Of a DNA stretch of 64,000 nucleotides, positions 1 to 64,000 are shown piece after piece. Origin of the DNA: Flavobacterium cyclinae (lineage in GTDB: Bacteria; Bacteroidota; Bacteroidia; Flavobacteriales; Flavobacteriaceae); the NCBI RefSeq assembly GCF_021172145.1, contig NZ_CP089095.1:2914001-2978000 (forward strand). Reading direction: 5' to 3'. The notes beneath the pieces are model-generated. The model ran no database searches and had not been told where the DNA came from. It saw only the letters and a program-made list of their open reading frames with translations. A program made the position numbers and the translations under genes. The first letter of the stretch is position 1; each line of letters opens with the position of its first letter.

Positions 1-88
1 GAAATGTGAGCCGTTTTTTTATTTTCAAACTTAGCTTACTTCGCGAAAAAACTTTGGTTCCGAAGTTTCGGAATTTGCGTTTAAACCC

Positions 89-96
89 TAACTTTG
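89..96 (+). promoter_or_regulatory. -7 promoter motif for the alpha/beta hydrolase
   Basis: TAACTTTG matches the Bacteroidota sigma consensus TAnnTTTG. Its last base is only 5 bp before the ATG at 102, so the mRNA would have almost no leader. No clear -33 TTTG at the usual spacing is visible. Confidence 0.6.
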
Positions 97-101
97 CCCT
101 C

Positions 102-884
102 ATGAAAACCACCAACTTCAAAAACACCAAAATCAGTTACACCGACCAAGGAAAAGGAACGGCTGTGGTTTTATTGCATGGCTTTTTGGAAAATCAATCG
201 ATGTGGAAGGCGTTTATTCCTGAATTGGTGAAGAAATACCGCATCATTACGATTGATTTATTAGGTCATGGCGAAACAGAATGTTTGGGTTATGTCCACA
301 CTATGGAAGACCAAGCCGACATGGTGCATCATGTGTTGCACGAATTAAAAATCAGAAAAGCGGTTTTAATTGGACATTCAATGGGTGGTTATATCGCATT
401 GGCTTTCGCCGAATTGTATCCTGATAATGTCAAAGGAATTGTATTACAAAACTCCACTTCAAGAGCAGATAGCGACGAACGAAAAGCAAATCGTGAACGT
501 GCTATTATTGCCGTGAAGCAAAACTATTCAGCTTTTATTCGCATGAGTATTGCTAATTTGTTCAGTGAAGACAATCGCGAACGTTTAGCTGACATTATTG
601 AAGAAGTAAAATTAGAAGCTTTAAAAACACCACATCAAGGAATCGTTGCCGCTTTAGAAGGCATGAAAATCAGAAAAGACCGCGAAGTTATTTTGCATTT
701 TGCGCCTTATCCAATCCAACTTATTTTAGGTAAAAAAGATCCAGTTTTGAATTATGATGACAATTTAGAACAAATCGAAGGCACGCAAGTACAACTTACT
801 ACGTTTGAAGACGGTCACATGAGTCACTTTGAAAATCAGACGGAATTATTGGCGGTTTTGAGTGGGTTTTTGAAAAGGGTTTAA
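102..884 (+). CDS. alpha/beta hydrolase
   Basis: This is a soluble alpha/beta-hydrolase fold protein of 260 residues. From the ATG at 102 the oxyanion-hole HG is at residues 26-27, the nucleophile elbow GHSMG centres on Ser93, the likely acid is Asp213 (KKDPVL) and the likely catalytic His is in DGHMSH near residue 239. The frame stays open upstream to position 6, but that extension would cross the TAACTTTG promoter motif, so 102 is the better start. The substrate cannot be read from sequence; family members include esterases, lipases and C-C hydrolases. The stop codon lies at the edge of a long inverted repeat. The gene faces the AddB-like gene convergently. Confidence 0.85.
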   Translation: MKTTNFKNTKISYTDQGKGTAVVLLHGFLENQSMWKAFIPELVKKYRIITIDLLGHGETECLGYVHTMEDQADMVHHVLHELKIRKAVLIGHSMGGYIALAFAELYPDNVKGIVLQNSTSRADSDERKANRERAIIAVKQNYSAFIRMSIANLFSEDNRERLADIIEEVKLEALKTPHQGIVAALEGMKIRKDREVILHFAPYPIQLILGKKDPVLNYDDNLEQIEGTQVQLTTFEDGHMSHFENQTELLAVLSGFLKRV

Positions 885-962
885 CCACTAAGAGCACGAT
901 GAAGGCACAATTTACACAAAGCTTTGTGAACTTCGTGTAATTACTTTTTGTCCTTTGTGGTT
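883..962. repeat. 80-bp imperfect inverted repeat
   Basis: The element begins AACCAC and ends GTGGTT, centred on a perfect 14-bp palindrome at 915-928 (CACAAAGCTTTGTG). It sits between convergent genes and could fold as a long hairpin and act as a bidirectional terminator. Similar wording recurs near 41.64 kb and 59.75 kb, which suggests a dispersed intergenic repeat family. Confidence 0.6.
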
Positions 963-1030
963 CAATACAACCTTATGTTTAAAAAAACATTTATCCACTA
1001 AGAAAGTAAAATAAACACATAATAAATTAG

Positions 1031-1088
1031 CCACAGATTTCACAGATTAGAAGGATTTTGGAATCTGTGTAAATCTTTTAATCTGGGG
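1031..1088. repeat. nested inverted repeat of the CCACAGATT type
   Basis: The outer arms are CCACAGATT (1031) and AATCTGGGG (1080-1088). The inner arms CACAGATT (1041-1048) and AATCTGTG (1062-1069) are perfectly complementary. It ends 4 bp before the stop of the AddB-like gene. A related element lies at 59083-59145. Confidence 0.6.
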
Positions 1089-1092
1089 CAAA

Positions 1093-3870
1093 TTATACTT
1101 TTTCCTTAAACGGAATTTCTGTATTGAAAATTTCTACAATCAATTTTTCTAGTTCTGCTTTAAAATCGTCTAAAATTTCGTTTGAAATAACAATATCAGC
1201 ATCTTTTCCTTTTCCTAATCCGAAAGGTAAAAAACCGTTTTTCATATTTTTGAATGAAACAATTCCAGCTGAAACTTCTCGATTTTGTTTTAACTCGTGA
1301 TTTTCAAACATCAAGGCATAGCACAACAACTGAATGATTTTCTCATTTTTTATATCGGAAGTCAAATCACCAAAATCTTGAATTTTTAAGCTGTTTCCAT
1401 CTACTTTTCCGGTTTTATAATCGATAATTCTGATGGCGCCTTCTCGCTCTTCAATTCGGTCGACTTTACCTGCGATTTTTATTGGAAATGGTAACGATTT
1501 TACTTCAATTTCACAAGATAAACTCGCTTCCAACAGCAAAACTTTTATAGCTTGACCTTCTTCGATATCTTTCTTTTCCATTTGCAGAAAATTGTAAACA
1601 TTTCGTTTCGCTACTTCAAATGCCAACAGGTTTTTCCCTTTGGTGATTTCGCCTTCTTTATAAATTTCTTTGAAATGTTTTAGAATCACATCATCAATTT
1701 TGGCTTCCATCGCTTCAATATGATGCAATGCTAAATACTGATTCAAATACGGCTTATACAATTCTTCCAACGCATTGTGAATAATAGTTCCCAACGTATT
1801 TACCGCGATATTTTCTTCTACTTCTTCGGCTTCGTTTATTCGTAAAATACGTTGCATATAAAATTGTAGCGGATTTCGAATATAATTTGTCAACGATGAT
1901 GGCGAAAACCCTTTATCGGTTGCGATTTCGTGCAAACGTGTTAGAATTTTATCTGTTTTTGGAATCGTTACGGGCTCGTATGCTTTTTCAGGTAAAACGG
2001 CGTTGTAAATGGTACTTGTGATATTATGCTTTGGTTGTTTCTCGATTTCTAATTGGGTAACGAAACGACTTTTTTCACCAGCATCAATTCCTTCATTATC
2101 GGTATTATAAAGCAACCAAATGTTTTTTGCACGCAATAATAAATGGTAAAAGTGATAGCAATAAATGGCATCTTTTTCTTTGTAAGTTGGCAAACCTAAT
2201 TCCTTTTTCACATCATAGGGAATGAATGAGTTTTGCGATTTTCCAGCAGGAAATTTACCTTCATTTACCGAAGTAATAATTACATTTTCAAAATCCAATA
2301 CGCGGCTTTCTAAAACACCCATTACCTGAAGACCACTCAAAGGTTCGCCTTCAAAAGTAACTTCCGCTAAATCGATAATTTGCTTATAAATCGATTGTAA
2401 TGACTGTAAGCTTTCAATTTGATTATAGGTTTCGTGATAATTAGTTAATTTATTTATCGTTTTAAATACTGAATACACAAAAGCTTTGGTTACTTTTTCT
2501 TCGGCATCATCATTACTTAAATGAGATTTTACTGTTAGTAAAATAGCATTTAAATTCGCTAAAATACAAGAAATTGAATCGTCCCATCTAGTAAATAATA
2601 GCTCAAAGAATTTATTTTCTATGTTTGGATATTTCTCTTCGAATAAACTGAATAATTTTTGATTGGAAAAGAAGGTGAAATTGTTGTTATTAATCACTTT
2701 TACCACTTCTTCCACTTTGCAATAGGGTTCTACCAAAGGATGATTTAGAATATCTAAAACTTCTTTGTAGTAGAATGTATAGATTTTCTCATTTCGTTGT
2801 TTGGCATTCGAATGCAACTTAAACAACTTGCTAATCAAGAGTTGCGCAGGATTATTTTTACTCGGATAACCCATCGTAATATTCAATGCATCAACCGATT
2901 CTGGTAAACCGTATAAAACAGGAAGCAATAGGTTTTCATCACCTAAAACAACCGCAGTATTTTCTAAATTTGAATTTTCGGTTTGAATTTTTTCAATAAT
3001 AGTTCCTACAATTTTGGCTTGACCAATGCTTTTAGGAGTTCCAATAATTTCAATATTTTTCTGTTCGCTGAAATGATTTACAACCCATTCGAAATCTTGA
3101 TTTACGAAAGGCTTCCATTCTTTTTTGAATTTACGGATAAACAAACCAGCATCATGATACGAATCGTTTAAAAAAACGGCATCGATATCCCAATAAATTT
3201 TGGCTTTATTTTCAGTTGCTAAATGTTTAAATATTCGTTCCTCTGCTTGATTTAAGGCATTAAATCCAGCAAAATAGATTTGATTAGATATTGTTGTTGT
3301 AAAAGGAATTAAGTTTTTAACTGCTTGTCTATACAATAAACCTTGATAACCGATTCCCTTTTTTAATAAATGATTGTAAAACGATTCGTAATACAAGGGT
3401 AATTTAGCCCAAAACTCTAAATGAGATGAAATTAATTGTGTTTTATCTTGGGGTTGTAAATTCCATCTTTTTAATGCTTCAATATCTTCTAAATAGGAAA
3501 AAACATGATTTGGATCTAACAAATAGCGATCGATTTCATTAAAATCTTGAATAGCTGTTTTTGCCCAAGTGGCGAATTCTTCAAACGATTTTTGTTTGGT
3601 TTTTTCGGTAACGGAAAGATAGACTTCATAGAATTCGAATAACAATTCAATTGAATCGATCGTACGCAAACCTGAAATATCTTGAATAAAATCTTCAATA
3701 CTGATGATTGTAGGAGCAAACGAAGTTTTTTCTAATTGATTTTTAAGACTTTCTAAAAGAAATACTTTGGCTCTTTTATTAGGTAAAACAATTAGACAAT
3801 TTGATAATTCAATATCAGATTGTGATAAAATAGCTTGGCTTAACTTATCTAAAAAAGTAATTGTTTTCAT
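1093..3870 (-). CDS. AddB-like PD-(D/E)XK nuclease subunit
   Basis: This 925-residue protein is the probable second subunit of an AddAB/RecBCD-type helicase-nuclease acting on double-strand DNA ends. The N-terminus has an inactive-helicase-like region without a Walker A loop (LIVLPNKRAKVFL in its place). The C-terminus holds a RecB-type nuclease with GKVDRIEE and then IIDYKTGK near residues 800-822, supplying Asp817 and Lys819. The segment that in AddB carries an iron-sulfur Cys (YxxCP) reads YIRNPLQFY here, so the Fe-S cluster is probably absent. The AddA-like partner at 6670-9858 is on the same strand but separated by ompA and kbl. The role is inferred from family and pairing. Confidence 0.8.
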   Translation of the reverse strand: MKTITFLDKLSQAILSQSDIELSNCLIVLPNKRAKVFLLESLKNQLEKTSFAPTIISIEDFIQDISGLRTIDSIELLFEFYEVYLSVTEKTKQKSFEEFATWAKTAIQDFNEIDRYLLDPNHVFSYLEDIEALKRWNLQPQDKTQLISSHLEFWAKLPLYYESFYNHLLKKGIGYQGLLYRQAVKNLIPFTTTISNQIYFAGFNALNQAEERIFKHLATENKAKIYWDIDAVFLNDSYHDAGLFIRKFKKEWKPFVNQDFEWVVNHFSEQKNIEIIGTPKSIGQAKIVGTIIEKIQTENSNLENTAVVLGDENLLLPVLYGLPESVDALNITMGYPSKNNPAQLLISKLFKLHSNAKQRNEKIYTFYYKEVLDILNHPLVEPYCKVEEVVKVINNNNFTFFSNQKLFSLFEEKYPNIENKFFELLFTRWDDSISCILANLNAILLTVKSHLSNDDAEEKVTKAFVYSVFKTINKLTNYHETYNQIESLQSLQSIYKQIIDLAEVTFEGEPLSGLQVMGVLESRVLDFENVIITSVNEGKFPAGKSQNSFIPYDVKKELGLPTYKEKDAIYCYHFYHLLLRAKNIWLLYNTDNEGIDAGEKSRFVTQLEIEKQPKHNITSTIYNAVLPEKAYEPVTIPKTDKILTRLHEIATDKGFSPSSLTNYIRNPLQFYMQRILRINEAEEVEENIAVNTLGTIIHNALEELYKPYLNQYLALHHIEAMEAKIDDVILKHFKEIYKEGEITKGKNLLAFEVAKRNVYNFLQMEKKDIEEGQAIKVLLLEASLSCEIEVKSLPFPIKIAGKVDRIEEREGAIRIIDYKTGKVDGNSLKIQDFGDLTSDIKNEKIIQLLCYALMFENHELKQNREVSAGIVSFKNMKNGFLPFGLGKGKDADIVISNEILDDFKAELEKLIVEIFNTEIPFKEKV

Positions 3871-3886
3871 TTTATAAAAATAAAAA

Positions 3887-3912
3887 AAACGTCCCGATAA
3901 ATCGGGACGTTT
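3887..3912 (-). terminator. terminator of the OmpA-family gene
   Basis: ACGTCCCGAT and ATCGGGACGT pair around a 2-nt loop, flanked by A and T runs. On the minus strand the stem is followed by a T-rich tract. It lies 22 bp past the OmpA-family stop codon. Confidence 0.85.
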
Positions 3913-3934
3913 CTTATTATATTTTAGAAAGAAA

Positions 3935-5335
3935 TTATTTTACTAATTTCACTTCAACTCTTCTGTTGTTAGCTTTACCTTTAGAAGTTTTGTTAGAATC
4001 TACTGGCATAGTTTCACCAAAACCTTTAGAAGTTAATCTAGAAGCATCGATACCGTTTTCAATTAAGAAGTTTTTAACAGCAGCAGCTCTTTCTTCTGAT
4101 AATTTTTGATTAGAAGCTTCAGAACCTGTACTATCTGTATGACCTTCTAAAGAGAATTTAGCAGTTGGATACTCTTTTAAGATAGCAGTCATTGCTTGTA
4201 AAACTGGAATTGTTTGTTTTTGGAAAGAAGCTTTACCAGAGTTAAACAAAATAGTTTTACCATAGTCGTTTAATTTTTTCATTGTATCATCAGATACTTC
4301 TGGACAACCATTGTTAGCAACTGTTCCAGCTACAGTAGGACATTTGTCATCTTTATCAGCAACACCGTCACCGTCAGTATCAGGCCAAGGACAACCAGCA
4401 TTTTCTTTAGCACCTGCTACAGTAGGACAATTATCATCTTTATCAGCAACACCGTCACCATCAGCATCAGGACAACCATTCATCATTTTTGTACCTTTAT
4501 CTTCTGGACAAGCATCTTCAGAATTGATGATTCCGTCACCATCGTTATCTGGACATCCGTTTAATTCTTTAGTTCCTGCCTCATCTGGACAAGCATCTTC
4601 TGAATTTTGGATTCCGTCTTTATCATTATCTGGACATCCATTGAATTCTGGTAAACCAGCTTCTTCTGGACATGCGTCATTTTTGTCATAGATTCCGTCA
4701 CCGTCTGTATCTTTACCTCCAAATTTGAAAGTTAAACCAGCAAAGTGTTGAATGTGTGTTGGAACATCCATATCTGGAACTCTGTTATCATCAAATGAAT
4801 GTTTATAAACAGATTGTAATTGGATACCAACTTGTTCAGAGAACCAAAAAGTAATTCCTACACCTCCGTTTACAGTTCCTGCAGATGCATCACCAAAGAA
4901 GTTGTAACCTCCACCAATGTTAAGTGATGGGTCAAACCATTTAGTTCCAATCATATCCATAAAGCTGTATTTGATTGTTGCATCAAAAGCATAGTAAGAT
5001 AAATCTCCAGGATTTACTACCATATCAGTTGAACCAGTACCTGGAACTCTGTAAACCATTTTGTCAATTTTATTAACTGACCCTGTTACACCGAAAGAGA
5101 AACCATCTCCAACATATCTAGATACGTTTAAATAAGATACAGAAGGTAAAATGTTCCAGTTTTCACTTACATTACCTAATTGTATCCACTTTGGACTATC
5201 GTTTCCAACAGCACTTACTTTAGTGTCTACTCCGTTAGCACCAAAAGAGATTGCCCACGGATTGTTGCTGTCTTGTGCTTGAGTTGACATACCTGCAAAC
5301 AATAAAGCGGCAGCAAATAATTTTAAATGTTTCAT
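3935..5335 (-). CDS. OmpA-family outer membrane protein with TSP3 repeats
   Basis: This is an OprF/PorF-like outer membrane protein of 466 residues. It has a signal peptide (cleavage near STQA-QD), an N-terminal beta-barrel region of roughly 190 residues, and about six Asp-rich thrombospondin type 3 repeats (DxDGDGxxDxxDxCP) over about 210-340, which normally bind calcium. The C-terminal peptidoglycan-binding OmpA domain (about 355-466) contains [10 protein letters not shown] and [10 protein letters not shown]. It is expected to link the outer membrane to peptidoglycan. It has its own strong promoter and terminator, so it is probably monocistronic and highly expressed. Confidence 0.9.
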
Positions 5336-5372
5336 ACTTGATTTATTTAATTACAATGCGTTATAATTACAG

Positions 5373-5404
5373 CAAAAGTAATATGTTTTTTTAAACTACA
5401 AAAA
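5373..5404 (-). promoter_or_regulatory. OmpA-family gene promoter (-33/-7)
   Basis: On the minus strand a TTTTTG box is followed after 18 bp by TACTTTTG (5373-5380), a full match to TTTG-N17-23-TAnnTTTG. The leader to the ATG at 5335 is about 30 nt. Confidence 0.75.
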
Positions 5405-5438
5405 GTTTTGTTAAAAAAAATTACTTTTTCATAAGATT

Positions 5439-6635
5439 TTACTTGATTATTCCTAAATTCTTTGCAACTTCTGTAAAAGCCATAATTGCCTTATCTAAAT
5501 GTTCTTGTGTGTGTGCCGCTGATAATTGTACGCGAATACGTGCTTTATCCTTTGGAACAACTGGAAAGAAAAATCCTATTACATAGATTCCTTTTTTCAA
5601 TAATTCTTCTGCCATTATTTGAGATAATTTGGCATCGTACAACATTACAGGCACAATTGCAGAGTCTCCATCAATGAAATCAATACCCGCTTTTCTTAAT
5701 CCGGCTTTGAAATAATTGGTATTCCATTCTAACTTATCTCTAAGTGTTGTGTCTTTTTCTAATAGTTCAAAAACTTTTAATGATGCTCCAATAATTGATG
5801 GTGCCAATGAATTTGAAAACAAATAAGGACGTGAACGTTGACGTAAAATTTCAATCACTTCTTTTTTAGCTGTGGTATAACCTCCCATGGCACCACCAAG
5901 TGCTTTTCCAAGCGTTCCGGTAATGATGTCTACACGTCCCATAACACCTTTAGCTTCTAATGTACCTTTTCCTGTAGCTCCTATGAAACCAGCAGCATGA
6001 CACTCATCTACCATTACCAAAGCATCATATTTATCAGCTAAGTCACAAATTTTATCTAATGGCGCTACTAATCCGTCCATTGAGAAAACTCCGTCGGTTA
6101 CAATTAATTTAAAACGATGACCGGCTTCAGTTGCTTTGATTAACTGTTGCTCTAAGTCTTCCATATTATTATTTTCGTAACGGTAACGAGCTGCTTTACA
6201 CAAACGAACACCATCAATAATAGAAGCATGATTCAATGAATCGGAAATAATACAATCTTCTTCTCCTAATAAAGGCTCGAAAACACCACCATTAGCATCA
6301 AAAGCAGCTGCGTATAAAATAGTATCTTCTGTTCCGTAGAAATTAGCGATTTTTTGTTCTAATTCTTTGTGAATATCTTGAGTTCCACAAATAAAACGTA
6401 CTGATGACATTCCGAAACCATGAGAATCTAAAGCATCTTTCGCAGCTTGCACTACTTCTGGATGTGAAGAAAGTCCTAAATAATTATTTGCGCAAAAGTT
6501 TAAAACCTTTTCTCCAGTCGAAATGGTGATTTCTGCTCCTTGAGGTGAAGTAATAATGCGTTCTTTTTTGTATAATCCACTTTCTTTTATAGTGGCCAAT
6601 TCGTTTTGTAGGTGTTGTTGGATTTTTCCGTACAT
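5439..6635 (-). CDS. kbl: glycine C-acetyltransferase (2-amino-3-ketobutyrate CoA ligase)
   Basis: This PLP enzyme of the alpha-oxoamine synthase family cleaves 2-amino-3-ketobutyrate with CoA to glycine and acetyl-CoA in threonine breakdown. Its 398 residues match the E. coli Kbl length. The Schiff-base lysine is Lys244 in [15 protein letters not shown], and the cofactor-binding DECHAAG is at 210-216. The N-terminus ([13 protein letters not shown]) has the Kbl pattern rather than that of serine palmitoyltransferase or BioF. No threonine dehydrogenase gene is in the window. The -7 motif at 6673-6680 abuts the stop codon of the upstream AddA-like gene, so it is probably transcribed separately. 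Confidence 0.9.
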
Positions 6636-6669
6636 AATATGTTTATTGTTACTAGTTTGTTGTTTAGAA

Positions 6670-9600
6670 TTACAAAGTTACTATTTCTATACTTTCTCCT
6701 ACATATACAAGTGCTTTTTTTGCAACGATATAGTTCATTTCTTGTAATGCCATTTCGTATTCTTCCAATTGCACTTTGTGTTTGTTGTGCTTTTCTCCTG
6801 TTTTGTAATCTAATAAATAAGCTTGATTCCCTTTCAACACTACCCTGTCGGGTTTGATGGTTTTGGCAGCTTTTTTTATGATATTTTGCTCGTTAAATAC
6901 TTTTACATCCGATACAAAATAATCTTTTAATTCAGGATGATTTACAATTTTTTCAATTGTTTCTTTAAATATTGCATTTTGAGAAAACGTAATCAATCCC
7001 AATTCTGTCGTTTTTTGAATGGCCAAATCCACATCGTCTTTGGTATGAATAAATGCCATAATTTCGTGGAGAATATTACCAAAAGTAATCGCGTCTTGTT
7101 GCATCGTTCCCCACATTAAAGCTTCGCGCTGTGCAATTTTGATGTTTTTTGGATTTAGTTTATTTGCAACAATTACGATTTGATTGTGATTGCCTTCGTG
7201 AAATTTGTTTTTTGAAATTCGGGTTGAATTTCCAAACTCATATTCTGATTTGGTCTCTTCGTATTTTCCGATATTCTGTAAAAACTCCAGAAAATAATAT
7301 GACAAATTATTGGTAACTAAATCGCCTTTTTTAGTTTTCAGTTTGTTTGAAATCACATACAATTGTTCTTCCGCTCTTGTTAAAGCTACATATAAAACGT
7401 TAATCGTATCTAAGACTTCTTCTTGATTTTTGGTTTGAAAAATCACTTTTGCTTCGCTTCCGTATTTTTCAACTTCTTTTTTATTGTTGATAAGCGCTTT
7501 CGGAAAATCCACATTCGCATCTTCTAACGGAATCCATAATTTGTCTTTTGGTTTACTCGAAAAATTTTCTTCTGCGAACGGAAAAATCACCACTGGAAAC
7601 TCCAAACCTTTCGATTTGTGAATCGTCATGATGCGAACCGCATTCGTTCCTTCTGGAGATGGAATACTTTTTTGGTAGCCAATTTTATCCCAATACTCTA
7701 AAAAATCGGAAATACTAGATTGCGACTTTACATCTTTTTCCAACACTAAATCCAAGAAATATTGCAAATAGGAAGTATTGACTTTATCATTCAAAAAAGT
7801 TGCAATCAAAATTTCAACTGCTTCATACAACGATTTTTTCTTGCAATTTTTGAACGAAATTTCAATTCCGATGGTTTTTAAAAACGTTTCTAATTCCTCC
7901 GGATTTTTATCTTTGGCAGCCAAAATGAAATCATGAATTTCCAATTCCGATTGCAAATATTTTGCAATGAAATACAAGAAATAAGCTTTTGATTCATCGT
8001 CTTTTGGATTTTTCAAATAGCGAAGCAACGCAATCAACAACTTCACTTCGGTTGCATTTTGAATTAATAAGGTTTCCGAAGATAAAATCGGAACACTATT
8101 TTCAGTTAAGAAATTCGCTAATTTGATTCCGGGTGCTTTCGTTCGCGTAAGTAAAACTATGTCTTTGTATTCAAATCCGTTTGAAATACATTTTTCAATG
8201 GTTTTCAACGTTTGATTCAAATAAAATTTATCTTTTACCGAAATGGTATCGTTATCCGAATCAAAACCTTCTACTTCGGTTTCGTCTTCTGGCACTTCGA
8301 TGAAAGATAAATTCACATAACCGCCAATTTTAGAATTGATTTCTTGATGTGATAAGTTTTCGTAGAGATTTTTATAATCTGGATTTTCAAATTTATCAGC
8401 TAATTGCTTAAAAAACGCGTTGTTAAACTGAATGACTTCGGAAAAACTGCGGTAATTCGTTCCTAAACGAAGCGTTTCTTTATCTTTATTAGAAAATGGA
8501 TTGTGTTTTGCATCTTCTTTCGCTAAATCAATAAATTGTTCAGCTTTCCCTCCTCGCCAACGGTAAATCGCTTGTTTTGGATCGCCCACCAACATTAAGG
8601 TTCCTTGTTGCCCAAAATCATCCTGACCTGACAAGGCATTATCGATTAACGGAATTAAATTTTGCCATTGCATCACTGAAGTATCCTGAAATTCATCAAT
8701 AAAATAATGACGGTATTTTTCACCCAAACGCTCATAAATAAAAGGCGCTGGCTGGTTTTGAATTTCGTTGTGAATGATTTTATTAAAATCGGAAATTGAA
8801 ACTAAATTTTGTTCTTCCTGAATTTGCTTGAATTCTTGATAAATCGTGTTTAATAACGACAACGGATTTAAGTTTTGCAGAAAAGCTTCGTACATGGAAA
8901 TTTTTCCGACTTTTTCATTAATTGCAATAACAGAAGCTAAAATTTCGGAAGCGTTTTCATCAATAAAATCTTTATCGGATTGTGGAATTGTCTTTGAATA
9001 TGCTGGTTTTGTTCCGTCTAAATAATTAATTATGGTTTCGTTTATAGCGATTTTTTCTGATACGATTTTTTCTAAATGATTGGTTACATAACTGGAATAA
9101 AACGATTTTCGAGCAACACCATTTCCATCAATCAATTCCAAGACACTTTGAGCAATTGCTTTACAATCGCTTTTTAATTGTTTGATTTCTTCATGTAATT
9201 TCTTTTTTACTATTCCGAAATCATCAATACTTTTTTCCGATAATTCTTTAATTTCTTCCGAATTGTTTTCGTTGGTAATCAGTTGGGCCACCTTTAATAA
9301 TTCGGCAGAAATGTCCCAATTTTTATCGTCATCTGTTTTTTCTTTTGAAAATTCGATTAGTAATTTGGTTAAGTTTGGATCATCACCCGCTTTAGAAATC
9401 ACTAGATCAATTGCTTCTTGTAAAAGCGAATCCGTTTCTAATGAAACTTCAAAATTGGGTGGCAAATTCAAATCTTGTGCAAACGTTCGGATGACTTTGT
9501 GTGTGAATTTATCAATCGTTGAAATATCAAACGCCGCATAATTATGAATGATATTTTTAATGATGGCTTTCGATTTATCTTTTAAAGTAGCGATACTCAA

Positions 9601-9858
9601 TTTGGTTTCAAAAGCAACATCTTTTAGCAACTCCATTGCTTTGTCTGAAGTAGTATCCAGTGAAAATTGGTACAAACTCGAGACTATTCGGGTTTTCATT
9701 TCCTCAACCGCCTTATTGGTAAACGTAATGGCTAAAATTTTTCGATAGGCATCGTCATTTTTTGCTAAAAAAAGAATTTTTAAATATTCTTTAGTTAGCG
9801 TGTAAGTTTTTCCGGAGCCAGCCGAAGCGTCGTATATGGCAAATGCGGTTGTATTCAA
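6670..9858 (-). CDS. AddA-like UvrD-family helicase/exonuclease
   Basis: This 1062-residue UvrD/RecB-type superfamily 1 helicase has a C-terminal PD-(D/E)XK nuclease. Walker A is ASAGSGKT at 11-18. Later motifs include [10 protein letters not shown] (motif II), [15 protein letters not shown] (motif III), LGTNYRS (motif IV) and [13 protein letters not shown] (motif V), followed by [14 protein letters not shown] (motif VI). The nuclease ends with KPDRVV and LLDYKTG, giving Asp1017 and Lys1019. The start is a TTG at 9858: an in-frame stop lies just upstream and no ATG precedes Walker A. It should work with the AddB-like protein in end resection and recombination. The two genes are not adjacent, which is unusual for addAB. 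Confidence 0.85.
6673..6680 (-). promoter_or_regulatory. -7 promoter motif for kbl
   Basis: TAACTTTG on the minus strand starts right at the AddA-like stop codon (6670-6672), about 38 nt before the kbl ATG. No clear -33 box is visible. Confidence 0.55.
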
Positions 9859-9924
9859 ATGTTATATTTATCTTAATAATAGTGGTATAAGAACTATCTA
9901 TTTTTCAATACGAAGTTTAATTTG

Positions 9925-9932
9925 TAAATTTG
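9925..9932 (+). promoter_or_regulatory. -7 promoter motif for superoxide dismutase
   Basis: TAAATTTG matches TAnnTTTG and lies 33 bp before the ATG at 9966. This allows a leader of about 28 nt. Confidence 0.65.
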
Positions 9933-9965
9933 GTAAAAATTTTAATAATCTAAAAATAAAATATT

Positions 9966-10571
9966 ATGGCTTTTGAATTACCACAATTACCTTATGCTTA
10001 CGATGCATTAGAACCACATATTGATGCTAGAACTATGGAAATTCACCATTCTAAGCACCACAATGCATATGTTACTAACTTAAACGCAGCTATTGCAGGA
10101 ACAGATTTAGATGGAAAATCTATTGAAGATTTAATGAAAAACTTAGACATGAACAACATGGCTGTTCGTAATAATGGAGGTGGACACTACAATCACACAA
10201 TGTTTTGGGAAATTATGTCGCCAAATGGTGGTGGATTACCAACAGGTGATTTAGCTGCTGCAATTGATGCTACCTTTGGTTCTTTTGATGCTTTTAAAGC
10301 TGAATTCGCTAAAGCAGGAGCTACTCGTTTTGGTTCAGGATGGGCTTGGTTATGTGTTAAAGATGGAAAATTAGAAGTTTGTTCTACTCCTAACCAAGAC
10401 AATCCATTAATGCCAGGTGTGGCTTGTGGTGGACAACCAATCTTAGGAATGGATGTTTGGGAACATGCTTACTATTTAAATTATCAAAACCGTCGTCCTG
10501 ATTATATTGAAGCTTTCTTTAATGTAATTAACTGGGCTGAAGTTGCAAAACGTTTTGCTTCAGCGAAATAA
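9966..10571 (+). CDS. sodA: superoxide dismutase, Mn/Fe type
   Basis: This 201-residue cytoplasmic enzyme converts superoxide to oxygen and hydrogen peroxide. The metal ligands are His27, His77 (NHTMFW), Asp163 and His167 (DVWEHAYY). The second-sphere Gln is Gln144 (NQDNPLM), the position used by Mn enzymes. The position that carries Gln in Fe enzymes is Gly73. Mn or cambialistic activity is therefore more likely than strict Fe use, though this needs measurement. It has its own promoter and a strong terminator, so it is monocistronic. Confidence 0.93.
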
Positions 10572-10590
10572 TCAAAAATAAATAAAATTA

Positions 10591-10624
10591 AAAAAGGCGA
10601 GGATTGAAAAATCTTCGCCTTTTT
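10591..10624 (+). terminator. sodA terminator
   Basis: AAAAAGGCGAGGATT and AATCTTCGCCTTTTT form a 15-bp stem with one mismatch around GAAA. The stem is followed by T residues and starts 20 bp after the sodA stop. Confidence 0.85.
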
Positions 10625-10639
10625 TGTTACCAAGTTTAT

Positions 10640-10720
10640 TAAAATAAAAAAGGTGAAATTTCTTCCACCCTTTTTGCCCCAAATCTACCATAAAACTTAA
10701 CCTACTAATTTTCTGGTAGA
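10640..10720 (-). ncRNA. candidate small RNA, copy 1
   Basis: Read on the minus strand, TCTACCA pairs with TGGTAGA (10714-10720 with 10684-10690), extended by AAAA/TTTT, around a loop TTAGTAGGTTAAG. A GGGGC linker follows, then a terminator-like hairpin (10645-10676) with a T run. A near -7 motif, TACTTTAG, lies at 10722-10729. A second copy starts 165 bp away. There is no open reading frame of note. Conserved loop and tail with changed but still paired stem bases point to a structured RNA. Confidence 0.5.
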
Positions 10721-10804
10721 GCTAAAGTATTGCAACTTTTTGAAACGATTGTAAAAAAATTGATGAATTACATAAAAATCCGATAAACTGCTCTTTTTTG
10801 TAGA

Positions 10805-10888
10805 AATAAAAAAAAGAGTGAAATTTCTTTCACCCTTTTTGCCCCAAATTTACGATAAAACTTAACCTACTAATTTTATTTCGTTTGG
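10805..10888 (-). ncRNA. candidate small RNA, copy 2
   Basis: The 67-bp core (10810-10877) matches copy 1 at all but about five positions. It keeps the loop TTAGTAGGTTAAG, the GGGGC linker and the terminator hairpin (10808-10840, long T run on the minus strand). The stem is rebuilt with different bases (ATAAAA/TTTTAT, then ACG/CGT). A near -7 motif, TAAATTAG, lies at 10889-10896. The hairpin may also terminate the purF-like transcript that arrives from the right. Confidence 0.5.
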
Positions 10889-10963
10889 CTAATTTATGAT
10901 ATCTTTAATTTTTTCCTTAATAAAATTGTTATATGGAAAAAAAATCCGATGAAATACAACATT

Positions 10964-12862
10964 TTAATAAGCACGTGCGTCTTTTCCTTCATAAAAATTC
11001 ATAAATGCTCGGTTTACCACTCGGTTTCCTCCATTTGTTGGATAATCTCCAGTGAAATACCAATCTCCTAAGTTTTTCGGGCATGCTTTGTGCAAATCAG
11101 CTACCGTTTGATAGATAATTTTTACTTCAGCTTTTGTACCTTCTGGAGTTAACATTTCGGCAATTTTATCTGAGATTTCTTGATCTGAAAAAGGCGCGTA
11201 GATTTCTTTTACATAATTTACTACATCAGCATCGCTGAAATCTTCTTGTGCTTTCGATTTTTGGTAAACCTCTTCAACTATATGATATAAATTACGCTCT
11301 TTCAACAACTCTAAAGCTGCTCTAAACGCAACCAAACCTTCTAATTTTGCCATATCAATTCCGTAACAATCAGGATAACGAATTTGAGGAGCAGAAGAAA
11401 CAACCACAATTTTCTTAGGACGTAATCGGTCCATCATTTTAATGATACTTTGTTTTAAAGTTGTACCTCTCACAATACTATCATCAATAATGACTAAATT
11501 ATCAGTTGGCTTTACCACTCCATACGTTACATCATATACGTGTGCAACTAGGTCGTCACGACTACTATCTTCAGTAATGAATGTTCGTAATTTTGCGTCT
11601 TTAATTGCAATTTTCTCGGTTCTAATTTTAACGGAAAGCAATTCTTTTAACGAATCCTCTGTTAAAGTATCTTTTTGCTCAATAATTGCTTTTGCTTTTC
11701 TTTGATTTAAAAAATCTTGAGCCGCTTCACACATACCGTAAAATGACGTTTCTGCAGTATTAGGTATATAAGAAAAAACCGTGTTATCGGTATCATTATC
11801 GATAGATTTTAGAACACTAGGAAAAATCAATTTACCTAAATCCTTTCGTTCTTGATAAATTTCGGCATCACTACCTCGTGAGAAATATATGCGTTCAAAT
11901 GAACATGCTTTCTTAACCAAAGGAGTTCTAACTTCTTCTATAGTAACATTTCCATTCTTTTTGATGATAATAGCACTTCCAGGATCTAATTCTTGAATTT
12001 TTTCAAAAGGTACATTAAAAACCGTTTGAATTACTGGGCGTTCAGAAGCTACAACTACAATTTCATCATCTTCATAAAAGAAAGCTGGACGAATTCCGGC
12101 AGGATCACGCATGACAAAAGAATCACCGTGCCCTAATAAACCTGCCATAGCATAACCCCCATCCCAATTACGAGAAGCGCGTTCTAAAATACGTTGGATA
12201 TTCAATCGTTCCCCGATAATTGGAGAAGCATCTTTTTTTGAATACCCTTCATTCTTACATTCTTTATATAAGTGGGTTACTTCATCATCTAAGAAATGAC
12301 CTATTTTCTCCATTACAGTTACGGTATCCGCCATTTGTTTTGGATGCTGGCCCAAATCAATAAGATTTTGAAACAACTCCTTAACATTCGTCATATTAAA
12401 ATTTCCGGCAACGATTAAATTTCGATGCATCCAATTGTTTTGACGTAAAAAAGGGTGAACACTTTCAATGCTGTTTTTACCAAAAGTTCCATAACGAACG
12501 TGACCTAAAAACACTTCGCCCACATATGGAATGTTTTGTTTTTGAAGCGCCACATTGTTTTGATATTCAGGATTTACCTCTAACTCACCACTAATACGTT
12601 CATTAATTTGGGCAAAAATATCTTTAATTGGCTGGGCATCATTTGAACGAACACGACTAATGTATCGTTCTCCTGGATTTACATCTAATTTTATGCTAGC
12701 CAATCCGGCACCATCTTGACCGCGATTGTGTTGCTTTTCCATTAATAAGTACATTTTTTGTACCCCATAGAAAGCTGATCCGTATTTTTCTTTGTAGAAT
12801 TCTAACGGTTTTTTTAATCGAAGAAGGGCAATTCCACACTCGTGTTTGATTGCATCACTCAT
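10964..12862 (-). CDS. purF: amidophosphoribosyltransferase (PurF-type)
   Basis: The family enzyme transfers glutamine amide nitrogen to PRPP, the first step of purine synthesis. The N-terminal class II glutaminase starts with Cys9 in HECGIALL, implying removal of a short propeptide. RGQDGAG and FLGHVRYGT follow. The C-terminal phosphoribosyltransferase has the PRPP loop VIIDDSIVRGTT. At 632 residues it is longer than typical PurF (about 470-510) because of insertions and a C-terminal extension. Bacteroidota often carry two PurF-like proteins, so this could be the paralogue rather than the main purine enzyme. A PfkB kinase gene lies upstream on the same strand. Confidence 0.8.
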   Translation of the reverse strand: MSDAIKHECGIALLRLKKPLEFYKEKYGSAFYGVQKMYLLMEKQHNRGQDGAGLASIKLDVNPGERYISRVRSNDAQPIKDIFAQINERISGELEVNPEYQNNVALQKQNIPYVGEVFLGHVRYGTFGKNSIESVHPFLRQNNWMHRNLIVAGNFNMTNVKELFQNLIDLGQHPKQMADTVTVMEKIGHFLDDEVTHLYKECKNEGYSKKDASPIIGERLNIQRILERASRNWDGGYAMAGLLGHGDSFVMRDPAGIRPAFFYEDDEIVVVASERPVIQTVFNVPFEKIQELDPGSAIIIKKNGNVTIEEVRTPLVKKACSFERIYFSRGSDAEIYQERKDLGKLIFPSVLKSIDNDTDNTVFSYIPNTAETSFYGMCEAAQDFLNQRKAKAIIEQKDTLTEDSLKELLSVKIRTEKIAIKDAKLRTFITEDSSRDDLVAHVYDVTYGVVKPTDNLVIIDDSIVRGTTLKQSIIKMMDRLRPKKIVVVSSAPQIRYPDCYGIDMAKLEGLVAFRAALELLKERNLYHIVEEVYQKSKAQEDFSDADVVNYVKEIYAPFSDQEISDKIAEMLTPEGTKAEVKIIYQTVADLHKACPKNLGDWYFTGDYPTNGGNRVVNRAFMNFYEGKDARAY

Positions 12863-12970
12863 AAGTAGTTGTGTTGTTGTAGGTTGTTGTATTATCTTTT
12901 TTTACACATAGATTCATAGAAAATTAACTATATCTTTAAGTGTTTTATTTATTATTTTTCAAACAAAAAA

Positions 12971-12990
12971 TGCCCCGAAAATTCGAGGCA
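12971..12990 (-). terminator. pfkB-family gene terminator
   Basis: TGCCCCGAA and TTCGAGGCA pair with one mismatch around AA. On the minus strand a T run follows. It begins 6 bp past the kinase stop codon. Confidence 0.75.
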
Positions 12991-12995
12991 CGTTT

Positions 12996-13928
12996 TTATT
13001 CGTCTAATTCAATTTCGAATTGTGTTAAAGATTTGAATTGCTGTAAACGTGTGTTTACCTCTTTTCTATCTAAATTTTCCATTCTTTCAGTTCCAAATTT
13101 CTCCACACAGAATGATGCTAAGTTAGAACCATAAATAATGGCATTTTTCATGTTTCCAAATGAAATATTTTCTGATTGTGCAATGTAACCTGCAAAACCA
13201 CCAGCAAAAGTATCACCAGCACCTGTTGGATCAAACACTTCTTCTAATGGTAAAGCTGGAGCAAAGAATACGTCTTTATTATGGAATAATAAGGCTCCGT
13301 GCTCTCCTTTTTTGATAACCACATATTTTGGTCCCATTGTATGAATTTTAGCTGCCGCTTTTACTAAAGAATATTCTCCTGATAACTGACGCGCTTCTTC
13401 ATCGTTGATAGTGATTACATCTACACGTTTGATTACGTCTAATAACTCTGGTAACGCACAATCCATCCAAAAGTTCATCGTATCTAAAACGACTAATTTT
13501 GGTCTTTCAGACATTTGGTTTAAAACACCTGATTGTACAATTGGATGTAAGTTACCTAATAAAACGACATCAGAATTTTTGTAGGCTTGTGGCACCACTG
13601 GATTAAAATCAGCCAAAACGTTTAATTCGGTAACTAAAGTGTCGCGAGAATTTAAATCGTTGTGGTATTTTCCACTCCAAAAGAAAGTTTTTCCACCTTT
13701 TACGATTTCAATTCCTTCGATATTTACTCCTTTACTTTCTAATAAATCTAAATATTCCTTTGGAAAATCTTCTCCTACCACAGAAACTACTGCTGCATCT
13801 ACATTAAAAAAATTAGACGCCAAACCAATGTAAGTTGCGGCTCCACCTAAAATTTTATCTGTTTTTCCGAAAGGTGTTTCAATAGCATCAAAAGCTACTG
13901 TTCCTACTATTAATAATTTGTTCATCAA
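12996..13928 (-). CDS. PfkB-family sugar/nucleoside kinase
   Basis: This 310-residue ribokinase/PfkB-family kinase carries the C-terminal signature DPTGAGDTFAGGF with the catalytic Asp and anion hole. GGAATYIGLASNF near residues 28-40 is the substrate-side Gly motif. The substrate cannot be assigned; sugars, fructose phosphates and nucleosides are all known in the family. It precedes the purF-like gene on the same strand but is separated from it by a terminator hairpin, so cotranscription is doubtful. Confidence 0.88.
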   Translation of the reverse strand: MMNKLLIVGTVAFDAIETPFGKTDKILGGAATYIGLASNFFNVDAAVVSVVGEDFPKEYLDLLESKGVNIEGIEIVKGGKTFFWSGKYHNDLNSRDTLVTELNVLADFNPVVPQAYKNSDVVLLGNLHPIVQSGVLNQMSERPKLVVLDTMNFWMDCALPELLDVIKRVDVITINDEEARQLSGEYSLVKAAAKIHTMGPKYVVIKKGEHGALLFHNKDVFFAPALPLEEVFDPTGAGDTFAGGFAGYIAQSENISFGNMKNAIIYGSNLASFCVEKFGTERMENLDRKEVNTRLQQFKSLTQFEIELDE

Positions 13929-13948
13929 TATGAATTTGAAATAAGGTG

Positions 13949-13956
13949 CAAAGATA
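13949..13956 (-). promoter_or_regulatory. -7 promoter motif for the PfkB-family gene
   Basis: TATCTTTG on the minus strand, 20 bp before the ATG at 13928. Confidence 0.6.
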
Positions 13957-14009
13957 AGTTTTTGTTTAGAAGTTTAAAAGTTTATGAGTTTAAAAGTTAG
14001 TCGAATAAA

Positions 14010-14033
14010 AAACGCCTCACAATTGAGGCGTTT
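14010..14033 (-). terminator. subtilase gene terminator
   Basis: AAACGCCTCA and TGAGGCGTTT are perfectly complementary around a 4-nt loop, with T residues on both sides. It lies just after the stop of the secreted protease at 14047. Confidence 0.8.
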
Positions 14034-14046
14034 ATTTATTTGCATT

Positions 14047-16317
14047 TTACTGTTTTATAATCCTAATCGTTTTGTTTAAATCTATACCTTTAAAATTTAC
14101 AATATACAACCCATTTTGTAAAGCTGTTAAATCTAATTCCTGTTGATCTAACACAGTATTAAAACTACCTTCTTTTACTTTTTGCCCTAAAGCATTGTAA
14201 ATTTCATAAGAACTTACATACTCTTTTGAAGTGATGAAAATTTTTGAAGAGGTTGGGTTTGGGTAAACAATGAAATTATTTGTGGTATCGAAAGTATCTA
14301 CGTTTAAAGCTTGTTCAATTAATTGCATACCAGCTAAAGCATCTATTTTACCATAACCCCACTTTACATTAGGTGGTGTTGAATAAGTTGTGCCGTAAAA
14401 ATTAAATGGATTTGTAACATCTGAATCTGCTATTGATGTATTGCCAATTATTCCCAGAACATTATTTGTTGTTAGTTGAGGATAAGCCTGTAGCCATAAA
14501 GCTACAATACCGCTTACAACTGGTGATGCCATTGATGTGCCATCCATTTTACCATAAAAATGAGTGCCAAAAGTATTAGTTACATCGCTAAAACCAATAC
14601 CGCCAGATTGATAAGTAGTATCAAAAGAACTTAATGACGATACAATTCTATTACCAGGCGCGGTAACATTAGGCTTAATTAAAAAATCTGTACGAGGTCC
14701 TTTGCTAGAAAATGTTGACAATGTTCCTTCATTTCCTGGATATGGTTCTGAATTCAATACTTCAATAGGATTATATGACCCAACTGCTACTGCACCATTT
14801 GCACTCGCGGGTGAACCAATAGTAAAAAAATCATCTCCATTTATGAATTGATTCTGCCCATAGTTTTCAAAATTACAGTTAGAACACCAAGAATGTAATA
14901 GGTTATTGTTACTTTCAAAACCAATAACTAATTTATCCCATTGGTCAGTATTGTTTGTAGCTGCTGTAATTCTTAAGTTTAACTTATTGTTTAGTGAATT
15001 TAATGAACTAACTAGATTAATACTAAAGATATCTCCATTCGAATCAATTAAATCATCTGTAAATTGTGCACTACCATTAACTGTCCCCGAAATAGTAGTT
15101 GAACTAACAACAGTATTTGAAACTAAATTGTAAACCGCTATTTCAATTTCAAAAGTCCCATTTGTACCTAAATTTTGTGACCAAATATCCACCTCTGAAA
15201 AGTTATCTGGAGTTGGTTGATTATTGACAACAGGTTGCATATCATCAATTATGATAAAATTAGTATCATTTAAACCAAAATCCATAACTGCGTGTTTTTT
15301 CTGACCTCCATCGTTTCCTGCGGCAGCAACTAATACAAGACTAGGCGTGTTTGATAAATTATTTATTGCTTCCTCCTCGAGAGTTGTGCCGTCATGAGGA
15401 CCAAGACCCGTTCCAAAACTCATATTTATAACTACTGGCTTATTAACAGAATTTGCATAATTTTTTATATAATTAATTGCATCAATATATGTAAAATTAA
15501 TAGATGTTGACGAATAACCTTGAGTAGGACGAAAACCACTAACCAAAACTATTTCAGTGTTTGGAGCCATTCCTTTTAGCAAACTTAAATTACCTGTTCC
15601 TGTACCTGCCGCTGTACCTGCTACATGTGTACCATGTGATTGATTAATAGTATCATACTGCTTATTTAATATTGCAGTAGCACCAACATATTCTGAACCA
15701 TATGTGAAACCCAGGTTACTTGGAGGTGTTCCTGAAGTATTACTTCTTTCCCATACTCTTGAAATTCTTAAATTTCCATTTATATCTTTAAAATTTGGGT
15801 GTGTATAATCGAAACCTGCGTCTATAATACCAACAATAACTCCAGTCCCAGTGTAGGCTTGACTAATTCCAGTACCCATATGAACGGAGTTAGTATTAGT
15901 TGTATTTCTAGCGTTATTTACTTCTAATTCTAATTTTTCTCCAATATCAGCATATTTTATACATTGTATGCTTTCTAGAAGAGGTAAATCTTGTACTTTA
16001 ACAAAAGCTGTTGAAATATTATCTGATATTTTAGAAATATCTGAGAAAATATTTGAGCTATTAAAATTTGTACAATCATCTTCTAACAATAAAGTTATTC
16101 TAGATAAACTATTTAAGTTAATTTGTGTCAAATTATTCTCTTTATTTTGCTTAGCGTTTAAATACAACATATTTGTCGCTGGTGATAATTTTGTAGCTTC
16201 TGAAGTGGTTTCAAATTTAATAGTACTATGATTTCCTTTAAAGATATTTTGAGAAAACAAATTAATGCTTAATAAAAGTAATAATAGGTTAATTAATGTA
16301 GTAGTTTTATTTTTCAT
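14047..16317 (-). CDS. secreted S8 (subtilisin-like) serine protease with T9SS signal
   Basis: This 756-residue secreted peptidase has a signal peptide (about 1-22), a pro-region, and an S8 catalytic domain with Asp166 (GIIDAGFD), His228 (SHGTHVAG) and Ser593 (GTSMASP). An insert of roughly 200 residues lies before the Ser, including a Cys-rich WCSNC stretch. The last 75 or so residues (NFIVYPNPTSSKIFI to TIRIIKQ) form a type A T9SS C-terminal sorting domain, so it should be exported across the outer membrane and attached or released there. Its substrate is unknown. PorZ, a T9SS component, is encoded at 50333-52621. Confidence 0.9.
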   Translation of the reverse strand: MKNKTTTLINLLLLLLSINLFSQNIFKGNHSTIKFETTSEATKLSPATNMLYLNAKQNKENNLTQINLNSLSRITLLLEDDCTNFNSSNIFSDISKISDNISTAFVKVQDLPLLESIQCIKYADIGEKLELEVNNARNTTNTNSVHMGTGISQAYTGTGVIVGIIDAGFDYTHPNFKDINGNLRISRVWERSNTSGTPPSNLGFTYGSEYVGATAILNKQYDTINQSHGTHVAGTAAGTGTGNLSLLKGMAPNTEIVLVSGFRPTQGYSSTSINFTYIDAINYIKNYANSVNKPVVINMSFGTGLGPHDGTTLEEEAINNLSNTPSLVLVAAAGNDGGQKKHAVMDFGLNDTNFIIIDDMQPVVNNQPTPDNFSEVDIWSQNLGTNGTFEIEIAVYNLVSNTVVSSTTISGTVNGSAQFTDDLIDSNGDIFSINLVSSLNSLNNKLNLRITAATNNTDQWDKLVIGFESNNNLLHSWCSNCNFENYGQNQFINGDDFFTIGSPASANGAVAVGSYNPIEVLNSEPYPGNEGTLSTFSSKGPRTDFLIKPNVTAPGNRIVSSLSSFDTTYQSGGIGFSDVTNTFGTHFYGKMDGTSMASPVVSGIVALWLQAYPQLTTNNVLGIIGNTSIADSDVTNPFNFYGTTYSTPPNVKWGYGKIDALAGMQLIEQALNVDTFDTTNNFIVYPNPTSSKIFITSKEYVSSYEIYNALGQKVKEGSFNTVLDQQELDLTALQNGLYIVNFKGIDLNKTIRIIKQ

Positions 16318-16359
16318 GTGCGTAAAAATATATTTCTCTGTCTCAAGAGGATTAAATTT

Positions 16360-16530
16360 TGTAAAAAACTAAAAGCGTGAGACAAACTCCAATCTGCGCC
16401 TCAGGTATCGCCAAACACCCACACTACAAGAAAAGAGAAGCCCACGCCAGTGACGTGAGCGTTCGCATATTAATCTTGTAGTGTATTTGAATGGCGATTT
16501 CGAGACACTAATTAACAGCTACGCTATTAG
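16360..16530. repeat. structured intergenic element with long inverted repeat
   Basis: Arms at 16407-16431 and 16474-16498 (ATCGCCA...CACTACAAGA against TCTTGTAGTG...TGGCGAT) match at 18 of 25 positions. Inside is a small hairpin CACG/CGTG (16443-16457). Outside is AACAGC-TAC-GCTATT (16514-16528). Local base composition is clearly richer in G and C than the genes beside it. No protein is encoded. It resembles the recombination or repeat end of an inserted cassette, but no integrase is nearby. Confidence 0.5.
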
Positions 16531-16540
16531 TTATATGTAA

Positions 16541-17035
16541 TTATTTTTTTATTTCATATTGAATATTTATGTAAATATTGTATAATTTTTCTTTCATATT
16601 ATTCAATTGATTTATTTTATAATTATATTCATTATCTTGAATTATTTTTACAAATCCTTGATTATTGTAACTTTTTGAACTATGTATTTTTGTTATTTCA
16701 AAACCCTTTATAAGATTATGCTTTTTGGGAACAAAATACGAGTGTGCAAAATCATTTCTCAAATTATTTAAGTTTACAAATTCACTAAATATTTCATCTT
16801 TTTGAATTTGCATTTTTTCTAAAACCAATAAAAACTCTTGAAATAACCTCGGTCTGCTCAAACCCATTAATAAAGTTGTAGTAAACTCCATTTTCTCGTC
16901 ATTGTTTTCACAAAAATATGATGATATTATATATGACATCAACGTTTCTACATAAGCAAAAGTAGTTAAATATTCATAATGAGCTTCTTTAAATTTTTGT
17001 TCGTTAATTACAAAGTTATTCATCTTTCCTAACAT
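16541..17035 (-). CDS. HEPN-like protein, possible RNase toxin
   Basis: I do not recognise the exact family. The protein is alpha-helical by composition and carries LRNDFAHSY, which fits the HEPN ribonuclease motif Rx4-6H (Arg93 and His98 from this start). The frame extends to a TTG at 17053, but ATGs at 17035 and 17023 are more likely starts. It follows the 95-residue gene on the same strand, so the two probably form one unit. HEPN proteins often act as RNA-cutting toxins in defence or toxin-antitoxin systems. That role is inference here. Codon use is very AT-rich. Confidence 0.55.
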   Translation of the reverse strand: MLGKMNNFVINEQKFKEAHYEYLTTFAYVETLMSYIISSYFCENNDEKMEFTTTLLMGLSRPRLFQEFLLVLEKMQIQKDEIFSEFVNLNNLRNDFAHSYFVPKKHNLIKGFEITKIHSSKSYNNQGFVKIIQDNEYNYKINQLNNMKEKLYNIYINIQYEIKK

Positions 17036-17059
17036 ACTTTCATTTATTAACAATAAAAT

Positions 17060-17347
17060 TTAATTAGTAGTCATAACAGATTTTAGTTCTAAAATACATC
17101 TTTCAGATTCTATTTTAATCACTAAAAAAACTAAAGCTTTTATTAATTTATCTCCATATTCGACAATTGAAATTGTAATTTCATCATTTTCTGTAGAATC
17201 ATTTTTTTTTAACCATACTTCAATGTTCTTGTCTAATCGATTTTTATCCTTTAAATAAAATTGTTCAACATAATCTGATGTTGATAATTCTATCTCTTTG
17301 AGAGATGGAGAATTCTTATAATTTTTAAAATCTATAGTAATTATCAT
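17060..17347 (-). CDS. hypothetical protein, partner of the HEPN-like gene
   Basis: This 95-residue protein has no motif I recognise. It is rich in charged residues and alternates polar and hydrophobic positions, with no signal peptide or membrane segment. Its stop codon lies 24 bp before the ATG of the HEPN-like gene, and both share one AT-rich upstream region (17348-17445) in which no TAnnTTTG box is visible. The position is that of an antitoxin or accessory subunit, but nothing in the sequence proves that. Confidence 0.5.
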   Translation of the reverse strand: MIITIDFKNYKNSPSLKEIELSTSDYVEQFYLKDKNRLDKNIEVWLKKNDSTENDEITISIVEYGDKLIKALVFLVIKIESERCILELKSVMTTN

Positions 17348-17439
17348 TTATATTTGTTTGGTTTATAAAAATAAAAAATCTTTTTAAATAAACTTAAAAT
17401 ATTTAATAAAAAACTTTAAATAATAAAAATAAAACATAG

Positions 17440-17517
17440 AAAATTCTACAACAACTTCCCTTCTTCTCTTTCGTAAAACTCGTCAATAGATAAGTTGGTT
17501 TGTTGCGATGCCATAAC
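17440..17517 (-). pseudogene. stray copy of the rnhA 3' end
   Basis: This 78-bp stretch aligns without gaps to the end of rnhA at 18833-18910 with 67 identical bases. It would encode MASQQTNLSIDEFYEREEGKLL and a stop, against MASQQEKLSVDEFYEREEGKLL in rnhA. Several differences are synonymous, so it was once under protein selection. It lies beyond the DUF4143 gene, so that gene and its repeat array are flanked by direct copies of the rnhA end. Confidence 0.85.
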
Positions 17518-17537
17518 AAACTCTTATTTCTAATGAA

Positions 17538-18695
17538 TTATAAATTTATTTCTTTCCAACTCATAATCTTTCCCAAAGTTCTCTCTTGATTAAATAATCC
17601 TGTATGAACCACTGATTTAGTTTTGATCAGTTCAGGTTTTAGTTTTTCAAAATAACTTAATCCTTTGAACATTTCGGGCATTATGGTTTCTGATGCTTTA
17701 ATTTCTACTAAATTTAAAAGCTCGGAGTTTTGCCATATTAAATCTACTTCATGTCCTTCTGCATCGCGCCAAAACCATAAATCTAAAAGTAAATTGTTGT
17801 GATAGTTTATTTTTAGATATTCATTTATAACATAATTTTCAAACAAACTCCCTTTTAAAGAACTTAATTTTACACTTTCTGCTTCATTTAATTTTAGCAA
17901 ATAACACAATAAACCTGTATCGTAAAAATATAATTTTGAGCTTTTGGTAACACGTTTGTTGAAATTTGAAAAATAAGGTTGTAATTGATATACTATATAA
18001 CTACTTTCTAAAACCGAAACCCATGATTTAGCAGTAGGTTGTGAAATTCCACATTCATTTGCCAATGAATTTAGATTGAGCAATTGACCTGCTCTTGCCG
18101 CACATAGTGAAATAAAATTTCTAAATTGCTTTAAATCTTTTACATGAATGAGTTCCGACAAATCACGTTCAACATACGTTTGTATATAATTAGAATAAAA
18201 AACTTTTGATGGAATATCTCTATCATAGATTGCAGGATAAAATCCTTTTTGAAGATTAACGGCATAATCCTCATTTAACCAATTAGCAGCGTCCATTTCT
18301 GAAACATCAAATGGCAACAATTTAAATAAAGCAACTCTCCCCGCTAAACTTTGAGTAATATTTTGCATTAAATGAAAATTCTGAGAACCAGACAAAATGT
18401 ATTGTCCCATAATTTTATCTTCATCTACTTTTGTTTGCAAATAAGAAAACAACTGAGGAACACGTTGTGCTTCATCAAAAATCACATACTTACCGTATTG
18501 TTTTAAAAATCCGTTTGGATCATCTTCAGCAAATTTTCTGACATCTAAATTTTCTAAATTCACATACTCATAATCCGAAAAATGAGTTTTTAAAAAGGTG
18601 GTTTTGCCAGATTGCCGCGGACCTGTTAAAGCTAAAATAGGATATTTATTTTTATAAACATCCATTTGCGATTTAATTGCTCTATTTGCACTCAT
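17538..18695 (-). CDS. AAA+ ATPase with DUF4143 domain
   Basis: This ATP-binding protein of the AAA_14 + DUF4143 type has 385 residues from the ATG at 18695. Walker A is GPRQSGKT (25-32), Walker B is YVIFDEAQ, and the C-terminal half ends in a restriction-endonuclease-like segment (EVDLIW then LVEIKAS). The frame extends to a TTG at 18716, but that codon lies inside the -7 motif TATATTTG (18714-18721). ATG 18704 or 18695 is therefore the real start. The cellular role of the family is poorly known, and it is patchily distributed and often transferred. The gene sits between a 23-bp repeat array and a duplicated rnhA end. Confidence 0.85.
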   Translation of the reverse strand: MSANRAIKSQMDVYKNKYPILALTGPRQSGKTTFLKTHFSDYEYVNLENLDVRKFAEDDPNGFLKQYGKYVIFDEAQRVPQLFSYLQTKVDEDKIMGQYILSGSQNFHLMQNITQSLAGRVALFKLLPFDVSEMDAANWLNEDYAVNLQKGFYPAIYDRDIPSKVFYSNYIQTYVERDLSELIHVKDLKQFRNFISLCAARAGQLLNLNSLANECGISQPTAKSWVSVLESSYIVYQLQPYFSNFNKRVTKSSKLYFYDTGLLCYLLKLNEAESVKLSSLKGSLFENYVINEYLKINYHNNLLLDLWFWRDAEGHEVDLIWQNSELLNLVEIKASETIMPEMFKGLSYFEKLKPELIKTKSVVHTGLFNQERTLGKIMSWKEINL

Positions 18696-18713
18696 AATTA
18701 ACATTTTAAAGTA

Positions 18714-18721
18714 CAAATATA
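18714..18721 (-). promoter_or_regulatory. -7 promoter motif for the DUF4143 gene
   Basis: TATATTTG on the minus strand, 10 bp before the ATG at 18704. The 23-bp repeats start 7 bp further upstream, over the expected -33 region. Confidence 0.65.
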
Positions 18722-18727
18722 GAACTT

Positions 18728-18833
18728 ATTTTGAAAAAGAATATATTTTAATTTTGAAAATGCAGATACTTGTATTTTGAAAATGTAGGTGTTTTTATTT
18801 TGAAAATGCAGGTATTTGTATTTTGAAAATACA
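18728..18833. repeat. 23-bp tandem repeat array
   Basis: Units begin at 18728, 18751, 18774, 18797 and 18820, exactly 23 bp apart; the last is partial. Each starts with ATTTTGAAAA, and four of the five complete the near-palindrome ATTTTGAAAAT. The other 12 bp vary around TGCAGGTATTTGT. The array fills the space between the rnhA stop and the DUF4143 promoter and looks like a set of operator or iteron sites. Confidence 0.85.
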
Positions 18834-18838
18834 AAATC

Positions 18839-19318
18839 CTACAATAACTTCCCTTCTTCCCTTTCGTAAAACTCATCAACAGACAACTTTTCTTGTTGCG
18901 AAGCCATAACCGCCAATTCATCACAACGTTCGTTTTGTGGATGATTGTTATGACCTTTAATCCATTGAAAATCGACTTGGTGTTTGCGATACACTTTTAA
19001 GAAACGCATCCATAAATCGGGATTTTTTTTGGCTTTGAAGTTGATTTTTTCCCACTGAAATACCCATCGTTTTTCCACAGCATCCACCACATATTTAGAA
19101 TCGGAAACCACTAAAACTTTGGTTTTTGGGTTTTTTAATTTTTCTAACCCTACGATTACCGCTAACAATTCCATTCTATTATTGGTTGACAATCTAAAAC
19201 CTTCGTAAAATTCTTTTTTGTAAGGTGTTCCTACCATTTCCATCACCACGCCATAGCCAGCCGGTCCAGGATTTCCCTTCGCAGCACCGTCTGTGTATAT
19301 GTGGACTTCGTGACTCAA
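18839..19318 (-). CDS. rnhA: ribonuclease HI
   Basis: This 159-residue enzyme cuts the RNA strand of RNA-DNA hybrids. The catalytic DEDD set is Asp10 (YTDGAA), Glu50 (NNRMELLA), Asp73 (SDSKYV) and Asp133 (ERCDELA), with His123 in KGHNNHP. The length is normal. The gene begins 11 bp after purN on the same strand, so the two are probably cotranscribed. Its last 70 or so bases occur again at 17440-17517. Confidence 0.95.
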   Translation of the reverse strand: MSHEVHIYTDGAAKGNPGPAGYGVVMEMVGTPYKKEFYEGFRLSTNNRMELLAVIVGLEKLKNPKTKVLVVSDSKYVVDAVEKRWVFQWEKINFKAKKNPDLWMRFLKVYRKHQVDFQWIKGHNNHPQNERCDELAVMASQQEKLSVDEFYEREEGKLL

Positions 19319-19329
19319 GTGAATAGTAA

Positions 19330-19893
19330 TTAGTGATTGGTGATTAGCTTTCCTATTACTTCAGGAAAATATTGATGTTCTAATTCGTGGACTTTATTTG
19401 CAATTTCTTCCGCAGTTTTACAATCTTCGATGTTTACTGACTTTTGAAAAATGAACTCGCCTTCATCGTAATGTTCGTTTACATAATGAATGGTGATTCC
19501 TGTTTCTTTTTCTTTATTTTCGAGAACAGCTTGATGCACATTCATGCCGTACATTCCTTTTCCGCCGTATTTTGGCAATAAAGCAGGATGAATATTGATC
19601 ACTTTTGGATATTCTTTTAGTATAGATTCAGGAAATTTTAGTAGAAATCCAGCTAAAACAATTAAATCAGGCTGAAATGAATGCAATTGTTCCAACACAA
19701 AACCTTCATTTAACTGCGTTTTATTAAAAACAACTGAAGGAATGTTATGATTTTTTGCGCGATCTAACACTTTGGCTTCAGCCTTGTTAGAAAAAATGGC
19801 AACTACTTTTCCAATTTCGCTATTTTTAAAAAACTTAATTATTTCTTCTGCATTGGATCCATTTCCTGAAGCAAAAAGCACAATATTCTTCAT
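19330..19893 (-). CDS. purN: phosphoribosylglycinamide formyltransferase
   Basis: This enzyme formylates GAR using 10-formyltetrahydrofolate, the third step of purine synthesis. It has 187 residues from the ATG at 19893. The upstream in-frame codon at 19917 is TTG, and the longer form would add residues before the expected MKNIVLFASGNGSN. Catalytic motifs are NIHPALLP with Asn and His, and HYDEGEFI with Asp. GSGN-type PRPP-side binding is seen as ASGNGSN. It is followed by rnhA with an 11-bp gap. Confidence 0.93.
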   Translation of the reverse strand: MKNIVLFASGNGSNAEEIIKFFKNSEIGKVVAIFSNKAEAKVLDRAKNHNIPSVVFNKTQLNEGFVLEQLHSFQPDLIVLAGFLLKFPESILKEYPKVINIHPALLPKYGGKGMYGMNVHQAVLENKEKETGITIHYVNEHYDEGEFIFQKSVNIEDCKTAEEIANKVHELEHQYFPEVIGKLITNH

Positions 19894-20029
19894 TTTAGTG
19901 TAAATTTCTATCCACAAAAAAAAGAATAATAATTGGTAAAAAATAAAAAAAAGAAGTCTTTGTGAATATTTTTTTTTATTTTCGTGGTCACATTTAGTAA
20001 CAAAAAGGTGGTTTTAAAATAAAGTTTTT

Positions 20030-20037
20030 TATTTTTG
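20030..20037 (+). promoter_or_regulatory. -7 promoter motif for acpP
   Basis: TATTTTTG, 29 bp before the acpP ATG at 20067. Confidence 0.65.
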
Positions 20038-20066
20038 CCAACAAATTAAATTAAAAATTAAAGATT

Positions 20067-20303
20067 ATGTCAGACATTGCATCAAGAGTAAAAGCGATTA
20101 TCGTAGACAAATTAGGCGTTGACGAAAACGAAGTTGTAGCAGAAGCTAGCTTCACAAACGATTTAGGAGCTGATTCATTAGACACTGTTGAGCTAATTAT
20201 GGAGTTCGAAAAAGAATTTGATATTCAAATTCCAGACGACCAAGCTGAAAACATTGCTACTGTAGGTCAAGCTATTTCTTACATCGAAGAAGCTAAAAAA
20301 TAA
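20067..20303 (+). CDS. acpP: acyl carrier protein
   Basis: This 78-residue acidic carrier protein holds growing acyl chains in type II fatty acid synthesis. Ser37 in [12 protein letters not shown] is the phosphopantetheine attachment site. Length and sequence are typical. fabF follows at 20482, but a terminator-like hairpin at 20315-20340 lies between them, which would let acpP be made in excess over fabF. Confidence 0.97.
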
Positions 20304-20314
20304 TACATAAATTT

Positions 20315-20340
20315 CCCGTGTGCTCTTTGCAGCATACGGG
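20315..20340 (+). terminator. terminator or attenuator after acpP
   Basis: CCCGTGTGCT and AGCATACGGG pair around CTTTGC, followed by five T residues. It lies between acpP and fabF, 11 bp after the acpP stop. Confidence 0.8.
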
Positions 20341-20372
20341 TTTTTATTATTATAAAAAAATTAGACAATTTT

Positions 20373-20448
20373 TGATTGAATTTCAATCACAATATATTGA
20401 AATACCCTTGTCTCTTTACTTCTAATAACTAAAGAAAACACGGGTATT
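20373..20448 (+). promoter_or_regulatory. fabF upstream palindrome and leader hairpin
   Basis: TGATTGA-ATT-TCAATCA (20373-20389) is a perfect 7-bp inverted repeat of operator type. It is followed by a hairpin with arms AATACCCTTGT (20401-20411) and ACACGGGTATT (20438-20448) and an inner TCTTTA/TAAAGA. The ACACGGG arm could instead pair with CCCGTGT of the acpP terminator. Confidence 0.45.
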
Positions 20449-20481
20449 ATTTGTTTAAACGATATTTTAAAAAATTAGAAT

Positions 20482-21735
20482 ATGCAATTAAAGCGTGTTG
20501 TTGTAACAGGTCTTGGAGCACTAACTCCTATTGGAAATACACTTCAAGAATATTGGGACGGTCTTGTGAACGGAAAAAGTGGCGCAGCCCCAATTACATA
20601 TTACGATACTGAAAAGCATAAAACCAAATTTGCTTGTGAGATTAAAAACTTCAATGTAGAAGATTTTATCGACAAAAAGGAGGTTCGCAGAATGGATAAG
20701 TTTGCTCAATATGCTATTGTTGCAAGTGATGAAGCCATCAAAGATGCTGGTATTACATTAGAAAATGTAAACAAACATAGAGTTGGAGTTATTTGGGGAG
20801 CAGGTATTGGAGGTTTACAAACATTCCAAGACGAAGTAATGAATTATGCCGCTGGTGATGGAACACCGCGTTTTAATCCATTCTTTATTCCAAAAATGAT
20901 TGCTGATATTGCACCTGGACATATTTCAATGCGAAATGGTTTTATGGGTCCAAACTATACAACAGTTTCTGCATGTGCTTCTTCAGCTAATGCTTTAGTA
21001 GATGCATTTAACTACATTCGTTTAGGAATGTGTGATGTAATTGTTTCAGGAGGTTCAGAAGCAGCTGTTACCATTGCAGGTATGGGCGGATTTAACTCAA
21101 TGCAAGCTTTATCAACAAGAAACGATAGTCCTGAAACCGCTTCAAGACCATTTGATGCTACTCGTGATGGATTTGTTTTAGGTGAAGGTGCTGGTGCATT
21201 AGTTTTAGAAGAATACGAACATGCGATTGCGCGTGGTGCTAAAATCTACTGTGAAGTAGGTGGTGGTGGTTTATCTTCTGATGCTTACCACTTAACTGCT
21301 CCACATCCAGAAGGAATTGGAGTTATTGCTGTTATGGAAAACTGTTTACGTGATGCTGGAATGAAACCAGAAGATGTAGACCACATCAACACTCACGGAA
21401 CATCAACTCCACTTGGAGATGTTGCTGAGTTAAAAGCTATTAAAGCGGTTTTTGGCGAGCATGCTAAAAACATCAACATTAACTCAACTAAATCGATGAC
21501 AGGTCACTTATTGGGTGCTGCCGGTGCTATTGAAGCTATTGCTTCTATCTTGGCAATGCAAAACGGAATTGTTCCTCCAACGATTAACCATACCACTGTA
21601 GATGAAAACATTGATCCATCGTTAAACTTAACTTTAAATAAAGCGCAAAAACGCGAAATTAAAGTAGCTATGAGTAATACTTTTGGTTTTGGTGGACATA
21701 ACGCTTGTGTTTTATTCAAAAAATTTGAGAACTAA
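20482..21735 (+). CDS. fabF: beta-ketoacyl-ACP synthase II
   Basis: This condensing enzyme of fatty acid elongation joins malonyl-ACP to acyl-ACP. The catalytic triad is Cys165 (SACASSANA), His305 (NTHGTSTPLGD) and His342 (SMTGHLLGAAG). Its 417 residues are standard for FabF. acpP lies upstream and rnc starts 2 bp after the stop, the acpP-fabF-rnc order seen across Bacteroidota. A terminator-like hairpin just downstream lies inside the rnc frame. Confidence 0.96.
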   Translation: MQLKRVVVTGLGALTPIGNTLQEYWDGLVNGKSGAAPITYYDTEKHKTKFACEIKNFNVEDFIDKKEVRRMDKFAQYAIVASDEAIKDAGITLENVNKHRVGVIWGAGIGGLQTFQDEVMNYAAGDGTPRFNPFFIPKMIADIAPGHISMRNGFMGPNYTTVSACASSANALVDAFNYIRLGMCDVIVSGGSEAAVTIAGMGGFNSMQALSTRNDSPETASRPFDATRDGFVLGEGAGALVLEEYEHAIARGAKIYCEVGGGGLSSDAYHLTAPHPEGIGVIAVMENCLRDAGMKPEDVDHINTHGTSTPLGDVAELKAIKAVFGEHAKNININSTKSMTGHLLGAAGAIEAIASILAMQNGIVPPTINHTTVDENIDPSLNLTLNKAQKREIKVAMSNTFGFGGHNACVLFKKFEN

Positions 21736-21737
21736 AC

Positions 21738-22481
21738 ATGCGTCGTTTATTTAATAAAATACGAAAAAACTCCCGTTCTCAAGAAGACGGGATTTTTTTT
21801 GAAAAAATTACCAAAATACTTGGTTTTCAACCAAAAGAATTAAAATATTACAAAAAAGCATTTACTCATCGTTCAGCAAATAAAGTGGATGATAAAGGAA
21901 ATCCTTTTAACTACGAGCGATTAGAATTTCTAGGTGATGCTATGCTAGGAAGTGTAATTGCTGCTCATTTATACAACGAAGTCCCTTCTGGAGATGAAGG
22001 TTATTTGACAAAAATGCGTTCAAAAATTGTAAGTAGAGAGCATTTGAATGAATTAGGCCGTGATTTCAACTTATTGCAATTTGTTGAAAGTAAAGTCAAT
22101 TCGAGTCAGTTTGGCGAAAATATTCACGGGAATTTATTTGAAGCATTTATTGGAGCTATTTACTTGGATAAAGGCTTTACCTATTGCGAAAAATTCATCC
22201 AAAACAAAATCATTAAACAATATGTAGACATTGCCAAATTAGAAGGTAAGGTAATCAGTTACAAGAGTTTAATAATCGAATGGTGTCAAAAAGAGAAAGT
22301 ACCATTTGCCTTTGATTTTATAGAAGACAACGGACAAGAAGGACAAAAATATTTCAGCGTAAAATTGTCGATTAACAACAAAATCGTTGCCAAAGCCAGA
22401 GCAACTTCTAAGAAAAAAGCAGAAGAAAAAGCGGCACAAAGAGCCTATTTTGCCTTTCAAGAAAAAATTTCGAAAAAATAA
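21738..22481 (+). CDS. rnc: ribonuclease III
   Basis: This double-stranded RNA endonuclease matures rRNA and regulates mRNAs. The RNase III signature NYERLEFLGDAMLGS is near residues 55-69, with the second metal site Glu in NLFEAFIGAIYLD. The C-terminal double-stranded RNA-binding domain (about 168-240) ends KARATSKKKAEEKAAQRA. The 247-residue length and the N-terminus SRSQEDGIFF fit the flavobacterial form. The first 20 codons contain a hairpin plus eight T residues (21771-21800), an unusual place for a terminator-like structure. Confidence 0.95.
   Translation: MRRLFNKIRKNSRSQEDGIFFEKITKILGFQPKELKYYKKAFTHRSANKVDDKGNPFNYERLEFLGDAMLGSVIAAHLYNEVPSGDEGYLTKMRSKIVSREHLNELGRDFNLLQFVESKVNSSQFGENIHGNLFEAFIGAIYLDKGFTYCEKFIQNKIIKQYVDIAKLEGKVISYKSLIIEWCQKEKVPFAFDFIEDNGQEGQKYFSVKLSINNKIVAKARATSKKKAEEKAAQRAYFAFQEKISKK
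21771..21800 (+). terminator. terminator-like hairpin inside the rnc coding region
   Basis: TCCCGT and ACGGGA pair around a 10-nt loop and are followed directly by eight T residues. The structure covers codons 12-21 of rnc and lies 36 bp after the fabF stop. It may end most fabF transcripts and hold down rnc. Confidence 0.6.
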
Positions 22482-22488
22482 TTCCACT

Positions 22489-22504
22489 ACTCAAACGTTT
22501 GAGT
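22489..22504. repeat. 16-bp perfect palindrome after rnc
   Basis: ACTCAAACGTTTGAGT is fully self-complementary and lies 7 bp past the rnc stop. It could be a weak terminator stem or a protein-binding site; the T run after it is short. Confidence 0.5.
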
Positions 22505-22572
22505 TTATAAATTATCGTTAAGAACAGCTAAACAGCTAGTTTTTAATGATTTTAAACCTTATATTTACGACA

Positions 22573-22580
22573 TAATTTTG
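22573..22580 (+). promoter_or_regulatory. -7 promoter motif for the IPExxxVDY gene
   Basis: TAATTTTG ends 4 bp before the ATG at 22585, so transcription from it would give a leaderless mRNA. TATATTTA just upstream is an alternative. Confidence 0.45.
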
Positions 22581-22584
22581 GAAA

Positions 22585-23058
22585 ATGGCCATTCATAAAA
22601 TTCAAATAAACGATTTTGTTTCAGATGATTATGAGTTAATTGCCATTCATTCATCTTTAGAAGATTACAAATTAGCGTATCGCTTAAACAAAGAATTAGG
22701 ATTACAGTTACAAAAAAATGATAACTATATAGAAATCTCTATTTCGGAAGGAAAAAGCGCATTTGAAAATTTTGCTTTTGATGATGAAAAGAACGACGTA
22801 ATTTGGACCTTAATCGAGAATAAAACCACGATTATCAATTCAAACAAACAAACAAGTTCGCTTTTTGAACAAGTTGACATCACCGTTTTTTTACTTCCAG
22901 AATATAAAAAAGCAGATTATTTGATTAAAATTGAAAATGTCGATTATGGCTTTGATGCCGATGAAATCATCGATAAAATAGTAAAAATCAAAAACATAAC
23001 CACTGCTTATTCCATTGATACAACAAACTTAAAATCAAAAAATAATTTAATTTTTTAA
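22585..23058 (+). CDS. IPExxxVDY family protein
   Basis: This is a 157-residue protein of a small Bacteroidota family named after a conserved motif, seen here as LPEYKKADY near residues 111-119. It is soluble with no signal peptide. Function is unknown. It ends 5 bp before pyk on the same strand, an arrangement suggesting a common mRNA, so a link to pyruvate kinase expression or activity is possible but unproven. Confidence 0.8.
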   Translation: MAIHKIQINDFVSDDYELIAIHSSLEDYKLAYRLNKELGLQLQKNDNYIEISISEGKSAFENFAFDDEKNDVIWTLIENKTTIINSNKQTSSLFEQVDITVFLLPEYKKADYLIKIENVDYGFDADEIIDKIVKIKNITTAYSIDTTNLKSKNNLIF

Positions 23059-23063
23059 TTAAA

Positions 23064-24494
23064 ATGCCGACAAACAAAAAAACTAAAATTGTAGCTACCT
23101 TAGGTCCTGCCTGTAGTACAAAGGAAGTGCTAAAAAATATGGTAGATGCTGGAGTTAATGTTTTCCGAATTAACTTTTCGCATGCCGATTATACGGATGT
23201 AAAATCAAGAATTGACATGATTAGAGAACTAAACGATGAGTTTGGTTACACTACGTCAATATTAGCCGATTTACAAGGTCCAAAATTACGTGTAGGCGTA
23301 ATGAAAGAAGATGTTGTGGTAAGCAAAGGTGATAAAATTACCTTTACAACAGCAGAAGATATCTTAGGAACTGCTGAGCGTGTTTACATGAACTACAAAG
23401 AGTTTCCAAAAGACGTAAACCCAGGGGAAAGAATCTTATTAGACGACGGAAAATTAATTTTCGAAGTAACAAAAACAGATAAAAACACTGAAGTTGAAGC
23501 GGTAGTGGTTCAAGGTGGCCCTTTAAAATCTAAAAAAGGGGTTAATTTACCTAATACTAAAGTTTCGCTTCCTGCTTTAACGGAAAAAGATATTAGAGAT
23601 GCCAAATTTGCTATTGAAAATGATGTAGATTGGATTGCTTTATCATTTGTTAGAACACCAAATGACTTAGAAGATTTACAAGATTTGATTGCAGAACATT
23701 CTGATCACAAAATTCCGATTATCGCTAAAATTGAAAAACCAGAAGCTGTTGAAAACATTGACAAAATCGTAGCTTTTTGTGATGGTTTAATGGTAGCTCG
23801 TGGGGATCTTGGTGTAGAAGTTCCGGCTGAAGAAGTTCCGTTGATTCAGAAAAAATTAATTCACAGAGCAAAAACAGCTCGTATTCCTGTAATTGTGGCA
23901 ACACAAATGATGGAAACAATGATTACTTCACTAACACCAACACGTGCCGAAGTAAACGACGTAGCTAACTCGGTAATGGACGGAGCTGATGCTGTAATGT
24001 TATCTGGAGAAACTTCAGTAGGAAATTATCCTGTGGAAGTAATTGAAACGATGACACGTATTATTGAAAGTGTGGAAGATTCGCCTTTAATTAAAGTGCC
24101 ATTATCGCAACCACAAGTTAAAAACCAACGTTACGTTACGAAATCAATTTGTTACCACGCGTCATTAATGGCTGACACTATTAAGGCTAAAGCTGTAACT
24201 ACATTAACAAATTCAGGTTATACAGCATTCCAAATTTCAGCTTGGCGTCCAAAATCACATATTTTAGTATTTACGTCTAACAAAAGAATATTAACACAAT
24301 TAAACTTATTATGGGGCGTTAGAGCTTTCTTCTACGACAAATTAGTAAGTACTGACGATACTATTGACGATATCAACACGATTTGTAAAGAAAAGAAATA
24401 CGTGAAAAAAGGTGATATGGTTGTAAACTTAGCCGCAATGCCAATTGTAGCAAAAGGTATGGTTAACACGCTGAGAGTTTCTGAAATAGAATAA
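23064..24494 (+). CDS. pyk: pyruvate kinase
   Basis: This 476-residue enzyme is the last step of glycolysis, converting phosphoenolpyruvate and ADP to pyruvate and ATP. The N-terminal FRINFSHADY, the active-site IIAKIEKPEAVENID and GLMVARGDLGVE, and the MMETMITSLTPTRAEVNDVANSVMDG region are all present. The C-terminal domain is complete. It follows the IPExxxVDY gene by 5 bp. A long hairpin lies between it and dinB. Confidence 0.96.
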   Translation: MPTNKKTKIVATLGPACSTKEVLKNMVDAGVNVFRINFSHADYTDVKSRIDMIRELNDEFGYTTSILADLQGPKLRVGVMKEDVVVSKGDKITFTTAEDILGTAERVYMNYKEFPKDVNPGERILLDDGKLIFEVTKTDKNTEVEAVVVQGGPLKSKKGVNLPNTKVSLPALTEKDIRDAKFAIENDVDWIALSFVRTPNDLEDLQDLIAEHSDHKIPIIAKIEKPEAVENIDKIVAFCDGLMVARGDLGVEVPAEEVPLIQKKLIHRAKTARIPVIVATQMMETMITSLTPTRAEVNDVANSVMDGADAVMLSGETSVGNYPVEVIETMTRIIESVEDSPLIKVPLSQPQVKNQRYVTKSICYHASLMADTIKAKAVTTLTNSGYTAFQISAWRPKSHILVFTSNKRILTQLNLLWGVRAFFYDKLVSTDDTIDDINTICKEKKYVKKGDMVVNLAAMPIVAKGMVNTLRVSEIE

Positions 24495-24513
24495 GTTTTA
24501 CTTTAAATTATAC

Positions 24514-24546
24514 AAAAATCCGTTTTGAATTTCAGAACGGATTTTT
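24514..24546. terminator. bidirectional terminator between pyk and dinB
   Basis: AAAAATCCGTTTTGAA and TTCAGAACGGATTTTT pair almost perfectly, with T residues on both strands. It serves convergent pyk and dinB. Confidence 0.85.
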
Positions 24547-24551
24547 TATTT

Positions 24552-25646
24552 CTAAAACTCAAACTTCAATTGCACAGAAACACTTTTTTGAGGTAAAGCT
24601 GTCTTTGTTTTTTCTTCGTTATTTAAATTATGTACCGAAATTCCTAACAATCGCACCGAATTTTTCAAACGTTCTTGGTAGAGTAAATCTTTGGCAACGT
24701 CTAAAATAATGTTTTTATCACTTACAAAATAAGGTAACGTTTTACTTCGTGTTTGTAACGTAAAATCGGAGTATTTTATTTTTAATGTTATCGTTTTTCC
24801 TGAAATTTTGCTTTTTTGTAGGCGTTTTTCTAATTCTTTAGCAATGCTTTGCAAACGTTCTTCCATGAAAATTTCGGAAGATAAATTTTCTCCAAAAGTA
24901 CGTTCCGCACCAACGGATTTTATCTTACGATTTGGTTTTACCGCGCTGTTGTGAATACCCCGACAAATTTGGTAATAATGAAAACCACTATTCCCAAAAT
25001 GTTTTTCTAGATATTCTAATGGTTTTTGTTTTAAATCGAAACCCGTAAAAATGCCCAATTGATACATTTTTTCAGCCGTTACTTTTCCTACTCCGTAGAA
25101 CTTTTTAATATCTAACTTTTCTAAAAACGCTTCAACCTCATCTGGGTTTACCGTTTTTTGTCCGTTGGGTTTGTTATAATCAGAAGCGATTTTGGCTACA
25201 AATTTATTTACAGAAATTCCTGCCGAAGCGGTTAATCCAACTTCTTCAAAAATGCGCTTTCTGATTTCTTGAGCGATTAATGTGGCACTAGGATTGCCTT
25301 TTTTATTTTCGGTAACGTCTAAATATGCTTCATCCAGCGATAAAGGTTCTACCAAATCGGTGTAATCGTGAAAAATTTTTCGAATTTTCTTCGAAATCTC
25401 TTTGTAACGATCAAATCTTGGTCGCACAAAAATTAAATCGGGACACAATTTCTTCGCTTGAATACCGCTAATCGCACTTCGAACACCAAATCTTCTAGCC
25501 TCATAACTAGCAGCAGAAACCACACCACGAACTTCACTTCCGCCAACAGCTAAAGGTTTTCCTTTAAGCTCAGGATTGTCCATTTGCTCTACCGATGCAT
25601 AAAACGCATCCATGTCCACGTGAATTATTTTTCGGTAGTTTGTCAT
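24552..25646 (-). CDS. dinB: DNA polymerase IV
   Basis: This Y-family translesion polymerase has 364 residues. The catalytic acids are in HVDMDAFYASVEQ (Asp near 10 and 12) and in SLDEAYLDVT (Asp-Glu near 103-104). SAGISVNKFVAKIASDYNKPNGQ follows, then the helix-hairpin-helix and little-finger domains. The C-terminus ends SVQLKFEF with no obvious canonical beta-clamp motif. No LexA-type operator is obvious upstream by eye. Confidence 0.94.
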   Translation of the reverse strand: MTNYRKIIHVDMDAFYASVEQMDNPELKGKPLAVGGSEVRGVVSAASYEARRFGVRSAISGIQAKKLCPDLIFVRPRFDRYKEISKKIRKIFHDYTDLVEPLSLDEAYLDVTENKKGNPSATLIAQEIRKRIFEEVGLTASAGISVNKFVAKIASDYNKPNGQKTVNPDEVEAFLEKLDIKKFYGVGKVTAEKMYQLGIFTGFDLKQKPLEYLEKHFGNSGFHYYQICRGIHNSAVKPNRKIKSVGAERTFGENLSSEIFMEERLQSIAKELEKRLQKSKISGKTITLKIKYSDFTLQTRSKTLPYFVSDKNIILDVAKDLLYQERLKNSVRLLGISVHNLNNEEKTKTALPQKSVSVQLKFEF

Positions 25647-25753
25647 AAAAAAAGAAATTTAATTCCCATTAGAAATTAAAGTGGCTATTTTCTAAAGTAA
25701 AGATACAAATAGAAAGTATTTTTTATATTTTAGTAGTATAAAAAATAGATATT

Positions 25754-26224
25754 TTGTTAGAAATAGAGCGTAAATTTTTAGTGTCTTCGACAGATTTTAT
25801 TTCGGAAAGTAAAAATCAATATAGAATTGTACAAGGGTATTTGAATTCAAACCCTGAACGAACCGTTAGAATTCGAATTAAAGGCGATAAAGGTTATCTA
25901 ACCATTAAAGGCAAAGGAAACGAATCAGGAATAAGCCGATTTGAATGGGAAAAAGAAATCTCAACTACAGAAGCTGAATCTTTACTGTTATTGTGCGAAA
26001 AAGGCGTTATAGACAAAATCCGTTATGAAATACCACTAGGTAAACATACTTATGAAGTTGATGTGTTTTTTGGTGAAAATGAAGGCTTAATTGTGGCAGA
26101 AATTGAATTGCAATCAGAAATTGAATCTTTTGAAAAACCGAATTGGTTAGGCGAAGAAGTAACTTCAGATGAACGCTATTATAATGCTTATTTAAGTCAT
26201 CATCCGTTTAACGATTGGAAATAA
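25754..26224 (+). CDS. CYTH domain protein
   Basis: This 156-residue protein of the CYTH/triphosphate tunnel fold has the signature ExExK at residues 3-7 (EIERK). TVRIRIKGDKGYLTIKG follows, then YEVDVF and IVAEIELQSE. Family members hydrolyse inorganic or thiamine triphosphate or make cyclic AMP; the short form here is more like a triphosphatase, but this is inference. The start is a TTG at 25754, as no ATG exists between it and the upstream in-frame stop at 25739. It converges with the RlpA gene with 2 bp between stop codons. Confidence 0.82.
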   Translation: MLEIERKFLVSSTDFISESKNQYRIVQGYLNSNPERTVRIRIKGDKGYLTIKGKGNESGISRFEWEKEISTTEAESLLLLCEKGVIDKIRYEIPLGKHTYEVDVFFGENEGLIVAEIELQSEIESFEKPNWLGEEVTSDERYYNAYLSHHPFNDWK

Positions 26225-26226
26225 AC

Positions 26227-26727
26227 CTATTCTACGATTTCGATATTTACTCGTAAAAGAGAGCGTCCATTATTGTGAGAAATGTCTAAAAATGGTCGTT
26301 TTGCTAAATCTATTTCTCTTCCTCTAGTATGAGGTCCTCTGTCATTTATAGTTACAATAACACTTTTATTATTAGCCAAATTAGTTACTTTAACTTTGGT
26401 TCCAAATTTTAATGTTTTATGTGCGGCAGTGTATTTTTTATTACTAAAAACTTGTCCGCTTGCGGTTCTTCTTCCATTTAATTTATCAGAATAATGGGAA
26501 GCTTCTACATTTTTCTTATATAATTTTGTTTTTAAATTAGCTAAAGAATCTACGACTCTAATTGAATCTGATTTTTTAATGGAATCTAAAATCTGAATAG
26601 AGTCTTTTTTCTTAATGGTATCATATAAAAAAGCTTTTCTAACAAAACCATTATGAGTTCTATTAGAAAAGCTTACTAAAGCAGTAATAAGTAATACAAA
26701 TGCTATTATAAGGCTATATTTCTTCAA
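26227..26727 (-). CDS. RlpA-like septal ring protein
   Basis: This 166-residue envelope protein has an N-terminal signal or membrane anchor (about 5-21), a Ser/Asp/Lys-rich linker and a double-psi beta-barrel. The barrel runs from ASHYSDKLNGRRTASG through KFGTKVKVTNL to VTINDRGPHTRGREIDL. RlpA proteins bind or cleave denuded peptidoglycan glycan at the septum. No Cys for lipidation is seen and there is no SPOR domain, so activity is uncertain. It has its own -7 motif. Confidence 0.85.
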   Translation of the reverse strand: MKKYSLIIAFVLLITALVSFSNRTHNGFVRKAFLYDTIKKKDSIQILDSIKKSDSIRVVDSLANLKTKLYKKNVEASHYSDKLNGRRTASGQVFSNKKYTAAHKTLKFGTKVKVTNLANNKSVIVTINDRGPHTRGREIDLAKRPFLDISHNNGRSLLRVNIEIVE

Positions 26728-26751
26728 AATAAATATCTATAAACTTATTAC

Positions 26752-26759
26752 CAAAGTTA
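26752..26759 (-). promoter_or_regulatory. -7 promoter motif for the RlpA-like gene
   Basis: TAACTTTG on the minus strand, 24 bp before the ATG at 26727. Confidence 0.6.
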
Positions 26760-26768
26760 TTTTGAATA

Positions 26769-27194
26769 CTAGTTGAACCAATTAGCCCAAGGCAATCTTG
26801 ACAAGATTAAAACTAAGCCTAAAGTGTAAAAAACAGCAATCTTTTTGAATTTTCCATTATAGCTTTCTTCTTTTTTGTGTTTAGACCAACCAATTGTGAT
26901 TAACGCTAAAGCGATAATGTTAATTAATGGGTGTTCTAAAGAAGTTAAGCGCATTGCCGCATCTTTCATATTTCCTAATTGGTCAAATCCCATAGGAGAT
27001 ATAAAATATAATACTAAACCAATTAACAATTGAATGTGACAAATAATTAATGTAAATAAAGAAATTCTTAAATCTTTTTCTTTAAATAACCTTTTAGAAG
27101 TTAATCCAGAAATAGCATTAATTGAGGCCAACACTAATAGTGCTAAAGCAACATACGCTAATAAAGAGTGAACAGATTGAATAGTTTCGTACAT
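26769..27194 (-). CDS. conserved membrane protein, four helices
   Basis: This 141-residue integral membrane protein has four hydrophobic segments near residues 11-29, 42-63, 88-102 and 117-133. Loops carry a conserved-looking MGFDQLGNM and SLEHPLINII. I recognise it only as a protein common in Bacteroidota; no function is assigned. His90 in the EHP motif could bind a cofactor, but that is speculation. It has a TATATTTG promoter and a terminator hairpin is on its upstream side. Confidence 0.7.
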   Translation of the reverse strand: MYETIQSVHSLLAYVALALLVLASINAISGLTSKRLFKEKDLRISLFTLIICHIQLLIGLVLYFISPMGFDQLGNMKDAAMRLTSLEHPLINIIALALITIGWSKHKKEESYNGKFKKIAVFYTLGLVLILSRLPWANWFN

Positions 27195-27217
27195 ACCTAA
27201 TTTTTTAAAGTGAAATA

Positions 27218-27225
27218 CAAATATA
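27218..27225 (-). promoter_or_regulatory. -7 promoter motif for the four-helix membrane protein
   Basis: TATATTTG on the minus strand, 23 bp before the ATG at 27194. Confidence 0.6.
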
Positions 27226-27234
27226 TGAAATAAA

Positions 27235-27270
27235 AAAACCTCATCTTCAAAAAAATGAAAATGAGGTTTT
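27235..27270 (-). terminator. terminator of the TonB-dependent receptor gene
   Basis: AAAACCTCATCTTCA and TGAAAATGAGGTTTT form a stem with one mismatch and A/T flanks on both sides. It starts 21 bp beyond the receptor stop. Confidence 0.8.
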
Positions 27271-27291
27271 AGTAATTAACTTTAATTTTTC

Positions 27292-29880
27292 TTAGAAATT
27301 ATAACGGATTGAGAAATTCCATGTTCTACCATATCCTAATTTAACTCTATTTGATGTATCAACTCCATTCCAAACATCATCTCCTGCATCAACATGTTTG
27401 TTATCTCTTGAATTTTCAATATACAATTCATCAAATAAGTTATTAATATTAACTCTGAATTGTAGATTATTTTGTTTTTCTTTACCCAACAACCACTTAT
27501 ATGATACACCAGCATCAACAGTATTATAAGAAGGTAATTTTATAGCGCCTCTGTTAGCTGAATCATTCCATTCACTTGAAGCTAAGTCAGTATTACCAAA
27601 CATTCTGTTATAGTGATTCCAATTTGCATCAATATTAAACCTTGTTAAAACCTCATAATTAGCACTAAAGCCAGCAGTAAATTGGGCAACATTTCCTATT
27701 TCAACACCATCAATATATTTTGTATCACCAGTTGACAATAGATTTCCTGCATCATCATAATCAGAAGAAGTTACATTACCTACATATTTCCAATCACCAA
27801 CTGAAACAAAACCTTGCATTTTCAGTTTATTTGTTGGATTAATAAATAATTCTAACTCTACACCTTGATGTACTTGTTTAGCAGGTGAAGATTGTGTAAA
27901 TACATCTGAAACACCATCACCATCTATGTCATTAGCATCAAACAAAACTCTATTATCCCAAATAGTATGATATAAATTTAAATTAGCAGAAATATATTGA
28001 CTTTTAAACTGGTAACCAGCTTCTAAACCTGTAATTTCTTGATTTTGATCATAATAAGGATTCAATTCATTTGAAGCCGCAGCATTAGTAAATAAATCAT
28101 CATGATAAGGTTGACGAGAATAAAAACCTACATTAGCAAAAACATTATGATTATCTCCTACTTTATAAGATCCCCCTGCTTTCAAATTATAACCTAAATT
28201 GTTAACTTTTTTAGATTTTCCAACTTCTTCTGCAAAAAAGAATCCTTCTCTTTGATGAGACTGTGTAGATACAGCACCTTGAAAATATGCAGTGAAATTA
28301 TCTTTAGCATATTCTAACTGACCAAATGTTCCAATGTAATTAATTTGTTCTTCATAATCTCTATCTAATCTTTGATTTCTTGGTGTACTTCCAAATAATG
28401 CGTCCCAAGGATTATAACCATAGGATTCAGTAATAGTATAAGAACCTACTTGGTCATTATTAGTTACATTAACAGAAGAAGCACCAAAGAAATTTACAAT
28501 ATTTCTGTAATGTTGTCCGTTATACATTCTTCCGTCAAAACCAACATTAAATGAAAAATTATCATTTAATTTATAATCTAAATTAGAAACTAATCCAAAC
28601 CAATTATGAGCATTAACAGATGCTTTAGAGTATCCTACTCCACTTGATACTGCAGTATCAAAATCATATAATCCATCTGCATTTCTTCCTACACCTGATA
28701 AAAACTCAAAACCACCTCTACCAAATGAACCATATAACACAGTTGACAAAGATACATTTTGGTTAAAAGTGTGGTCCCAGTTTAGGTTTAATACTGGTTT
28801 ATGATAAAAGTTTCTTCCACCAGCATAATATTCACCATTTAAAGTACCATAGTTATCACTATAATCTCTGCCTTTTTCTAATAAAGTAGAAAGGCTCATA
28901 TGATTGTTTGCACCGTGCCATTGAGGAGCTCCAGTTACTAAAAAGTTTAATACATCTTTTTCGCCTGCTTTATAACCAAAAGAAAGGAAATATGTTTGAC
29001 CTTGTCCGTGTGTACCATCTATATAACCATTCCCTTGCCAATGTCCTAACATTCCTGAGAAGGCAAATCCGTTTTTCATCAATCCTGTAGAATAATATGC
29101 TGTAGTTTTAGTGTAATTGTCATTAGCTAACATTTGTTGAACAAAACCTCCTTGGTTTTTGTCTAATGTTTTAGTTACAACATTTATTGTACCTCCAACA
29201 GAAGAAATTGCAAGTTTTGAAGAACCTAATCCACGTTGTACTTGAATTGCATTTGCAATATCTAAAACACCAGACCAATTTGACCAATACATTCTTCCAT
29301 CTTCCATTCCATTAATAGGTTGTCCGTTTAATAGAAAAGCTGTATTAGTTTGATCAAAACCACGCAAGAACATTTGACCATCTCCAAATCCGCCGCCTTT
29401 TACATTTTGAATAGAAGGTGTAGATTTTAACAACTCTGGTAAATCCCAATTTCCTGATTTCTGTTGAATTTCAATTGCTTTAATTGTAGAAACAGCAATA
29501 GGTGTTTTTCTATCTGCAGCAAGATCGATAATTCCTTTACCAACAACCACAATCTCTTGAAGTTGGCTTGCATCAGGAGCAACAACAATGTTTCCTAAAT
29601 TAACTGAATTTCCAGTAACTGTAAAAGAAATTGTTTTTGTCACAAATCCTAAATAAGACACAACGATTTGACCTGATTTTTCAGTTGTTGAAATCTCAAA
29701 TTTTCCATCAAAATCAGTAACAGTACCTGTTGAAGTTCCTTTAACTACTACATTTGCACCTGCTAAAGGCTGATTTAAATCGCCATCAATTACAGTACCT
29801 GTTACTTTAGACTGTGAGAAAGCAGTCAGGGTTGATAAAAACATAAACCCAATAAGTAATACATTTTTAAAAATTTTCAT
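27292..29880 (-). CDS. TonB-dependent outer membrane receptor
   Basis: This 862-residue TonB-dependent receptor has a signal peptide (about 1-22), a carboxypeptidase-regulatory-like domain (about 24-105, VTGTVIDGDLNQPLAGANV), and a plug domain with IDLAADRKTPIAVSTI and GGTINVVTK. A 22-strand-type barrel follows, ending in NFSIRYNF. No SusD gene is beside it, so it is not a typical polysaccharide utilisation locus. The ligand could be a metal chelate, vitamin or peptide. The barrel contains a calcium-type DIDGDGVSD. Confidence 0.88.
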   Translation of the reverse strand: MKIFKNVLLIGFMFLSTLTAFSQSKVTGTVIDGDLNQPLAGANVVVKGTSTGTVTDFDGKFEISTTEKSGQIVVSYLGFVTKTISFTVTGNSVNLGNIVVAPDASQLQEIVVVGKGIIDLAADRKTPIAVSTIKAIEIQQKSGNWDLPELLKSTPSIQNVKGGGFGDGQMFLRGFDQTNTAFLLNGQPINGMEDGRMYWSNWSGVLDIANAIQVQRGLGSSKLAISSVGGTINVVTKTLDKNQGGFVQQMLANDNYTKTTAYYSTGLMKNGFAFSGMLGHWQGNGYIDGTHGQGQTYFLSFGYKAGEKDVLNFLVTGAPQWHGANNHMSLSTLLEKGRDYSDNYGTLNGEYYAGGRNFYHKPVLNLNWDHTFNQNVSLSTVLYGSFGRGGFEFLSGVGRNADGLYDFDTAVSSGVGYSKASVNAHNWFGLVSNLDYKLNDNFSFNVGFDGRMYNGQHYRNIVNFFGASSVNVTNNDQVGSYTITESYGYNPWDALFGSTPRNQRLDRDYEEQINYIGTFGQLEYAKDNFTAYFQGAVSTQSHQREGFFFAEEVGKSKKVNNLGYNLKAGGSYKVGDNHNVFANVGFYSRQPYHDDLFTNAAASNELNPYYDQNQEITGLEAGYQFKSQYISANLNLYHTIWDNRVLFDANDIDGDGVSDVFTQSSPAKQVHQGVELELFINPTNKLKMQGFVSVGDWKYVGNVTSSDYDDAGNLLSTGDTKYIDGVEIGNVAQFTAGFSANYEVLTRFNIDANWNHYNRMFGNTDLASSEWNDSANRGAIKLPSYNTVDAGVSYKWLLGKEKQNNLQFRVNINNLFDELYIENSRDNKHVDAGDDVWNGVDTSNRVKLGYGRTWNFSIRYNF

Positions 29881-29951
29881 TTTATTTATTTTTGTTAAAA
29901 TTTTTGCAAATTTGACTTAAGATTTTGTTTTGAATGTTAAGTTAATGTTAA

Positions 29952-29959
29952 CAAAAATA
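29952..29959 (-). promoter_or_regulatory. -7 promoter motif for the TonB-dependent receptor
   Basis: TATTTTTG on the minus strand, giving a leader of about 65 nt before the ATG at 29880. Confidence 0.5.
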
Positions 29960-30037
29960 GCTTACTAGATTAAATATCAACACTATAACTTTTGGCGATT
30001 TTTTTTACATTTTATCGGTAAAAAAACTAGAATAAAA

Positions 30038-30067
30038 AAAAATTTCACAAAAAGATGTGAAATTTTT
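30038..30067 (-). terminator. pgi terminator
   Basis: AAAAATTTCACA and TGTGAAATTTTT pair perfectly, with a T run on the minus strand. It lies just downstream of the pgi stop at 30090. Confidence 0.8.
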
Positions 30068-30089
30068 AAATAAAATTATGTGACTTTGA

Positions 30090-31727
30090 TCATTTTATAA
30101 AATTTTTCAATAGAAATGATGTTGAACTATCATGATTTTTTACTTGTTTGTTCTCAATTTCTTCTAAAATTGAATTGGCTAATTGTTTTCCAAGTTCTAC
30201 TCCCCATTGATCATAACTGAAAATATTCCAAATTACACCTTGTACAAATATTTTGTGTTCGTACATTGCAACTAAAGCCCCTAAAGTATTTGGAGTTAGT
30301 TTATTGATTAAAATGGTGTTTGTAGGCTTGTTGCCAGAAAAGACTTTATAAGGCAATAGAAAATCAGCTTTTTCACCCGAAATGCCTTGTTTTTCAAATT
30401 CGGTTTTAACTTGGGCTTCGGTTTTACCCATTAATAATGCTTCGGTTTGGGCGAAGAAATTAGACATCAACTTATCATGATGATCTTTATTACCGTAAAG
30501 CGAATGCTTGAACCCGATGAAATCGGTTGGTATTAATTTAGTTCCTTGATGAATCAATTGGAAAAATGCGTGTTGCGAATTAGTTCCTGGCTCACCCCAA
30601 ATAATGGTTCCTGTTTGATAATTTACTGGTTTACCATCTCTACCAATACTTTTCCCATTACTTTCCATAATTCCTTGTTGTAAATAAGGTGCTAACTTCT
30701 GTAAATATTGGGTATAAGGAATTAATGCTTCGCTTTCGGCACCAAAAAAGTTGTTGTACCAAATACTTAACAATGCTAATACTACCGGAATATTTTTATC
30801 GAAAGATTCATTTTTAAAATGTTCGTCCATTTCATTAGCCCCTTTCAATAAATCATCAAAATTATCGAAACCTACTGCTAAACTTATAGAAAGTCCAACA
30901 GCGCTCCACAATGAAAAACGACCTCCAACCCAATCCCACATAGGAAAAACATTTTCGGGATTAATACCAAATTCTGTTACTTTTTGAATATTGGTTGAAA
31001 CCGCTACGAAATGCTTAGCTACATCTTCTTGTGAAGCTGATTGTAAAAACCAACTTCTAATAGTTTCTGCATTTGAAAGTGTTTCTTGTGTAGTAAAAGT
31101 TTTAGATACTACTACAAACAAAGTCGTTTCTGGATTTAATTTCTTGATTACTTCGTTAACATGATCACCATCAACATTGGAAACAAAATGAACGTTTAAA
31201 TGATTTTTATAGAATTGTAAGGCTTCTACAATCATAGCTGGCCCTAGGTCAGATCCACCAATTCCAATATTTACGATATCGGTAAATGCTTTTCCGGTAT
31301 ATCCTTTCTTGTTTCCAGAAATAACTTCATGAGAGAAGTTTTTAATTTTATTTTTTACCGAATACACTTCTGGCATAACATTAATACCATCTACTAATAT
31401 GGTATCGGTTTCTTTTGCACGAAGCGCAGTATGCAAAACGGCTCTATTTTCGGTTTGATTAATTAAATCACCTTTAAAATAACTTGAAATGGCATCTTTT
31501 AGCTGAACTTCACTTGCTAAATTTAATAATAAATCTAGTGTTTCCTGATTAAGGATGTTTTTAGAATAGTCTACTAAAAAATCATTCCATTGGATATGGA
31601 ATTTTTCTGCTCTATCAGCATCTGAAGCAAATAATTCTTTCATTGATGTCGCTTGCATAGTTGCAAAGTGCGATTGAATACTTTGCCATGCGGCAGTTTG
31701 TGACGGATTAATCTTTGGTAATGTCAT
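30090..31727 (-). CDS. pgi: glucose-6-phosphate isomerase
   Basis: This 545-residue enzyme interconverts glucose 6-phosphate and fructose 6-phosphate. Family signatures include [12 protein letters not shown] with the phosphate loop, [31 protein letters not shown], and the C-terminal GVELGKQLA with the active-site Lys. The ATG overlaps the stop of the upstream M23 peptidase gene by one base (TAATG), so the two are translationally coupled. Confidence 0.96.
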
Positions 31728-32968
31728 TACTCTTTAAATTTTACTGCGGTTATACTATCCAATTCTTTTTTTAAAGGGGCAATATGTAGTAAGTATTTTT
31801 CTATTTTTGAAGGACTCAAAGGTTCTGCATTTGGTAAATTTTGACGAAGTGGATCCACTTGGACTCCGTTTTTCCAGAAGCGATAACAAACATGGGGCCC
31901 AGTTGCTAAACCAGTACTTCCAACTTTACCAATAACTTGTCCTTGAGTTACACGTTGTCCATTTCTAACTAAAATTTTTGACATGTGTAAATATTGTGTC
32001 GAATATGTTGAATTATGGCGAACTTTTACAAAATTTCCATTTCCAGAAGTATAGCCTGTTCTTTCAACAACTCCTGAGGCTGTAGTTTTAATTGGCGTAC
32101 CATGTGGTGCTGCATAATCGGTTCCATTATGAGCTTTAAATCGCATTTGAACAGGATGAAAACGTCTTCCAGAAAAACGAGAGGAAATTCTAAAATAATC
32201 TAAAGGTGCTTTTAAAAACATACTTTTCAAACCCTTACCATTTTCATCGTAATAATCGGCATATTTTTGATCTTCAGTTAATTTATATGGAAAAGCAAAA
32301 ATTTTCTTGCCTTTGTGCTCAAAATAAGAAGCTTCAATACTTTCAACACCAACATATATAGTATCATCAATATAGCGCTCGTTTAAAGTAACAGCAAATT
32401 TATCTCCTTTTTGAATTTTAAAGAAATCTACTGTATAGGCATAAATATTTGCTAACTTATTTGCTAATCCTCCGCTTACGCCTTCATTATTAAGTGTTTC
32501 AGACAGAGAACCTTCTATTTCGGCAGCTATTATTCTTCTTTTTACTTTTGTGGGTTTCTTTTTATTATACACCGCAATAGAATCTCTAAAATCAATTACT
32601 GTATAACTAATTCTGTCTTCAATGTAAACTAAAGCTTGTAAAGTATTAGGTTGTTTTTTATCTAAAAACAATATATACGGTTTTCCAGCTTTTATACGTC
32701 TAACATTAAATGAATCTCTAACTTTTTCAGTAACATCATAAACTCGTAAACTATCTTTTAATGGATATTTTTCTAGTAATTTTCCAAAAGTATCTCCAGA
32801 ACGAATGGTATCTCTTACTACTTTATAGTCGTTAAAAGTAAAACCGTATTCTTTAATTATTGGTTCTTTTTTGGCAATTACATTATTTGTTTTTTCTTGC
32901 TCTTCTTTAGAATTACAAGATGTAAAAAAAATAGTTACAAATAAAATGGCTACTGATAGGTATTTCAA
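31727..32968 (-). CDS. M23 family peptidase, lipoprotein
   Basis: This 413-residue envelope peptidase of the LytM/M23 type is expected to cut peptidoglycan cross-links. The N-terminus has a lipobox (TSCNS, Cys19). The catalytic domain starts near 270 with [19 protein letters not shown] (His and Asp zinc ligands), then YLHMS. The usual last motif HxH is GPHVCY here, so the third zinc ligand is Cys rather than His. Related flavobacterial proteins commonly show this, and Cys may still bind zinc. It is coupled by a one-base overlap to pgi. Confidence 0.88.
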
Positions 32969-32995
32969 TTTTGTTTAATTTTATGCTAAAAGCGG

Positions 32996-33922
32996 TTATT
33001 CTCCCCAGTTATCTAGTTCTTCTTTTGTCCATAATTCTGGAAAGAAAATTCTTTTTTGGTATTTTGGCAACATGTATTTTTTCCAATCACTTCCTCCTGT
33101 GGCTTCATGATTTCCTGGAACACTTTCTATATATTTTTTAGCTGCGTTAAAATGTCCCATAACCCAAGTAATATTAACTGTTTTATCATAATGACGCATA
33201 GCTGCAACTAAATCTGGATTTTTTTGATCATTTTCAGGTAATTGTTTGAATTTTCTCCACAAGTTAATCGTGTTGTATTCTTCCATCCAATCTAAGAACA
33301 TTTTTTTGTATTTTCTTTCGAATTCTAGAATCAGATATGACTTTTCACCCGTATGATAATCTTTTCCAGCTGCTTGCCAATACAAATGTTCAAAAGCATG
33401 TTCGTATGGCGTGTTTCTATCAATGGTAGCTCTGAAGCGGTTATCGATTAAGTTGATTAAATCGGTTGAACTAAATTCAATTAAGCGATATTGAGCTGAT
33501 TGAAAACCACTGGCTGGAGTTAATGTATTCCTGAATTTTAAATATTGTTCCGGTTCCATTCCATCTTTCATAATATCGAAAGAAGTGGTTAGCATATCAA
33601 AATAGCGACTAATTCGACCTAATTTTTCTGTAAAATATTCAGTTGACGGGTTTTCATTATGACACAATTGGTCCATTTCCCAAAGGATCATTTTGAATAA
33701 CAATTCATTTACTTGATGGTACATCACAAACACCATTTCGTCTGGCAAAGTAGTCCTCTGTGTTTGAAGACTCAATAGGGCATCCGTTTGAATATAATCC
33801 CAATAGGTGATTGGTTTAGCCCAAAGCAATCCTTCTAAATGAGTTGATGTATTTTGATTTATTCCTTCAAATTTTTCATGAAGTTGATCTAATTGTTCTT
33901 GAATTTTAGGAGTAATTTCCAT
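32996..33922 (-). CDS. kynA: tryptophan 2,3-dioxygenase family protein
   Basis: This 308-residue haem dioxygenase opens the indole ring of tryptophan to form N-formylkynurenine. TYWDYIQTDALLSLQ and MYHQVNELLFKMIL contain the distal His and substrate contacts. WVMGHFNAAKKYI carries the probable proximal haem His. SGFQSAQYRLIEF is also typical. It lies 4 bp after the DUF3108 gene. No kynurenine formamidase or kynureninase gene is in the window. hppD and hmgA for tyrosine lie nearby. Confidence 0.9.
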   Translation of the reverse strand: MEITPKIQEQLDQLHEKFEGINQNTSTHLEGLLWAKPITYWDYIQTDALLSLQTQRTTLPDEMVFVMYHQVNELLFKMILWEMDQLCHNENPSTEYFTEKLGRISRYFDMLTTSFDIMKDGMEPEQYLKFRNTLTPASGFQSAQYRLIEFSSTDLINLIDNRFRATIDRNTPYEHAFEHLYWQAAGKDYHTGEKSYLILEFERKYKKMFLDWMEEYNTINLWRKFKQLPENDQKNPDLVAAMRHYDKTVNITWVMGHFNAAKKYIESVPGNHEATGGSDWKKYMLPKYQKRIFFPELWTKEELDNWGE

Positions 33923-33926
33923 TCTA

Positions 33927-34703
33927 TTATTTTTCTACTTTAACTTTAAATGAATTTTTTAATCCTTTAAAACCATCTAATTCAGCTTTTAAAGAACCTA
34001 CCAGTAAACTGGCTTTTAATTTCACAGGAATTTTATTATCGTCATCAGAAATCCAAACCGTTAAACTTTCTTCTTCTTTAAAAACTCTACCTGTTTGCAC
34101 ATAAGGTTTAAAAATCATACAAGGTACTTTTCCAAACTTTGTTTTAACGTCTTCTCTTCCCACAAATTTAAGTTTAAATTTTGTAGTTTCATCATCAAAG
34201 AACATATCAATTGCAATTGATTCTCCTACTTTAAGTTTATCAATTTTAGGATGATTTCTTAAATAATAAAACGAAGACACAATATCTTGCACATTTTCTG
34301 GAACTGAAAATGTTTTTTCGGTTTTCTTTTTGTAGTCTTTTACTAAAACCGTGTTTTTATCTTGATCAAAAAAACCTTCTTGATTTTTAGTGTAACCACC
34401 CTCGTCAATTTTTCTTACAAATTGGTATGGCTTACCCGTTTGTTTGTCAAAATAACTTTCGTAATTATCATCAACTTCAAAGAAAAATTTAGTCATACCT
34501 ACGGTCCAACCTTTTCCAACAACATGATGTACTTTTTTGTTGTTTTTTGTTGCTTCTTTAATTTCCAAAGTAGCATAACCTGCGTTGACAATTCCGTAAT
34601 GAATTCGAAGTTTAAACCATTCCCCAGTTGTATATGCATTTTCTTGTTCTACGAATGAGTTCGTGGCAACAAAAAGAACTAATAGTAAGATAATTTTTTT
34701 CAT
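33927..34703 (-). CDS. DUF3108 domain protein
   Basis: This 258-residue exported protein has a signal peptide (about 1-17). Repeated beta-strand patterns such as GYATLEIKEA, YEFDKQTGKPY-like YESYFDKQTG and FKPYVQTGRVFKEEESLTVWIS are characteristic of DUF3108. It is probably periplasmic. The function of the family is unknown. The gene starts a short unit with kynA (4-bp gap). Confidence 0.85.
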   Translation of the reverse strand: MKKIILLLVLFVATNSFVEQENAYTTGEWFKLRIHYGIVNAGYATLEIKEATKNNKKVHHVVGKGWTVGMTKFFFEVDDNYESYFDKQTGKPYQFVRKIDEGGYTKNQEGFFDQDKNTVLVKDYKKKTEKTFSVPENVQDIVSSFYYLRNHPKIDKLKVGESIAIDMFFDDETTKFKLKFVGREDVKTKFGKVPCMIFKPYVQTGRVFKEEESLTVWISDDDNKIPVKLKASLLVGSLKAELDGFKGLKNSFKVKVEK

Positions 34704-34742
34704 GATTTATTCTTTTTAGAAATGAAAATGCAATTTCTGTTC

Positions 34743-34750
34743 CAAAAATA
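34743..34750 (-). promoter_or_regulatory. -7 promoter motif for DUF3108-kynA
   Basis: TATTTTTG on the minus strand, just past the terminator hairpin at 34761-34790 and about 40 bp before the ATG at 34703. Confidence 0.55.
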
Positions 34751-34751
34751 C

Positions 34752-34868
34752 TAAAACAAAAAAACCCAGTCAAAAATATGACTGAGTTTTTATGCTATTA
34801 ACCAACCAAAAAACTATAAATTATGAAAATTTATTACAAATTAAGGCAAACTACCTCCTTTATTTGCG
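34752..34868 (-). ncRNA. candidate small RNA after hppD
   Basis: On the minus strand TACCTTTG (34873-34880) is a full -7 match. About 105 nt later a strong terminator follows (34761-34790, AAAACTCAGTCA/TGACTGGGTTTT plus a T run). Between them GCAAA/TTTGC and ATAAATT/AATTTAT can form two small stems, and an AGGAGG stretch is present. No reading frame of useful length exists. It could be a free RNA or the 3' end of the hppD mRNA. Confidence 0.45.
34761..34790 (-). terminator. terminator after hppD / candidate sRNA
   Basis: AAAACCCAGTCA and TGACTGAGTTTT pair with one mismatch, and on the minus strand a long T run follows. It is the first clear terminator downstream of hppD. Confidence 0.85.
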
Positions 34869-34989
34869 AGTGCAAAGGTAAAGATATTTTTGAATTATTC
34901 TTAGTTAATTTTTAACTTTAACATATTTTTATCAAAAATCTCACTTCTACAACGATGTATTTTAATGATTTGTTAATAAATAGTCGGTT

Positions 34990-36153
34990 TTATAATGTAC
35001 CTCGCAATTCTTGCTCACGCTCAATCGACTCAAAAAGGGCTTTAAAGTTACCTGCACCAAATCCTCTTGCCCCCATTCTTTGAATTATTTCAAAGAAAAG
35101 TGTTGGACGATCTTCAACTGGTTTTGTAAAAATTTGTAACAAGTACCCTTCATCATCAGCATCAATCATGATACCTAATTTTTGAAGTTCATTAATATCT
35201 TCTTTAAATTTAGACATGTGATCTTTTAATCTTTCAGGAATTGCATCATAATATGCTTGAGGTGGAGTACTTAAAAACTCTATACCTCTAGCACGCATTT
35301 CTGCTACAGTTGAAATAATATCATCTGTTGCAACAGCAATATGCTGAACACCTTCATCTTCGTAAAAATCTAAATACTCTTCAATTTGCGAACGTTTTTT
35401 TCCGTTTGCAGGTTCATTAATAGGGAATTTAATTCTTCCGTTACCATTAGACATTACTTTCGACATTAAAGCAGAGTATTCAGTAGTAATTTGTTTGTCA
35501 TCAAAAGATAAGAAGTTTACAAATCCCATTACATCCTCAAACCATTTTACAGCTTCGTTCATTCTGTTCCAACCTGTATTACCTACCATGTGGTCGATAT
35601 ATTTTAATCCTACTGGTGTTGGGTTATAATCCGATTTCCATTCGCTATAACCTGGCATAAAAATACCATTGTAATTTTTACGTTCTACAAAAATGAAAAC
35701 AGTTTCTCCGTAAGCGCCATAAATACCCGCACGAACTACTTCTCCATTTTCATCTTTTTCAACTACTGGTTCAAAATATGATTTTGCACCACGTTTCGTT
35801 GTTTCTTCATAAGATTGACGAGCATCTTCTACCCAAAGAGCAATAACTTTAACGCCATCACCATGTTTTTTAACATGTTCTCCAATTGGCGAATTACTAT
35901 TTAAAGCCGTTGTTAAAACCAAACGGATTTTATCTTGCTTTAATACATAAGACGCTCTATCTTTTACTCCTGTTTCTAAACCTGCATATGCTAAAGATTG
36001 AAATCCAAAAGCTGTTTTATAAAAATGAGCCGCTTGTTTTGCGTTACCTACATATAATTCTACGTAATCTGTTCCTAATAAAGGTAAGAAGTCTTGTGCT
36101 CCTTCAAATATTTTTTCTAATCCGTATTCTACTGATTTTATTTCTTGTGCCAT
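34990..36153 (-). CDS. hppD: 4-hydroxyphenylpyruvate dioxygenase
   Basis: This 387-residue non-haem iron enzyme converts 4-hydroxyphenylpyruvate to homogentisate. The iron ligands are His188 (KYIDHMVGN), His271 (GVQHIAVATDD) and Glu355 (FFEIIQRMG). The N-terminal vicinal-oxygen-chelate half is degenerate, as usual. The length is normal. hmgA lies upstream on the same strand (53-bp gap containing the inverted repeat ATGGTAATACTACCAT at 36172-36187), so the two consecutive tyrosine-catabolic steps are encoded together. Confidence 0.96.
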   Translation of the reverse strand: MAQEIKSVEYGLEKIFEGAQDFLPLLGTDYVELYVGNAKQAAHFYKTAFGFQSLAYAGLETGVKDRASYVLKQDKIRLVLTTALNSNSPIGEHVKKHGDGVKVIALWVEDARQSYEETTKRGAKSYFEPVVEKDENGEVVRAGIYGAYGETVFIFVERKNYNGIFMPGYSEWKSDYNPTPVGLKYIDHMVGNTGWNRMNEAVKWFEDVMGFVNFLSFDDKQITTEYSALMSKVMSNGNGRIKFPINEPANGKKRSQIEEYLDFYEDEGVQHIAVATDDIISTVAEMRARGIEFLSTPPQAYYDAIPERLKDHMSKFKEDINELQKLGIMIDADDEGYLLQIFTKPVEDRPTLFFEIIQRMGARGFGAGNFKALFESIEREQELRGTL

Positions 36154-36206
36154 GTTTTTTAACTATTTTTGATGGTAATACTACCATGTTGTGTTTTATT
36201 AATTTT

Positions 36207-37367
36207 TTATTCGTCTAACCAAGATTGATAATACTTTTCGTCAGCAATATTCATTGCATCTTCTGTAACCATTAACGGTTTAAAAGTATCAACCATTACG
36301 GCTAATTCTAGTGTTTCTTTTTTACCTATACTTCTTTCAGCTGCTCCTGGGTGTGGTCCGTGAGGAATTCCTGCAGGGTGTAATGAAATATGACCTGCTT
36401 CAATATCATTACGGCTCATAAAATCACCATCTACATAATACAACACCTCATCTGCATCAATATTACTGTGATTGTAAGGTGCTGGAATTGATAATGGATG
36501 ATAATCGTACAACCTTGGAACAAAAGAACAAATCACAAAAGCGTTTGTTTCAAATGTTTGATGAATTGGTGGCGGTAAATGGATTCTTCCTGTAATAGGT
36601 TCAAAATCGTGAATTGAAAATGCATACGGATAGTTAAAACCATCATAACCCACAACATCAAAAGGATGCGTTGCGTATATCAATTCGAAAATTTCGTCTT
36701 TCTTTTTGATTTTGATTAAGAATTCTCCTTTTTCATCATATGTTTCTAATTCTTCAGGACGACGAATATCTCTCTCACAAAATGGAGAATGTTCTAATAA
36801 TTGTCCAAACCAGTTTCTGTATTGTTTTGGAGTATAAACTGGTGAATGAGATTCTACAATAAACAAACGGTTATCTTCAGTATCGAAATCCATTTTATAA
36901 ATCATTCCTCTTGGAATTACCAAATAATCACCATATTTGAAATCTAAGTTTCCTAACATGGTTCTTAATTTACCCGTTCCTTTGTGAATGAAAATTACTT
37001 CGTCAGAATCTGTATTTTTATAAAAATAATCGGTTGTTGACTTTTTTGGAGCTGCTAAAACAATATGACAATCAGAATTTGTAAGAACAATTTTTCTACT
37101 TTCTAAATAGTCATCTTGTGGTGCTACTTCAAAACCTCTTAATCTATAAGACTGAATGTTGTTTGCTTTAGCAATCTTTGGAGCAACACTGTATTGTTTT
37201 CTAATCTCTTTTACTTGTGTTGGTCTATGCTCATGATACATATTGGTTGACATTCCGTCAAAACCTACTGTACCAAATAATTGTTCATAATACAATTCAC
37301 CGTTTGGTTTACGGAATTGAATATGACGCTTATGTGGGATATTACCCAATTTGTGATATATTGGCAT
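36207..37367 (-). CDS. hmgA: homogentisate 1,2-dioxygenase
   Basis: This 386-residue iron dioxygenase cleaves the homogentisate ring to maleylacetoacetate. The cupin region HLPPPIHQTFETNAFVICSFVPR is followed by HSNIDADEVLYYVDGDF and HISLHPAGIPHGPHPG, which supply the His and Glu ligands. It lies first in the hmgA-hppD pair. Maleylacetoacetate isomerase and fumarylacetoacetase are not in the window. A short open frame that could be a leader peptide lies upstream at 37453-37515. Confidence 0.95.
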   Translation of the reverse strand: MPIYHKLGNIPHKRHIQFRKPNGELYYEQLFGTVGFDGMSTNMYHEHRPTQVKEIRKQYSVAPKIAKANNIQSYRLRGFEVAPQDDYLESRKIVLTNSDCHIVLAAPKKSTTDYFYKNTDSDEVIFIHKGTGKLRTMLGNLDFKYGDYLVIPRGMIYKMDFDTEDNRLFIVESHSPVYTPKQYRNWFGQLLEHSPFCERDIRRPEELETYDEKGEFLIKIKKKDEIFELIYATHPFDVVGYDGFNYPYAFSIHDFEPITGRIHLPPPIHQTFETNAFVICSFVPRLYDYHPLSIPAPYNHSNIDADEVLYYVDGDFMSRNDIEAGHISLHPAGIPHGPHPGAAERSIGKKETLELAVMVDTFKPLMVTEDAMNIADEKYYQSWLDE

Positions 37368-37452
37368 GATGTTAAATTTTTATTTGACAATAAGTATTAT
37401 GTCGAAGTGCCGGCAATATAATGAAGTATAAAATAGGCACAATAATAAAAAC

Positions 37453-37515
37453 TCACTCAGGATTTCTCTTGATGAGGAATTTTAAATGTGCTAATAAGCC
37501 TAACCAATTTTTCAT
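37453..37515 (-). CDS. possible 20-residue leader peptide before hmgA
   Basis: The frame encodes MKNWLGLLAHLKFLIKRNPE and stops. A near -7 motif, GATATTTG, ends 7 bp before the ATG. The hmgA ATG lies about 85 bp further on. The peptide is short and basic-hydrophobic. It may be a leader peptide, a small membrane peptide or chance. Confidence 0.25.
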   Translation of the reverse strand: MKNWLGLLAHLKFLIKRNPE

Positions 37516-37539
37516 CTTTACAAATATCGTAATTTTTTT

Positions 37540-39738
37540 TTAAAACCAAAATCCTACTGAAAACCAGGTGTAATGATTTTTTGTTTCGGGTGACCAAGAG
37601 TGCTTAATTTCGACCGGACCAATTACGGTTTCCATTCCGTATCCTATAGCATATCCTGAATATTTTGGATTAATAAACCAAGTGTCTAATGTGTCAAAAA
37701 TATTGTTCCCAATGTTGGCAAAATTAGCAATTATATTAAAATGATGTTTTTTATAAAACTGATAATCTGCAGTTAACGACAATTTTAAATAACTTTCGCC
37801 AGTTAAAGATAAAAAATTATACCCGAAAAAAGGTTTAATATTATTTACTTGTTGAAAACCATATCCTCCTAAAATAAAATCAAAATAAGAAACACCTCTT
37901 TCGCCAATTGAAAAACCGCCTTCAGATTGAAGTTTGAAAGTAGTATTTTTAACTACAGGTTGAACAAAGGAAAAATCTGCTTTTGCAATTGAAAATCGTT
38001 CAAAATTGTTGTTATAATCTGATGAATAAGCAAAGTAACGCATCTCTGAATTAAAACTCCATCCTGATTTTGGAAAGTATTTTTTATCAAAAGAATCGTA
38101 TTTTAAAAATCCAAAGAAGGATAAATAATTACTGCTTTCAAAAATTGAATTTGTATTTTGCAAGGTTTCTGATTTTAATCGTAAAAACTTAAATTCTAAA
38201 CCGCCACCAATTGAAAATTTTTGAGCGAAGATAGTTTGCAAATACGCCTGATTACTTAAATCTAAAAAGTCTATGTTTAACGTATTAATACTAGAATTGA
38301 TGTTTAAATCTCTTGCTATACCGGCAGAAATGTTTTTATTGAAGGTAGTCAACTTGGAATTAAACCCTAAACTCCAATAAAATCCATTGTCCAAATAATA
38401 ATCAAAGTTGTAACGAATATTATCGCCAAGAATAACATCTAAAGAAACCACATCATTTTTTACTAATAATTTCTTTTTGGTGTAATTTAATAAAATGCCA
38501 CTTTTAAATAAATCATCATAATGCAATCCAAATTTTAAAAATGTATTATTTGGATTTTCTTTTAATTCTAAAACAAGATTTTCACCATCATCCACTTGCT
38601 CAAAAGAATAATTGATTGCACTAAAGTTTTGGGTAGCATTTAAATTTGAAATTCCTTTAAGAAATTGAGCCTTGGAAATTTTAATGTTTCTTTTAAACTT
38701 TAATTTACCCAAAATATAAGCTCGCGTATAATTTTCAAGTTTATTAAAGCTAACTTCCTTGATATAAATTGAATCCTGAATTACAACTTTGTCCCTTTGA
38801 ATTTTTTCGGGATAACTATATTTTATAAGTTCATTGGAAAACTCTTTTGCTTTTTGTTTTCCAATTTCAATTATTTCTTTTCCTTTTTCAAAATCAACTA
38901 CTGAGAATCCTTTAATTTCAGGTTTTATGTAAATATCGGTAGCTTTTTGTTTTCCTTCCATTTTTTCAATCATGGAAAAATTATTAATTTGAGATAAAAC
39001 AGCAGTAACCTCTTTTAATTCTTCACTTGATTTTAATCCGTCTTGAACATCAACTCCTATTATAATGTCTACTCCTCTTGCTCTTAATTCTTCCACAGGA
39101 TAATTATCAACCACTCCGCCATCTATCAATAATCTCCCATTTATCTCAACTGGACTATACAAAGTAGGAAGTGCTCCACTTGCAATAATACATTTAGCTA
39201 AAACGCCATTATCTAAAACCACTTTTTCTCCTGTTTCAGCATCAGTACCAATACAAAGAAAAGGAATTGGTAATTCACTAAAATCACGAACATGACTTAC
39301 ATGCTGGGTTAAAGTTGAAAGTAAATTAAAATTGTAAAGTCCTTTAGATAAACCCGAAGGCAAGCCTAACTTAAACTTATTAAAAGGAAGTGACAAAGCG
39401 TAAATTTCATCATTTCTCTTTTCGTAAAAGGACTTAGAATCTCTTGGAGTATAATCTTGAAGTAAAGCATCAATATCAACACTAGAAAAAATAGAATCTA
39501 ATTGTTTAGCATTATAACCAGAAGCATATAATCCGCCGACAACGGCTCCCATACTAGTTCCGGCAATGTAATCTACTTTTATTCCTAGTGAATCCACTAC
39601 TTTTAGCACACCAATATGAGCCAAACCTTTTGCGCCACCACCACTAAGTACAAGTCCAACTTTTGGTCGCGCATTTTCTTGTCCTAAGCTAATTTGGATT
39701 AAAAATAGTAAGCTTACAAACAAGAATAGTTTTTTCAT
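37540..39738 (-). CDS. patatin-like phospholipase with outer membrane barrel
   Basis: This 732-residue protein of the PlpD type has a signal peptide (about 1-19) and a patatin domain with SGGGAKG oxyanion loop (32-38), Ser62 in GTSMG and Asp206 in IDGG. A POTRA-like region (about 320-400) and a C-terminal Omp85/BamA-type 16-strand barrel end in SVGFWF. Proteins of this form place or release the phospholipase across the outer membrane. The ATG overlaps the uvrC stop by one base, so it is translated with uvrC. Confidence 0.9.
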   Translation of the reverse strand: MKKLFLFVSLLFLIQISLGQENARPKVGLVLSGGGAKGLAHIGVLKVVDSLGIKVDYIAGTSMGAVVGGLYASGYNAKQLDSIFSSVDIDALLQDYTPRDSKSFYEKRNDEIYALSLPFNKFKLGLPSGLSKGLYNFNLLSTLTQHVSHVRDFSELPIPFLCIGTDAETGEKVVLDNGVLAKCIIASGALPTLYSPVEINGRLLIDGGVVDNYPVEELRARGVDIIIGVDVQDGLKSSEELKEVTAVLSQINNFSMIEKMEGKQKATDIYIKPEIKGFSVVDFEKGKEIIEIGKQKAKEFSNELIKYSYPEKIQRDKVVIQDSIYIKEVSFNKLENYTRAYILGKLKFKRNIKISKAQFLKGISNLNATQNFSAINYSFEQVDDGENLVLELKENPNNTFLKFGLHYDDLFKSGILLNYTKKKLLVKNDVVSLDVILGDNIRYNFDYYLDNGFYWSLGFNSKLTTFNKNISAGIARDLNINSSINTLNIDFLDLSNQAYLQTIFAQKFSIGGGLEFKFLRLKSETLQNTNSIFESSNYLSFFGFLKYDSFDKKYFPKSGWSFNSEMRYFAYSSDYNNNFERFSIAKADFSFVQPVVKNTTFKLQSEGGFSIGERGVSYFDFILGGYGFQQVNNIKPFFGYNFLSLTGESYLKLSLTADYQFYKKHHFNIIANFANIGNNIFDTLDTWFINPKYSGYAIGYGMETVIGPVEIKHSWSPETKNHYTWFSVGFWF

Positions 39739-41543
39739 TATTTATTTTCAGATTGAATTGTCTTGTAAAAGTCGGAAATTTTTTTGGCTTTTGAAACACC
39801 TACCACTTCAGAAATGGCTTTTTCATCGGCATTTTGCAATCTTTTAACGCTTTTGAAATGTTTCATTAATGTAATCATCGTTTTTTCTCCAATGCCAGGG
39901 ATGCTTTCTAAGCTATTAGTCAAAGCTGATTTACTTCGCTTGTCGCGATGATGCGTGATTCCAAATCGATGCGCTTCATTACGTAAATGCTGGATTACTT
40001 TTAGCGTTTCCGATTTTTTATCCAAATACAAAGGCACTGAATCGCCAGGATAAAACAATTCTTCTAAGCGTTTTGCAATTCCAATTATAGCAATTTTGCC
40101 TCGTAAACCTAAATCGTCCAAACTTTTTAAAGCAGAAGACAGTTGTCCTTTTCCACCATCAATAATAATCAACTGTGGTAAAGGTTGATTTTCATCTAAC
40201 ATCCTTTTGTATCTACGATACACGACTTCTTCCATCGAAGCAAAATCATTTGGACCTTCAACTGTTTTGATATTAAAATGACGGTAATCTTTCTTGCTCG
40301 GTTTCCCATCTTTAAAAACCACACAAGCCGAAACCGGATTCGTTCCTTGAATATTCGAGTTGTCAAAACATTCGATATGTCGTGGCTCAACCGATAAACG
40401 CAAATCTTTTTGCATTTGTGCCATGATGCGATTGGTATGACGCTCAGGATCGACTATCTGAATTTGTTTTAATTGATCTAATCGATAATATTTGGCATTG
40501 CGTTCTGATAAATCTAAAATTTGCTTTTTGTCGCCCAATTGTGGCACAGTAACTTTGATATTTTCGCCTAAATCAATCGCAAACGGAACCACAATTTCTC
40601 GGGCATTCAAATGGAAACGTTCGCGCAACTCAACAACTGCTAATTCCAACAATTCTTCGTTAGTTTCATCTAGCTTTTTCTTTAATTCTAATGTATGCGA
40701 ACGAACGATTGCTCCATGTGAAATCTGTAAAAAATTCACATATGCCATGGTTTCATCAGAAATAATCGAAAACACATCTAAATTGGTGATTTTCGGATTC
40801 AAAACCGTAGAACGCGATTGGTAATTTTCTAAAACTTCAATTTTTTCTTTGATTTTTTGCGCTTCTTCAAACTTCATTTCCATTGCCAAATCGGTCATTA
40901 ATTTTTTGAAATCTTTCAAACTTTCTTTGAAATTTCCTTTTAAAATTTGACGGATTTTTTCGACTTGATTTTGATAGTTTTCAGCCGTTTCATAACCTTC
41001 ACAAGCGCCTTTGCAATTGCCAATATGATATTCCAAACACACTTTAAATTTACCTGAATCGATGTTCGTCTTCGATAAATCATAAGTACAAGTTCGCAAT
41101 GGATACAATTCTTTAATCAAATCCAAAATGGTATGAACGGTTTTAAAACTTGTGTACGGCCCAAAATATTCCGAACCATCTTTGATCATTTTTCGAGTAG
41201 AAAATATTCTGGGAAAACGTTCGTTTTTGATACAAATCCAAGGATAAGTTTTATCATCGCGTAGTAAAACATTGTAACGCGGTTGCAGCTTTTTAATCAG
41301 GTTGTTTTCCAACAATAATGCATCGGTTTCCGTGGGAACAACAATGTGTTTTATCGTAACAATTTTCTTTACTAAAACCGATGTTTTATAATTATCATGA
41401 TTCTTAGTAAAATAGGATTGAACGCGTTTTTTTAAGTTTTTCGCCTTCCCAACATATAGAATTTTTCCTTCCTTATCATAATATTGATACACACCTGGAT
41501 TATCAGGCAAGGTTTGGATTTGAAGTTCTAATGGTGTTTGCAT
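39738..41543 (-). CDS. uvrC: excinuclease ABC subunit C
   Basis: This 601-residue nuclease makes both incisions in nucleotide excision repair. The GIY-YIG domain is at about 13-90 (NPGVYQYYDKEGKILYVGKAKNL). The Cys-containing linker, UVR motif (KFEEAQKIKEKIEVLENYQ) and RNase H-like C-terminal nuclease (ECFDNSNIQGTNPVSACVVF and IIIDGGKGQL) follow. Tandem helix-hairpin-helix motifs close the protein (SIPGIGEKTMITLMKHF). All expected domains are present. Confidence 0.96.
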   Translation of the reverse strand: MQTPLELQIQTLPDNPGVYQYYDKEGKILYVGKAKNLKKRVQSYFTKNHDNYKTSVLVKKIVTIKHIVVPTETDALLLENNLIKKLQPRYNVLLRDDKTYPWICIKNERFPRIFSTRKMIKDGSEYFGPYTSFKTVHTILDLIKELYPLRTCTYDLSKTNIDSGKFKVCLEYHIGNCKGACEGYETAENYQNQVEKIRQILKGNFKESLKDFKKLMTDLAMEMKFEEAQKIKEKIEVLENYQSRSTVLNPKITNLDVFSIISDETMAYVNFLQISHGAIVRSHTLELKKKLDETNEELLELAVVELRERFHLNAREIVVPFAIDLGENIKVTVPQLGDKKQILDLSERNAKYYRLDQLKQIQIVDPERHTNRIMAQMQKDLRLSVEPRHIECFDNSNIQGTNPVSACVVFKDGKPSKKDYRHFNIKTVEGPNDFASMEEVVYRRYKRMLDENQPLPQLIIIDGGKGQLSSALKSLDDLGLRGKIAIIGIAKRLEELFYPGDSVPLYLDKKSETLKVIQHLRNEAHRFGITHHRDKRSKSALTNSLESIPGIGEKTMITLMKHFKSVKRLQNADEKAISEVVGVSKAKKISDFYKTIQSENK

Positions 41544-41563
41544 TTTTTTGAAAGATGATAGAA

Positions 41564-41571
41564 CAAAGATA
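41564..41571 (-). promoter_or_regulatory. -7 promoter motif for uvrC
   Basis: TATCTTTG on the minus strand, about 20 bp before the uvrC ATG. Confidence 0.6.
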
Positions 41572-41859
41572 AGAGATTTGATTTAATTGGCACGCGTATG
41601 AAACGGATGCTTTGCTGCGCTGATTATAGCGTTATTTTTACACAGAGAGTACTTCGTCTGTTCGCTAACGCTCGGGTCACGGAGCTTTTTTTGATTTTGA
41701 TGCTGTTGAAAAGAGTTACACAGAGTCCGAAACTTCGAACGTTTTACTTTTATACTTTTCATTTCTACAATTTGTATTCCAATAAAAAATTGATTTTTGA
41801 AGTTGTTCTTGCCCTTGTTCTTGAACTTTTCGTATTTTTAACACCTTAGAATCAACCAA
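41572..41859. other. intergenic region with degenerate repeats
   Basis: This divergent-promoter region between uvrC and the AstE/AspA-like gene holds no credible gene. It contains text resembling the dispersed TTACACAGAG...CTTCG repeats and a 7-bp inverted repeat AGCGTTA (41628-41634) / TAACGCT (41666-41672). TATTTTTA near 41831 is a near-match to the -7 motif for the rightward gene. Confidence 0.5.
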
Positions 41860-42834
41860 ATGACAGCCTCAAAACCACTTGTAATCCTTAAAGAAACCAT
41901 TTTAGCGGGCGAAAGCAAGACCATTAACATGGAAATTGCCAAGTTGCACACCATGAACAAATTGAAAGTTCCTATAATTGTGGAACGTTCAAAACTTGAT
42001 GGTCCAACGGTTTTGTTCACCGCTTGTTTGCATGGTGATGAAATCAACGGAACCGAAATTGTACGCCAGTTAATTGTCCAAAAAATCAACAAACCAAAAC
42101 GCGGTACCATTATTTGTATTCCAATTATCAATATTTTCGGATTCATCAATAAAACACGTGAATTTCCAGATGGGCGCGATTTGAATCGGGTTTTTCCTGG
42201 AAGTAAAACAGGTTCTTTAGCCAGTCGGTTTGCGTATTACATTTTGAAAGAAATTATGCCACATGTGGATTATGTTATTGATTATCATGCCGGTGGTGCC
42301 AGCCGATTTAATGCTCCTCAAATTAGAATTGTGCCTGAAAATCCGGAATTAAAAGAACTTTCCGATGTTTTCAATGCTCCTTTTACCTTGTTTTCGAAGA
42401 ATATTTCGGGTTCGTTTCGAAATTCTTGTGATAAATTAGGGGTTAAAATGTTGCTTTTTGAAGGCGGAAAATCATTAGATATTAACGAAGAAGTTACGAA
42501 TGATGCCATTGAAGGTACCAAGCGATTTTTGGATCATTTGGACATGCTAAATCCAAGAAAAAAAGCCAATATTAAATCGAAAAAACCTATTTATATTGAA
42601 AAATCGAATTGGGTAAGAGCTAAATATTCAGGCATGTTTCATGGTTTAGTAAAAATTGGTAGTTTTATCAAAAAAGGGGAATTAATCGCTACTATTTCCG
42701 ACCCATACGGAAAAGTCGAACACAAAATGAAAGCTCCTCATGACGGTTATGTTATTAACGTAAACGATGCACCGATTGTATATCAAGGAGATGCTATTTT
42801 TCACGTTTCTACCCATTTAGAATCAGAAAACTAA
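41860..42834 (+). CDS. succinylglutamate desuccinylase/aspartoacylase family protein
   Basis: This 324-residue zinc carboxypeptidase-like protein (M14 AstE/AspA type) has HxxE zinc ligands in CLHGDEINGTE, Arg in GRDLNRVFPG, the third ligand in DYHAGG, and a likely catalytic Glu in LLFEGGKS. The C-terminal 80 residues form a barrel-sandwich (biotinyl-like) domain (GLVKIGSFIKKGELIATISD). The substrate is uncertain; family members deacylate N-acyl amino acids or act on small peptides. Confidence 0.85.
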   Translation: MTASKPLVILKETILAGESKTINMEIAKLHTMNKLKVPIIVERSKLDGPTVLFTACLHGDEINGTEIVRQLIVQKINKPKRGTIICIPIINIFGFINKTREFPDGRDLNRVFPGSKTGSLASRFAYYILKEIMPHVDYVIDYHAGGASRFNAPQIRIVPENPELKELSDVFNAPFTLFSKNISGSFRNSCDKLGVKMLLFEGGKSLDINEEVTNDAIEGTKRFLDHLDMLNPRKKANIKSKKPIYIEKSNWVRAKYSGMFHGLVKIGSFIKKGELIATISDPYGKVEHKMKAPHDGYVINVNDAPIVYQGDAIFHVSTHLESEN

Positions 42835-42889
42835 CAATTATCATGTTTTTATTGGTTTTTCAACTGTAAATTCGCCAAAACTTTAAGGT

Positions 42890-44128
42890 ATGAATTTCTG
42901 GAAAAAACTAACACACGAAGAAAGAAAAGCCCGTATTGAAAAGGCTTTACACGATAATGTTAACTTCTCAAAAGATGCTTCACTGGGTTATCCTGCATCT
43001 AAATTAGACAATCGCGTTTTTTATGACGATGCGCCATTTTTAAAAGATGCACCAACGCTTCAAACTTATGTTGCCAATCCAAATAATATTGGTTGTCATA
43101 CTTTTGGAACTTCTGAAAAAGCATTTTATGGCACTCAAGAAATTGAACGCGAAGTTTTAAACGTAATCGCAGTTGATATTTTTAAAGCTGAAGAAAACGA
43201 ATTCGACGGTTACATTGCTCCTGGTGGAACAGAGGCCAATATTCAAGCGATTTGGGTTTTTAGAAATGAATTTATGCATAAATTCGATGCAAAATTAGAC
43301 GAAATAGCCATTTTAGCTTCGGAAGATACGCATTATTCGATTCCAAAAGCTTCAAATTTATTGCAAATCGATTGGTTGAAAATTCCGGTTGGGTTTGAAA
43401 ACCGAGAAATTGATGCAGTTGCTTTAGACAATATCATTTTAGAAGCGAAAAATAAAGGTAAAAAATACTTCATCGCTGTTTCTAATATGGCGACAACCAT
43501 GTTTGGTTCAGTTGACAATCCTGATGTGTATACTTCGGCATTGGAAAAACATAATGCGATGTATCGTTTGCATATTGATGGCGCTTATGGCGGATTTGTA
43601 TATCCGTTTAGCAATCAAAAATCGAATATCAACTTCAGTAATCCAAAAATTAGTTCGATTACCATTGATGCACACAAAATGTTGCAAGCTCCTTATGGAA
43701 CAGGAATTTTTGTTTGCCGAAAAGGTTTAATCGAAAACGTATTAACCAAAGAAGCCGAATACGTAGAAGGAATGGATTTAACCCTTTGCGGAAGTCGCTC
43801 TGGCGCAAATGCAGTTGCGGTTTGGATGATTTTATTCACGTACGGAGCTTATGGTTGGTATGAAAAAGTAAGTATTTTACAAATGCGTACTCAATTTTTA
43901 TGCGAGGAATTAGACAAATTGAACATTCAATATTTTCGTGAACCGTTTATGAATATTGTAACGATTCATTCGGAATCCATTCCAGAGAAAATCGCTGAAA
44001 AGTATGATTTGGTACCACAACAACACAATGAACACAACAGATGGTACAAAATTGTGTTAATGGATCACGTAGAAATAGAACATTTGACTAAATTTATAGA
44101 CGAATTGAAAGCGTCTGTAAATGGATAA
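42890..44128 (+). CDS. PLP-dependent decarboxylase (group II type)
   Basis: This 412-residue fold-type I enzyme has the Schiff-base Lys263 in SITIDAHKMLQAPYGTG. APGGTEANIQA binds the phosphate of PLP and HIDGAYGGF has the Asp that contacts the pyridine nitrogen. The pattern fits the histidine/glutamate/aromatic amino acid decarboxylase group; the substrate cannot be read reliably. Its stop overlaps the MTHFS-type gene by 8 bp, so they are cotranscribed. Confidence 0.82.
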   Translation: MNFWKKLTHEERKARIEKALHDNVNFSKDASLGYPASKLDNRVFYDDAPFLKDAPTLQTYVANPNNIGCHTFGTSEKAFYGTQEIEREVLNVIAVDIFKAEENEFDGYIAPGGTEANIQAIWVFRNEFMHKFDAKLDEIAILASEDTHYSIPKASNLLQIDWLKIPVGFENREIDAVALDNIILEAKNKGKKYFIAVSNMATTMFGSVDNPDVYTSALEKHNAMYRLHIDGAYGGFVYPFSNQKSNINFSNPKISSITIDAHKMLQAPYGTGIFVCRKGLIENVLTKEAEYVEGMDLTLCGSRSGANAVAVWMILFTYGAYGWYEKVSILQMRTQFLCEELDKLNIQYFREPFMNIVTIHSESIPEKIAEKYDLVPQQHNEHNRWYKIVLMDHVEIEHLTKFIDELKASVNG

Positions 44129-44684
44129 GAAAGAGGCAAGAAAAAAGAGCAAAGAAGCAAGAAAACAACTTTCTCAAGAGGAAATCGAAGACAAAAGTTT
44201 AGCGATTGCGAACCAATTGTTGCGTATGGATATTTGGGACAAATTGTATTTTCATTTGTTTTTAACGATTGAAGAGCAAAAAGAAATCAATACCGAATAT
44301 ATTCTGCAAATTTTAGCGGGAAAAGATAAAGAAATCGTCATTTCGAAGTGCGAGTTTGCTACTTTAGGAATGACGCATTTTTTATTAACGGATAATACCA
44401 AAATTAAAAAGAACAGTTACAACGTTCCAGAACCCGTTGATGGTTTAGAAGTTCCTGATGCAAAAATTGATGTGGTTTTTGTCCCGCTTTTAGCTTACGA
44501 TAAGCAAGGAAACCGCGTGGGTTACGGAAAAGGTTTTTATGACAACTTTCTTAGCAAATGCAAGCCAGAAACTATTAAAATTGGATTATCGTTCTTTCCT
44601 CCAGAAGAAAAAATTAATGATGTTTCAGAAAGTGATGTAAAATTAGATTTTTGTGTGACGCCTGAGGGAGTTATCTCATTCTAA
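44121..44684 (+). CDS. 5-formyltetrahydrofolate cyclo-ligase
   Basis: This 187-residue enzyme of the MTHFS family turns 5-formyltetrahydrofolate into 5,10-methenyltetrahydrofolate using ATP. The signature GNRVGYGKGFYDNFL near residues 130-144 and the N-terminal basic ARKKSKEARKQL are typical. It overlaps the upstream decarboxylase gene by 8 bp and the convergent small membrane protein gene by 14 bp. Confidence 0.93.
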   Translation: MDKKEARKKSKEARKQLSQEEIEDKSLAIANQLLRMDIWDKLYFHLFLTIEEQKEINTEYILQILAGKDKEIVISKCEFATLGMTHFLLTDNTKIKKNSYNVPEPVDGLEVPDAKIDVVFVPLLAYDKQGNRVGYGKGFYDNFLSKCKPETIKIGLSFFPPEEKINDVSESDVKLDFCVTPEGVISF

Positions 44685-44883
44685 AATTCATAATCAATTC
44701 TACTAAGCCATAGATGAAAATATGGGTTATAACAAAAAATCCACCTGATAAAAGAACTGCTAATGAATTTCCTCCTTTGAAATTATCTTCATCTAAAAAA
44801 ACATAAAACATCAGAAAGAAATAGATCAAAAAAATAATCAAATTCACTTTATAAGTAGTTCTTTTAGTAAAAATTAATCCCAA
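44671..44883 (-). CDS. small membrane protein, start uncertain
   Basis: This protein of about 70 residues has two hydrophobic stretches (LIIFLIYFFLMFYVFL and GGFFVITHIFIYGLVELI) and a basic N-terminus. The only start in this frame is TTG at 44883. The frame stays open upstream to a stop near 44935 and would add a third hydrophobic stretch, but with no usual start codon. Either a TTG start is used or the 5' end has decayed. The function is not recognised. The 3' end overlaps the convergent MTHFS gene by 14 bp. Confidence 0.5.
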   Translation of the reverse strand: MGLIFTKRTTYKVNLIIFLIYFFLMFYVFLDEDNFKGGNSLAVLLSGGFFVITHIFIYGLVELIMNFRMR

Positions 44884-44950
44884 AAGAAATATATAAATAC
44901 CGAAAAATATACAAAGTACAAAAGTATATATTCAGAATCTGTAGGAAACA

Positions 44951-45592
44951 TTATTCTTGGGTTTGAATAGTTTTTTCCTCTTTATCCGCATGAGCAAAAG
45001 CTCTTTTGTTAAATACGATTAAAATCCCAACACCCGTTGAAATCGCTACATCGGCTACGTTGAAAATGGCGTTGAAGAAAGTGAAATGTTTGCCACCCCA
45101 AATTGGCAACCAAGAAGGTAAGTTTCCTTCCCACATTGGAAAATAGAACATATCTACAACTTCTCCGTGAAACCAAGTACCATAAGGTTGGTCAGCAAAG
45201 GCAGTTGCTACTTGATGATAACTATCGTTAAAAATGACACCGTAAAAAACTGAATCGATAATATTACCTAATGCGCCGGTAAAAATCAAAGCAATCGCTA
45301 CAATTAAGTAATTAGAAGCTTTCTTCTTTACTGAATCCCATAACCACCAAGCAATTCCGCCAACGGCTAAAATTCGAAATAAGGTTAAGATTAATTTCCC
45401 ATGTTCGCCAGGAATTTCAGCGCCCCAAGCCATACCTTCATTTTCTATAAAATGAATTTGAAACCATTCTAAACCCATTACTTTTATAGATTCTCCAATA
45501 AAAAAATGCGTTTTGACATAGATTTTCGAAATCTGATCAATTAATAAAATAGCAATGATTAATAAATAGGCTTTCTTTAACGACATGTTCAT
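44951..45592 (-). CDS. lspA: lipoprotein signal peptidase
   Basis: This is the integral membrane aspartyl peptidase that cleaves prolipoprotein signal peptides. It has four transmembrane segments, GNIIDSVFYG with the first catalytic Asp and FNVADVAIS with the second. It is longer than E. coli LspA because of an insert between segments, common in Bacteroidota. ATG 45592 (or 45586) is chosen over the TTG at 45622 because the -7 motif TATTTTTG (45601-45608) lies between them. ileS and the DksA-like gene lie upstream, with a terminator before lspA. Confidence 0.94.
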   Translation of the reverse strand: MNMSLKKAYLLIIAILLIDQISKIYVKTHFFIGESIKVMGLEWFQIHFIENEGMAWGAEIPGEHGKLILTLFRILAVGGIAWWLWDSVKKKASNYLIVAIALIFTGALGNIIDSVFYGVIFNDSYHQVATAFADQPYGTWFHGEVVDMFYFPMWEGNLPSWLPIWGGKHFTFFNAIFNVADVAISTGVGILIVFNKRAFAHADKEEKTIQTQE

Positions 45593-45600
45593 TTTTTTTG

Positions 45601-45608
45601 CAAAAATA
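45601..45608 (-). promoter_or_regulatory. -7 promoter motif for lspA
   Basis: TATTTTTG on the minus strand ends 8 bp before the ATG at 45592, so the leader would be only a few bases. Confidence 0.6.
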
Positions 45609-45627
45609 GTGGAATTTATCAAATAAA

Positions 45628-45649
45628 AAACGCCCCAAACGGAGCGTTA
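45628..45649 (-). terminator. terminator of the DksA-like gene
   Basis: AACGCCCC and GGAGCGTT pair with one mismatch, with a T run on the minus strand. It separates the DksA-like gene from lspA. Confidence 0.8.
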
Positions 45650-45668
45650 GTATAATTTTGTAAAAAGA

Positions 45669-46049
45669 TTAACGTTGCAAGTTTTTTGCTTCGATACTCA
45701 TTGTAGCATGAGGAACAATTTTTAATCTTTCTTTACTTATTAATTTGCCAGTAACTTTACAAATACCATAGGTTTTGTTCTCGATACGAATCAAGGCATT
45801 TTTTAAATCTCTGATGAATTTTTCTTGACGAATTGCTAACTGCGAATTGGCTTCTTTACTCATCGTTTCGCTTCCTTCTTCAAATGCTTTAAATGTTGGC
45901 GATGTATCATCAGTTCCATTATTTAAATCATTCATATAAGCACTTTTAATTAGCTCTAAATCGTTTTTAGCTTTCTCTAATTTAGCTTGAATTAACGCTT
46001 TGAATTCAGCTAAATCGGCGTCTGAATATCTAATTTGCTCCTCTACCAT
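45669..46049 (-). CDS. DksA/TraR family protein without the zinc-finger cysteines
   Basis: This 126-residue protein has a DksA-like N-terminal coiled coil (about 8-60) and a C-terminal region GICKVTGKLISKERLKIVPHATMSIEAK. It aligns to the DksA zinc finger but keeps only the first Cys. The fold is probably held without zinc, as in other Bacteroidota members. It may bind RNA polymerase in the secondary channel and modulate transcription; this is inferred from the family. It lies between ileS (46-bp gap) and lspA. Confidence 0.85.
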   Translation of the reverse strand: MVEEQIRYSDADLAEFKALIQAKLEKAKNDLELIKSAYMNDLNNGTDDTSPTFKAFEEGSETMSKEANSQLAIRQEKFIRDLKNALIRIENKTYGICKVTGKLISKERLKIVPHATMSIEAKNLQR

Positions 46050-46096
46050 AATTTCAATGTTTTTATAGTTATACGTCGATTAAAAGCTTTTGGCTT

Positions 46097-49000
46097 TTAT
46101 TTTGAAATTAATATACTTGTTTTAATATCATCAAACTCAATTTCTATACCATTTTCAAGGTTTTCAACAAAAATTAAGTTTTCGGTTAAAGTTTCAGACT
46201 TAATATATGATTCATTTGCTAAAACGGCTTCCTCAACTTGCGAATTTTTATCCATTTTAACAGTAATCTTATCTGTTACTTCAAATCCAGAATCTTTTCT
46301 GATATTTTGGATTCTGTTGATTAATTCTCTTGCAATTCCTTCTTTTCTTAATTCATCGGAAATCGTAATGTCTAACGCTACTGTAATTCCGTTTGAATTG
46401 GCTACTAACCAACCTGGGATATCTTGCGATGAAATTTCAACATCATCTTGTGATAAAGTTATACTTTTTCCAGCAATTTCCATAATTAATTCGCCCTCGC
46501 GCTCAATCGTAGCAATCTGTTCTTGCCCAAAGTTTTGTATCTCTTTGGAAATCAATCCCATATCTTTACCAAAACGCGGTCCTAATGTTTTAAAATTAGG
46601 CTTAATTTGTTTCACTAAAACACCCGAAGCATCGTCTAACAACTCCACTTCTTTAACGTTTACCTCTGCTTTAATTAAATCAGAAACCGCTTCAATTTCA
46701 GCACGCTGATTATTGTCAAGTACCGGAATCATTACCTTTTGCAACGGTTGACGCACTTTAATCATTTCCTTCTTACGAAGTGATAAAACTAAAGATGAAA
46801 CCGTTTGTGCTTTCATCATTTTGCTTTCTAGTGATTTATCAACAAAGTTTTCAACCATTTTTGGAAACCCGGCCAAATGTACGCTTTCAAAAGATTCAGA
46901 ACCTGTAGCTTGTGTTAAATCTCTGTAAAGTTTGTCCATAAAAAATGGTGCTATTGGAGCCGAAAGTTTCGCTACGGTTACCAAACATGTATAAAGTGTT
47001 TGATAAGCCGCAATTTTATCTTGCGCATAATCGCCTTTCCAGAATCTTCTTCTACACAAACGAACGTACCAGTTGCTCAAGTTTTCTTGAACGAAATCAG
47101 AAATAGCACGAGCGGCTTTCGTTGGTTCGTAATCCGCATACGCTTCATCTACTAATTGAATTAACGAATGTAATTCTGATAAAATCCAACGGTCGATTTC
47201 TGGTCTTTCGTTTAATGGAACTTCGGCTTCACTATATTTGAAACCGTCAATATTAGCATATAACGCAAAGAATGAATACGTATTATAAAGAGTTCCGAAG
47301 AATTTTCTTCTTACCTCAGCAACACCTTCGATGTCAAATTTTAAGTTGTCCCAAGGATTTGCATTGGAAATCATGTACCAACGTGTAGCATCAGGACCAT
47401 ATTCTTCCAAAGTTTTAAATGGATCTACTGCATTTCCTAGACGTTTCGACATTTTTTGTCCGTTTTTGTCTAAAACCAATCCATTTGAAACTACGTTTTT
47501 ATAAGCAATTTTATCGAAAACTAAAGTTCCGATTGCGTGTAACGTGTAGAACCAACCTCGAGTTTGGTCAACACCTTCTGCAATAAAATCAGCTGGGAAT
47601 GCTTCATTATTATCAATATACGATTTGTTTTCGAACGGATAATGCCATTGTGCATAAGGCATTGCTCCTGAATCGAACCAAACGTCAATTAAATCTGTTT
47701 CGCGATTCATTGGTTTTCCAGAAGCGGAAACTAAAACGATATTATCTACAATATTTTTGTGTAAATCCACTAAATCGTAGTTCGTTTCATCCATATTTCC
47801 AATTTGGAACCCTTTATATGGGTTTTCTGTCATGAAACCAGCCGCAACCGCTTTTTCAATTTCGTTGTACAATTCTTCTACTGATCCAATACAGATTTCT
47901 TCCGTTTTATCTTCCGTTCTCCAAATTGGCAATGGAATTCCCCAATATCTTGAACGCGATAAGTTCCAATCATTCGCATTTTTCAACCAATTTCCAAAAC
48001 GACCTTCTCCTGTTGCTTTTGGCTTCCAGTTGATGGTGTCATTCAAGTCGAACATTCTATCTTTGATTTCAGTTACTTTGATGAACCAAGAATCTAATGG
48101 ATAGTATAAAATTGGCTTGTCAGTTCTCCAACAATGTGGATAACTGTGTACATATTTTTCAACCTTAAAGGCTTTATTTTCTTCTTTTAAACGAATAGCG
48201 ATTTCAACATCAACTGATTTTTCAGGAGCTTCACCATCGTTGTAATATTCGTTCTTTACATATTTTCCAGCGAAATCACCCATTTGAGCTACAAACTTAC
48301 CTTGTAAATCTACTAAAGGCACTGGATTTCCATTTTCGTCTAATACCAACATTGGCGGCACTTCTGGCGTTGCTTCTTTTGCTACTTTAGCATCATCAGC
48401 ACCAAATGTTGGCGCAGTATGAACGATACCAGTTCCATCTTCCGTAGTAACGAAATCACCAGAAATTACACGGAATGCATTTTCTGGGTTTTGGTATGGT
48501 AATGTAAATGGCAATAATTGCTCGTATTTGATTCCAACTAAATCAGCACCTTTAGCTTCTGCTAAAATTTGGTATGGAATCTTTTTATCTTCAGATTTAT
48601 AATTAGCAAAATCTTCTTCTGACTCAACTACAAAATACTTTCCTCCGAATTGTTTTCCAACTAAAGGTTTAGCTAAAACAACATTGATTGGTTCAAAAGT
48701 ATATTGATTAAAAGTTTTTACTAAAACATAATCGATTTTTGGACCAACGGTTAAAGCTGTATTTGATGGCAACGTCCAAGGAGTGGTAGTCCAAGCCAAG
48801 AAATGAACCGTTCCAAAACCTTGTAAAAAGCTAGGTAACGTTTCGTCTTTTGCTTTAAACTGCGCAACAATCGTTGTATCGGTAACATCACGATAAGAAC
48901 CTGGTTGGTTTACCTCGTGAGATGACAAACCTGTTCCCGCTTTTGGAGAATAAGGCTGAATCGTGTAGCCTTTGTATAGTAAATCTTTATTATAAATTTG

Positions 49001-49498
49001 TTTTAACAACCACCAAACTGTTTCCATGTATTTGGATTTGTACGTCACATAAGGATCTTCCATATCAACCCAATAGCCCATTTTTTCAGTTAGGTCGTTC
49101 CATACATCGGTGTAACGCATAACGGTTCTTTTACACGCTTCGTTGTATTCTGTTACCGAAATCGTTTTTCCGATGTCTTCTTTAGTGATACCTAATTCTT
49201 TTTCAGTACCTAATTCTACGGGTAATCCGTGCGTATCCCAACCTGCTTTTCGCTTAACTTGGTAGCCTTTTTGAGTTTTGTAACGACAAAAAATATCTTT
49301 AATTGCACGCGCCATTACGTGGTGAATTCCAGGTAATCCGTTTGCAGATGGTGGTCCTTCAAAAAACACGTAAGGAGTTGCTCCTTCACGAGAAGTTACC
49401 GATTGTTCAAAGATGTTGTTTTTTTTCCAAAAATCAAGAACTTCTGATGCTACTGTTGGCAAGTCAAGTCCTTTGTATTCAGTAAATTTTGTACTCAT
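46097..49498 (-). CDS. ileS: isoleucyl-tRNA synthetase
   Basis: This 1133-residue class I synthetase charges tRNA-Ile. The HIGH-type motif is GLPGIHHV near 53-60 and the KMSKS motif is GQKMSKRLG. The CP1 editing domain with WTTTPWTLPSNTAL is intact. The long form and C-terminal extension without a zinc finger fit the type 2 (eukaryote-like) IleS, a class linked to mupirocin tolerance. That consequence is inference. The DksA-like gene follows on the same strand. Confidence 0.96.
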   Translation of the reverse strand: MSTKFTEYKGLDLPTVASEVLDFWKKNNIFEQSVTSREGATPYVFFEGPPSANGLPGIHHVMARAIKDIFCRYKTQKGYQVKRKAGWDTHGLPVELGTEKELGITKEDIGKTISVTEYNEACKRTVMRYTDVWNDLTEKMGYWVDMEDPYVTYKSKYMETVWWLLKQIYNKDLLYKGYTIQPYSPKAGTGLSSHEVNQPGSYRDVTDTTIVAQFKAKDETLPSFLQGFGTVHFLAWTTTPWTLPSNTALTVGPKIDYVLVKTFNQYTFEPINVVLAKPLVGKQFGGKYFVVESEEDFANYKSEDKKIPYQILAEAKGADLVGIKYEQLLPFTLPYQNPENAFRVISGDFVTTEDGTGIVHTAPTFGADDAKVAKEATPEVPPMLVLDENGNPVPLVDLQGKFVAQMGDFAGKYVKNEYYNDGEAPEKSVDVEIAIRLKEENKAFKVEKYVHSYPHCWRTDKPILYYPLDSWFIKVTEIKDRMFDLNDTINWKPKATGEGRFGNWLKNANDWNLSRSRYWGIPLPIWRTEDKTEEICIGSVEELYNEIEKAVAAGFMTENPYKGFQIGNMDETNYDLVDLHKNIVDNIVLVSASGKPMNRETDLIDVWFDSGAMPYAQWHYPFENKSYIDNNEAFPADFIAEGVDQTRGWFYTLHAIGTLVFDKIAYKNVVSNGLVLDKNGQKMSKRLGNAVDPFKTLEEYGPDATRWYMISNANPWDNLKFDIEGVAEVRRKFFGTLYNTYSFFALYANIDGFKYSEAEVPLNERPEIDRWILSELHSLIQLVDEAYADYEPTKAARAISDFVQENLSNWYVRLCRRRFWKGDYAQDKIAAYQTLYTCLVTVAKLSAPIAPFFMDKLYRDLTQATGSESFESVHLAGFPKMVENFVDKSLESKMMKAQTVSSLVLSLRKKEMIKVRQPLQKVMIPVLDNNQRAEIEAVSDLIKAEVNVKEVELLDDASGVLVKQIKPNFKTLGPRFGKDMGLISKEIQNFGQEQIATIEREGELIMEIAGKSITLSQDDVEISSQDIPGWLVANSNGITVALDITISDELRKEGIARELINRIQNIRKDSGFEVTDKITVKMDKNSQVEEAVLANESYIKSETLTENLIFVENLENGIEIEFDDIKTSILISK

Positions 49499-49619
49499 TT
49501 TGTCGCTTTCTTAAATCAATTTGCGAAAGTAATGAATTTTCATAAAAGAGAACAGAAAATAGACAAAAGAGAATAGACTTTTATTGAAAATTTAGTAAGA
49601 AAGATGATTTTTTATTATT

Positions 49620-50333
49620 TTATGAAAAAACTTCTTTTAAAACTTCTAAGGATTTTGGTTTTTTGAAGCCTTCAAGATGTAACATATAGAAATCTAAAAG
49701 AATTTTTAGCAAGATTTGGCGTTCTATTCCGGCAAAAGTTTTCTGACTAGAATCAAATTTTAATTCGATTAATCGTTTGAACAATTGCGTTTCATGCGCC
49801 GAAAGTGTGTTTACCGATTGAAATGGAGTAAAAAAACCTTCTTTTACGTCGAAAAAATCGAAATCTATTTCGGAAACATCAGGATAAAAACCTAAAAACT
49901 TGGTCATTTCCATGAGTAAAATCAAATGAAAATTGGCCGCTTCTTCATGTGTGTCTAACCAAAGTAAAGCGGTTTCCAAAAAGGAAAAAAGGTTTTCGTT
50001 TTTCTCTTCTTCGTGTATGCTGTGATGCAGAATTTCGGATAGAAAAATGACAATTGTGCTTTTTACAATATCCGTATTTATCGAATGAAAACTATGTGCT
50101 AATTTGATTTCCTTGAAGTGTTCGAGTGTGCCTTTATTTTTGTGATTGGCTTCGATTTCAATTATGGTTAACGGCTGAAAATAAGCGATTTTTTGATTCG
50201 CTTTTTTATTGGAATAAGCACTTGGAACAAAATAACTTTTTAAACCATCGGATTGTGTAAAGCATTTAACAATCAAGCTTTTTTCTTGATATTTTAAGGC
50301 CGAAATTACGATAGCTTTAGTTTTAACTAGCAT
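49620..50333 (-). CDS. recO: DNA repair protein RecO
   Basis: This 237-residue recombination mediator helps load RecA with RecR. The N-terminal OB fold begins LVKTKAIVISALKYQEKSLIVKCFT and is followed by a helical domain. There are no zinc-binding Cys, as in many Bacteroidota RecO. Its ATG overlaps the porZ stop by one base, so the two are coupled. Confidence 0.92.
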   Translation of the reverse strand: MLVKTKAIVISALKYQEKSLIVKCFTQSDGLKSYFVPSAYSNKKANQKIAYFQPLTIIEIEANHKNKGTLEHFKEIKLAHSFHSINTDIVKSTIVIFLSEILHHSIHEEEKNENLFSFLETALLWLDTHEEAANFHLILLMEMTKFLGFYPDVSEIDFDFFDVKEGFFTPFQSVNTLSAHETQLFKRLIELKFDSSQKTFAGIERQILLKILLDFYMLHLEGFKKPKSLEVLKEVFS

Positions 50334-52621
50334 TATCTGACAATCATTACCTTTTTAACTGTAGAATCTAATCCGTCTTGAGATGCCACAAAAATCATAT
50401 AAACACCTGATGCTACTTTATATTTTCCAAAAGCAGTTGTATCCCATTCAATAGTTCCGCCAGATGAAGTGGTTTCGTGTACTAAATTCCCTTCGATATC
50501 TGTAATTTTAATATTGGCTTTATCGGTTAATCCACTAATTTTTACAGTTCCAGTAAAATTAGGTCGCACCGGATTTGGATACACATATACCTCTCCTAAT
50601 CCATCACTTGGTTTTGTTGAAGTTCCTAAAAAAGAAACCAATCCTTTATCTGTTGCAAAAAACACTTCACCAGAAACACCATCAATTTCTATATCCACAA
50701 TATTATTACTTGGCAAAGGCGAATTGCTTTTATCAAATCTGTAAATTGTTTGTTGCCCATTTGAAGAAACAAGAAAAACACCGCCATCGGCTATTGAAAT
50801 CCATTTTCTATTAGCACCATCAACTGCAATATCTAGGATAGGTTGTTGATAAAACAATTCTTGCGCTAAATCTCCTTCTTGAATAATTATGGAAGAAACA
50901 CTTAATTCTGTTTCGCTAATGAATCTATCCACACTAGATAAAATTCGTAATCCTGCAGCTGTTCCAATCCATAATTGATTACGATTATCAACTGCCACAC
51001 AATTAACAACTGCAGTAGGAAGGTCTGCATTATCTTGAGTAATTACAATAAATTTATTGTTATAATTTTCGTTAAAAGCGAGAACCCCATCATTATAAGC
51101 TGCTATCCATTTAGTACTGTTTTTATCAATAGCCATTGAACCATATCTTCCGGTATCTAAATTGGCTGTTATTCCGGTTAAATCATAAGATTGCCATTGG
51201 CCATTAGCTCTTAAAACTTTTATTCCTTTGTTTACCAATCCATTGGTTACCCATAAATTACCATCTTTATCAAAAGCAGGACTATTAATTCTAATATCAA
51301 CATAAGAAGGATTTCCAGGAATAACCAAAGATTCAAGACCGTTAGGACCTGTATTCGTATTGTTTAGTATTTCGACTTGGTCACCTGAAAATTTCAACAT
51401 TCCAGAAAAATACGATGTAACATAAACTTCATTAGGTCGTGTAGGATGAATCGCAATATCAGATAGTGATTTAGCTTCTAATAAATCTTCATAAGGTTTG
51501 TTAATCCAACCAAGTTCTGAATTAAATATACTAATTCCTAATTCATCCAAAGGATAAGGATTAAATTGTTGGGTATAATCGCCATGAACCACCCACAGCT
51601 TATTTGGTCCTTTTTTTACTCTGAAAGTATAATTTTGAAGAGGTCCATTAGGAGACATTTGAATAAATTCTGTTGGGTTATTTAACATAGTAGAAAACAA
51701 ACCACTTTTTAAAGTTCCTATATATAGTGTGCCATTTACAACTGATGCTGCTGTAAATTGCACTGCATAATCAGGTATTTGAGTAATGTGTGCAACCGTA
51801 TTTAATGATTGATCCAACACATACACATGATTTTGAGTGGTAACAATTATTTGGGTGTTATTCGTTTTTAATTTTACACTCAATTGATTTTGGTTTAAAA
51901 TTTCTTGAAAAACCGAGCTGTTATAGCGATAAGTTCTTCCGTTAATATTGGTAGCAACCAATTGATTGTTAAAAGTTATTATTCCATTCCAGTAATTGGC
52001 ATCAAAAGTTTGCCACTGACTAAAATCATATAAATTAGGATTATTTAAATTTCCTTTTCTAATACCGAAACTTCTAGTAACAGCGTACAATTCATTATTT
52101 AATACGGTAGTTTGTAAAACTTCTGTTTCTTCACCTGAAGGTCCTATAAAATAAGTAATGATAAATTCTGAAGTTGCTAAATCAATAACCGAAATACCGT
52201 AATCAGTTGCTAAGTACAATCGCCCCTCATGCTCATAAAAATCGTTTATTTTTTTCTTATTCGGCGCAACAGGAACTTCTTCAATAATATCCACTTTTGT
52301 TGTCACTGATCCGTCAGCATTTTGAACTAATAGAAGCCCATTGGCATTTCCTACAAAGGTTTTATTAAACAAATCGGAATGATGAATTGAAGTAATAACA
52401 TCTGATTTTAAACCCGTTATGGAATTATAAATATCTAAATCACTTGATGCTACTGCTTTAGAAAAAAGAGCATTTTGTGTTGCTGCAAATACTTTATCGG
52501 TTGCAGATTCAACATCTACAATTTCATTATAAGAAAAATATCCTTTCCATAACTGAGTAGACTGTTGTCCAAAAAAGATTTGGAAAACAAAAAAAAGTGA
52601 AATTGAAATTGTCTTTTTCAT
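50333..52621 (-). CDS. porZ: PorZ-type T9SS beta-propeller protein
   Basis: This 762-residue exported protein has a signal peptide (about 1-18) and two seven-bladed propellers built from repeats such as LWIGTAAGLRIL and VFFATDKGLVSF. The last 90 or so residues form a T9SS type A sorting domain (VYVYPNPVRPNFTGTVKISG). Length and architecture match PorZ, a cell-surface part of the T9SS attachment complex. PorZ binds anionic lipopolysaccharide in Porphyromonas gingivalis. The recO neighbour with a one-base overlap is consistent. Identification rests on architecture. Confidence 0.8.
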   Translation of the reverse strand: MKKTISISLFFVFQIFFGQQSTQLWKGYFSYNEIVDVESATDKVFAATQNALFSKAVASSDLDIYNSITGLKSDVITSIHHSDLFNKTFVGNANGLLLVQNADGSVTTKVDIIEEVPVAPNKKKINDFYEHEGRLYLATDYGISVIDLATSEFIITYFIGPSGEETEVLQTTVLNNELYAVTRSFGIRKGNLNNPNLYDFSQWQTFDANYWNGIITFNNQLVATNINGRTYRYNSSVFQEILNQNQLSVKLKTNNTQIIVTTQNHVYVLDQSLNTVAHITQIPDYAVQFTAASVVNGTLYIGTLKSGLFSTMLNNPTEFIQMSPNGPLQNYTFRVKKGPNKLWVVHGDYTQQFNPYPLDELGISIFNSELGWINKPYEDLLEAKSLSDIAIHPTRPNEVYVTSYFSGMLKFSGDQVEILNNTNTGPNGLESLVIPGNPSYVDIRINSPAFDKDGNLWVTNGLVNKGIKVLRANGQWQSYDLTGITANLDTGRYGSMAIDKNSTKWIAAYNDGVLAFNENYNNKFIVITQDNADLPTAVVNCVAVDNRNQLWIGTAAGLRILSSVDRFISETELSVSSIIIQEGDLAQELFYQQPILDIAVDGANRKWISIADGGVFLVSSNGQQTIYRFDKSNSPLPSNNIVDIEIDGVSGEVFFATDKGLVSFLGTSTKPSDGLGEVYVYPNPVRPNFTGTVKISGLTDKANIKITDIEGNLVHETTSSGGTIEWDTTAFGKYKVASGVYMIFVASQDGLDSTVKKVMIVR

Positions 52622-52687
52622 TACAAGTATTTAATACAAATATACTACAAACGAAATTAATTTGCGTTTTGATATAATTAGTAAAGA

Positions 52688-52721
52688 AAAAAGCTCTTTT
52701 GGATAACCAAAAGAGCTTTTT
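52688..52721. terminator. terminator between gdhA and porZ
   Basis: AAAAAGCTCTTTTGG and CCAAAAGAGCTTTTT form a perfect 15-bp stem around ATAA. It is the downstream terminator of gdhA on the minus strand. Confidence 0.88.
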
Positions 52722-52740
52722 ATACTATTATAGTGAATGA

Positions 52741-54084
52741 TTATACTACACCTTGTGCTAACATAGCATCAGCTACTTTAACGAAACCAGCAATGTTGGC
52801 TCCTTTTACATAGTTTACATAACCATCTTCTTCAGTACCATATTTTTTGCATTGGCCGTGAATTCCAACCATGATGTCTTTTAATCGAGCATCAACTTCT
52901 TCACTTGTCCAATTTAAACGAATAGAGTTTTGCGTCATCTCTAAACCAGATGCTGCTACTCCACCGGCATTTGCCGCTTTTCCTGGAGCAAATAAAACTT
53001 TTGCATCTAAGAATTGTTTAATAGCTTCTAAGGTACAAGGCATGTTAGCCGCTTCGGTAACACAAATTACACCATTAGCAATTAATTTTTTAGCATCTTC
53101 TTCGTTTAATTCATTTTGAGTAGCACATGGAATAGCAACATCTACTTTTGCTTCCCAAGGACTTTTACCTTTATGGAAAACAGCTGTTGGGAATTTTTCT
53201 ACATACGCTTCTGCTCTATTATCTCCACTTGCTCTCATTTCTAGCATAAAATCAATTTTCTCACCAGAAATTCCATCTGCATCATAAATGTAACCATCAG
53301 GTCCTGAAATTGTAACTAATTTTCCACCTAATTCATTTACTTTTAATGCTACACCCCAAGCTACGTTTCCGAAACCAGAAATAGCAACAGTTTTTCCTTC
53401 AATTGATTCTCCAACAGTTTTTAGCATTTGTTGTGTAAAATATACCACACCATAACCAGTAGCTTCAGGACGAATTAATGAACCTCCATAAGCTAAACCT
53501 TTTCCAGTTAATACTCCAGTAAATTCATTTCTGATTCTTTTGTATTGACCAAACATATATCCGATTTCTCTAGCACCTACTCCAATATCTCCAGCAGGAA
53601 CGTCTAAATCTGGACCAATATGACGACATAACTCCGTCATAAACGATTGACAAAAACGCATGATTTCAGAATCTGATTTTCCTTGTGGGTCAAAATCAGA
53701 ACCTCCTTTACCACCACCCATAGGAAGTGTAGTTAAACTATTTTTGAATACTTGTTCGAAGGCTAAAAATTTTAATACCGACAGATTTACTGTTGGATGG
53801 AATCGAATTCCCCCTTTATAAGGACCGATGGCAGAATTCATTTGGATACGAAATCCTCTATTTACTTGGATTTCTCCTTTATCATCAACCCATGGCACTC
53901 TGAAAATAACTGATCGTTCTGGCTCTGCCATTCGTAACAACACGTTTTTTCCATCGTACTTTTTTTCATTAGCAATGAAAGGCATAACTGTTTCAGCAAA
54001 CTCTCTAACTGCTTGTAAAAATTCAGGCTCATTTGGATTTTTGGCTTCAACAAGAGCCATAAAATCATTAATTTTTTGTTCCAT
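52741..54084 (-). CDS. gdhA: glutamate dehydrogenase, NADP-type
   Basis: This 447-residue enzyme aminates 2-oxoglutarate to glutamate. PMGGGKGGSDFDPQGKSD carries the catalytic Lys, and GDIGVGAREIGYMFGQY and the Rossmann motif SGFGNVAWG follow. The 50-type hexameric length and the sequence SFMTELCRHIGPD fit the NADP-dependent biosynthetic form. It has its own promoter and terminator. Confidence 0.95.
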   Translation of the reverse strand: MEQKINDFMALVEAKNPNEPEFLQAVREFAETVMPFIANEKKYDGKNVLLRMAEPERSVIFRVPWVDDKGEIQVNRGFRIQMNSAIGPYKGGIRFHPTVNLSVLKFLAFEQVFKNSLTTLPMGGGKGGSDFDPQGKSDSEIMRFCQSFMTELCRHIGPDLDVPAGDIGVGAREIGYMFGQYKRIRNEFTGVLTGKGLAYGGSLIRPEATGYGVVYFTQQMLKTVGESIEGKTVAISGFGNVAWGVALKVNELGGKLVTISGPDGYIYDADGISGEKIDFMLEMRASGDNRAEAYVEKFPTAVFHKGKSPWEAKVDVAIPCATQNELNEEDAKKLIANGVICVTEAANMPCTLEAIKQFLDAKVLFAPGKAANAGGVAASGLEMTQNSIRLNWTSEEVDARLKDIMVGIHGQCKKYGTEEDGYVNYVKGANIAGFVKVADAMLAQGVV

Positions 54085-54167
54085 TATTCTTTAAAACTTG
54101 TAAATAAACTTATACAATTAATGTGTTTTTTACTTAAATAATAGTTTTTCCTAAAAATTTAAGTCGA

Positions 54168-54175
54168 CAAATATA
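54168..54175 (-). promoter_or_regulatory. -7 promoter motif for gdhA
   Basis: TATATTTG on the minus strand, giving a leader of about 80 nt to the ATG at 54084. Confidence 0.6.
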
Positions 54176-54279
54176 CATTATAAAAGTTACTTGTTATATT
54201 TTTAGTAAAAAATTATGACTGTTGTGATAAAAAAATAATAGGTTCTCCTAATTAATATTCAGAAAAACAATCTTTTTTT

Positions 54280-54309
54280 TTTGAAGTGTGTTTTGTTTTT
54301 ATATATTTG
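54280..54309 (+). promoter_or_regulatory. promoter of the outer membrane protein gene (-33/-7)
   Basis: TTTG (54280-54283), an 18-bp spacer and TATATTTG (54302-54309) match the full Bacteroidota consensus. The ATG at 54334 is 24 bp downstream. Confidence 0.75.
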
Positions 54310-54333
54310 TCCGATAATGGAAATTTTTTACAA

Positions 54334-55110
54334 ATGACTAAAAAAATTAAAACCCTACTAATAATGCTTTTAGGAGTAAATTTCTCCATGATGGCTCAAT
54401 TTGGCTTCTCTCATGAGGTTGGTGCTTTTATAGGAGGAGTTGCTTTTCAATCTGATTTTGGAGTAAGACATGACTTTGAAACTAATGCTGGAAACACTGG
54501 ATTTGGTATTGGTTTAGTACACTATATGAATTTTGCTTACCGTGCAGAATGTAACTGTTATACGCCTGAGACTTATTTTAATGATCACTTTAAAGTTCGT
54601 ACCGAATTATCATACAACAGTACACAATTACAACACTTTGGAAAATGGGTTGACAGAAACTCTTTCACTGCTGCTCAATTAAGAGCTATGAAAGGAGAGG
54701 CTAAAGTTACTGATATTGGTATGCAATTGGAGTTTTTCCCTTTAAGTATTCGTGAGTTTACTGCTACTGATGGCGCTTGGGCTCCTTTCATTGGACTTGG
54801 TGCTCATTATTCATTTTTTCAAAACGGAACATATTCAGAATTAGGACCATTAGAAACTCCTCTTTCTACACCTATTAAATATTATGGTGCTACATCTTCT
54901 GAAGGTGGTAGTACTTGGTCAGTTGTTTCAAGTATTGGAACTAGATACAAATTAACAGAACTTTCAGATTTATTTGCTGAATTAAGATGGCAATATTATT
55001 TTTCTGACTGGGTGGATGGTTTGAATCCTGATCCAAAAATTTACACTGAAAACAAAGCAAACGATTGGAACTTATGGTTCCACGTTGGTTACATTTATTA
55101 CTTAGACTAA
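54334..55110 (+). CDS. THC0290_0291-type outer membrane protein
   Basis: This 258-residue protein has a signal peptide (about 1-20, MMA-QF) and a single beta-barrel of about eight strands with alternating aromatic residues. FGFSHEVGAFIGGVAFQSDFG and the C-terminal WNLWFHVGYIYYLD are characteristic. The frame opens earlier at 54286, but that start would lie inside the promoter. Function is unknown; the family is restricted to Bacteroidota. Confidence 0.78.
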   Translation: MTKKIKTLLIMLLGVNFSMMAQFGFSHEVGAFIGGVAFQSDFGVRHDFETNAGNTGFGIGLVHYMNFAYRAECNCYTPETYFNDHFKVRTELSYNSTQLQHFGKWVDRNSFTAAQLRAMKGEAKVTDIGMQLEFFPLSIREFTATDGAWAPFIGLGAHYSFFQNGTYSELGPLETPLSTPIKYYGATSSEGGSTWSVVSSIGTRYKLTELSDLFAELRWQYYFSDWVDGLNPDPKIYTENKANDWNLWFHVGYIYYLD

Positions 55111-55130
55111 TAAAAATCAAATAATAAATA

Positions 55131-55157
55131 AAAACCGGATTCTATGAATCCGGTTTT
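55131..55157. terminator. bidirectional terminator
   Basis: AAAACCGGATTC and GAATCCGGTTTT pair perfectly around TAT, with T runs on both strands. It lies between the convergent outer membrane protein gene and the trans-sulfuration gene. Confidence 0.9.
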
Positions 55158-55179
55158 TTTATTGACAATGTTTCTAGAA

Positions 55180-56322
55180 TTATTTTAATGCTTGTTCTAA
55201 GTCTGCAAGCAAATCTTCAATATCCTCAACACCTACACTCAAACGAACTAAATCATCTGAAATACCCACTTCTTTTCTTTTATCCTCTGGAATAGAAGCG
55301 TGTGTCATTAATGCAGGATGATTCGCTAATGATTCTACTCCTCCTAAAGATTCAGCCAAAGTGAACACTTTTAAATTCTCTAAGAATTTGATAGCATCTT
55401 CTTTTTTTCCTGATTTAAATGTAAAGGTTACCATTCCTCCAAAACCACTCATTTGTTTTTTAGCAATTTCATGAAATGGATGTGAAGTTAAACCAGGATA
55501 ATACACTCTTTCTACTAAAGGATGATTGTTTAAATATGCTGCTACTTTTTCACCATTCTCACAATGGCGTTGTACACGTAAATGCAACGTTTTGATTCCT
55601 CTTAAAACCAAGAAAGAATCCATCGGACCTAAAGTTGCTCCTGTTGCAAATTGTTTGAAATGTAATTCATCTCCTAAAGCTTTGTCTTTAATAATTAAAG
55701 CTCCAGCAATAACATCGGAGTGTCCTCCCAAATATTTAGTTGCCGAATGCATCACAATATCGGCACCTAAGTCCAAAGGTTTTTGTAAGTATGGTGTTGC
55801 AAAGGTATTATCTACAGCAAATAAAATATTGTGCTTTTTAGTAATTTGTGCAATTGCTCCAATATCCGCCAATTTCATTAATGGATTTGTTGGTGTTTCC
55901 ACCCAAACCAATTTTGTGTTTTCATTGATTAACGATTGGAATTTCTCCAAATCATTCATATCCACAAAATGAAATTTGATGCCGCTATCTTTGTATAATC
56001 TGGTGAACAATCTGTAAGTTCCACCATATAAATCATCCATAGCGATGATTTCATCTCCTGCTTTGAACATGCGTAACAAACAATCAGTTGCAGCTAATCC
56101 AGAAGAAAAAGCCAAACCTTTTGCTCCATTCTCAATACTTGCTAAAGCATCTTCTAAAGCGGTTCTTGTTGGGTTGGCTGCTCTACTGTATTCGTAATCG
56201 CCTACTGGTTTTCCAGGACTTGATTGTACGTAAGTCGAAGTTTGAAAAACAGGTGGCATAACTGCTCCTGTTACTTTTTCATGATGTTGACCACCATGTA
56301 TTGTTTTTGTATTGAATTTCAT
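55180..56322 (-). CDS. cystathionine gamma-synthase/gamma-lyase family enzyme
   Basis: This 380-residue PLP enzyme of the Cys/Met metabolism family has the Schiff-base Lys in MHSATKYLGGHSDVIAGAL. YEYSRAANPTRTALEDALASIE has the Arg and Tyr of the neighbouring subunit site. SGLAATDCLLRM and ETPTNPLMKLADI are also typical. Sequence alone does not separate cystathionine gamma-synthase, gamma-lyase and methionine lyase. It is monocistronic with a TACCTTTG promoter at 56338-56345. Confidence 0.88.
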   Translation of the reverse strand: MKFNTKTIHGGQHHEKVTGAVMPPVFQTSTYVQSSPGKPVGDYEYSRAANPTRTALEDALASIENGAKGLAFSSGLAATDCLLRMFKAGDEIIAMDDLYGGTYRLFTRLYKDSGIKFHFVDMNDLEKFQSLINENTKLVWVETPTNPLMKLADIGAIAQITKKHNILFAVDNTFATPYLQKPLDLGADIVMHSATKYLGGHSDVIAGALIIKDKALGDELHFKQFATGATLGPMDSFLVLRGIKTLHLRVQRHCENGEKVAAYLNNHPLVERVYYPGLTSHPFHEIAKKQMSGFGGMVTFTFKSGKKEDAIKFLENLKVFTLAESLGGVESLANHPALMTHASIPEDKRKEVGISDDLVRLSVGVEDIEDLLADLEQALK

Positions 56323-56337
56323 TTTTAAAAATTTTTA

Positions 56338-56345
56338 CAAAGGTA
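56338..56345 (-). promoter_or_regulatory. -7 promoter motif for the trans-sulfuration gene
   Basis: TACCTTTG on the minus strand, 15 bp before the ATG at 56322. Confidence 0.6.
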
Positions 56346-56351
56346 ATAAGA

Positions 56352-56807
56352 TTAAAGAAATTTTTTGATCGACATCATAATTCCTAAATGAATCCCTTCA
56401 TGATAATTGTTAAACTCCATTGCTTCATTTAAAGTTCCCAAATAAAAACCTGTTTTGGTTTGGTACGGATGAAACTCTTTGAAAACACCTGCTTCAAAAT
56501 CAGATTTCGTTTTTTCAACCATGTTAAAAAGTAAACTTTTAATTTCATCTACTTCTGCTTGTGTAGTTTTCCCATCTGGACGGGAACCGTTTTGATATTT
56601 TTCAAAAAAAGAATCCGAAATATGCATTGGTAATCCTGATAATGCATAAACCAATTTTTGTTGGGAAACAATAATATGACCCACATTCCAAATTAAATTA
56701 GTAGTTAAACCATCTGGAATTGTATTTAATTGTTCTAATGAATAATTATCTAAAAAATTCTTGAATAATCCTCGGCCTGTTTGCCAAATTGTAAAAGTTG
56801 TTTCCAT
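56352..56807 (-). CDS. DinB-superfamily (DfsB-like) protein
   Basis: This 151-residue four-helix-bundle protein of the DinB/YfiT superfamily (unrelated to the DNA polymerase) has likely metal ligands His in NVGHIIVSQ and the pair NNYHEGIHLG. The ATG at 56807 gives the usual N-terminus METTFTIWQTGR. The longer frame to a TTG at 56870 is less likely. Some relatives are thiol-dependent S-transferases, but no specific role can be claimed. Confidence 0.8.
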   Translation of the reverse strand: METTFTIWQTGRGLFKNFLDNYSLEQLNTIPDGLTTNLIWNVGHIIVSQQKLVYALSGLPMHISDSFFEKYQNGSRPDGKTTQAEVDEIKSLLFNMVEKTKSDFEAGVFKEFHPYQTKTGFYLGTLNEAMEFNNYHEGIHLGIMMSIKKFL

Positions 56808-56854
56808 GAATAATTTTTTTATAAAATTACTGATTTTTAGAATTGAAAAGACCT

Positions 56855-56862
56855 TATTTTTG
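56855..56862 (+). promoter_or_regulatory. -7 promoter motif for the arsC-like/EamA pair
   Basis: TATTTTTG, 35 bp before the ATG at 56898. Confidence 0.55.
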
Positions 56863-56897
56863 CAAATCAAATCTTAAAATTGCTAATCTTACCTAAG

Positions 56898-57254
56898 ATG
56901 AAGAAAATATATTACTTAAAAACTTGTGATACTTGTAAAAAAATCATCAAGTCATTACCAAATACTGATGGATTTCTTTTTCAAGATATTAAAGAAGAAC
57001 CTATCACCGTAAAACAATTAGAAGAAATGCATACTTTGACCAAAAGTTATGAAGTTCTTTTTAGCAAGAAAGCCAAGCTTTACAAAGAAATGGGCTTAAA
57101 AAATGAAGTGCTAACGGAAGCCGATTTTAAACGTTACATCTTAGAACATTACACTTTCTTGGCGCGCCCAGTAATTATGGATAACGAAACTATTTTTGTG
57201 GGTAATAGTCCAAAAACAGTTCAAAAAGTCATTGAATTTTTATCGAATGAGTAA
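56898..57254 (+). CDS. ArsC/Spx family thioredoxin-fold protein
   Basis: This protein of 118 residues from the ATG at 56898 has the redox motif TCDTCKK near residues 9-15 and the ArsC-type LARPVIM near 90. It resembles arsenate reductases and Spx-like proteins, and arsenate reduction is only one possibility. No other arsenic genes are present. Its 3' end overlaps the transporter gene by 8 bp, so the two are coupled. Confidence 0.82.
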   Translation: MKKIYYLKTCDTCKKIIKSLPNTDGFLFQDIKEEPITVKQLEEMHTLTKSYEVLFSKKAKLYKEMGLKNEVLTEADFKRYILEHYTFLARPVIMDNETIFVGNSPKTVQKVIEFLSNE

Positions 57255-58125
57255 AAGAGCTTGGGCACTAGTTGCCGCTACCCTAGTTTCCATCATTTAC
57301 GGCGTTACTTTTACTATTGCCAAAGATGTTATGCCAAAATATGTCGATGCATTCGGATTTATTGTGATGCGTGTTGGTGGGTCGGTTTTATTGTTTTGGA
57401 TGATTTCGTTTTTTGGACCAAAAGAAAAAATTGCAAAAGCTGATTTTCCTCGTATTGTTGCAGCGGCATTCTTCGGGGTAGCTTTCAACATGCTGACTTT
57501 TTTCAAAGGATTGAGTTACACATCGCCTATTATGGGAGCCGTTTTAATGGTCACTACACCTATGATCGTCCTCGTTTTATCCGCTTTCATCATGAAAGAA
57601 CGCATGGAAAACCGAAAAGTTTTAGGAATCATTTTAGGCTTAGCTGGAACGGTAACGTTGATTTTGTACGGAAAATCATTGGTAAACGCGACCAATGCAA
57701 GTTTAGGGAATTTATTGGTTTTCGTTAATGCCGTTTCCTACGGATTTTACTTAATTATCGTTAAGAAATTAATGGATAAATACAACGCCTTCACCTTTGT
57801 AAAATGGATTTATACGTTTGGATTCTTGATGGTGTTGCCTTTTGGTTGGAACGAATTTCAAGCAGTGGATTTTGCTAATTTACCAATAGATATTATTTGG
57901 AAAATTGGTTTTGTAGTGGTGTTTTCAACCTTCTTAACGTATTTACTGAATTTAGTTTCCATGCGCGAACTAAAACCCACAACCGTAGCAGTTTTTATCT
58001 ATTTACAACCACTTTTTGCCACTATTTTCGCCGTAAGTTTAGGAAAAGACGACTTGAGTTTAGTAAAATTGATATCAGCTGTGTTGATATTTGTTGGTGT
58101 TTATTTAGTAACGCAGAAAAAGTAG
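57247..58125 (+). CDS. EamA-family (DMT) transporter
   Basis: This 292-residue inner membrane protein has ten predicted transmembrane segments in two EamA halves (for example ALVAATLVSIIYGVTFTIAK and LGNLLVFVNAVSYGFYLIIVKK). The ATG at 57247 overlaps the arsC-like gene; the longer frame to 57196 is not needed. The substrate is unknown; family members export amino acids, sugars or metabolites. Confidence 0.88.
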   Translation: MSKRAWALVAATLVSIIYGVTFTIAKDVMPKYVDAFGFIVMRVGGSVLLFWMISFFGPKEKIAKADFPRIVAAAFFGVAFNMLTFFKGLSYTSPIMGAVLMVTTPMIVLVLSAFIMKERMENRKVLGIILGLAGTVTLILYGKSLVNATNASLGNLLVFVNAVSYGFYLIIVKKLMDKYNAFTFVKWIYTFGFLMVLPFGWNEFQAVDFANLPIDIIWKIGFVVVFSTFLTYLLNLVSMRELKPTTVAVFIYLQPLFATIFAVSLGKDDLSLVKLISAVLIFVGVYLVTQKK

Positions 58126-58139
58126 GCAGTATTCGTTTA

Positions 58140-58177
58140 CAGTCACAGTTTAGGACTGAAAACTGGGACTGTGACTG
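58140..58177. repeat. inverted repeat between the EamA gene and yicC
   Basis: CAGTCACAGT (58140-58149) and ACTGTGACTG (58168-58177) pair perfectly around an 18-nt loop. It is probably the terminator of the transporter gene, or a dispersed repeat. Confidence 0.6.
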
Positions 58178-58189
58178 AAAACTTTTTCA

Positions 58190-58197
58190 TATCTTTG
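58190..58197 (+). promoter_or_regulatory. -7 promoter motif for yicC
   Basis: TATCTTTG, 18 bp before the ATG at 58216. Confidence 0.6.
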
Positions 58198-58215
58198 AAG
58201 ACATTTTTATAACGT

Positions 58216-59076
58216 ATGATACACTCCATGACGGGTTTTGGGAAAGCTTCTTTGCAATTACCAACCAAAAAAATTACCGTAGAAATCAAATCGCTAAACA
58301 GTAAAGGTTTAGACTTAAATACACGTATGCCATCCGTTTTCCGTGAAATGGAATTGGGTCTACGCAATCAAATTTCGCAACGTTTAGAGCGTGGAAAAGT
58401 TGATTTTTCGCTTTATGTGGAAGTTACTGGTGAAGAAACGACTTCAAAAATCAATGTGCCAATTGTTAAAGGCTACATTAATCAAATGAAAGCCGTGATT
58501 CCAACTGCAGATGAAACGGAATTAATGAAAATGGCAGTTCGCATGCCCGACGCATTAAAAACCGAGCGCGATGAAATAGATGAAAACGAATGGAAACAAA
58601 TCCAAACCGTGATTGATGAAGCCTTGGAAAACATCGCTAATTTTAGAAAAGATGAAGGTGCTTCGTTAGAAAAAGAATTCCAATTACGAATTGCCAACAT
58701 CAATAATTTAATGAATGAAGCGGTTTCTTACGATGCCGAACGCATTGAAACTGTAAAAACTCGTTTAAGAACAGCTTTAGAAGAATTACAAGTAAATGTA
58801 GATGAAAATCGCTTTGAACAAGAATTGATTTTTTATCTAGAAAAATACGATATTACCGAAGAAAAAGTACGCTTGGGCAACCATTTAAACTATTTCTTAG
58901 AAACCTTAAACGGAACCGAAGCTAACGGAAGAAAATTAGGTTTCATTACACAAGAAATGGGAAGAGAAATCAATACCATGGGATCTAAATCCAATCATTC
59001 CGAAATGCAAAAATTGGTAGTGATGATGAAAGATGAACTGGAAAAAATCAAAGAACAGGTATTAAACGTTTTATAG
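58216..59076 (+). CDS. YicC family endoribonuclease-like protein
   Basis: This 286-residue protein has the YicC N-terminal signature IHSMTGFGKASLQ and the C-terminal DUF1732 region GRKLGFITQEMGREINTMGSKS. E. coli YicC is an RNA-degrading enzyme; the same role here is inferred from the family. Gene order yicC-gmk-nadD on one strand is common in Bacteroidota. A CCACAGATT-type repeat separates it from gmk. Confidence 0.9.
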   Translation: MIHSMTGFGKASLQLPTKKITVEIKSLNSKGLDLNTRMPSVFREMELGLRNQISQRLERGKVDFSLYVEVTGEETTSKINVPIVKGYINQMKAVIPTADETELMKMAVRMPDALKTERDEIDENEWKQIQTVIDEALENIANFRKDEGASLEKEFQLRIANINNLMNEAVSYDAERIETVKTRLRTALEELQVNVDENRFEQELIFYLEKYDITEEKVRLGNHLNYFLETLNGTEANGRKLGFITQEMGREINTMGSKSNHSEMQKLVVMMKDELEKIKEQVLNVL

Positions 59077-59082
59077 TTTAAA

Positions 59083-59145
59083 CCACAGATTACACAAATT
59101 TTCACGGATTAAAACCGTTATAATCCTTTAATCCGTGGCAAAAAT
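59083..59145. repeat. nested inverted repeat of the CCACAGATT type
   Basis: AACCACAGATTA...TAATCCGTGGC pair with one mismatch, enclosing GGATTA/TAATCC. It shares its plan with the element at 1031-1088 and lies in the yicC-gmk gap. Confidence 0.6.
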
Positions 59146-59154
59146 AACAACACA

Positions 59155-59727
59155 ATGCAAAAAGGAAAATTATTAGTATTCTCTGCGCCATCAGGCTCAG
59201 GAAAAACCACTATAGTACGACATTTATTAGCCCAACCCGATTTGAATTTAGAATTTTCGATTTCGTGTACAACGCGTGCCCCTCGAGGAGAAGAAGTTGA
59301 TGGAAAAGATTACTATTTCATTTCTTGGGATGAATTCAAAAAACACATTAAATCAGAAGATTTCGTGGAATGGGAAGAAGTGTATACCGATAATTTCTAC
59401 GGAACTTTAAAAACGGAAGTGGAACGCATTTGGGCACAAGGGAAACATGTAATTTTTGATATTGATGTAGCTGGAGGTTTGCGCATTAAACGAAAATTTC
59501 CTGAAGAAACGTTAGCTGTTTTTGTAAAACCACCAAGCGTTGACGAACTTAAACGCAGATTAAAACAACGTTCAACGGAAAGTGACGACAAAATCAACAT
59601 GCGAATTGCAAAAGCACACGTTGAATTAGCAACTGCACCTCAATTTGATACCATCATCAAAAATTACGATTTAGATGTGGCAAAAGAAGAAGCGTACAAA
59701 TTGGTAAAGGATTTTATTAGTAAATAA
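59155..59727 (+). CDS. gmk: guanylate kinase
   Basis: This 190-residue enzyme phosphorylates GMP to GDP. The P-loop is SAPSGSGKTT near residues 10-19. The GMP-binding segment is SCTTRAPRGEEVDGKDYYF, and VIFDIDVAGGLRIK and RLKQRSTES follow. The length is normal. It is followed by a run of four 22-bp repeats and nadD. Confidence 0.95.
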   Translation: MQKGKLLVFSAPSGSGKTTIVRHLLAQPDLNLEFSISCTTRAPRGEEVDGKDYYFISWDEFKKHIKSEDFVEWEEVYTDNFYGTLKTEVERIWAQGKHVIFDIDVAGGLRIKRKFPEETLAVFVKPPSVDELKRRLKQRSTESDDKINMRIAKAHVELATAPQFDTIIKNYDLDVAKEEAYKLVKDFISK

Positions 59728-59754
59728 AAAGTATAGCACAAAGTAGCACAAAAA

Positions 59755-59841
59755 CTTCGTGAAACTCTGTGTAAAACTTCGTGAAACTCTGTGTAAAACT
59801 TCGTGAAACTCTGTGTAAAACTTCGTGAAACTCTGTGTAAC
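59755..59841. repeat. four tandem 22-bp repeats upstream of nadD
   Basis: CTTCGTGAAACTCTGTGTAAAA starts at 59755, 59777, 59799 and 59821, identical except for the last unit end. The array stops 3 bp before the nadD ATG, so it forms part or all of its 5' leader. Copy number could vary by slippage. Confidence 0.9.
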
Positions 59842-59844
59842 AAA

Positions 59845-60426
59845 ATGAAAATAGGTCTTTATTTCGGAACGTTTAATCCCATTCACATTGGGCATTTAAT
59901 TATTGCCAATCACATGGCAGAGCATTCTGATTTGGACCAAATTTGGATGGTGGTTACACCGCATAATCCACATAAAAAGAAAAGTACTTTGTTAGATGAT
60001 TACCATCGTTTACACATGGTACATTTGGCAACAGAAGATTTCCCGAAAATCCAACCTTCGGATATCGAATTCAAATTACCGCAACCAAATTATACCGTAA
60101 ATACCTTAGCGCATTTACAAGAAAAGTTTCCAAAACATGAGTTTTCTTTAATAATGGGAGAAGACAATTTGAACTCGCTCCACAAATGGAAAAACTACGA
60201 AGTCATTCTGCAAAACCACCATATTTATGTCTATCCGCGATTAAATTCAGGCGAAATTGATGAGCAATTTATAAATCATCCAAAAATTCACCGAGTGGGT
60301 GCGCCTGTAATTGAATTATCTTCAACCTTCATTCGCGAAAGCATTAAAAACGGTAAAAATGTAGTGCCAATGTTGCCGAATAAAGTTTGGGAATATGTGG
60401 AGCATAATTTGTTTTATAAGAAGTAA
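59845..60426 (+). CDS. nadD: nicotinate-nucleotide adenylyltransferase
   Basis: This 193-residue enzyme, read from the ATG at 59845, makes deamido-NAD from nicotinate mononucleotide and ATP. GTFNPIHIGHL holds the nucleotidyltransferase GxxNPxHxGH motif, and the C-terminal SSTFIRESIKNGK is the ISSTxIR motif. The open frame continues back into the 22-bp repeats, but that start would only add repeat-encoded residues. Confidence 0.93.
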   Translation: MKIGLYFGTFNPIHIGHLIIANHMAEHSDLDQIWMVVTPHNPHKKKSTLLDDYHRLHMVHLATEDFPKIQPSDIEFKLPQPNYTVNTLAHLQEKFPKHEFSLIMGEDNLNSLHKWKNYEVILQNHHIYVYPRLNSGEIDEQFINHPKIHRVGAPVIELSSTFIRESIKNGKNVVPMLPNKVWEYVEHNLFYKK

Positions 60427-60439
60427 ACTTAAATAGAAT

Positions 60440-60988
60440 ATGAATACTGATTTTGAAAAACAAATCGAAAATTTACCCAAAAAAGGTAACTCAATAAAAG
60501 ATAAACTTTTCAATAAAGATTACTTTTTGCGTTCAACTGAATTTGGTGTTTCAACAACTGAAAAAGAAGAAATTATTTTTGAAAGTAAAAAATCGAGTAT
60601 TGGAAATTTTGTTTTAGCAGGAACTGCAGCAATTGGCGTTTCTTTTCGATTTAAAGAATCAATTATCACCTATTCTGCCATAATTATTATTGTAATTGTA
60701 ATGACTCTTGGTTACTTTTTTACTTTAAAAAGAAAAAGTAAGCAAATTAAAATTGATAAAATAGGTTTTGAAATAGAGAATATCAAATATGATTGGGATG
60801 ATATTTATGATTTTGGCGCTTTAGTAAAGCCTTCGAGACATATTACCTACTATGAATTGATTGTTTTTTCAAAAGCTAAAGGAAAAAAAACGTACAGCTT
60901 ATTCAGTTTTCAAAGTGATAAAGATGAAATCTTAAAAAACTTGAATTATTTCAATAAGAAATTTGAAACTAACAAATCTATTTCTTGA
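60440..60988 (+). CDS. hypothetical membrane protein
   Basis: This 182-residue protein has a charged N-terminus, two adjacent hydrophobic segments near 55-68 and 76-93, and a cytoplasmic C-terminal part with beta-strand patterns (KIGFEIENIKYDWDDIYDFGAL) resembling PH-like domains. I do not recognise the family. It lies 13 bp after nadD but its codon use is more AT-rich. The toxin-antitoxin-like pair follows. Confidence 0.7.
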   Translation: MNTDFEKQIENLPKKGNSIKDKLFNKDYFLRSTEFGVSTTEKEEIIFESKKSSIGNFVLAGTAAIGVSFRFKESIITYSAIIIIVIVMTLGYFFTLKRKSKQIKIDKIGFEIENIKYDWDDIYDFGALVKPSRHITYYELIVFSKAKGKKTYSLFSFQSDKDEILKNLNYFNKKFETNKSIS

Positions 60989-60997
60989 AAAATTTTG

Positions 60998-61005
60998 TAT
61001 TTTTG
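60998..61005 (+). promoter_or_regulatory. -7 promoter motif for the toxin-antitoxin pair
   Basis: TATTTTTG, 17 bp before the ATG at 61023. Confidence 0.55.
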
Positions 61006-61022
61006 AATAAACAATTGAAAAC

Positions 61023-61223
61023 ATGAGTGTTGTATCTAAAAAATCGGAATTGTTAAAATGGTTATCTTCTGTAGAAGATGAAACCACAATTAATCAATTG
61101 GATAATTTTAGAAAACAACATAAAACTTTTAATTTCAAGAAGGAATTAGAAACTGCCATCACTGCTGAAGAATTAAAAAAACGAACAACTTCTTTTCTTA
61201 AAAGTTTAGAATGGAAGAAGTAA
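61023..61223 (+). CDS. probable antitoxin
   Basis: This 66-residue helical, charged protein carries no motif I can name. Its stop lies 13 bp inside the next reading frame, and the first-gene position with a short length fits a type II antitoxin. The last residues (KRTTSFLKSLEWKK) may be the toxin-binding tail. The assignment rests on arrangement. Confidence 0.6.
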   Translation: MSVVSKKSELLKWLSSVEDETTINQLDNFRKQHKTFNFKKELETAITAEELKKRTTSFLKSLEWKK

Positions 61224-61540
61224 AAGTTTTATTCAAACCCGAAGTAGAACATTTTTTAAACGAATTAATTTATATCCTTTACAAGGAAAATTACTTTTCA
61301 TATCTAGAAAATGCCATTGATTATAAAGATAAAATCATTGATTTTATTGAAGAAAACATTTCGAATTTTCCATACAAAAATACGCCTTTACCTCTTTATT
61401 CATTAGGTTCAAAATACATCTTCTATAATAGCAATTCAAGAACAACTTGGTATGTCTTTTTTGAAAATGAGGATCATCAATATTTGATAACTTACATTGC
61501 AAACAACCACACTGAAATTGCTAAATTATTAAAGCCTTAA
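61211..61540 (+). CDS. probable RelE/ParE-type toxin
   Basis: This 109-residue protein has the order helix-helix-strands seen in RelE/ParE toxins, ending with strands around RTTWYVFFENEDHQYLITYIANNH. It overlaps the upstream small gene by 13 bp. RelE cuts mRNA on the ribosome and ParE blocks gyrase; which applies here cannot be told. It was identified by fold pattern and gene pairing. Confidence 0.65.
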   Translation: MEEVKVLFKPEVEHFLNELIYILYKENYFSYLENAIDYKDKIIDFIEENISNFPYKNTPLPLYSLGSKYIFYNSNSRTTWYVFFENEDHQYLITYIANNHTEIAKLLKP

Positions 61541-61574
61541 CATTCCTTTACCATTCGTTCCCAATCTCATTGCT

Positions 61575-61582
61575 TAACTTTG
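61575..61582 (+). promoter_or_regulatory. -7 promoter motif for the alcohol dehydrogenase gene
   Basis: TAACTTTG. Five bases later a perfect hairpin, ATGCTGAA-CTAAA-TTCAGCAT (61588-61608), lies at the start of the transcript. The ATG at 61607 overlaps its last bases; the ATG at 61619 lies clear of it. Confidence 0.55.
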
Positions 61583-61618
61583 CATAGATGCTGAACTAAA
61601 TTCAGCATGACAATAATT

Positions 61619-62785
61619 ATGCTAAACTTCGAATTATACAATCCTGTAAACTATGTCTTTGGAAAAGGACAAATTGCAAAACTAACTGATTTAGTTCCCA
61701 ATAACGCTAAAATTCTTTTGGCTTATGGAGGCGGAAGTATCTTTAAAAATGGTGTTTACGACCAAGTAAAAGCCGCTCTACCCAATCATAATATCATAGA
61801 ATTTGGTGGCATTGAACCGAATCCTCGTTTTGAAACTTTAATGAAAGCCGTTGAAATTATCCGTGCTGAAAAAATCGGGTTTATCCTAGCTGTTGGTGGT
61901 GGAAGCGTAATTGACGGCGTGAAATTTATTTCGGCAGCTGTGAATTTTGAAGGCGATGAAGCCGATATTCTAAAAAAGCGAATTTTATTCAAAGATGTTA
62001 CCAAAGTTATTCCTTTTGGAACGGTTTTAACCTTACCAGCAACAGGTTCAGAAATGAATTCAGGAGCTGTAGTTACTATTGAAGCCACACAAGAGAAACT
62101 TACTTTGGGCGGAAGCGCTTTATTTCCAGTATTCTCAATTGTAGATCCAACAGTCATTACTTCGTTACCAAAAAGACAATTGCAAAATGGTGTTGTAGAT
62201 GCGTTCACACACGTAATGGAGCAATATTTAACCTATACGCATGATGCTTTGTTGCAAGACCGAATTGCTGAAAGTATTTTACAAACGCTAATTGAAATTG
62301 GTCCAGATGTAGTAGAAAATCCGAGCGATTATAAATTGGCTTCCAACTTTGTTTGGAGTGCCACTATGGCGTTGAATGGTTTAATTCAAAAAGGAGTTCC
62401 TTCCGATTGGGCAACGCACATGATTGGTCATGAATTAACCGCTTTATACGAAATTGACCATGCGAGAACATTGGCAATCATTGGTCCAAATTTATACCGC
62501 GTAATGTTCGACACGAAAAAAGACAAATTAGCACAATACGGGCAACGCGTTTGGAATATTCAAGGTAATTCAACCGAAGAAATTGCAGAAAAAGCAATTG
62601 AAAAAACAGTTGAGTTCTTCCACAAAATGGGCATGAAAACCAAAATTTCTGAAAACGCTGAAAACATTGAAAAAACGGCCGATTTTATCGTAAATCGTTT
62701 CGAAGAAAGAGGTTGGAAAGCGATGGGTGAAAAGCAAAACATCACCTTAGAAAAAGTGAGAGCTATTGTAGAAATGAGTTATTAA
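61619..62785 (+). CDS. iron-containing alcohol dehydrogenase (YqhD-like)
   Basis: This 388-residue NAD(P)H-dependent aldehyde/alcohol oxidoreductase has VGGGSVIDGVKF (nucleotide binding), TLPATGSEMNSGAVV, and metal ligands in DAFTHVMEQY, ATHMIGHELTALYEIDHARTLAI. It resembles the YqhD/BDH group that detoxifies short aldehydes. An ATG at 61607 is also in frame. The later ATG is preferred because it gives the usual N-terminus and lies outside the leader hairpin. Confidence 0.9.
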   Translation: MLNFELYNPVNYVFGKGQIAKLTDLVPNNAKILLAYGGGSIFKNGVYDQVKAALPNHNIIEFGGIEPNPRFETLMKAVEIIRAEKIGFILAVGGGSVIDGVKFISAAVNFEGDEADILKKRILFKDVTKVIPFGTVLTLPATGSEMNSGAVVTIEATQEKLTLGGSALFPVFSIVDPTVITSLPKRQLQNGVVDAFTHVMEQYLTYTHDALLQDRIAESILQTLIEIGPDVVENPSDYKLASNFVWSATMALNGLIQKGVPSDWATHMIGHELTALYEIDHARTLAIIGPNLYRVMFDTKKDKLAQYGQRVWNIQGNSTEEIAEKAIEKTVEFFHKMGMKTKISENAENIEKTADFIVNRFEERGWKAMGEKQNITLEKVRAIVEMSY

Positions 62786-62861
62786 AAGCACCTATTCATC
62801 ATAATAAAGGCGCGGAGTTTTTCTTCGTGCCTTTGTATTAAAAAGAGTTTCGCAAACGTTT

Positions 62862-62892
62862 TTTGTAAATCCTTTTTAAATGCCTATTTTTG
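62862..62892 (+). promoter_or_regulatory. gpsA promoter (-33/-7)
   Basis: TTTG (62862-62865), a 19-bp spacer and TATTTTTG (62885-62892), 22 bp before the gpsA ATG. Confidence 0.7.
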
Positions 62893-62914
62893 ATGTTCTA
62901 AATTAAATCGTAAA

Positions 62915-63910
62915 ATGGAAAAAAAGCCAAAATTTGCCGTCATTGGAGGAGGAAGTTGGGCTACTGCAATTGCGAAAATGCTTTGTGAAAACCAAGACGA
63001 AATTGCTTGGTACATGCGAAGTACTTATGCTATAGAACATTTAAAACACCAAAAACACAATCCAAACTATTTGAGTTCGGTTGCGTTTGACACCAATAAA
63101 TTAAAACTTACAAACGATATCAACGAAGCAGTAGCTTATGCTGATTATGTAATTTTTGTAGTTCCATCTGCTTTTTTGAGTAAAGAACTAGAAAGTTTAA
63201 CTGAGAGTTTAGAAGAAAAAGTTATTTTTTCTGCAATTAAAGGAATTGTTCCAGAATCGAGTTTGATTGTAGGTGAACATTTTCATACCAAATATAATAT
63301 TCCTTTTGAAAATATTGGTGTTATTACGGGTCCATGTCACGCGGAAGAAGTGGCAATGGAACGTTTATCGTACTTAACAATTGCTTGCAGTGATAAGAAA
63401 AAAGCCAAATTTGTGGCTAAAAATTTAAGTTCGCACTACATCAACGCCAAAACTACAGATGATATTATTGGAACTGAATATGCGGCCGTTTTAAAAAATA
63501 TTTATGCTATTGCAGCCGGAATTGCTCATGGATTAGGCTATGGTGATAACTTCCAAGCAGTATTGATGAGTAACGGAATTCGCGAAATGAAGAAATTCAT
63601 CCGAAAAGTACATCGCATGAAGCGAAACATCAATAATTCGGCATATTTGGGCGATTTATTGGTAACTGGATATTCGGTATTTTCTCGAAATAGAATGTTT
63701 GGAAACATGATTGGAAAAGGCTACACCGTAAAATCAGCTCAAATGGAAATGAGTATGGTTGCCGAAGGATATTATGCTGTAAAAAGTGCGTATAAATTAA
63801 ATCAAGAATACGGAGCAGATACTCCAATTATTGATGCTGTTTACAAAATTTTATACGAAAACAAAGACGCTAAAACTGTTTTCAAAGCCTTAACGGATAA
63901 ATTAAATTAA
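62915..63910 (+). CDS. gpsA: glycerol-3-phosphate dehydrogenase [NAD(P)+]
   Basis: This 331-residue enzyme reduces dihydroxyacetone phosphate to glycerol 3-phosphate for phospholipid synthesis. The Rossmann motif GGGSWATAIAKML is near residues 9-21. GPCHAEEVA and LKNIYAIAAGIAHGLGYGDN include the catalytic Lys and substrate contacts. It is preceded by a full -33/-7 promoter and followed after 3 bp by another gene. Confidence 0.95.
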   Translation: MEKKPKFAVIGGGSWATAIAKMLCENQDEIAWYMRSTYAIEHLKHQKHNPNYLSSVAFDTNKLKLTNDINEAVAYADYVIFVVPSAFLSKELESLTESLEEKVIFSAIKGIVPESSLIVGEHFHTKYNIPFENIGVITGPCHAEEVAMERLSYLTIACSDKKKAKFVAKNLSSHYINAKTTDDIIGTEYAAVLKNIYAIAAGIAHGLGYGDNFQAVLMSNGIREMKKFIRKVHRMKRNINNSAYLGDLLVTGYSVFSRNRMFGNMIGKGYTVKSAQMEMSMVAEGYYAVKSAYKLNQEYGADTPIIDAVYKILYENKDAKTVFKALTDKLN

Positions 63911-63913
63911 TAC

Positions 63914-64000
63914 ATGCTGTTTTCATTAAAAACAGGTTCAATAGATCAGTTGGTTGATCATCCTGGAATCATCACCGCTTTTACTATCACTATTATAGCA
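63914..64000 (+). CDS. partial gene running off the window, probable membrane protein
   Basis: The first 29 codons (MLFSLKTGSIDQLVDHPG...) are visible, and the last twelve or so are hydrophobic. The gene starts 3 bp after gpsA. The family cannot be named from this fragment. Confidence 0.45.
   Translation, partial: MLFSLKTGSIDQLVDHPGIITAFTITIIA

What the first reader, a model, noticed from the sequence alone, without database searches (positions are those of the whole stretch)
17440..18910. DUF4143 ATPase gene inserted between two copies of the rnhA 3' end
The last 78 bp of the rnhA region (18833-18910) recur at 17440-17517 with 67 identities and no gaps. The reading frame is kept to the stop codon, and several changes are synonymous. 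The DUF4143 gene and its 23-bp repeat array lie exactly between the two copies. This is the footprint of an element that enters at the end of a gene and restores that end with its own copy, or of allelic exchange with a diverged donor. No integrase or transposase is present.
Basis: partly seen in the sequence, partly recalled or inferred. Interest (0 to 1): 0.75.

Follow-up and report, generated by a model that had tools for sequence, protein, structure and literature searches.

The report
Mobile ATPase gene capped by borrowed gene-ends
A common single gene of unknown purpose, listed as a candidate anti-virus defence gene, sits in this bacterium between a working housekeeping gene that seems to have received a foreign tail and the old tail it displaced, and some of its relatives show the same kind of scar at other genes, so it looks like a gene that moves by replacing gene ends.

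Summary
In detail: 67 of 78 bases of the rnhA 3' end recur beyond a DUF4143 gene and its 23-bp array. Two close relatives have the empty rnhA-pfkB site. The same DUF4143 clade sits at this boundary in other species, twice more with its own rnhA-tail duplication. Duplications of 50 nt or more border 21 of 150 DUF4143 ORFs against 1 of 156 other ORFs; within the genus 14 of 80 against 1 of 82 Fic, AAA_21 and HipA loci. YhcG loci give 4 of 28, Mrr 1 of 27. The window's ghost tail is slightly nearer to another species (65 of 72) than to its own intact tail (62 of 72).

Best reading: insertion with long target duplication, as reported for restriction-modification genes. Incoming DNA recombined inside rnhA, brought its own rnhA end plus DUF4143, and joined within the native tail, which stays as a ghost. 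The protein matches PADLOC's PDC-S01, a frequent defence candidate; validation is said to be pending for most such candidates. Its model is AAA+ plus a PD-(D/E)XK-like domain. Whether it drives insertion is open.

The parts
18839..19318 (-). rnhA (ribonuclease HI), intact reading frame
   Evidence: Pfam RNase_H E=3.7e-35; NCBIfam ribonuclease HI 163 bits, cut-off 160
18826..18910 (-). 3' end of rnhA now in use, plus 13 nt beyond the stop; read here as the incoming copy
   Evidence: 85-nt repeat; in the last 72 nt it differs from three sister species at 9-11 sites while the sisters differ from each other at 3-5
18727..18830 (.). array of 4.5 units of 23 bp directly upstream of the DUF4143 gene; read here as an operator
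   Evidence: TRF; related arrays after rnhA in L050, L052, L054, L055, L140 and L046
17538..18716 (-). DUF4143/AAA_14 gene: AAA+ ATPase, helical middle part, PD-(D/E)XK-like C-terminal domain; PADLOC PDC-S01
   Evidence: Pfam, PADLOC E=1.7e-97, models with mean pLDDT 93.1, structure comparisons
17433..17517 (-). ghost copy of the rnhA 3' end, stop codon kept; read here as the displaced native tail
   Evidence: 85-nt repeat; nearest of the rnhA tails held is G276 (L269) 65 of 72, own intact tail 62 of 72
14047..17347 (-). second inserted block: ORF95 (17060-17347), ORF170 (16541-17053), subtilase with sorting domain (14047-16317), between the ghost and the pfkB promoter
   Evidence: ORFs, Pfam; absent from the rnhA-pfkB gap of L021 and L022
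12996..13928 (-). pfkB-family kinase, the other side of the boundary; a sister-type promoter lies directly upstream of it
   Evidence: Pfam PfkB E=3.5e-33; sequences of L021 and L022 compared by eye

Best explanation
The DUF4143 gene with its promoter and array entered the rnhA-pfkB boundary by insertion with long target duplication. Step 1 (inferred): DNA from a close relative that already carried rnhA linked to DUF4143 entered the cell. Step 2 (supported by the tail comparison, few bases): it recombined by homology inside rnhA, so the working rnhA received the donor's 3' end. Step 3 (structure shown, mechanism inferred): the other end of the fragment was joined inside the native rnhA tail instead of by homology in the downstream gene, so the native tail stayed as an 85-nt ghost beyond DUF4143. 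Homologous exchange on both sides would leave no ghost, which could explain the many DUF4143 loci without one. DUF4143 clades keep to particular gene boundaries. The protein (AAA+ plus PD-(D/E)XK-like domain) may favour its own insertion by cutting; that is inference, and this reading does not need it.
For: Empty sites G023/L021 and G032/L022; by the DUF4143 profile G012 and G276 have no match, G023 and G032 one distant match each on another contig than rnhA. Bordering duplications 21 of 150 against 1 of 156; without seven weak or non-coding ones 14 of 150 (p=0.0003) and in the genus 11 of 80 against 1 of 82 (p=0.002). rnhA-tail duplications in L049, L052 and L139, each with its own tail type. 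uvrB tails of L094 encode the same 41 residues. Eleven pairs in recognisable genes: 82 synonymous, 54 nonsynonymous codon differences. Window ghost 65 of 72 to G276, 62 of 72 to its own intact tail, with a GAC codon shared with G276. Site follows clade in 60 loci: 11 changes, shuffled mean 42.9, 0 of 200 as low. DUF4143 DNA is more alike than every flanking gene compared in 7 of 8 pairs with the window; in L055 a partial purN is equal (84.8 against 84.5%). G026 has a solo array after rnhA and no DUF4143 match.
Against: 129 of 150 DUF4143 ORFs show no bordering duplication at this threshold. All 20 scored pairs together give 99 synonymous and 105 nonsynonymous; the 11 were chosen because their frames are recognisable genes. 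In the window alone the ratio is 5/3 and the ghost is about as far from three sisters as the intact tail, so the donor argument there rests on one further genome and 72 bases. L052's intact tail is not like that of the L139-type genomes whose DUF4143 it resembles, so the donor would be a closer relative that I did not find; transfer into G101 is itself unsure, since its pfkB is nearer L053/L054 (81-82%) than L139 (77.9%) but its purN is nearer L139 (69.9%) than L054 (67.4%), and no host tree was built. The rfbD boundary is shared by unrelated DUF4143 lineages.
Confidence: 0.7

Rival explanations
1. Passive hitchhiking: homology-facilitated illegitimate recombination inserts any accessory gene with a duplicated gene end; DUF4143 plays no part and is only common at hotspots. 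(This rival shares the junctions of the best explanation and denies only a role of the protein.)
For: The same scar is seen in 1 of 28 Fic, 1 of 27 Mrr and 4 of 28 YhcG loci. The rnhA boundary also holds a DUF6268 gene in G012, a similar gene by eye in G276 and a YhcG gene in G295. The process is described in PMC5361080 (passages read).
Against: Fic+AAA_21+HipA give 1 of 82, DUF4143 14 of 80 in the same genus, p=0.00026; against all five families together 6 of 137, p=0.0026. The families were my choice and may differ in age or mobility; against Mrr alone p=0.11, against YhcG 0.78.
Confidence: 0.45
2. Simple target duplication by an insertion enzyme, followed by drift of the ghost; no donor gene end.
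For: Window, L052, L086 and L179 have syn/nonsyn counts (5/3, 6/5, 8/7, 4/5) not far from what drift would give.
Against: L094, L139, L109, L085 and L115 have mainly synonymous differences; 82 of 136 is above 33% (p=6.5e-11) and 43% (p=3.7e-5), my rough expectations for duplication plus drift; the ghosts of the window and of L139 are slightly nearer to another species' tail than to their own (65 and 62; 66 and 65 of 72).
Confidence: 0.2
3. Old vertical inheritance: one ancestral insertion per boundary, with many losses.
For: Most boundaries' DUF4143 genes form one clade, and a solo array shows that loss happens.
Against: The ghosts of L049, L052 and L139 differ from each other (41, 50 and 50 of 72 alike) but resemble their own hosts' tails (84.7, 82.7 and 89.5%) and still read as coding, so they look young and separate.
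Confidence: 0.1

Closest known systems
Insertion with long target duplication of restriction-modification genes (Nobusato et al. 2000; seen only as citing passages in PMC3154945 and PMC1643837)
   Same: An accessory gene between two long direct copies of target sequence; the absence of a transposase there is recalled
   Different: Here a single AAA+/PD-(D/E)XK-like gene, kept to a few housekeeping boundaries by clade, and copies that differ as if from two lineages
Homology-facilitated illegitimate recombination and gene-end displacement (Vibrio T6SS effector arrays, PMC5361080, passages read)
   Same: Homology on the gene side, illegitimate joining on the other, old end left downstream
   Different: There effector/immunity modules replace one another; here an unrelated gene follows a housekeeping gene
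Free-standing homing endonucleases (recalled; papers only listed)
   Same: A nuclease-like gene beside a conserved gene, exchange of flanking sequence
   Different: No cleavage shown; not a known homing family by Pfam; ghost ends are not typical (recalled)
PDC-S01 phage defence candidate (PADLOC; PMC12988326, passages read)
   Same: The window protein matches seven PDC-S01 models, best E=1.7e-97; that paper also gives ATPase plus PD-(D/E)XK
   Different: Defence was not tested here; the paper says validation is pending for most such candidates

Membership tests
Insertion with long target duplication | Insert present in one genome, absent from relatives at the same site | tested here: met
   L021 and L022 empty
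Insertion with long target duplication | Long direct duplication of target flanking the insert | tested here: met
   85 nt, 84.7%
Insertion with long target duplication | Insert is a restriction-modification gene complex | tested here: not met
   DUF4143/AAA_14 gene, no methylase domain in it or in ORF95, ORF170, the subtilase
Homing endonuclease | Cleaves the allele that lacks the gene | not testable with these tools
   No assay
Homing endonuclease | Sits at its target and spreads with exchange of flanking sequence | tested here: inconclusive
   Site follows clade and tail comparison agree but do not prove it
Transposon or insertion sequence | Known transposase and inverted repeats at both ends | tested here: not met
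   No transposase domain in five proteins; of the 25 of 55 inverted pairs shown none has its arms at both edges of the unit
Integrase-borne island | Tyrosine or serine integrase | tested here: not met
   No integrase domain in DUF4143, ORF95, ORF170, rnhA or the subtilase; the rest of the genome was not searched for one
PDC-S01 (PADLOC) | Match to the profile | tested here: met
   E=1.7e-97
PDC-S01 (PADLOC) | Protects against phage | not tested
   No assay
AAA+ ATPase | Fold and Walker motifs | tested here: met
PD-(D/E)XK nuclease | Fold and catalytic motif | tested here: met
   C-terminal 121 residues modelled alone (pLDDT 93.1): best Foldseek matches McrBC nuclease part (E=9e-4, TM 0.49), then Hjc resolvases, R.BspD6I, Can2 at E 0.005-0.05, read as this fold from memory; E22, E52, D54, E67 invariant and K69 nearly so in 24 sequences
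PD-(D/E)XK nuclease | Nuclease activity | not tested
   No assay

The most novel reading that the evidence does not exclude
DUF4143 (PDC-S01) proteins are themselves the mobility enzymes of a large class of one-gene homing elements: each clade cuts at the end of one housekeeping gene and spreads with a diverged, uncuttable copy of that gene end as built-in rescue, a natural cleave-and-rescue system that has been counted as phage defence.
Probability: 0.2. Interest if true: 0.88.

Novelty: new variant of a known kind. Interest (0 to 1): 0.62.

Why it matters
PDC-S01 is described as the fourth most common defence across prokaryotes, and validation is said to be pending for most such candidates. 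If these genes spread by replacing gene ends at fixed boundaries, their abundance may reflect self-spread as well as, or instead of, protection. The scar gives a simple genomic test that can be run on any gene family, and displaced tails can date and polarise single transfer events. It also suggests that ends of housekeeping genes are swapped between species.

Tried and rejected
A 17-base core of the 23-bp unit, searched in the own genome with up to 2 mismatches, found 14 places and only the known array as a cluster. Close empty relatives of G101 and G028 were not found: the best rnhA-purN matches of G101 were 73-76% alike in 398 genomes, the best uvrB protein 88% in 31, so those tails could not be polarised. 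A rule that any nuclease gene does this was tested with Mrr and not borne out (1 of 27), though YhcG agreed (4 of 28). Thermus and Agrobacterium plasmids show DUF4143 within segments of 1.5-1.8 kb that recur in several contexts, but 11 such loci showed no long bordering duplication and I found no clean single empty site, so they are side evidence only. A tRNA at the Agrobacterium edge motif was not found in nine loci.

Literature: DUF4143 gave 1 paper (listing only); COG1373/PF13635/PF13173 gave 8 (listing), of which PMC10782964 lists COG1373 in a table of horizontally transferred genes of gut genomes (one passage seen), so its transfer as such is already noted in print; a search on archaeal ATPases and selfish AAA+ gave 0; one search was swamped by unrelated words; one search gave one paper, listing only. 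That the gene-end scar of DUF4143 is unreported rests on these searches of open PMC papers alone. Iyer et al. 2004 on AAA+/nuclease mobile families is recalled and was not seen.

Choices made after seeing data: the limits of the border test (50 nt, gaps 250 and 450) were set after and then used unchanged for all control families. At one search's looser limit the counts were 19 of 80 DUF4143 and 2 of 39 control ORFs;'s 17 of 70 and 14 of 152, several of the latter overlapping the DUF4143 gene. Flank rules were at least 500 bases. Only 90 of the matches were analysed, and that list was cut. The tree holds 60 of 170 loci, those sharing a neighbour with another locus; labels are mine, and the two labels L127up and L106dn partly name one region. 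Of 20 pairs scored for codon changes 11 were kept; L082 gave no frame.

Full report
What is there. On the minus strand the window reads purN, rnhA, 23-bp array, DUF4143 gene, a second copy of the rnhA end, ORF95, ORF170, a subtilase, and a pfkB-type kinase. The two rnhA ends share 67 of 78 bases; 200 random 78-mers of the window reach at most 57. The window lies in a 3.02-Mb single-contig genome with four DUF4143 matches. The genus is Flavobacterium by inference: the DUF4143 protein of G147, listed as same genus, is identical in the tree to that of F. gelidilacus.

The empty site. rnhA was found in 58 of 60 sampled genomes. In the close relatives G023 and G032 it is followed after about 80 bases by pfkB; in G012 a DUF6268 gene lies there, in G276 a gene alike by eye and other ORFs. 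By the DUF4143 profile G012 and G276 have none, G023 and G032 one distant match each on another contig. A promoter like that of the sisters is still directly before pfkB in the window, so ORF95, ORF170 and the subtilase form a second block between it and the ghost. Of 299 genomes of the genus 95 encode a relative of the DUF4143 protein; up to six of the candidates per genome were scored.

Same boundary, other species. The nearest clade has nine rows in my tree, eight distinct, L054 and L140 being identical in all genes compared. rnhA lies on the upstream side in seven of them (L049, L050, L052, L054, L055, L139, L140), an rnhA-tail fragment in L051, and pfkB on the downstream side in seven (L050-L054, L139, L140). 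In L053 only the pfkB side is adjacent: rnhA of G250 lies about 7.7 kb away. L055's contig ends after the gene. L052 and L139 carry their own rnhA-tail duplications (81 nt, 82.7%; 105 nt, 89.5%), L053 a 40-nt one on the pfkB side, under my 50-nt limit. Other clades sit at other boundaries, for example pabB-like|tilS (seven loci), der|era and rlmB (three each); gene names are my reading of translations. For 60 of 170 loci and 11 sites the tree needs 11 changes of site, the least possible being 10; near-copies and vertical descent contribute, long branches are flagged, and the rfbD site alone is shared by separate lineages. G026 keeps three array units after rnhA and has no DUF4143 match.

Are gene-end duplications linked to DUF4143? 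In 170 loci, 21 of 150 DUF4143 ORFs with enough flank have a bordering direct duplication of 50 nt or more, against 1 of 156 other ORFs of the same loci (p=2e-6). Ends of uvrB, tsf, gmd, rfbD, rsmA, rlmB, an HD-domain gene and others are affected, on either side of DUF4143 (my reading). Seven of the 21 (L082, L090, L112, L167, L194, L214, L216) are weak or non-coding, and L142's gene was not recognised; without the seven the count is 14 of 150, p=0.0003. Family controls in the same genus with the same limits: Fic 1 of 28, AAA_21 0 of 28, HipA_C 0 of 26, Mrr_cat 1 of 27, YhcG 4 of 28. DUF4143 (14 of 80 in the genus) stands out against the three non-nuclease families (1 of 82, p=0.00026) and all five together (6 of 137, p=0.0026); YhcG stands with it, Mrr cannot be told apart from either (p=0.11 against DUF4143).

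Where the copies come from. If an enzyme had merely duplicated its target and the ghost then drifted, roughly 33 to 43% of codon differences should be synonymous (my estimate). In the 11 pairs in recognisable genes 82 of 136 are; all 20 scored pairs give 99 of 204. The uvrB tails of L094 encode the same 41 residues with synonymous differences only. The window's ghost is nearest to the rnhA tail of G276 (65 of 72; 51 of the last 52 by eye), sharing a GAC codon that the intact tail lacks; its own intact tail gives 62 of 72. The intact tail differs from three sisters at 9, 10 and 11 of 72 sites, the sisters among themselves at 3, 3 and 5; in the other 408 bases the counts are 32-42 and 32-40. The ghost is about equally far from these sisters. 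This fits an imported tail and a native ghost but rests on few bases.

Nested case. In G295 the order is rnhA, YhcG gene, rnhA-tail fragment, array, DUF4143, pfkB; the tail plus the first bases after it, where the array starts, are duplicated around YhcG (114 of 125 bases). A later insert thus seems to have come in next to rnhA and pushed the earlier tail and DUF4143 downstream.

Mobility elsewhere. In Agrobacterium plasmids DNA segments of 1.5-1.6 kb with DUF4143 as the only long gene recur at 95-99% in different contexts, in Thermus a 1782-base segment at 99.1%. This supports movement as a unit but not by the same junctions.

Verdict. The scar is real, not chance, recurs with the gene family, and is best read as insertion with long target duplication by import of a donor gene end. 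Whether DUF4143 causes it is the open and testable point.

Noticed in passing
L340:2765, L341:2765 and 4250, L342:406 and 2000, L348:2001 and 3484: In Rhizobiaceae plasmids a 23-bp motif near GGTTCGATTCCC(A/T)TCAAGGCGAA borders DUF4143 units and lies between two Fic genes in L342; a blastn with a composed 34-base query met 288 plasmid records, most of the 25 rows shown outside annotated genes. It looks like a cassette boundary; the recombinase is unknown.
   Followed up: partly
L046 (G026), directly after the rnhA stop: Solo 23-bp array of three units with no DUF4143 match in the genome: probably a remnant of a lost unit.
   Followed up: partly
L358 2628-4677: YhcG/DUF1016 nuclease gene nested at the rnhA end with a 125-nt duplication that includes the start of the DUF4143 array.
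   Followed up: partly
L360, L372, L381, L386, L298, L409: Bordering duplications around YhcG (four), Fic (one, 149 nt) and Mrr (one, 202 nt) loci.
   Followed up: no
L062 1433-1465 / 2625-2657; L166 1720-1760 / 2938-2978: A palindrome lies at both ends of the DUF4143 gene as direct copies (93.9% and 92.7% alike), as if marking the unit's ends.
   Followed up: no
L354 2880 / L356 2501 / L357 2880: In Thermus plasmids a sharp edge lies about 98 bases before the DUF4143 start codon in different contexts.
   Followed up: no
window 59751-59840: About four perfect copies of a 22-bp tandem repeat AAAACTTCGTGAAACTCTGTGT.
   Followed up: no
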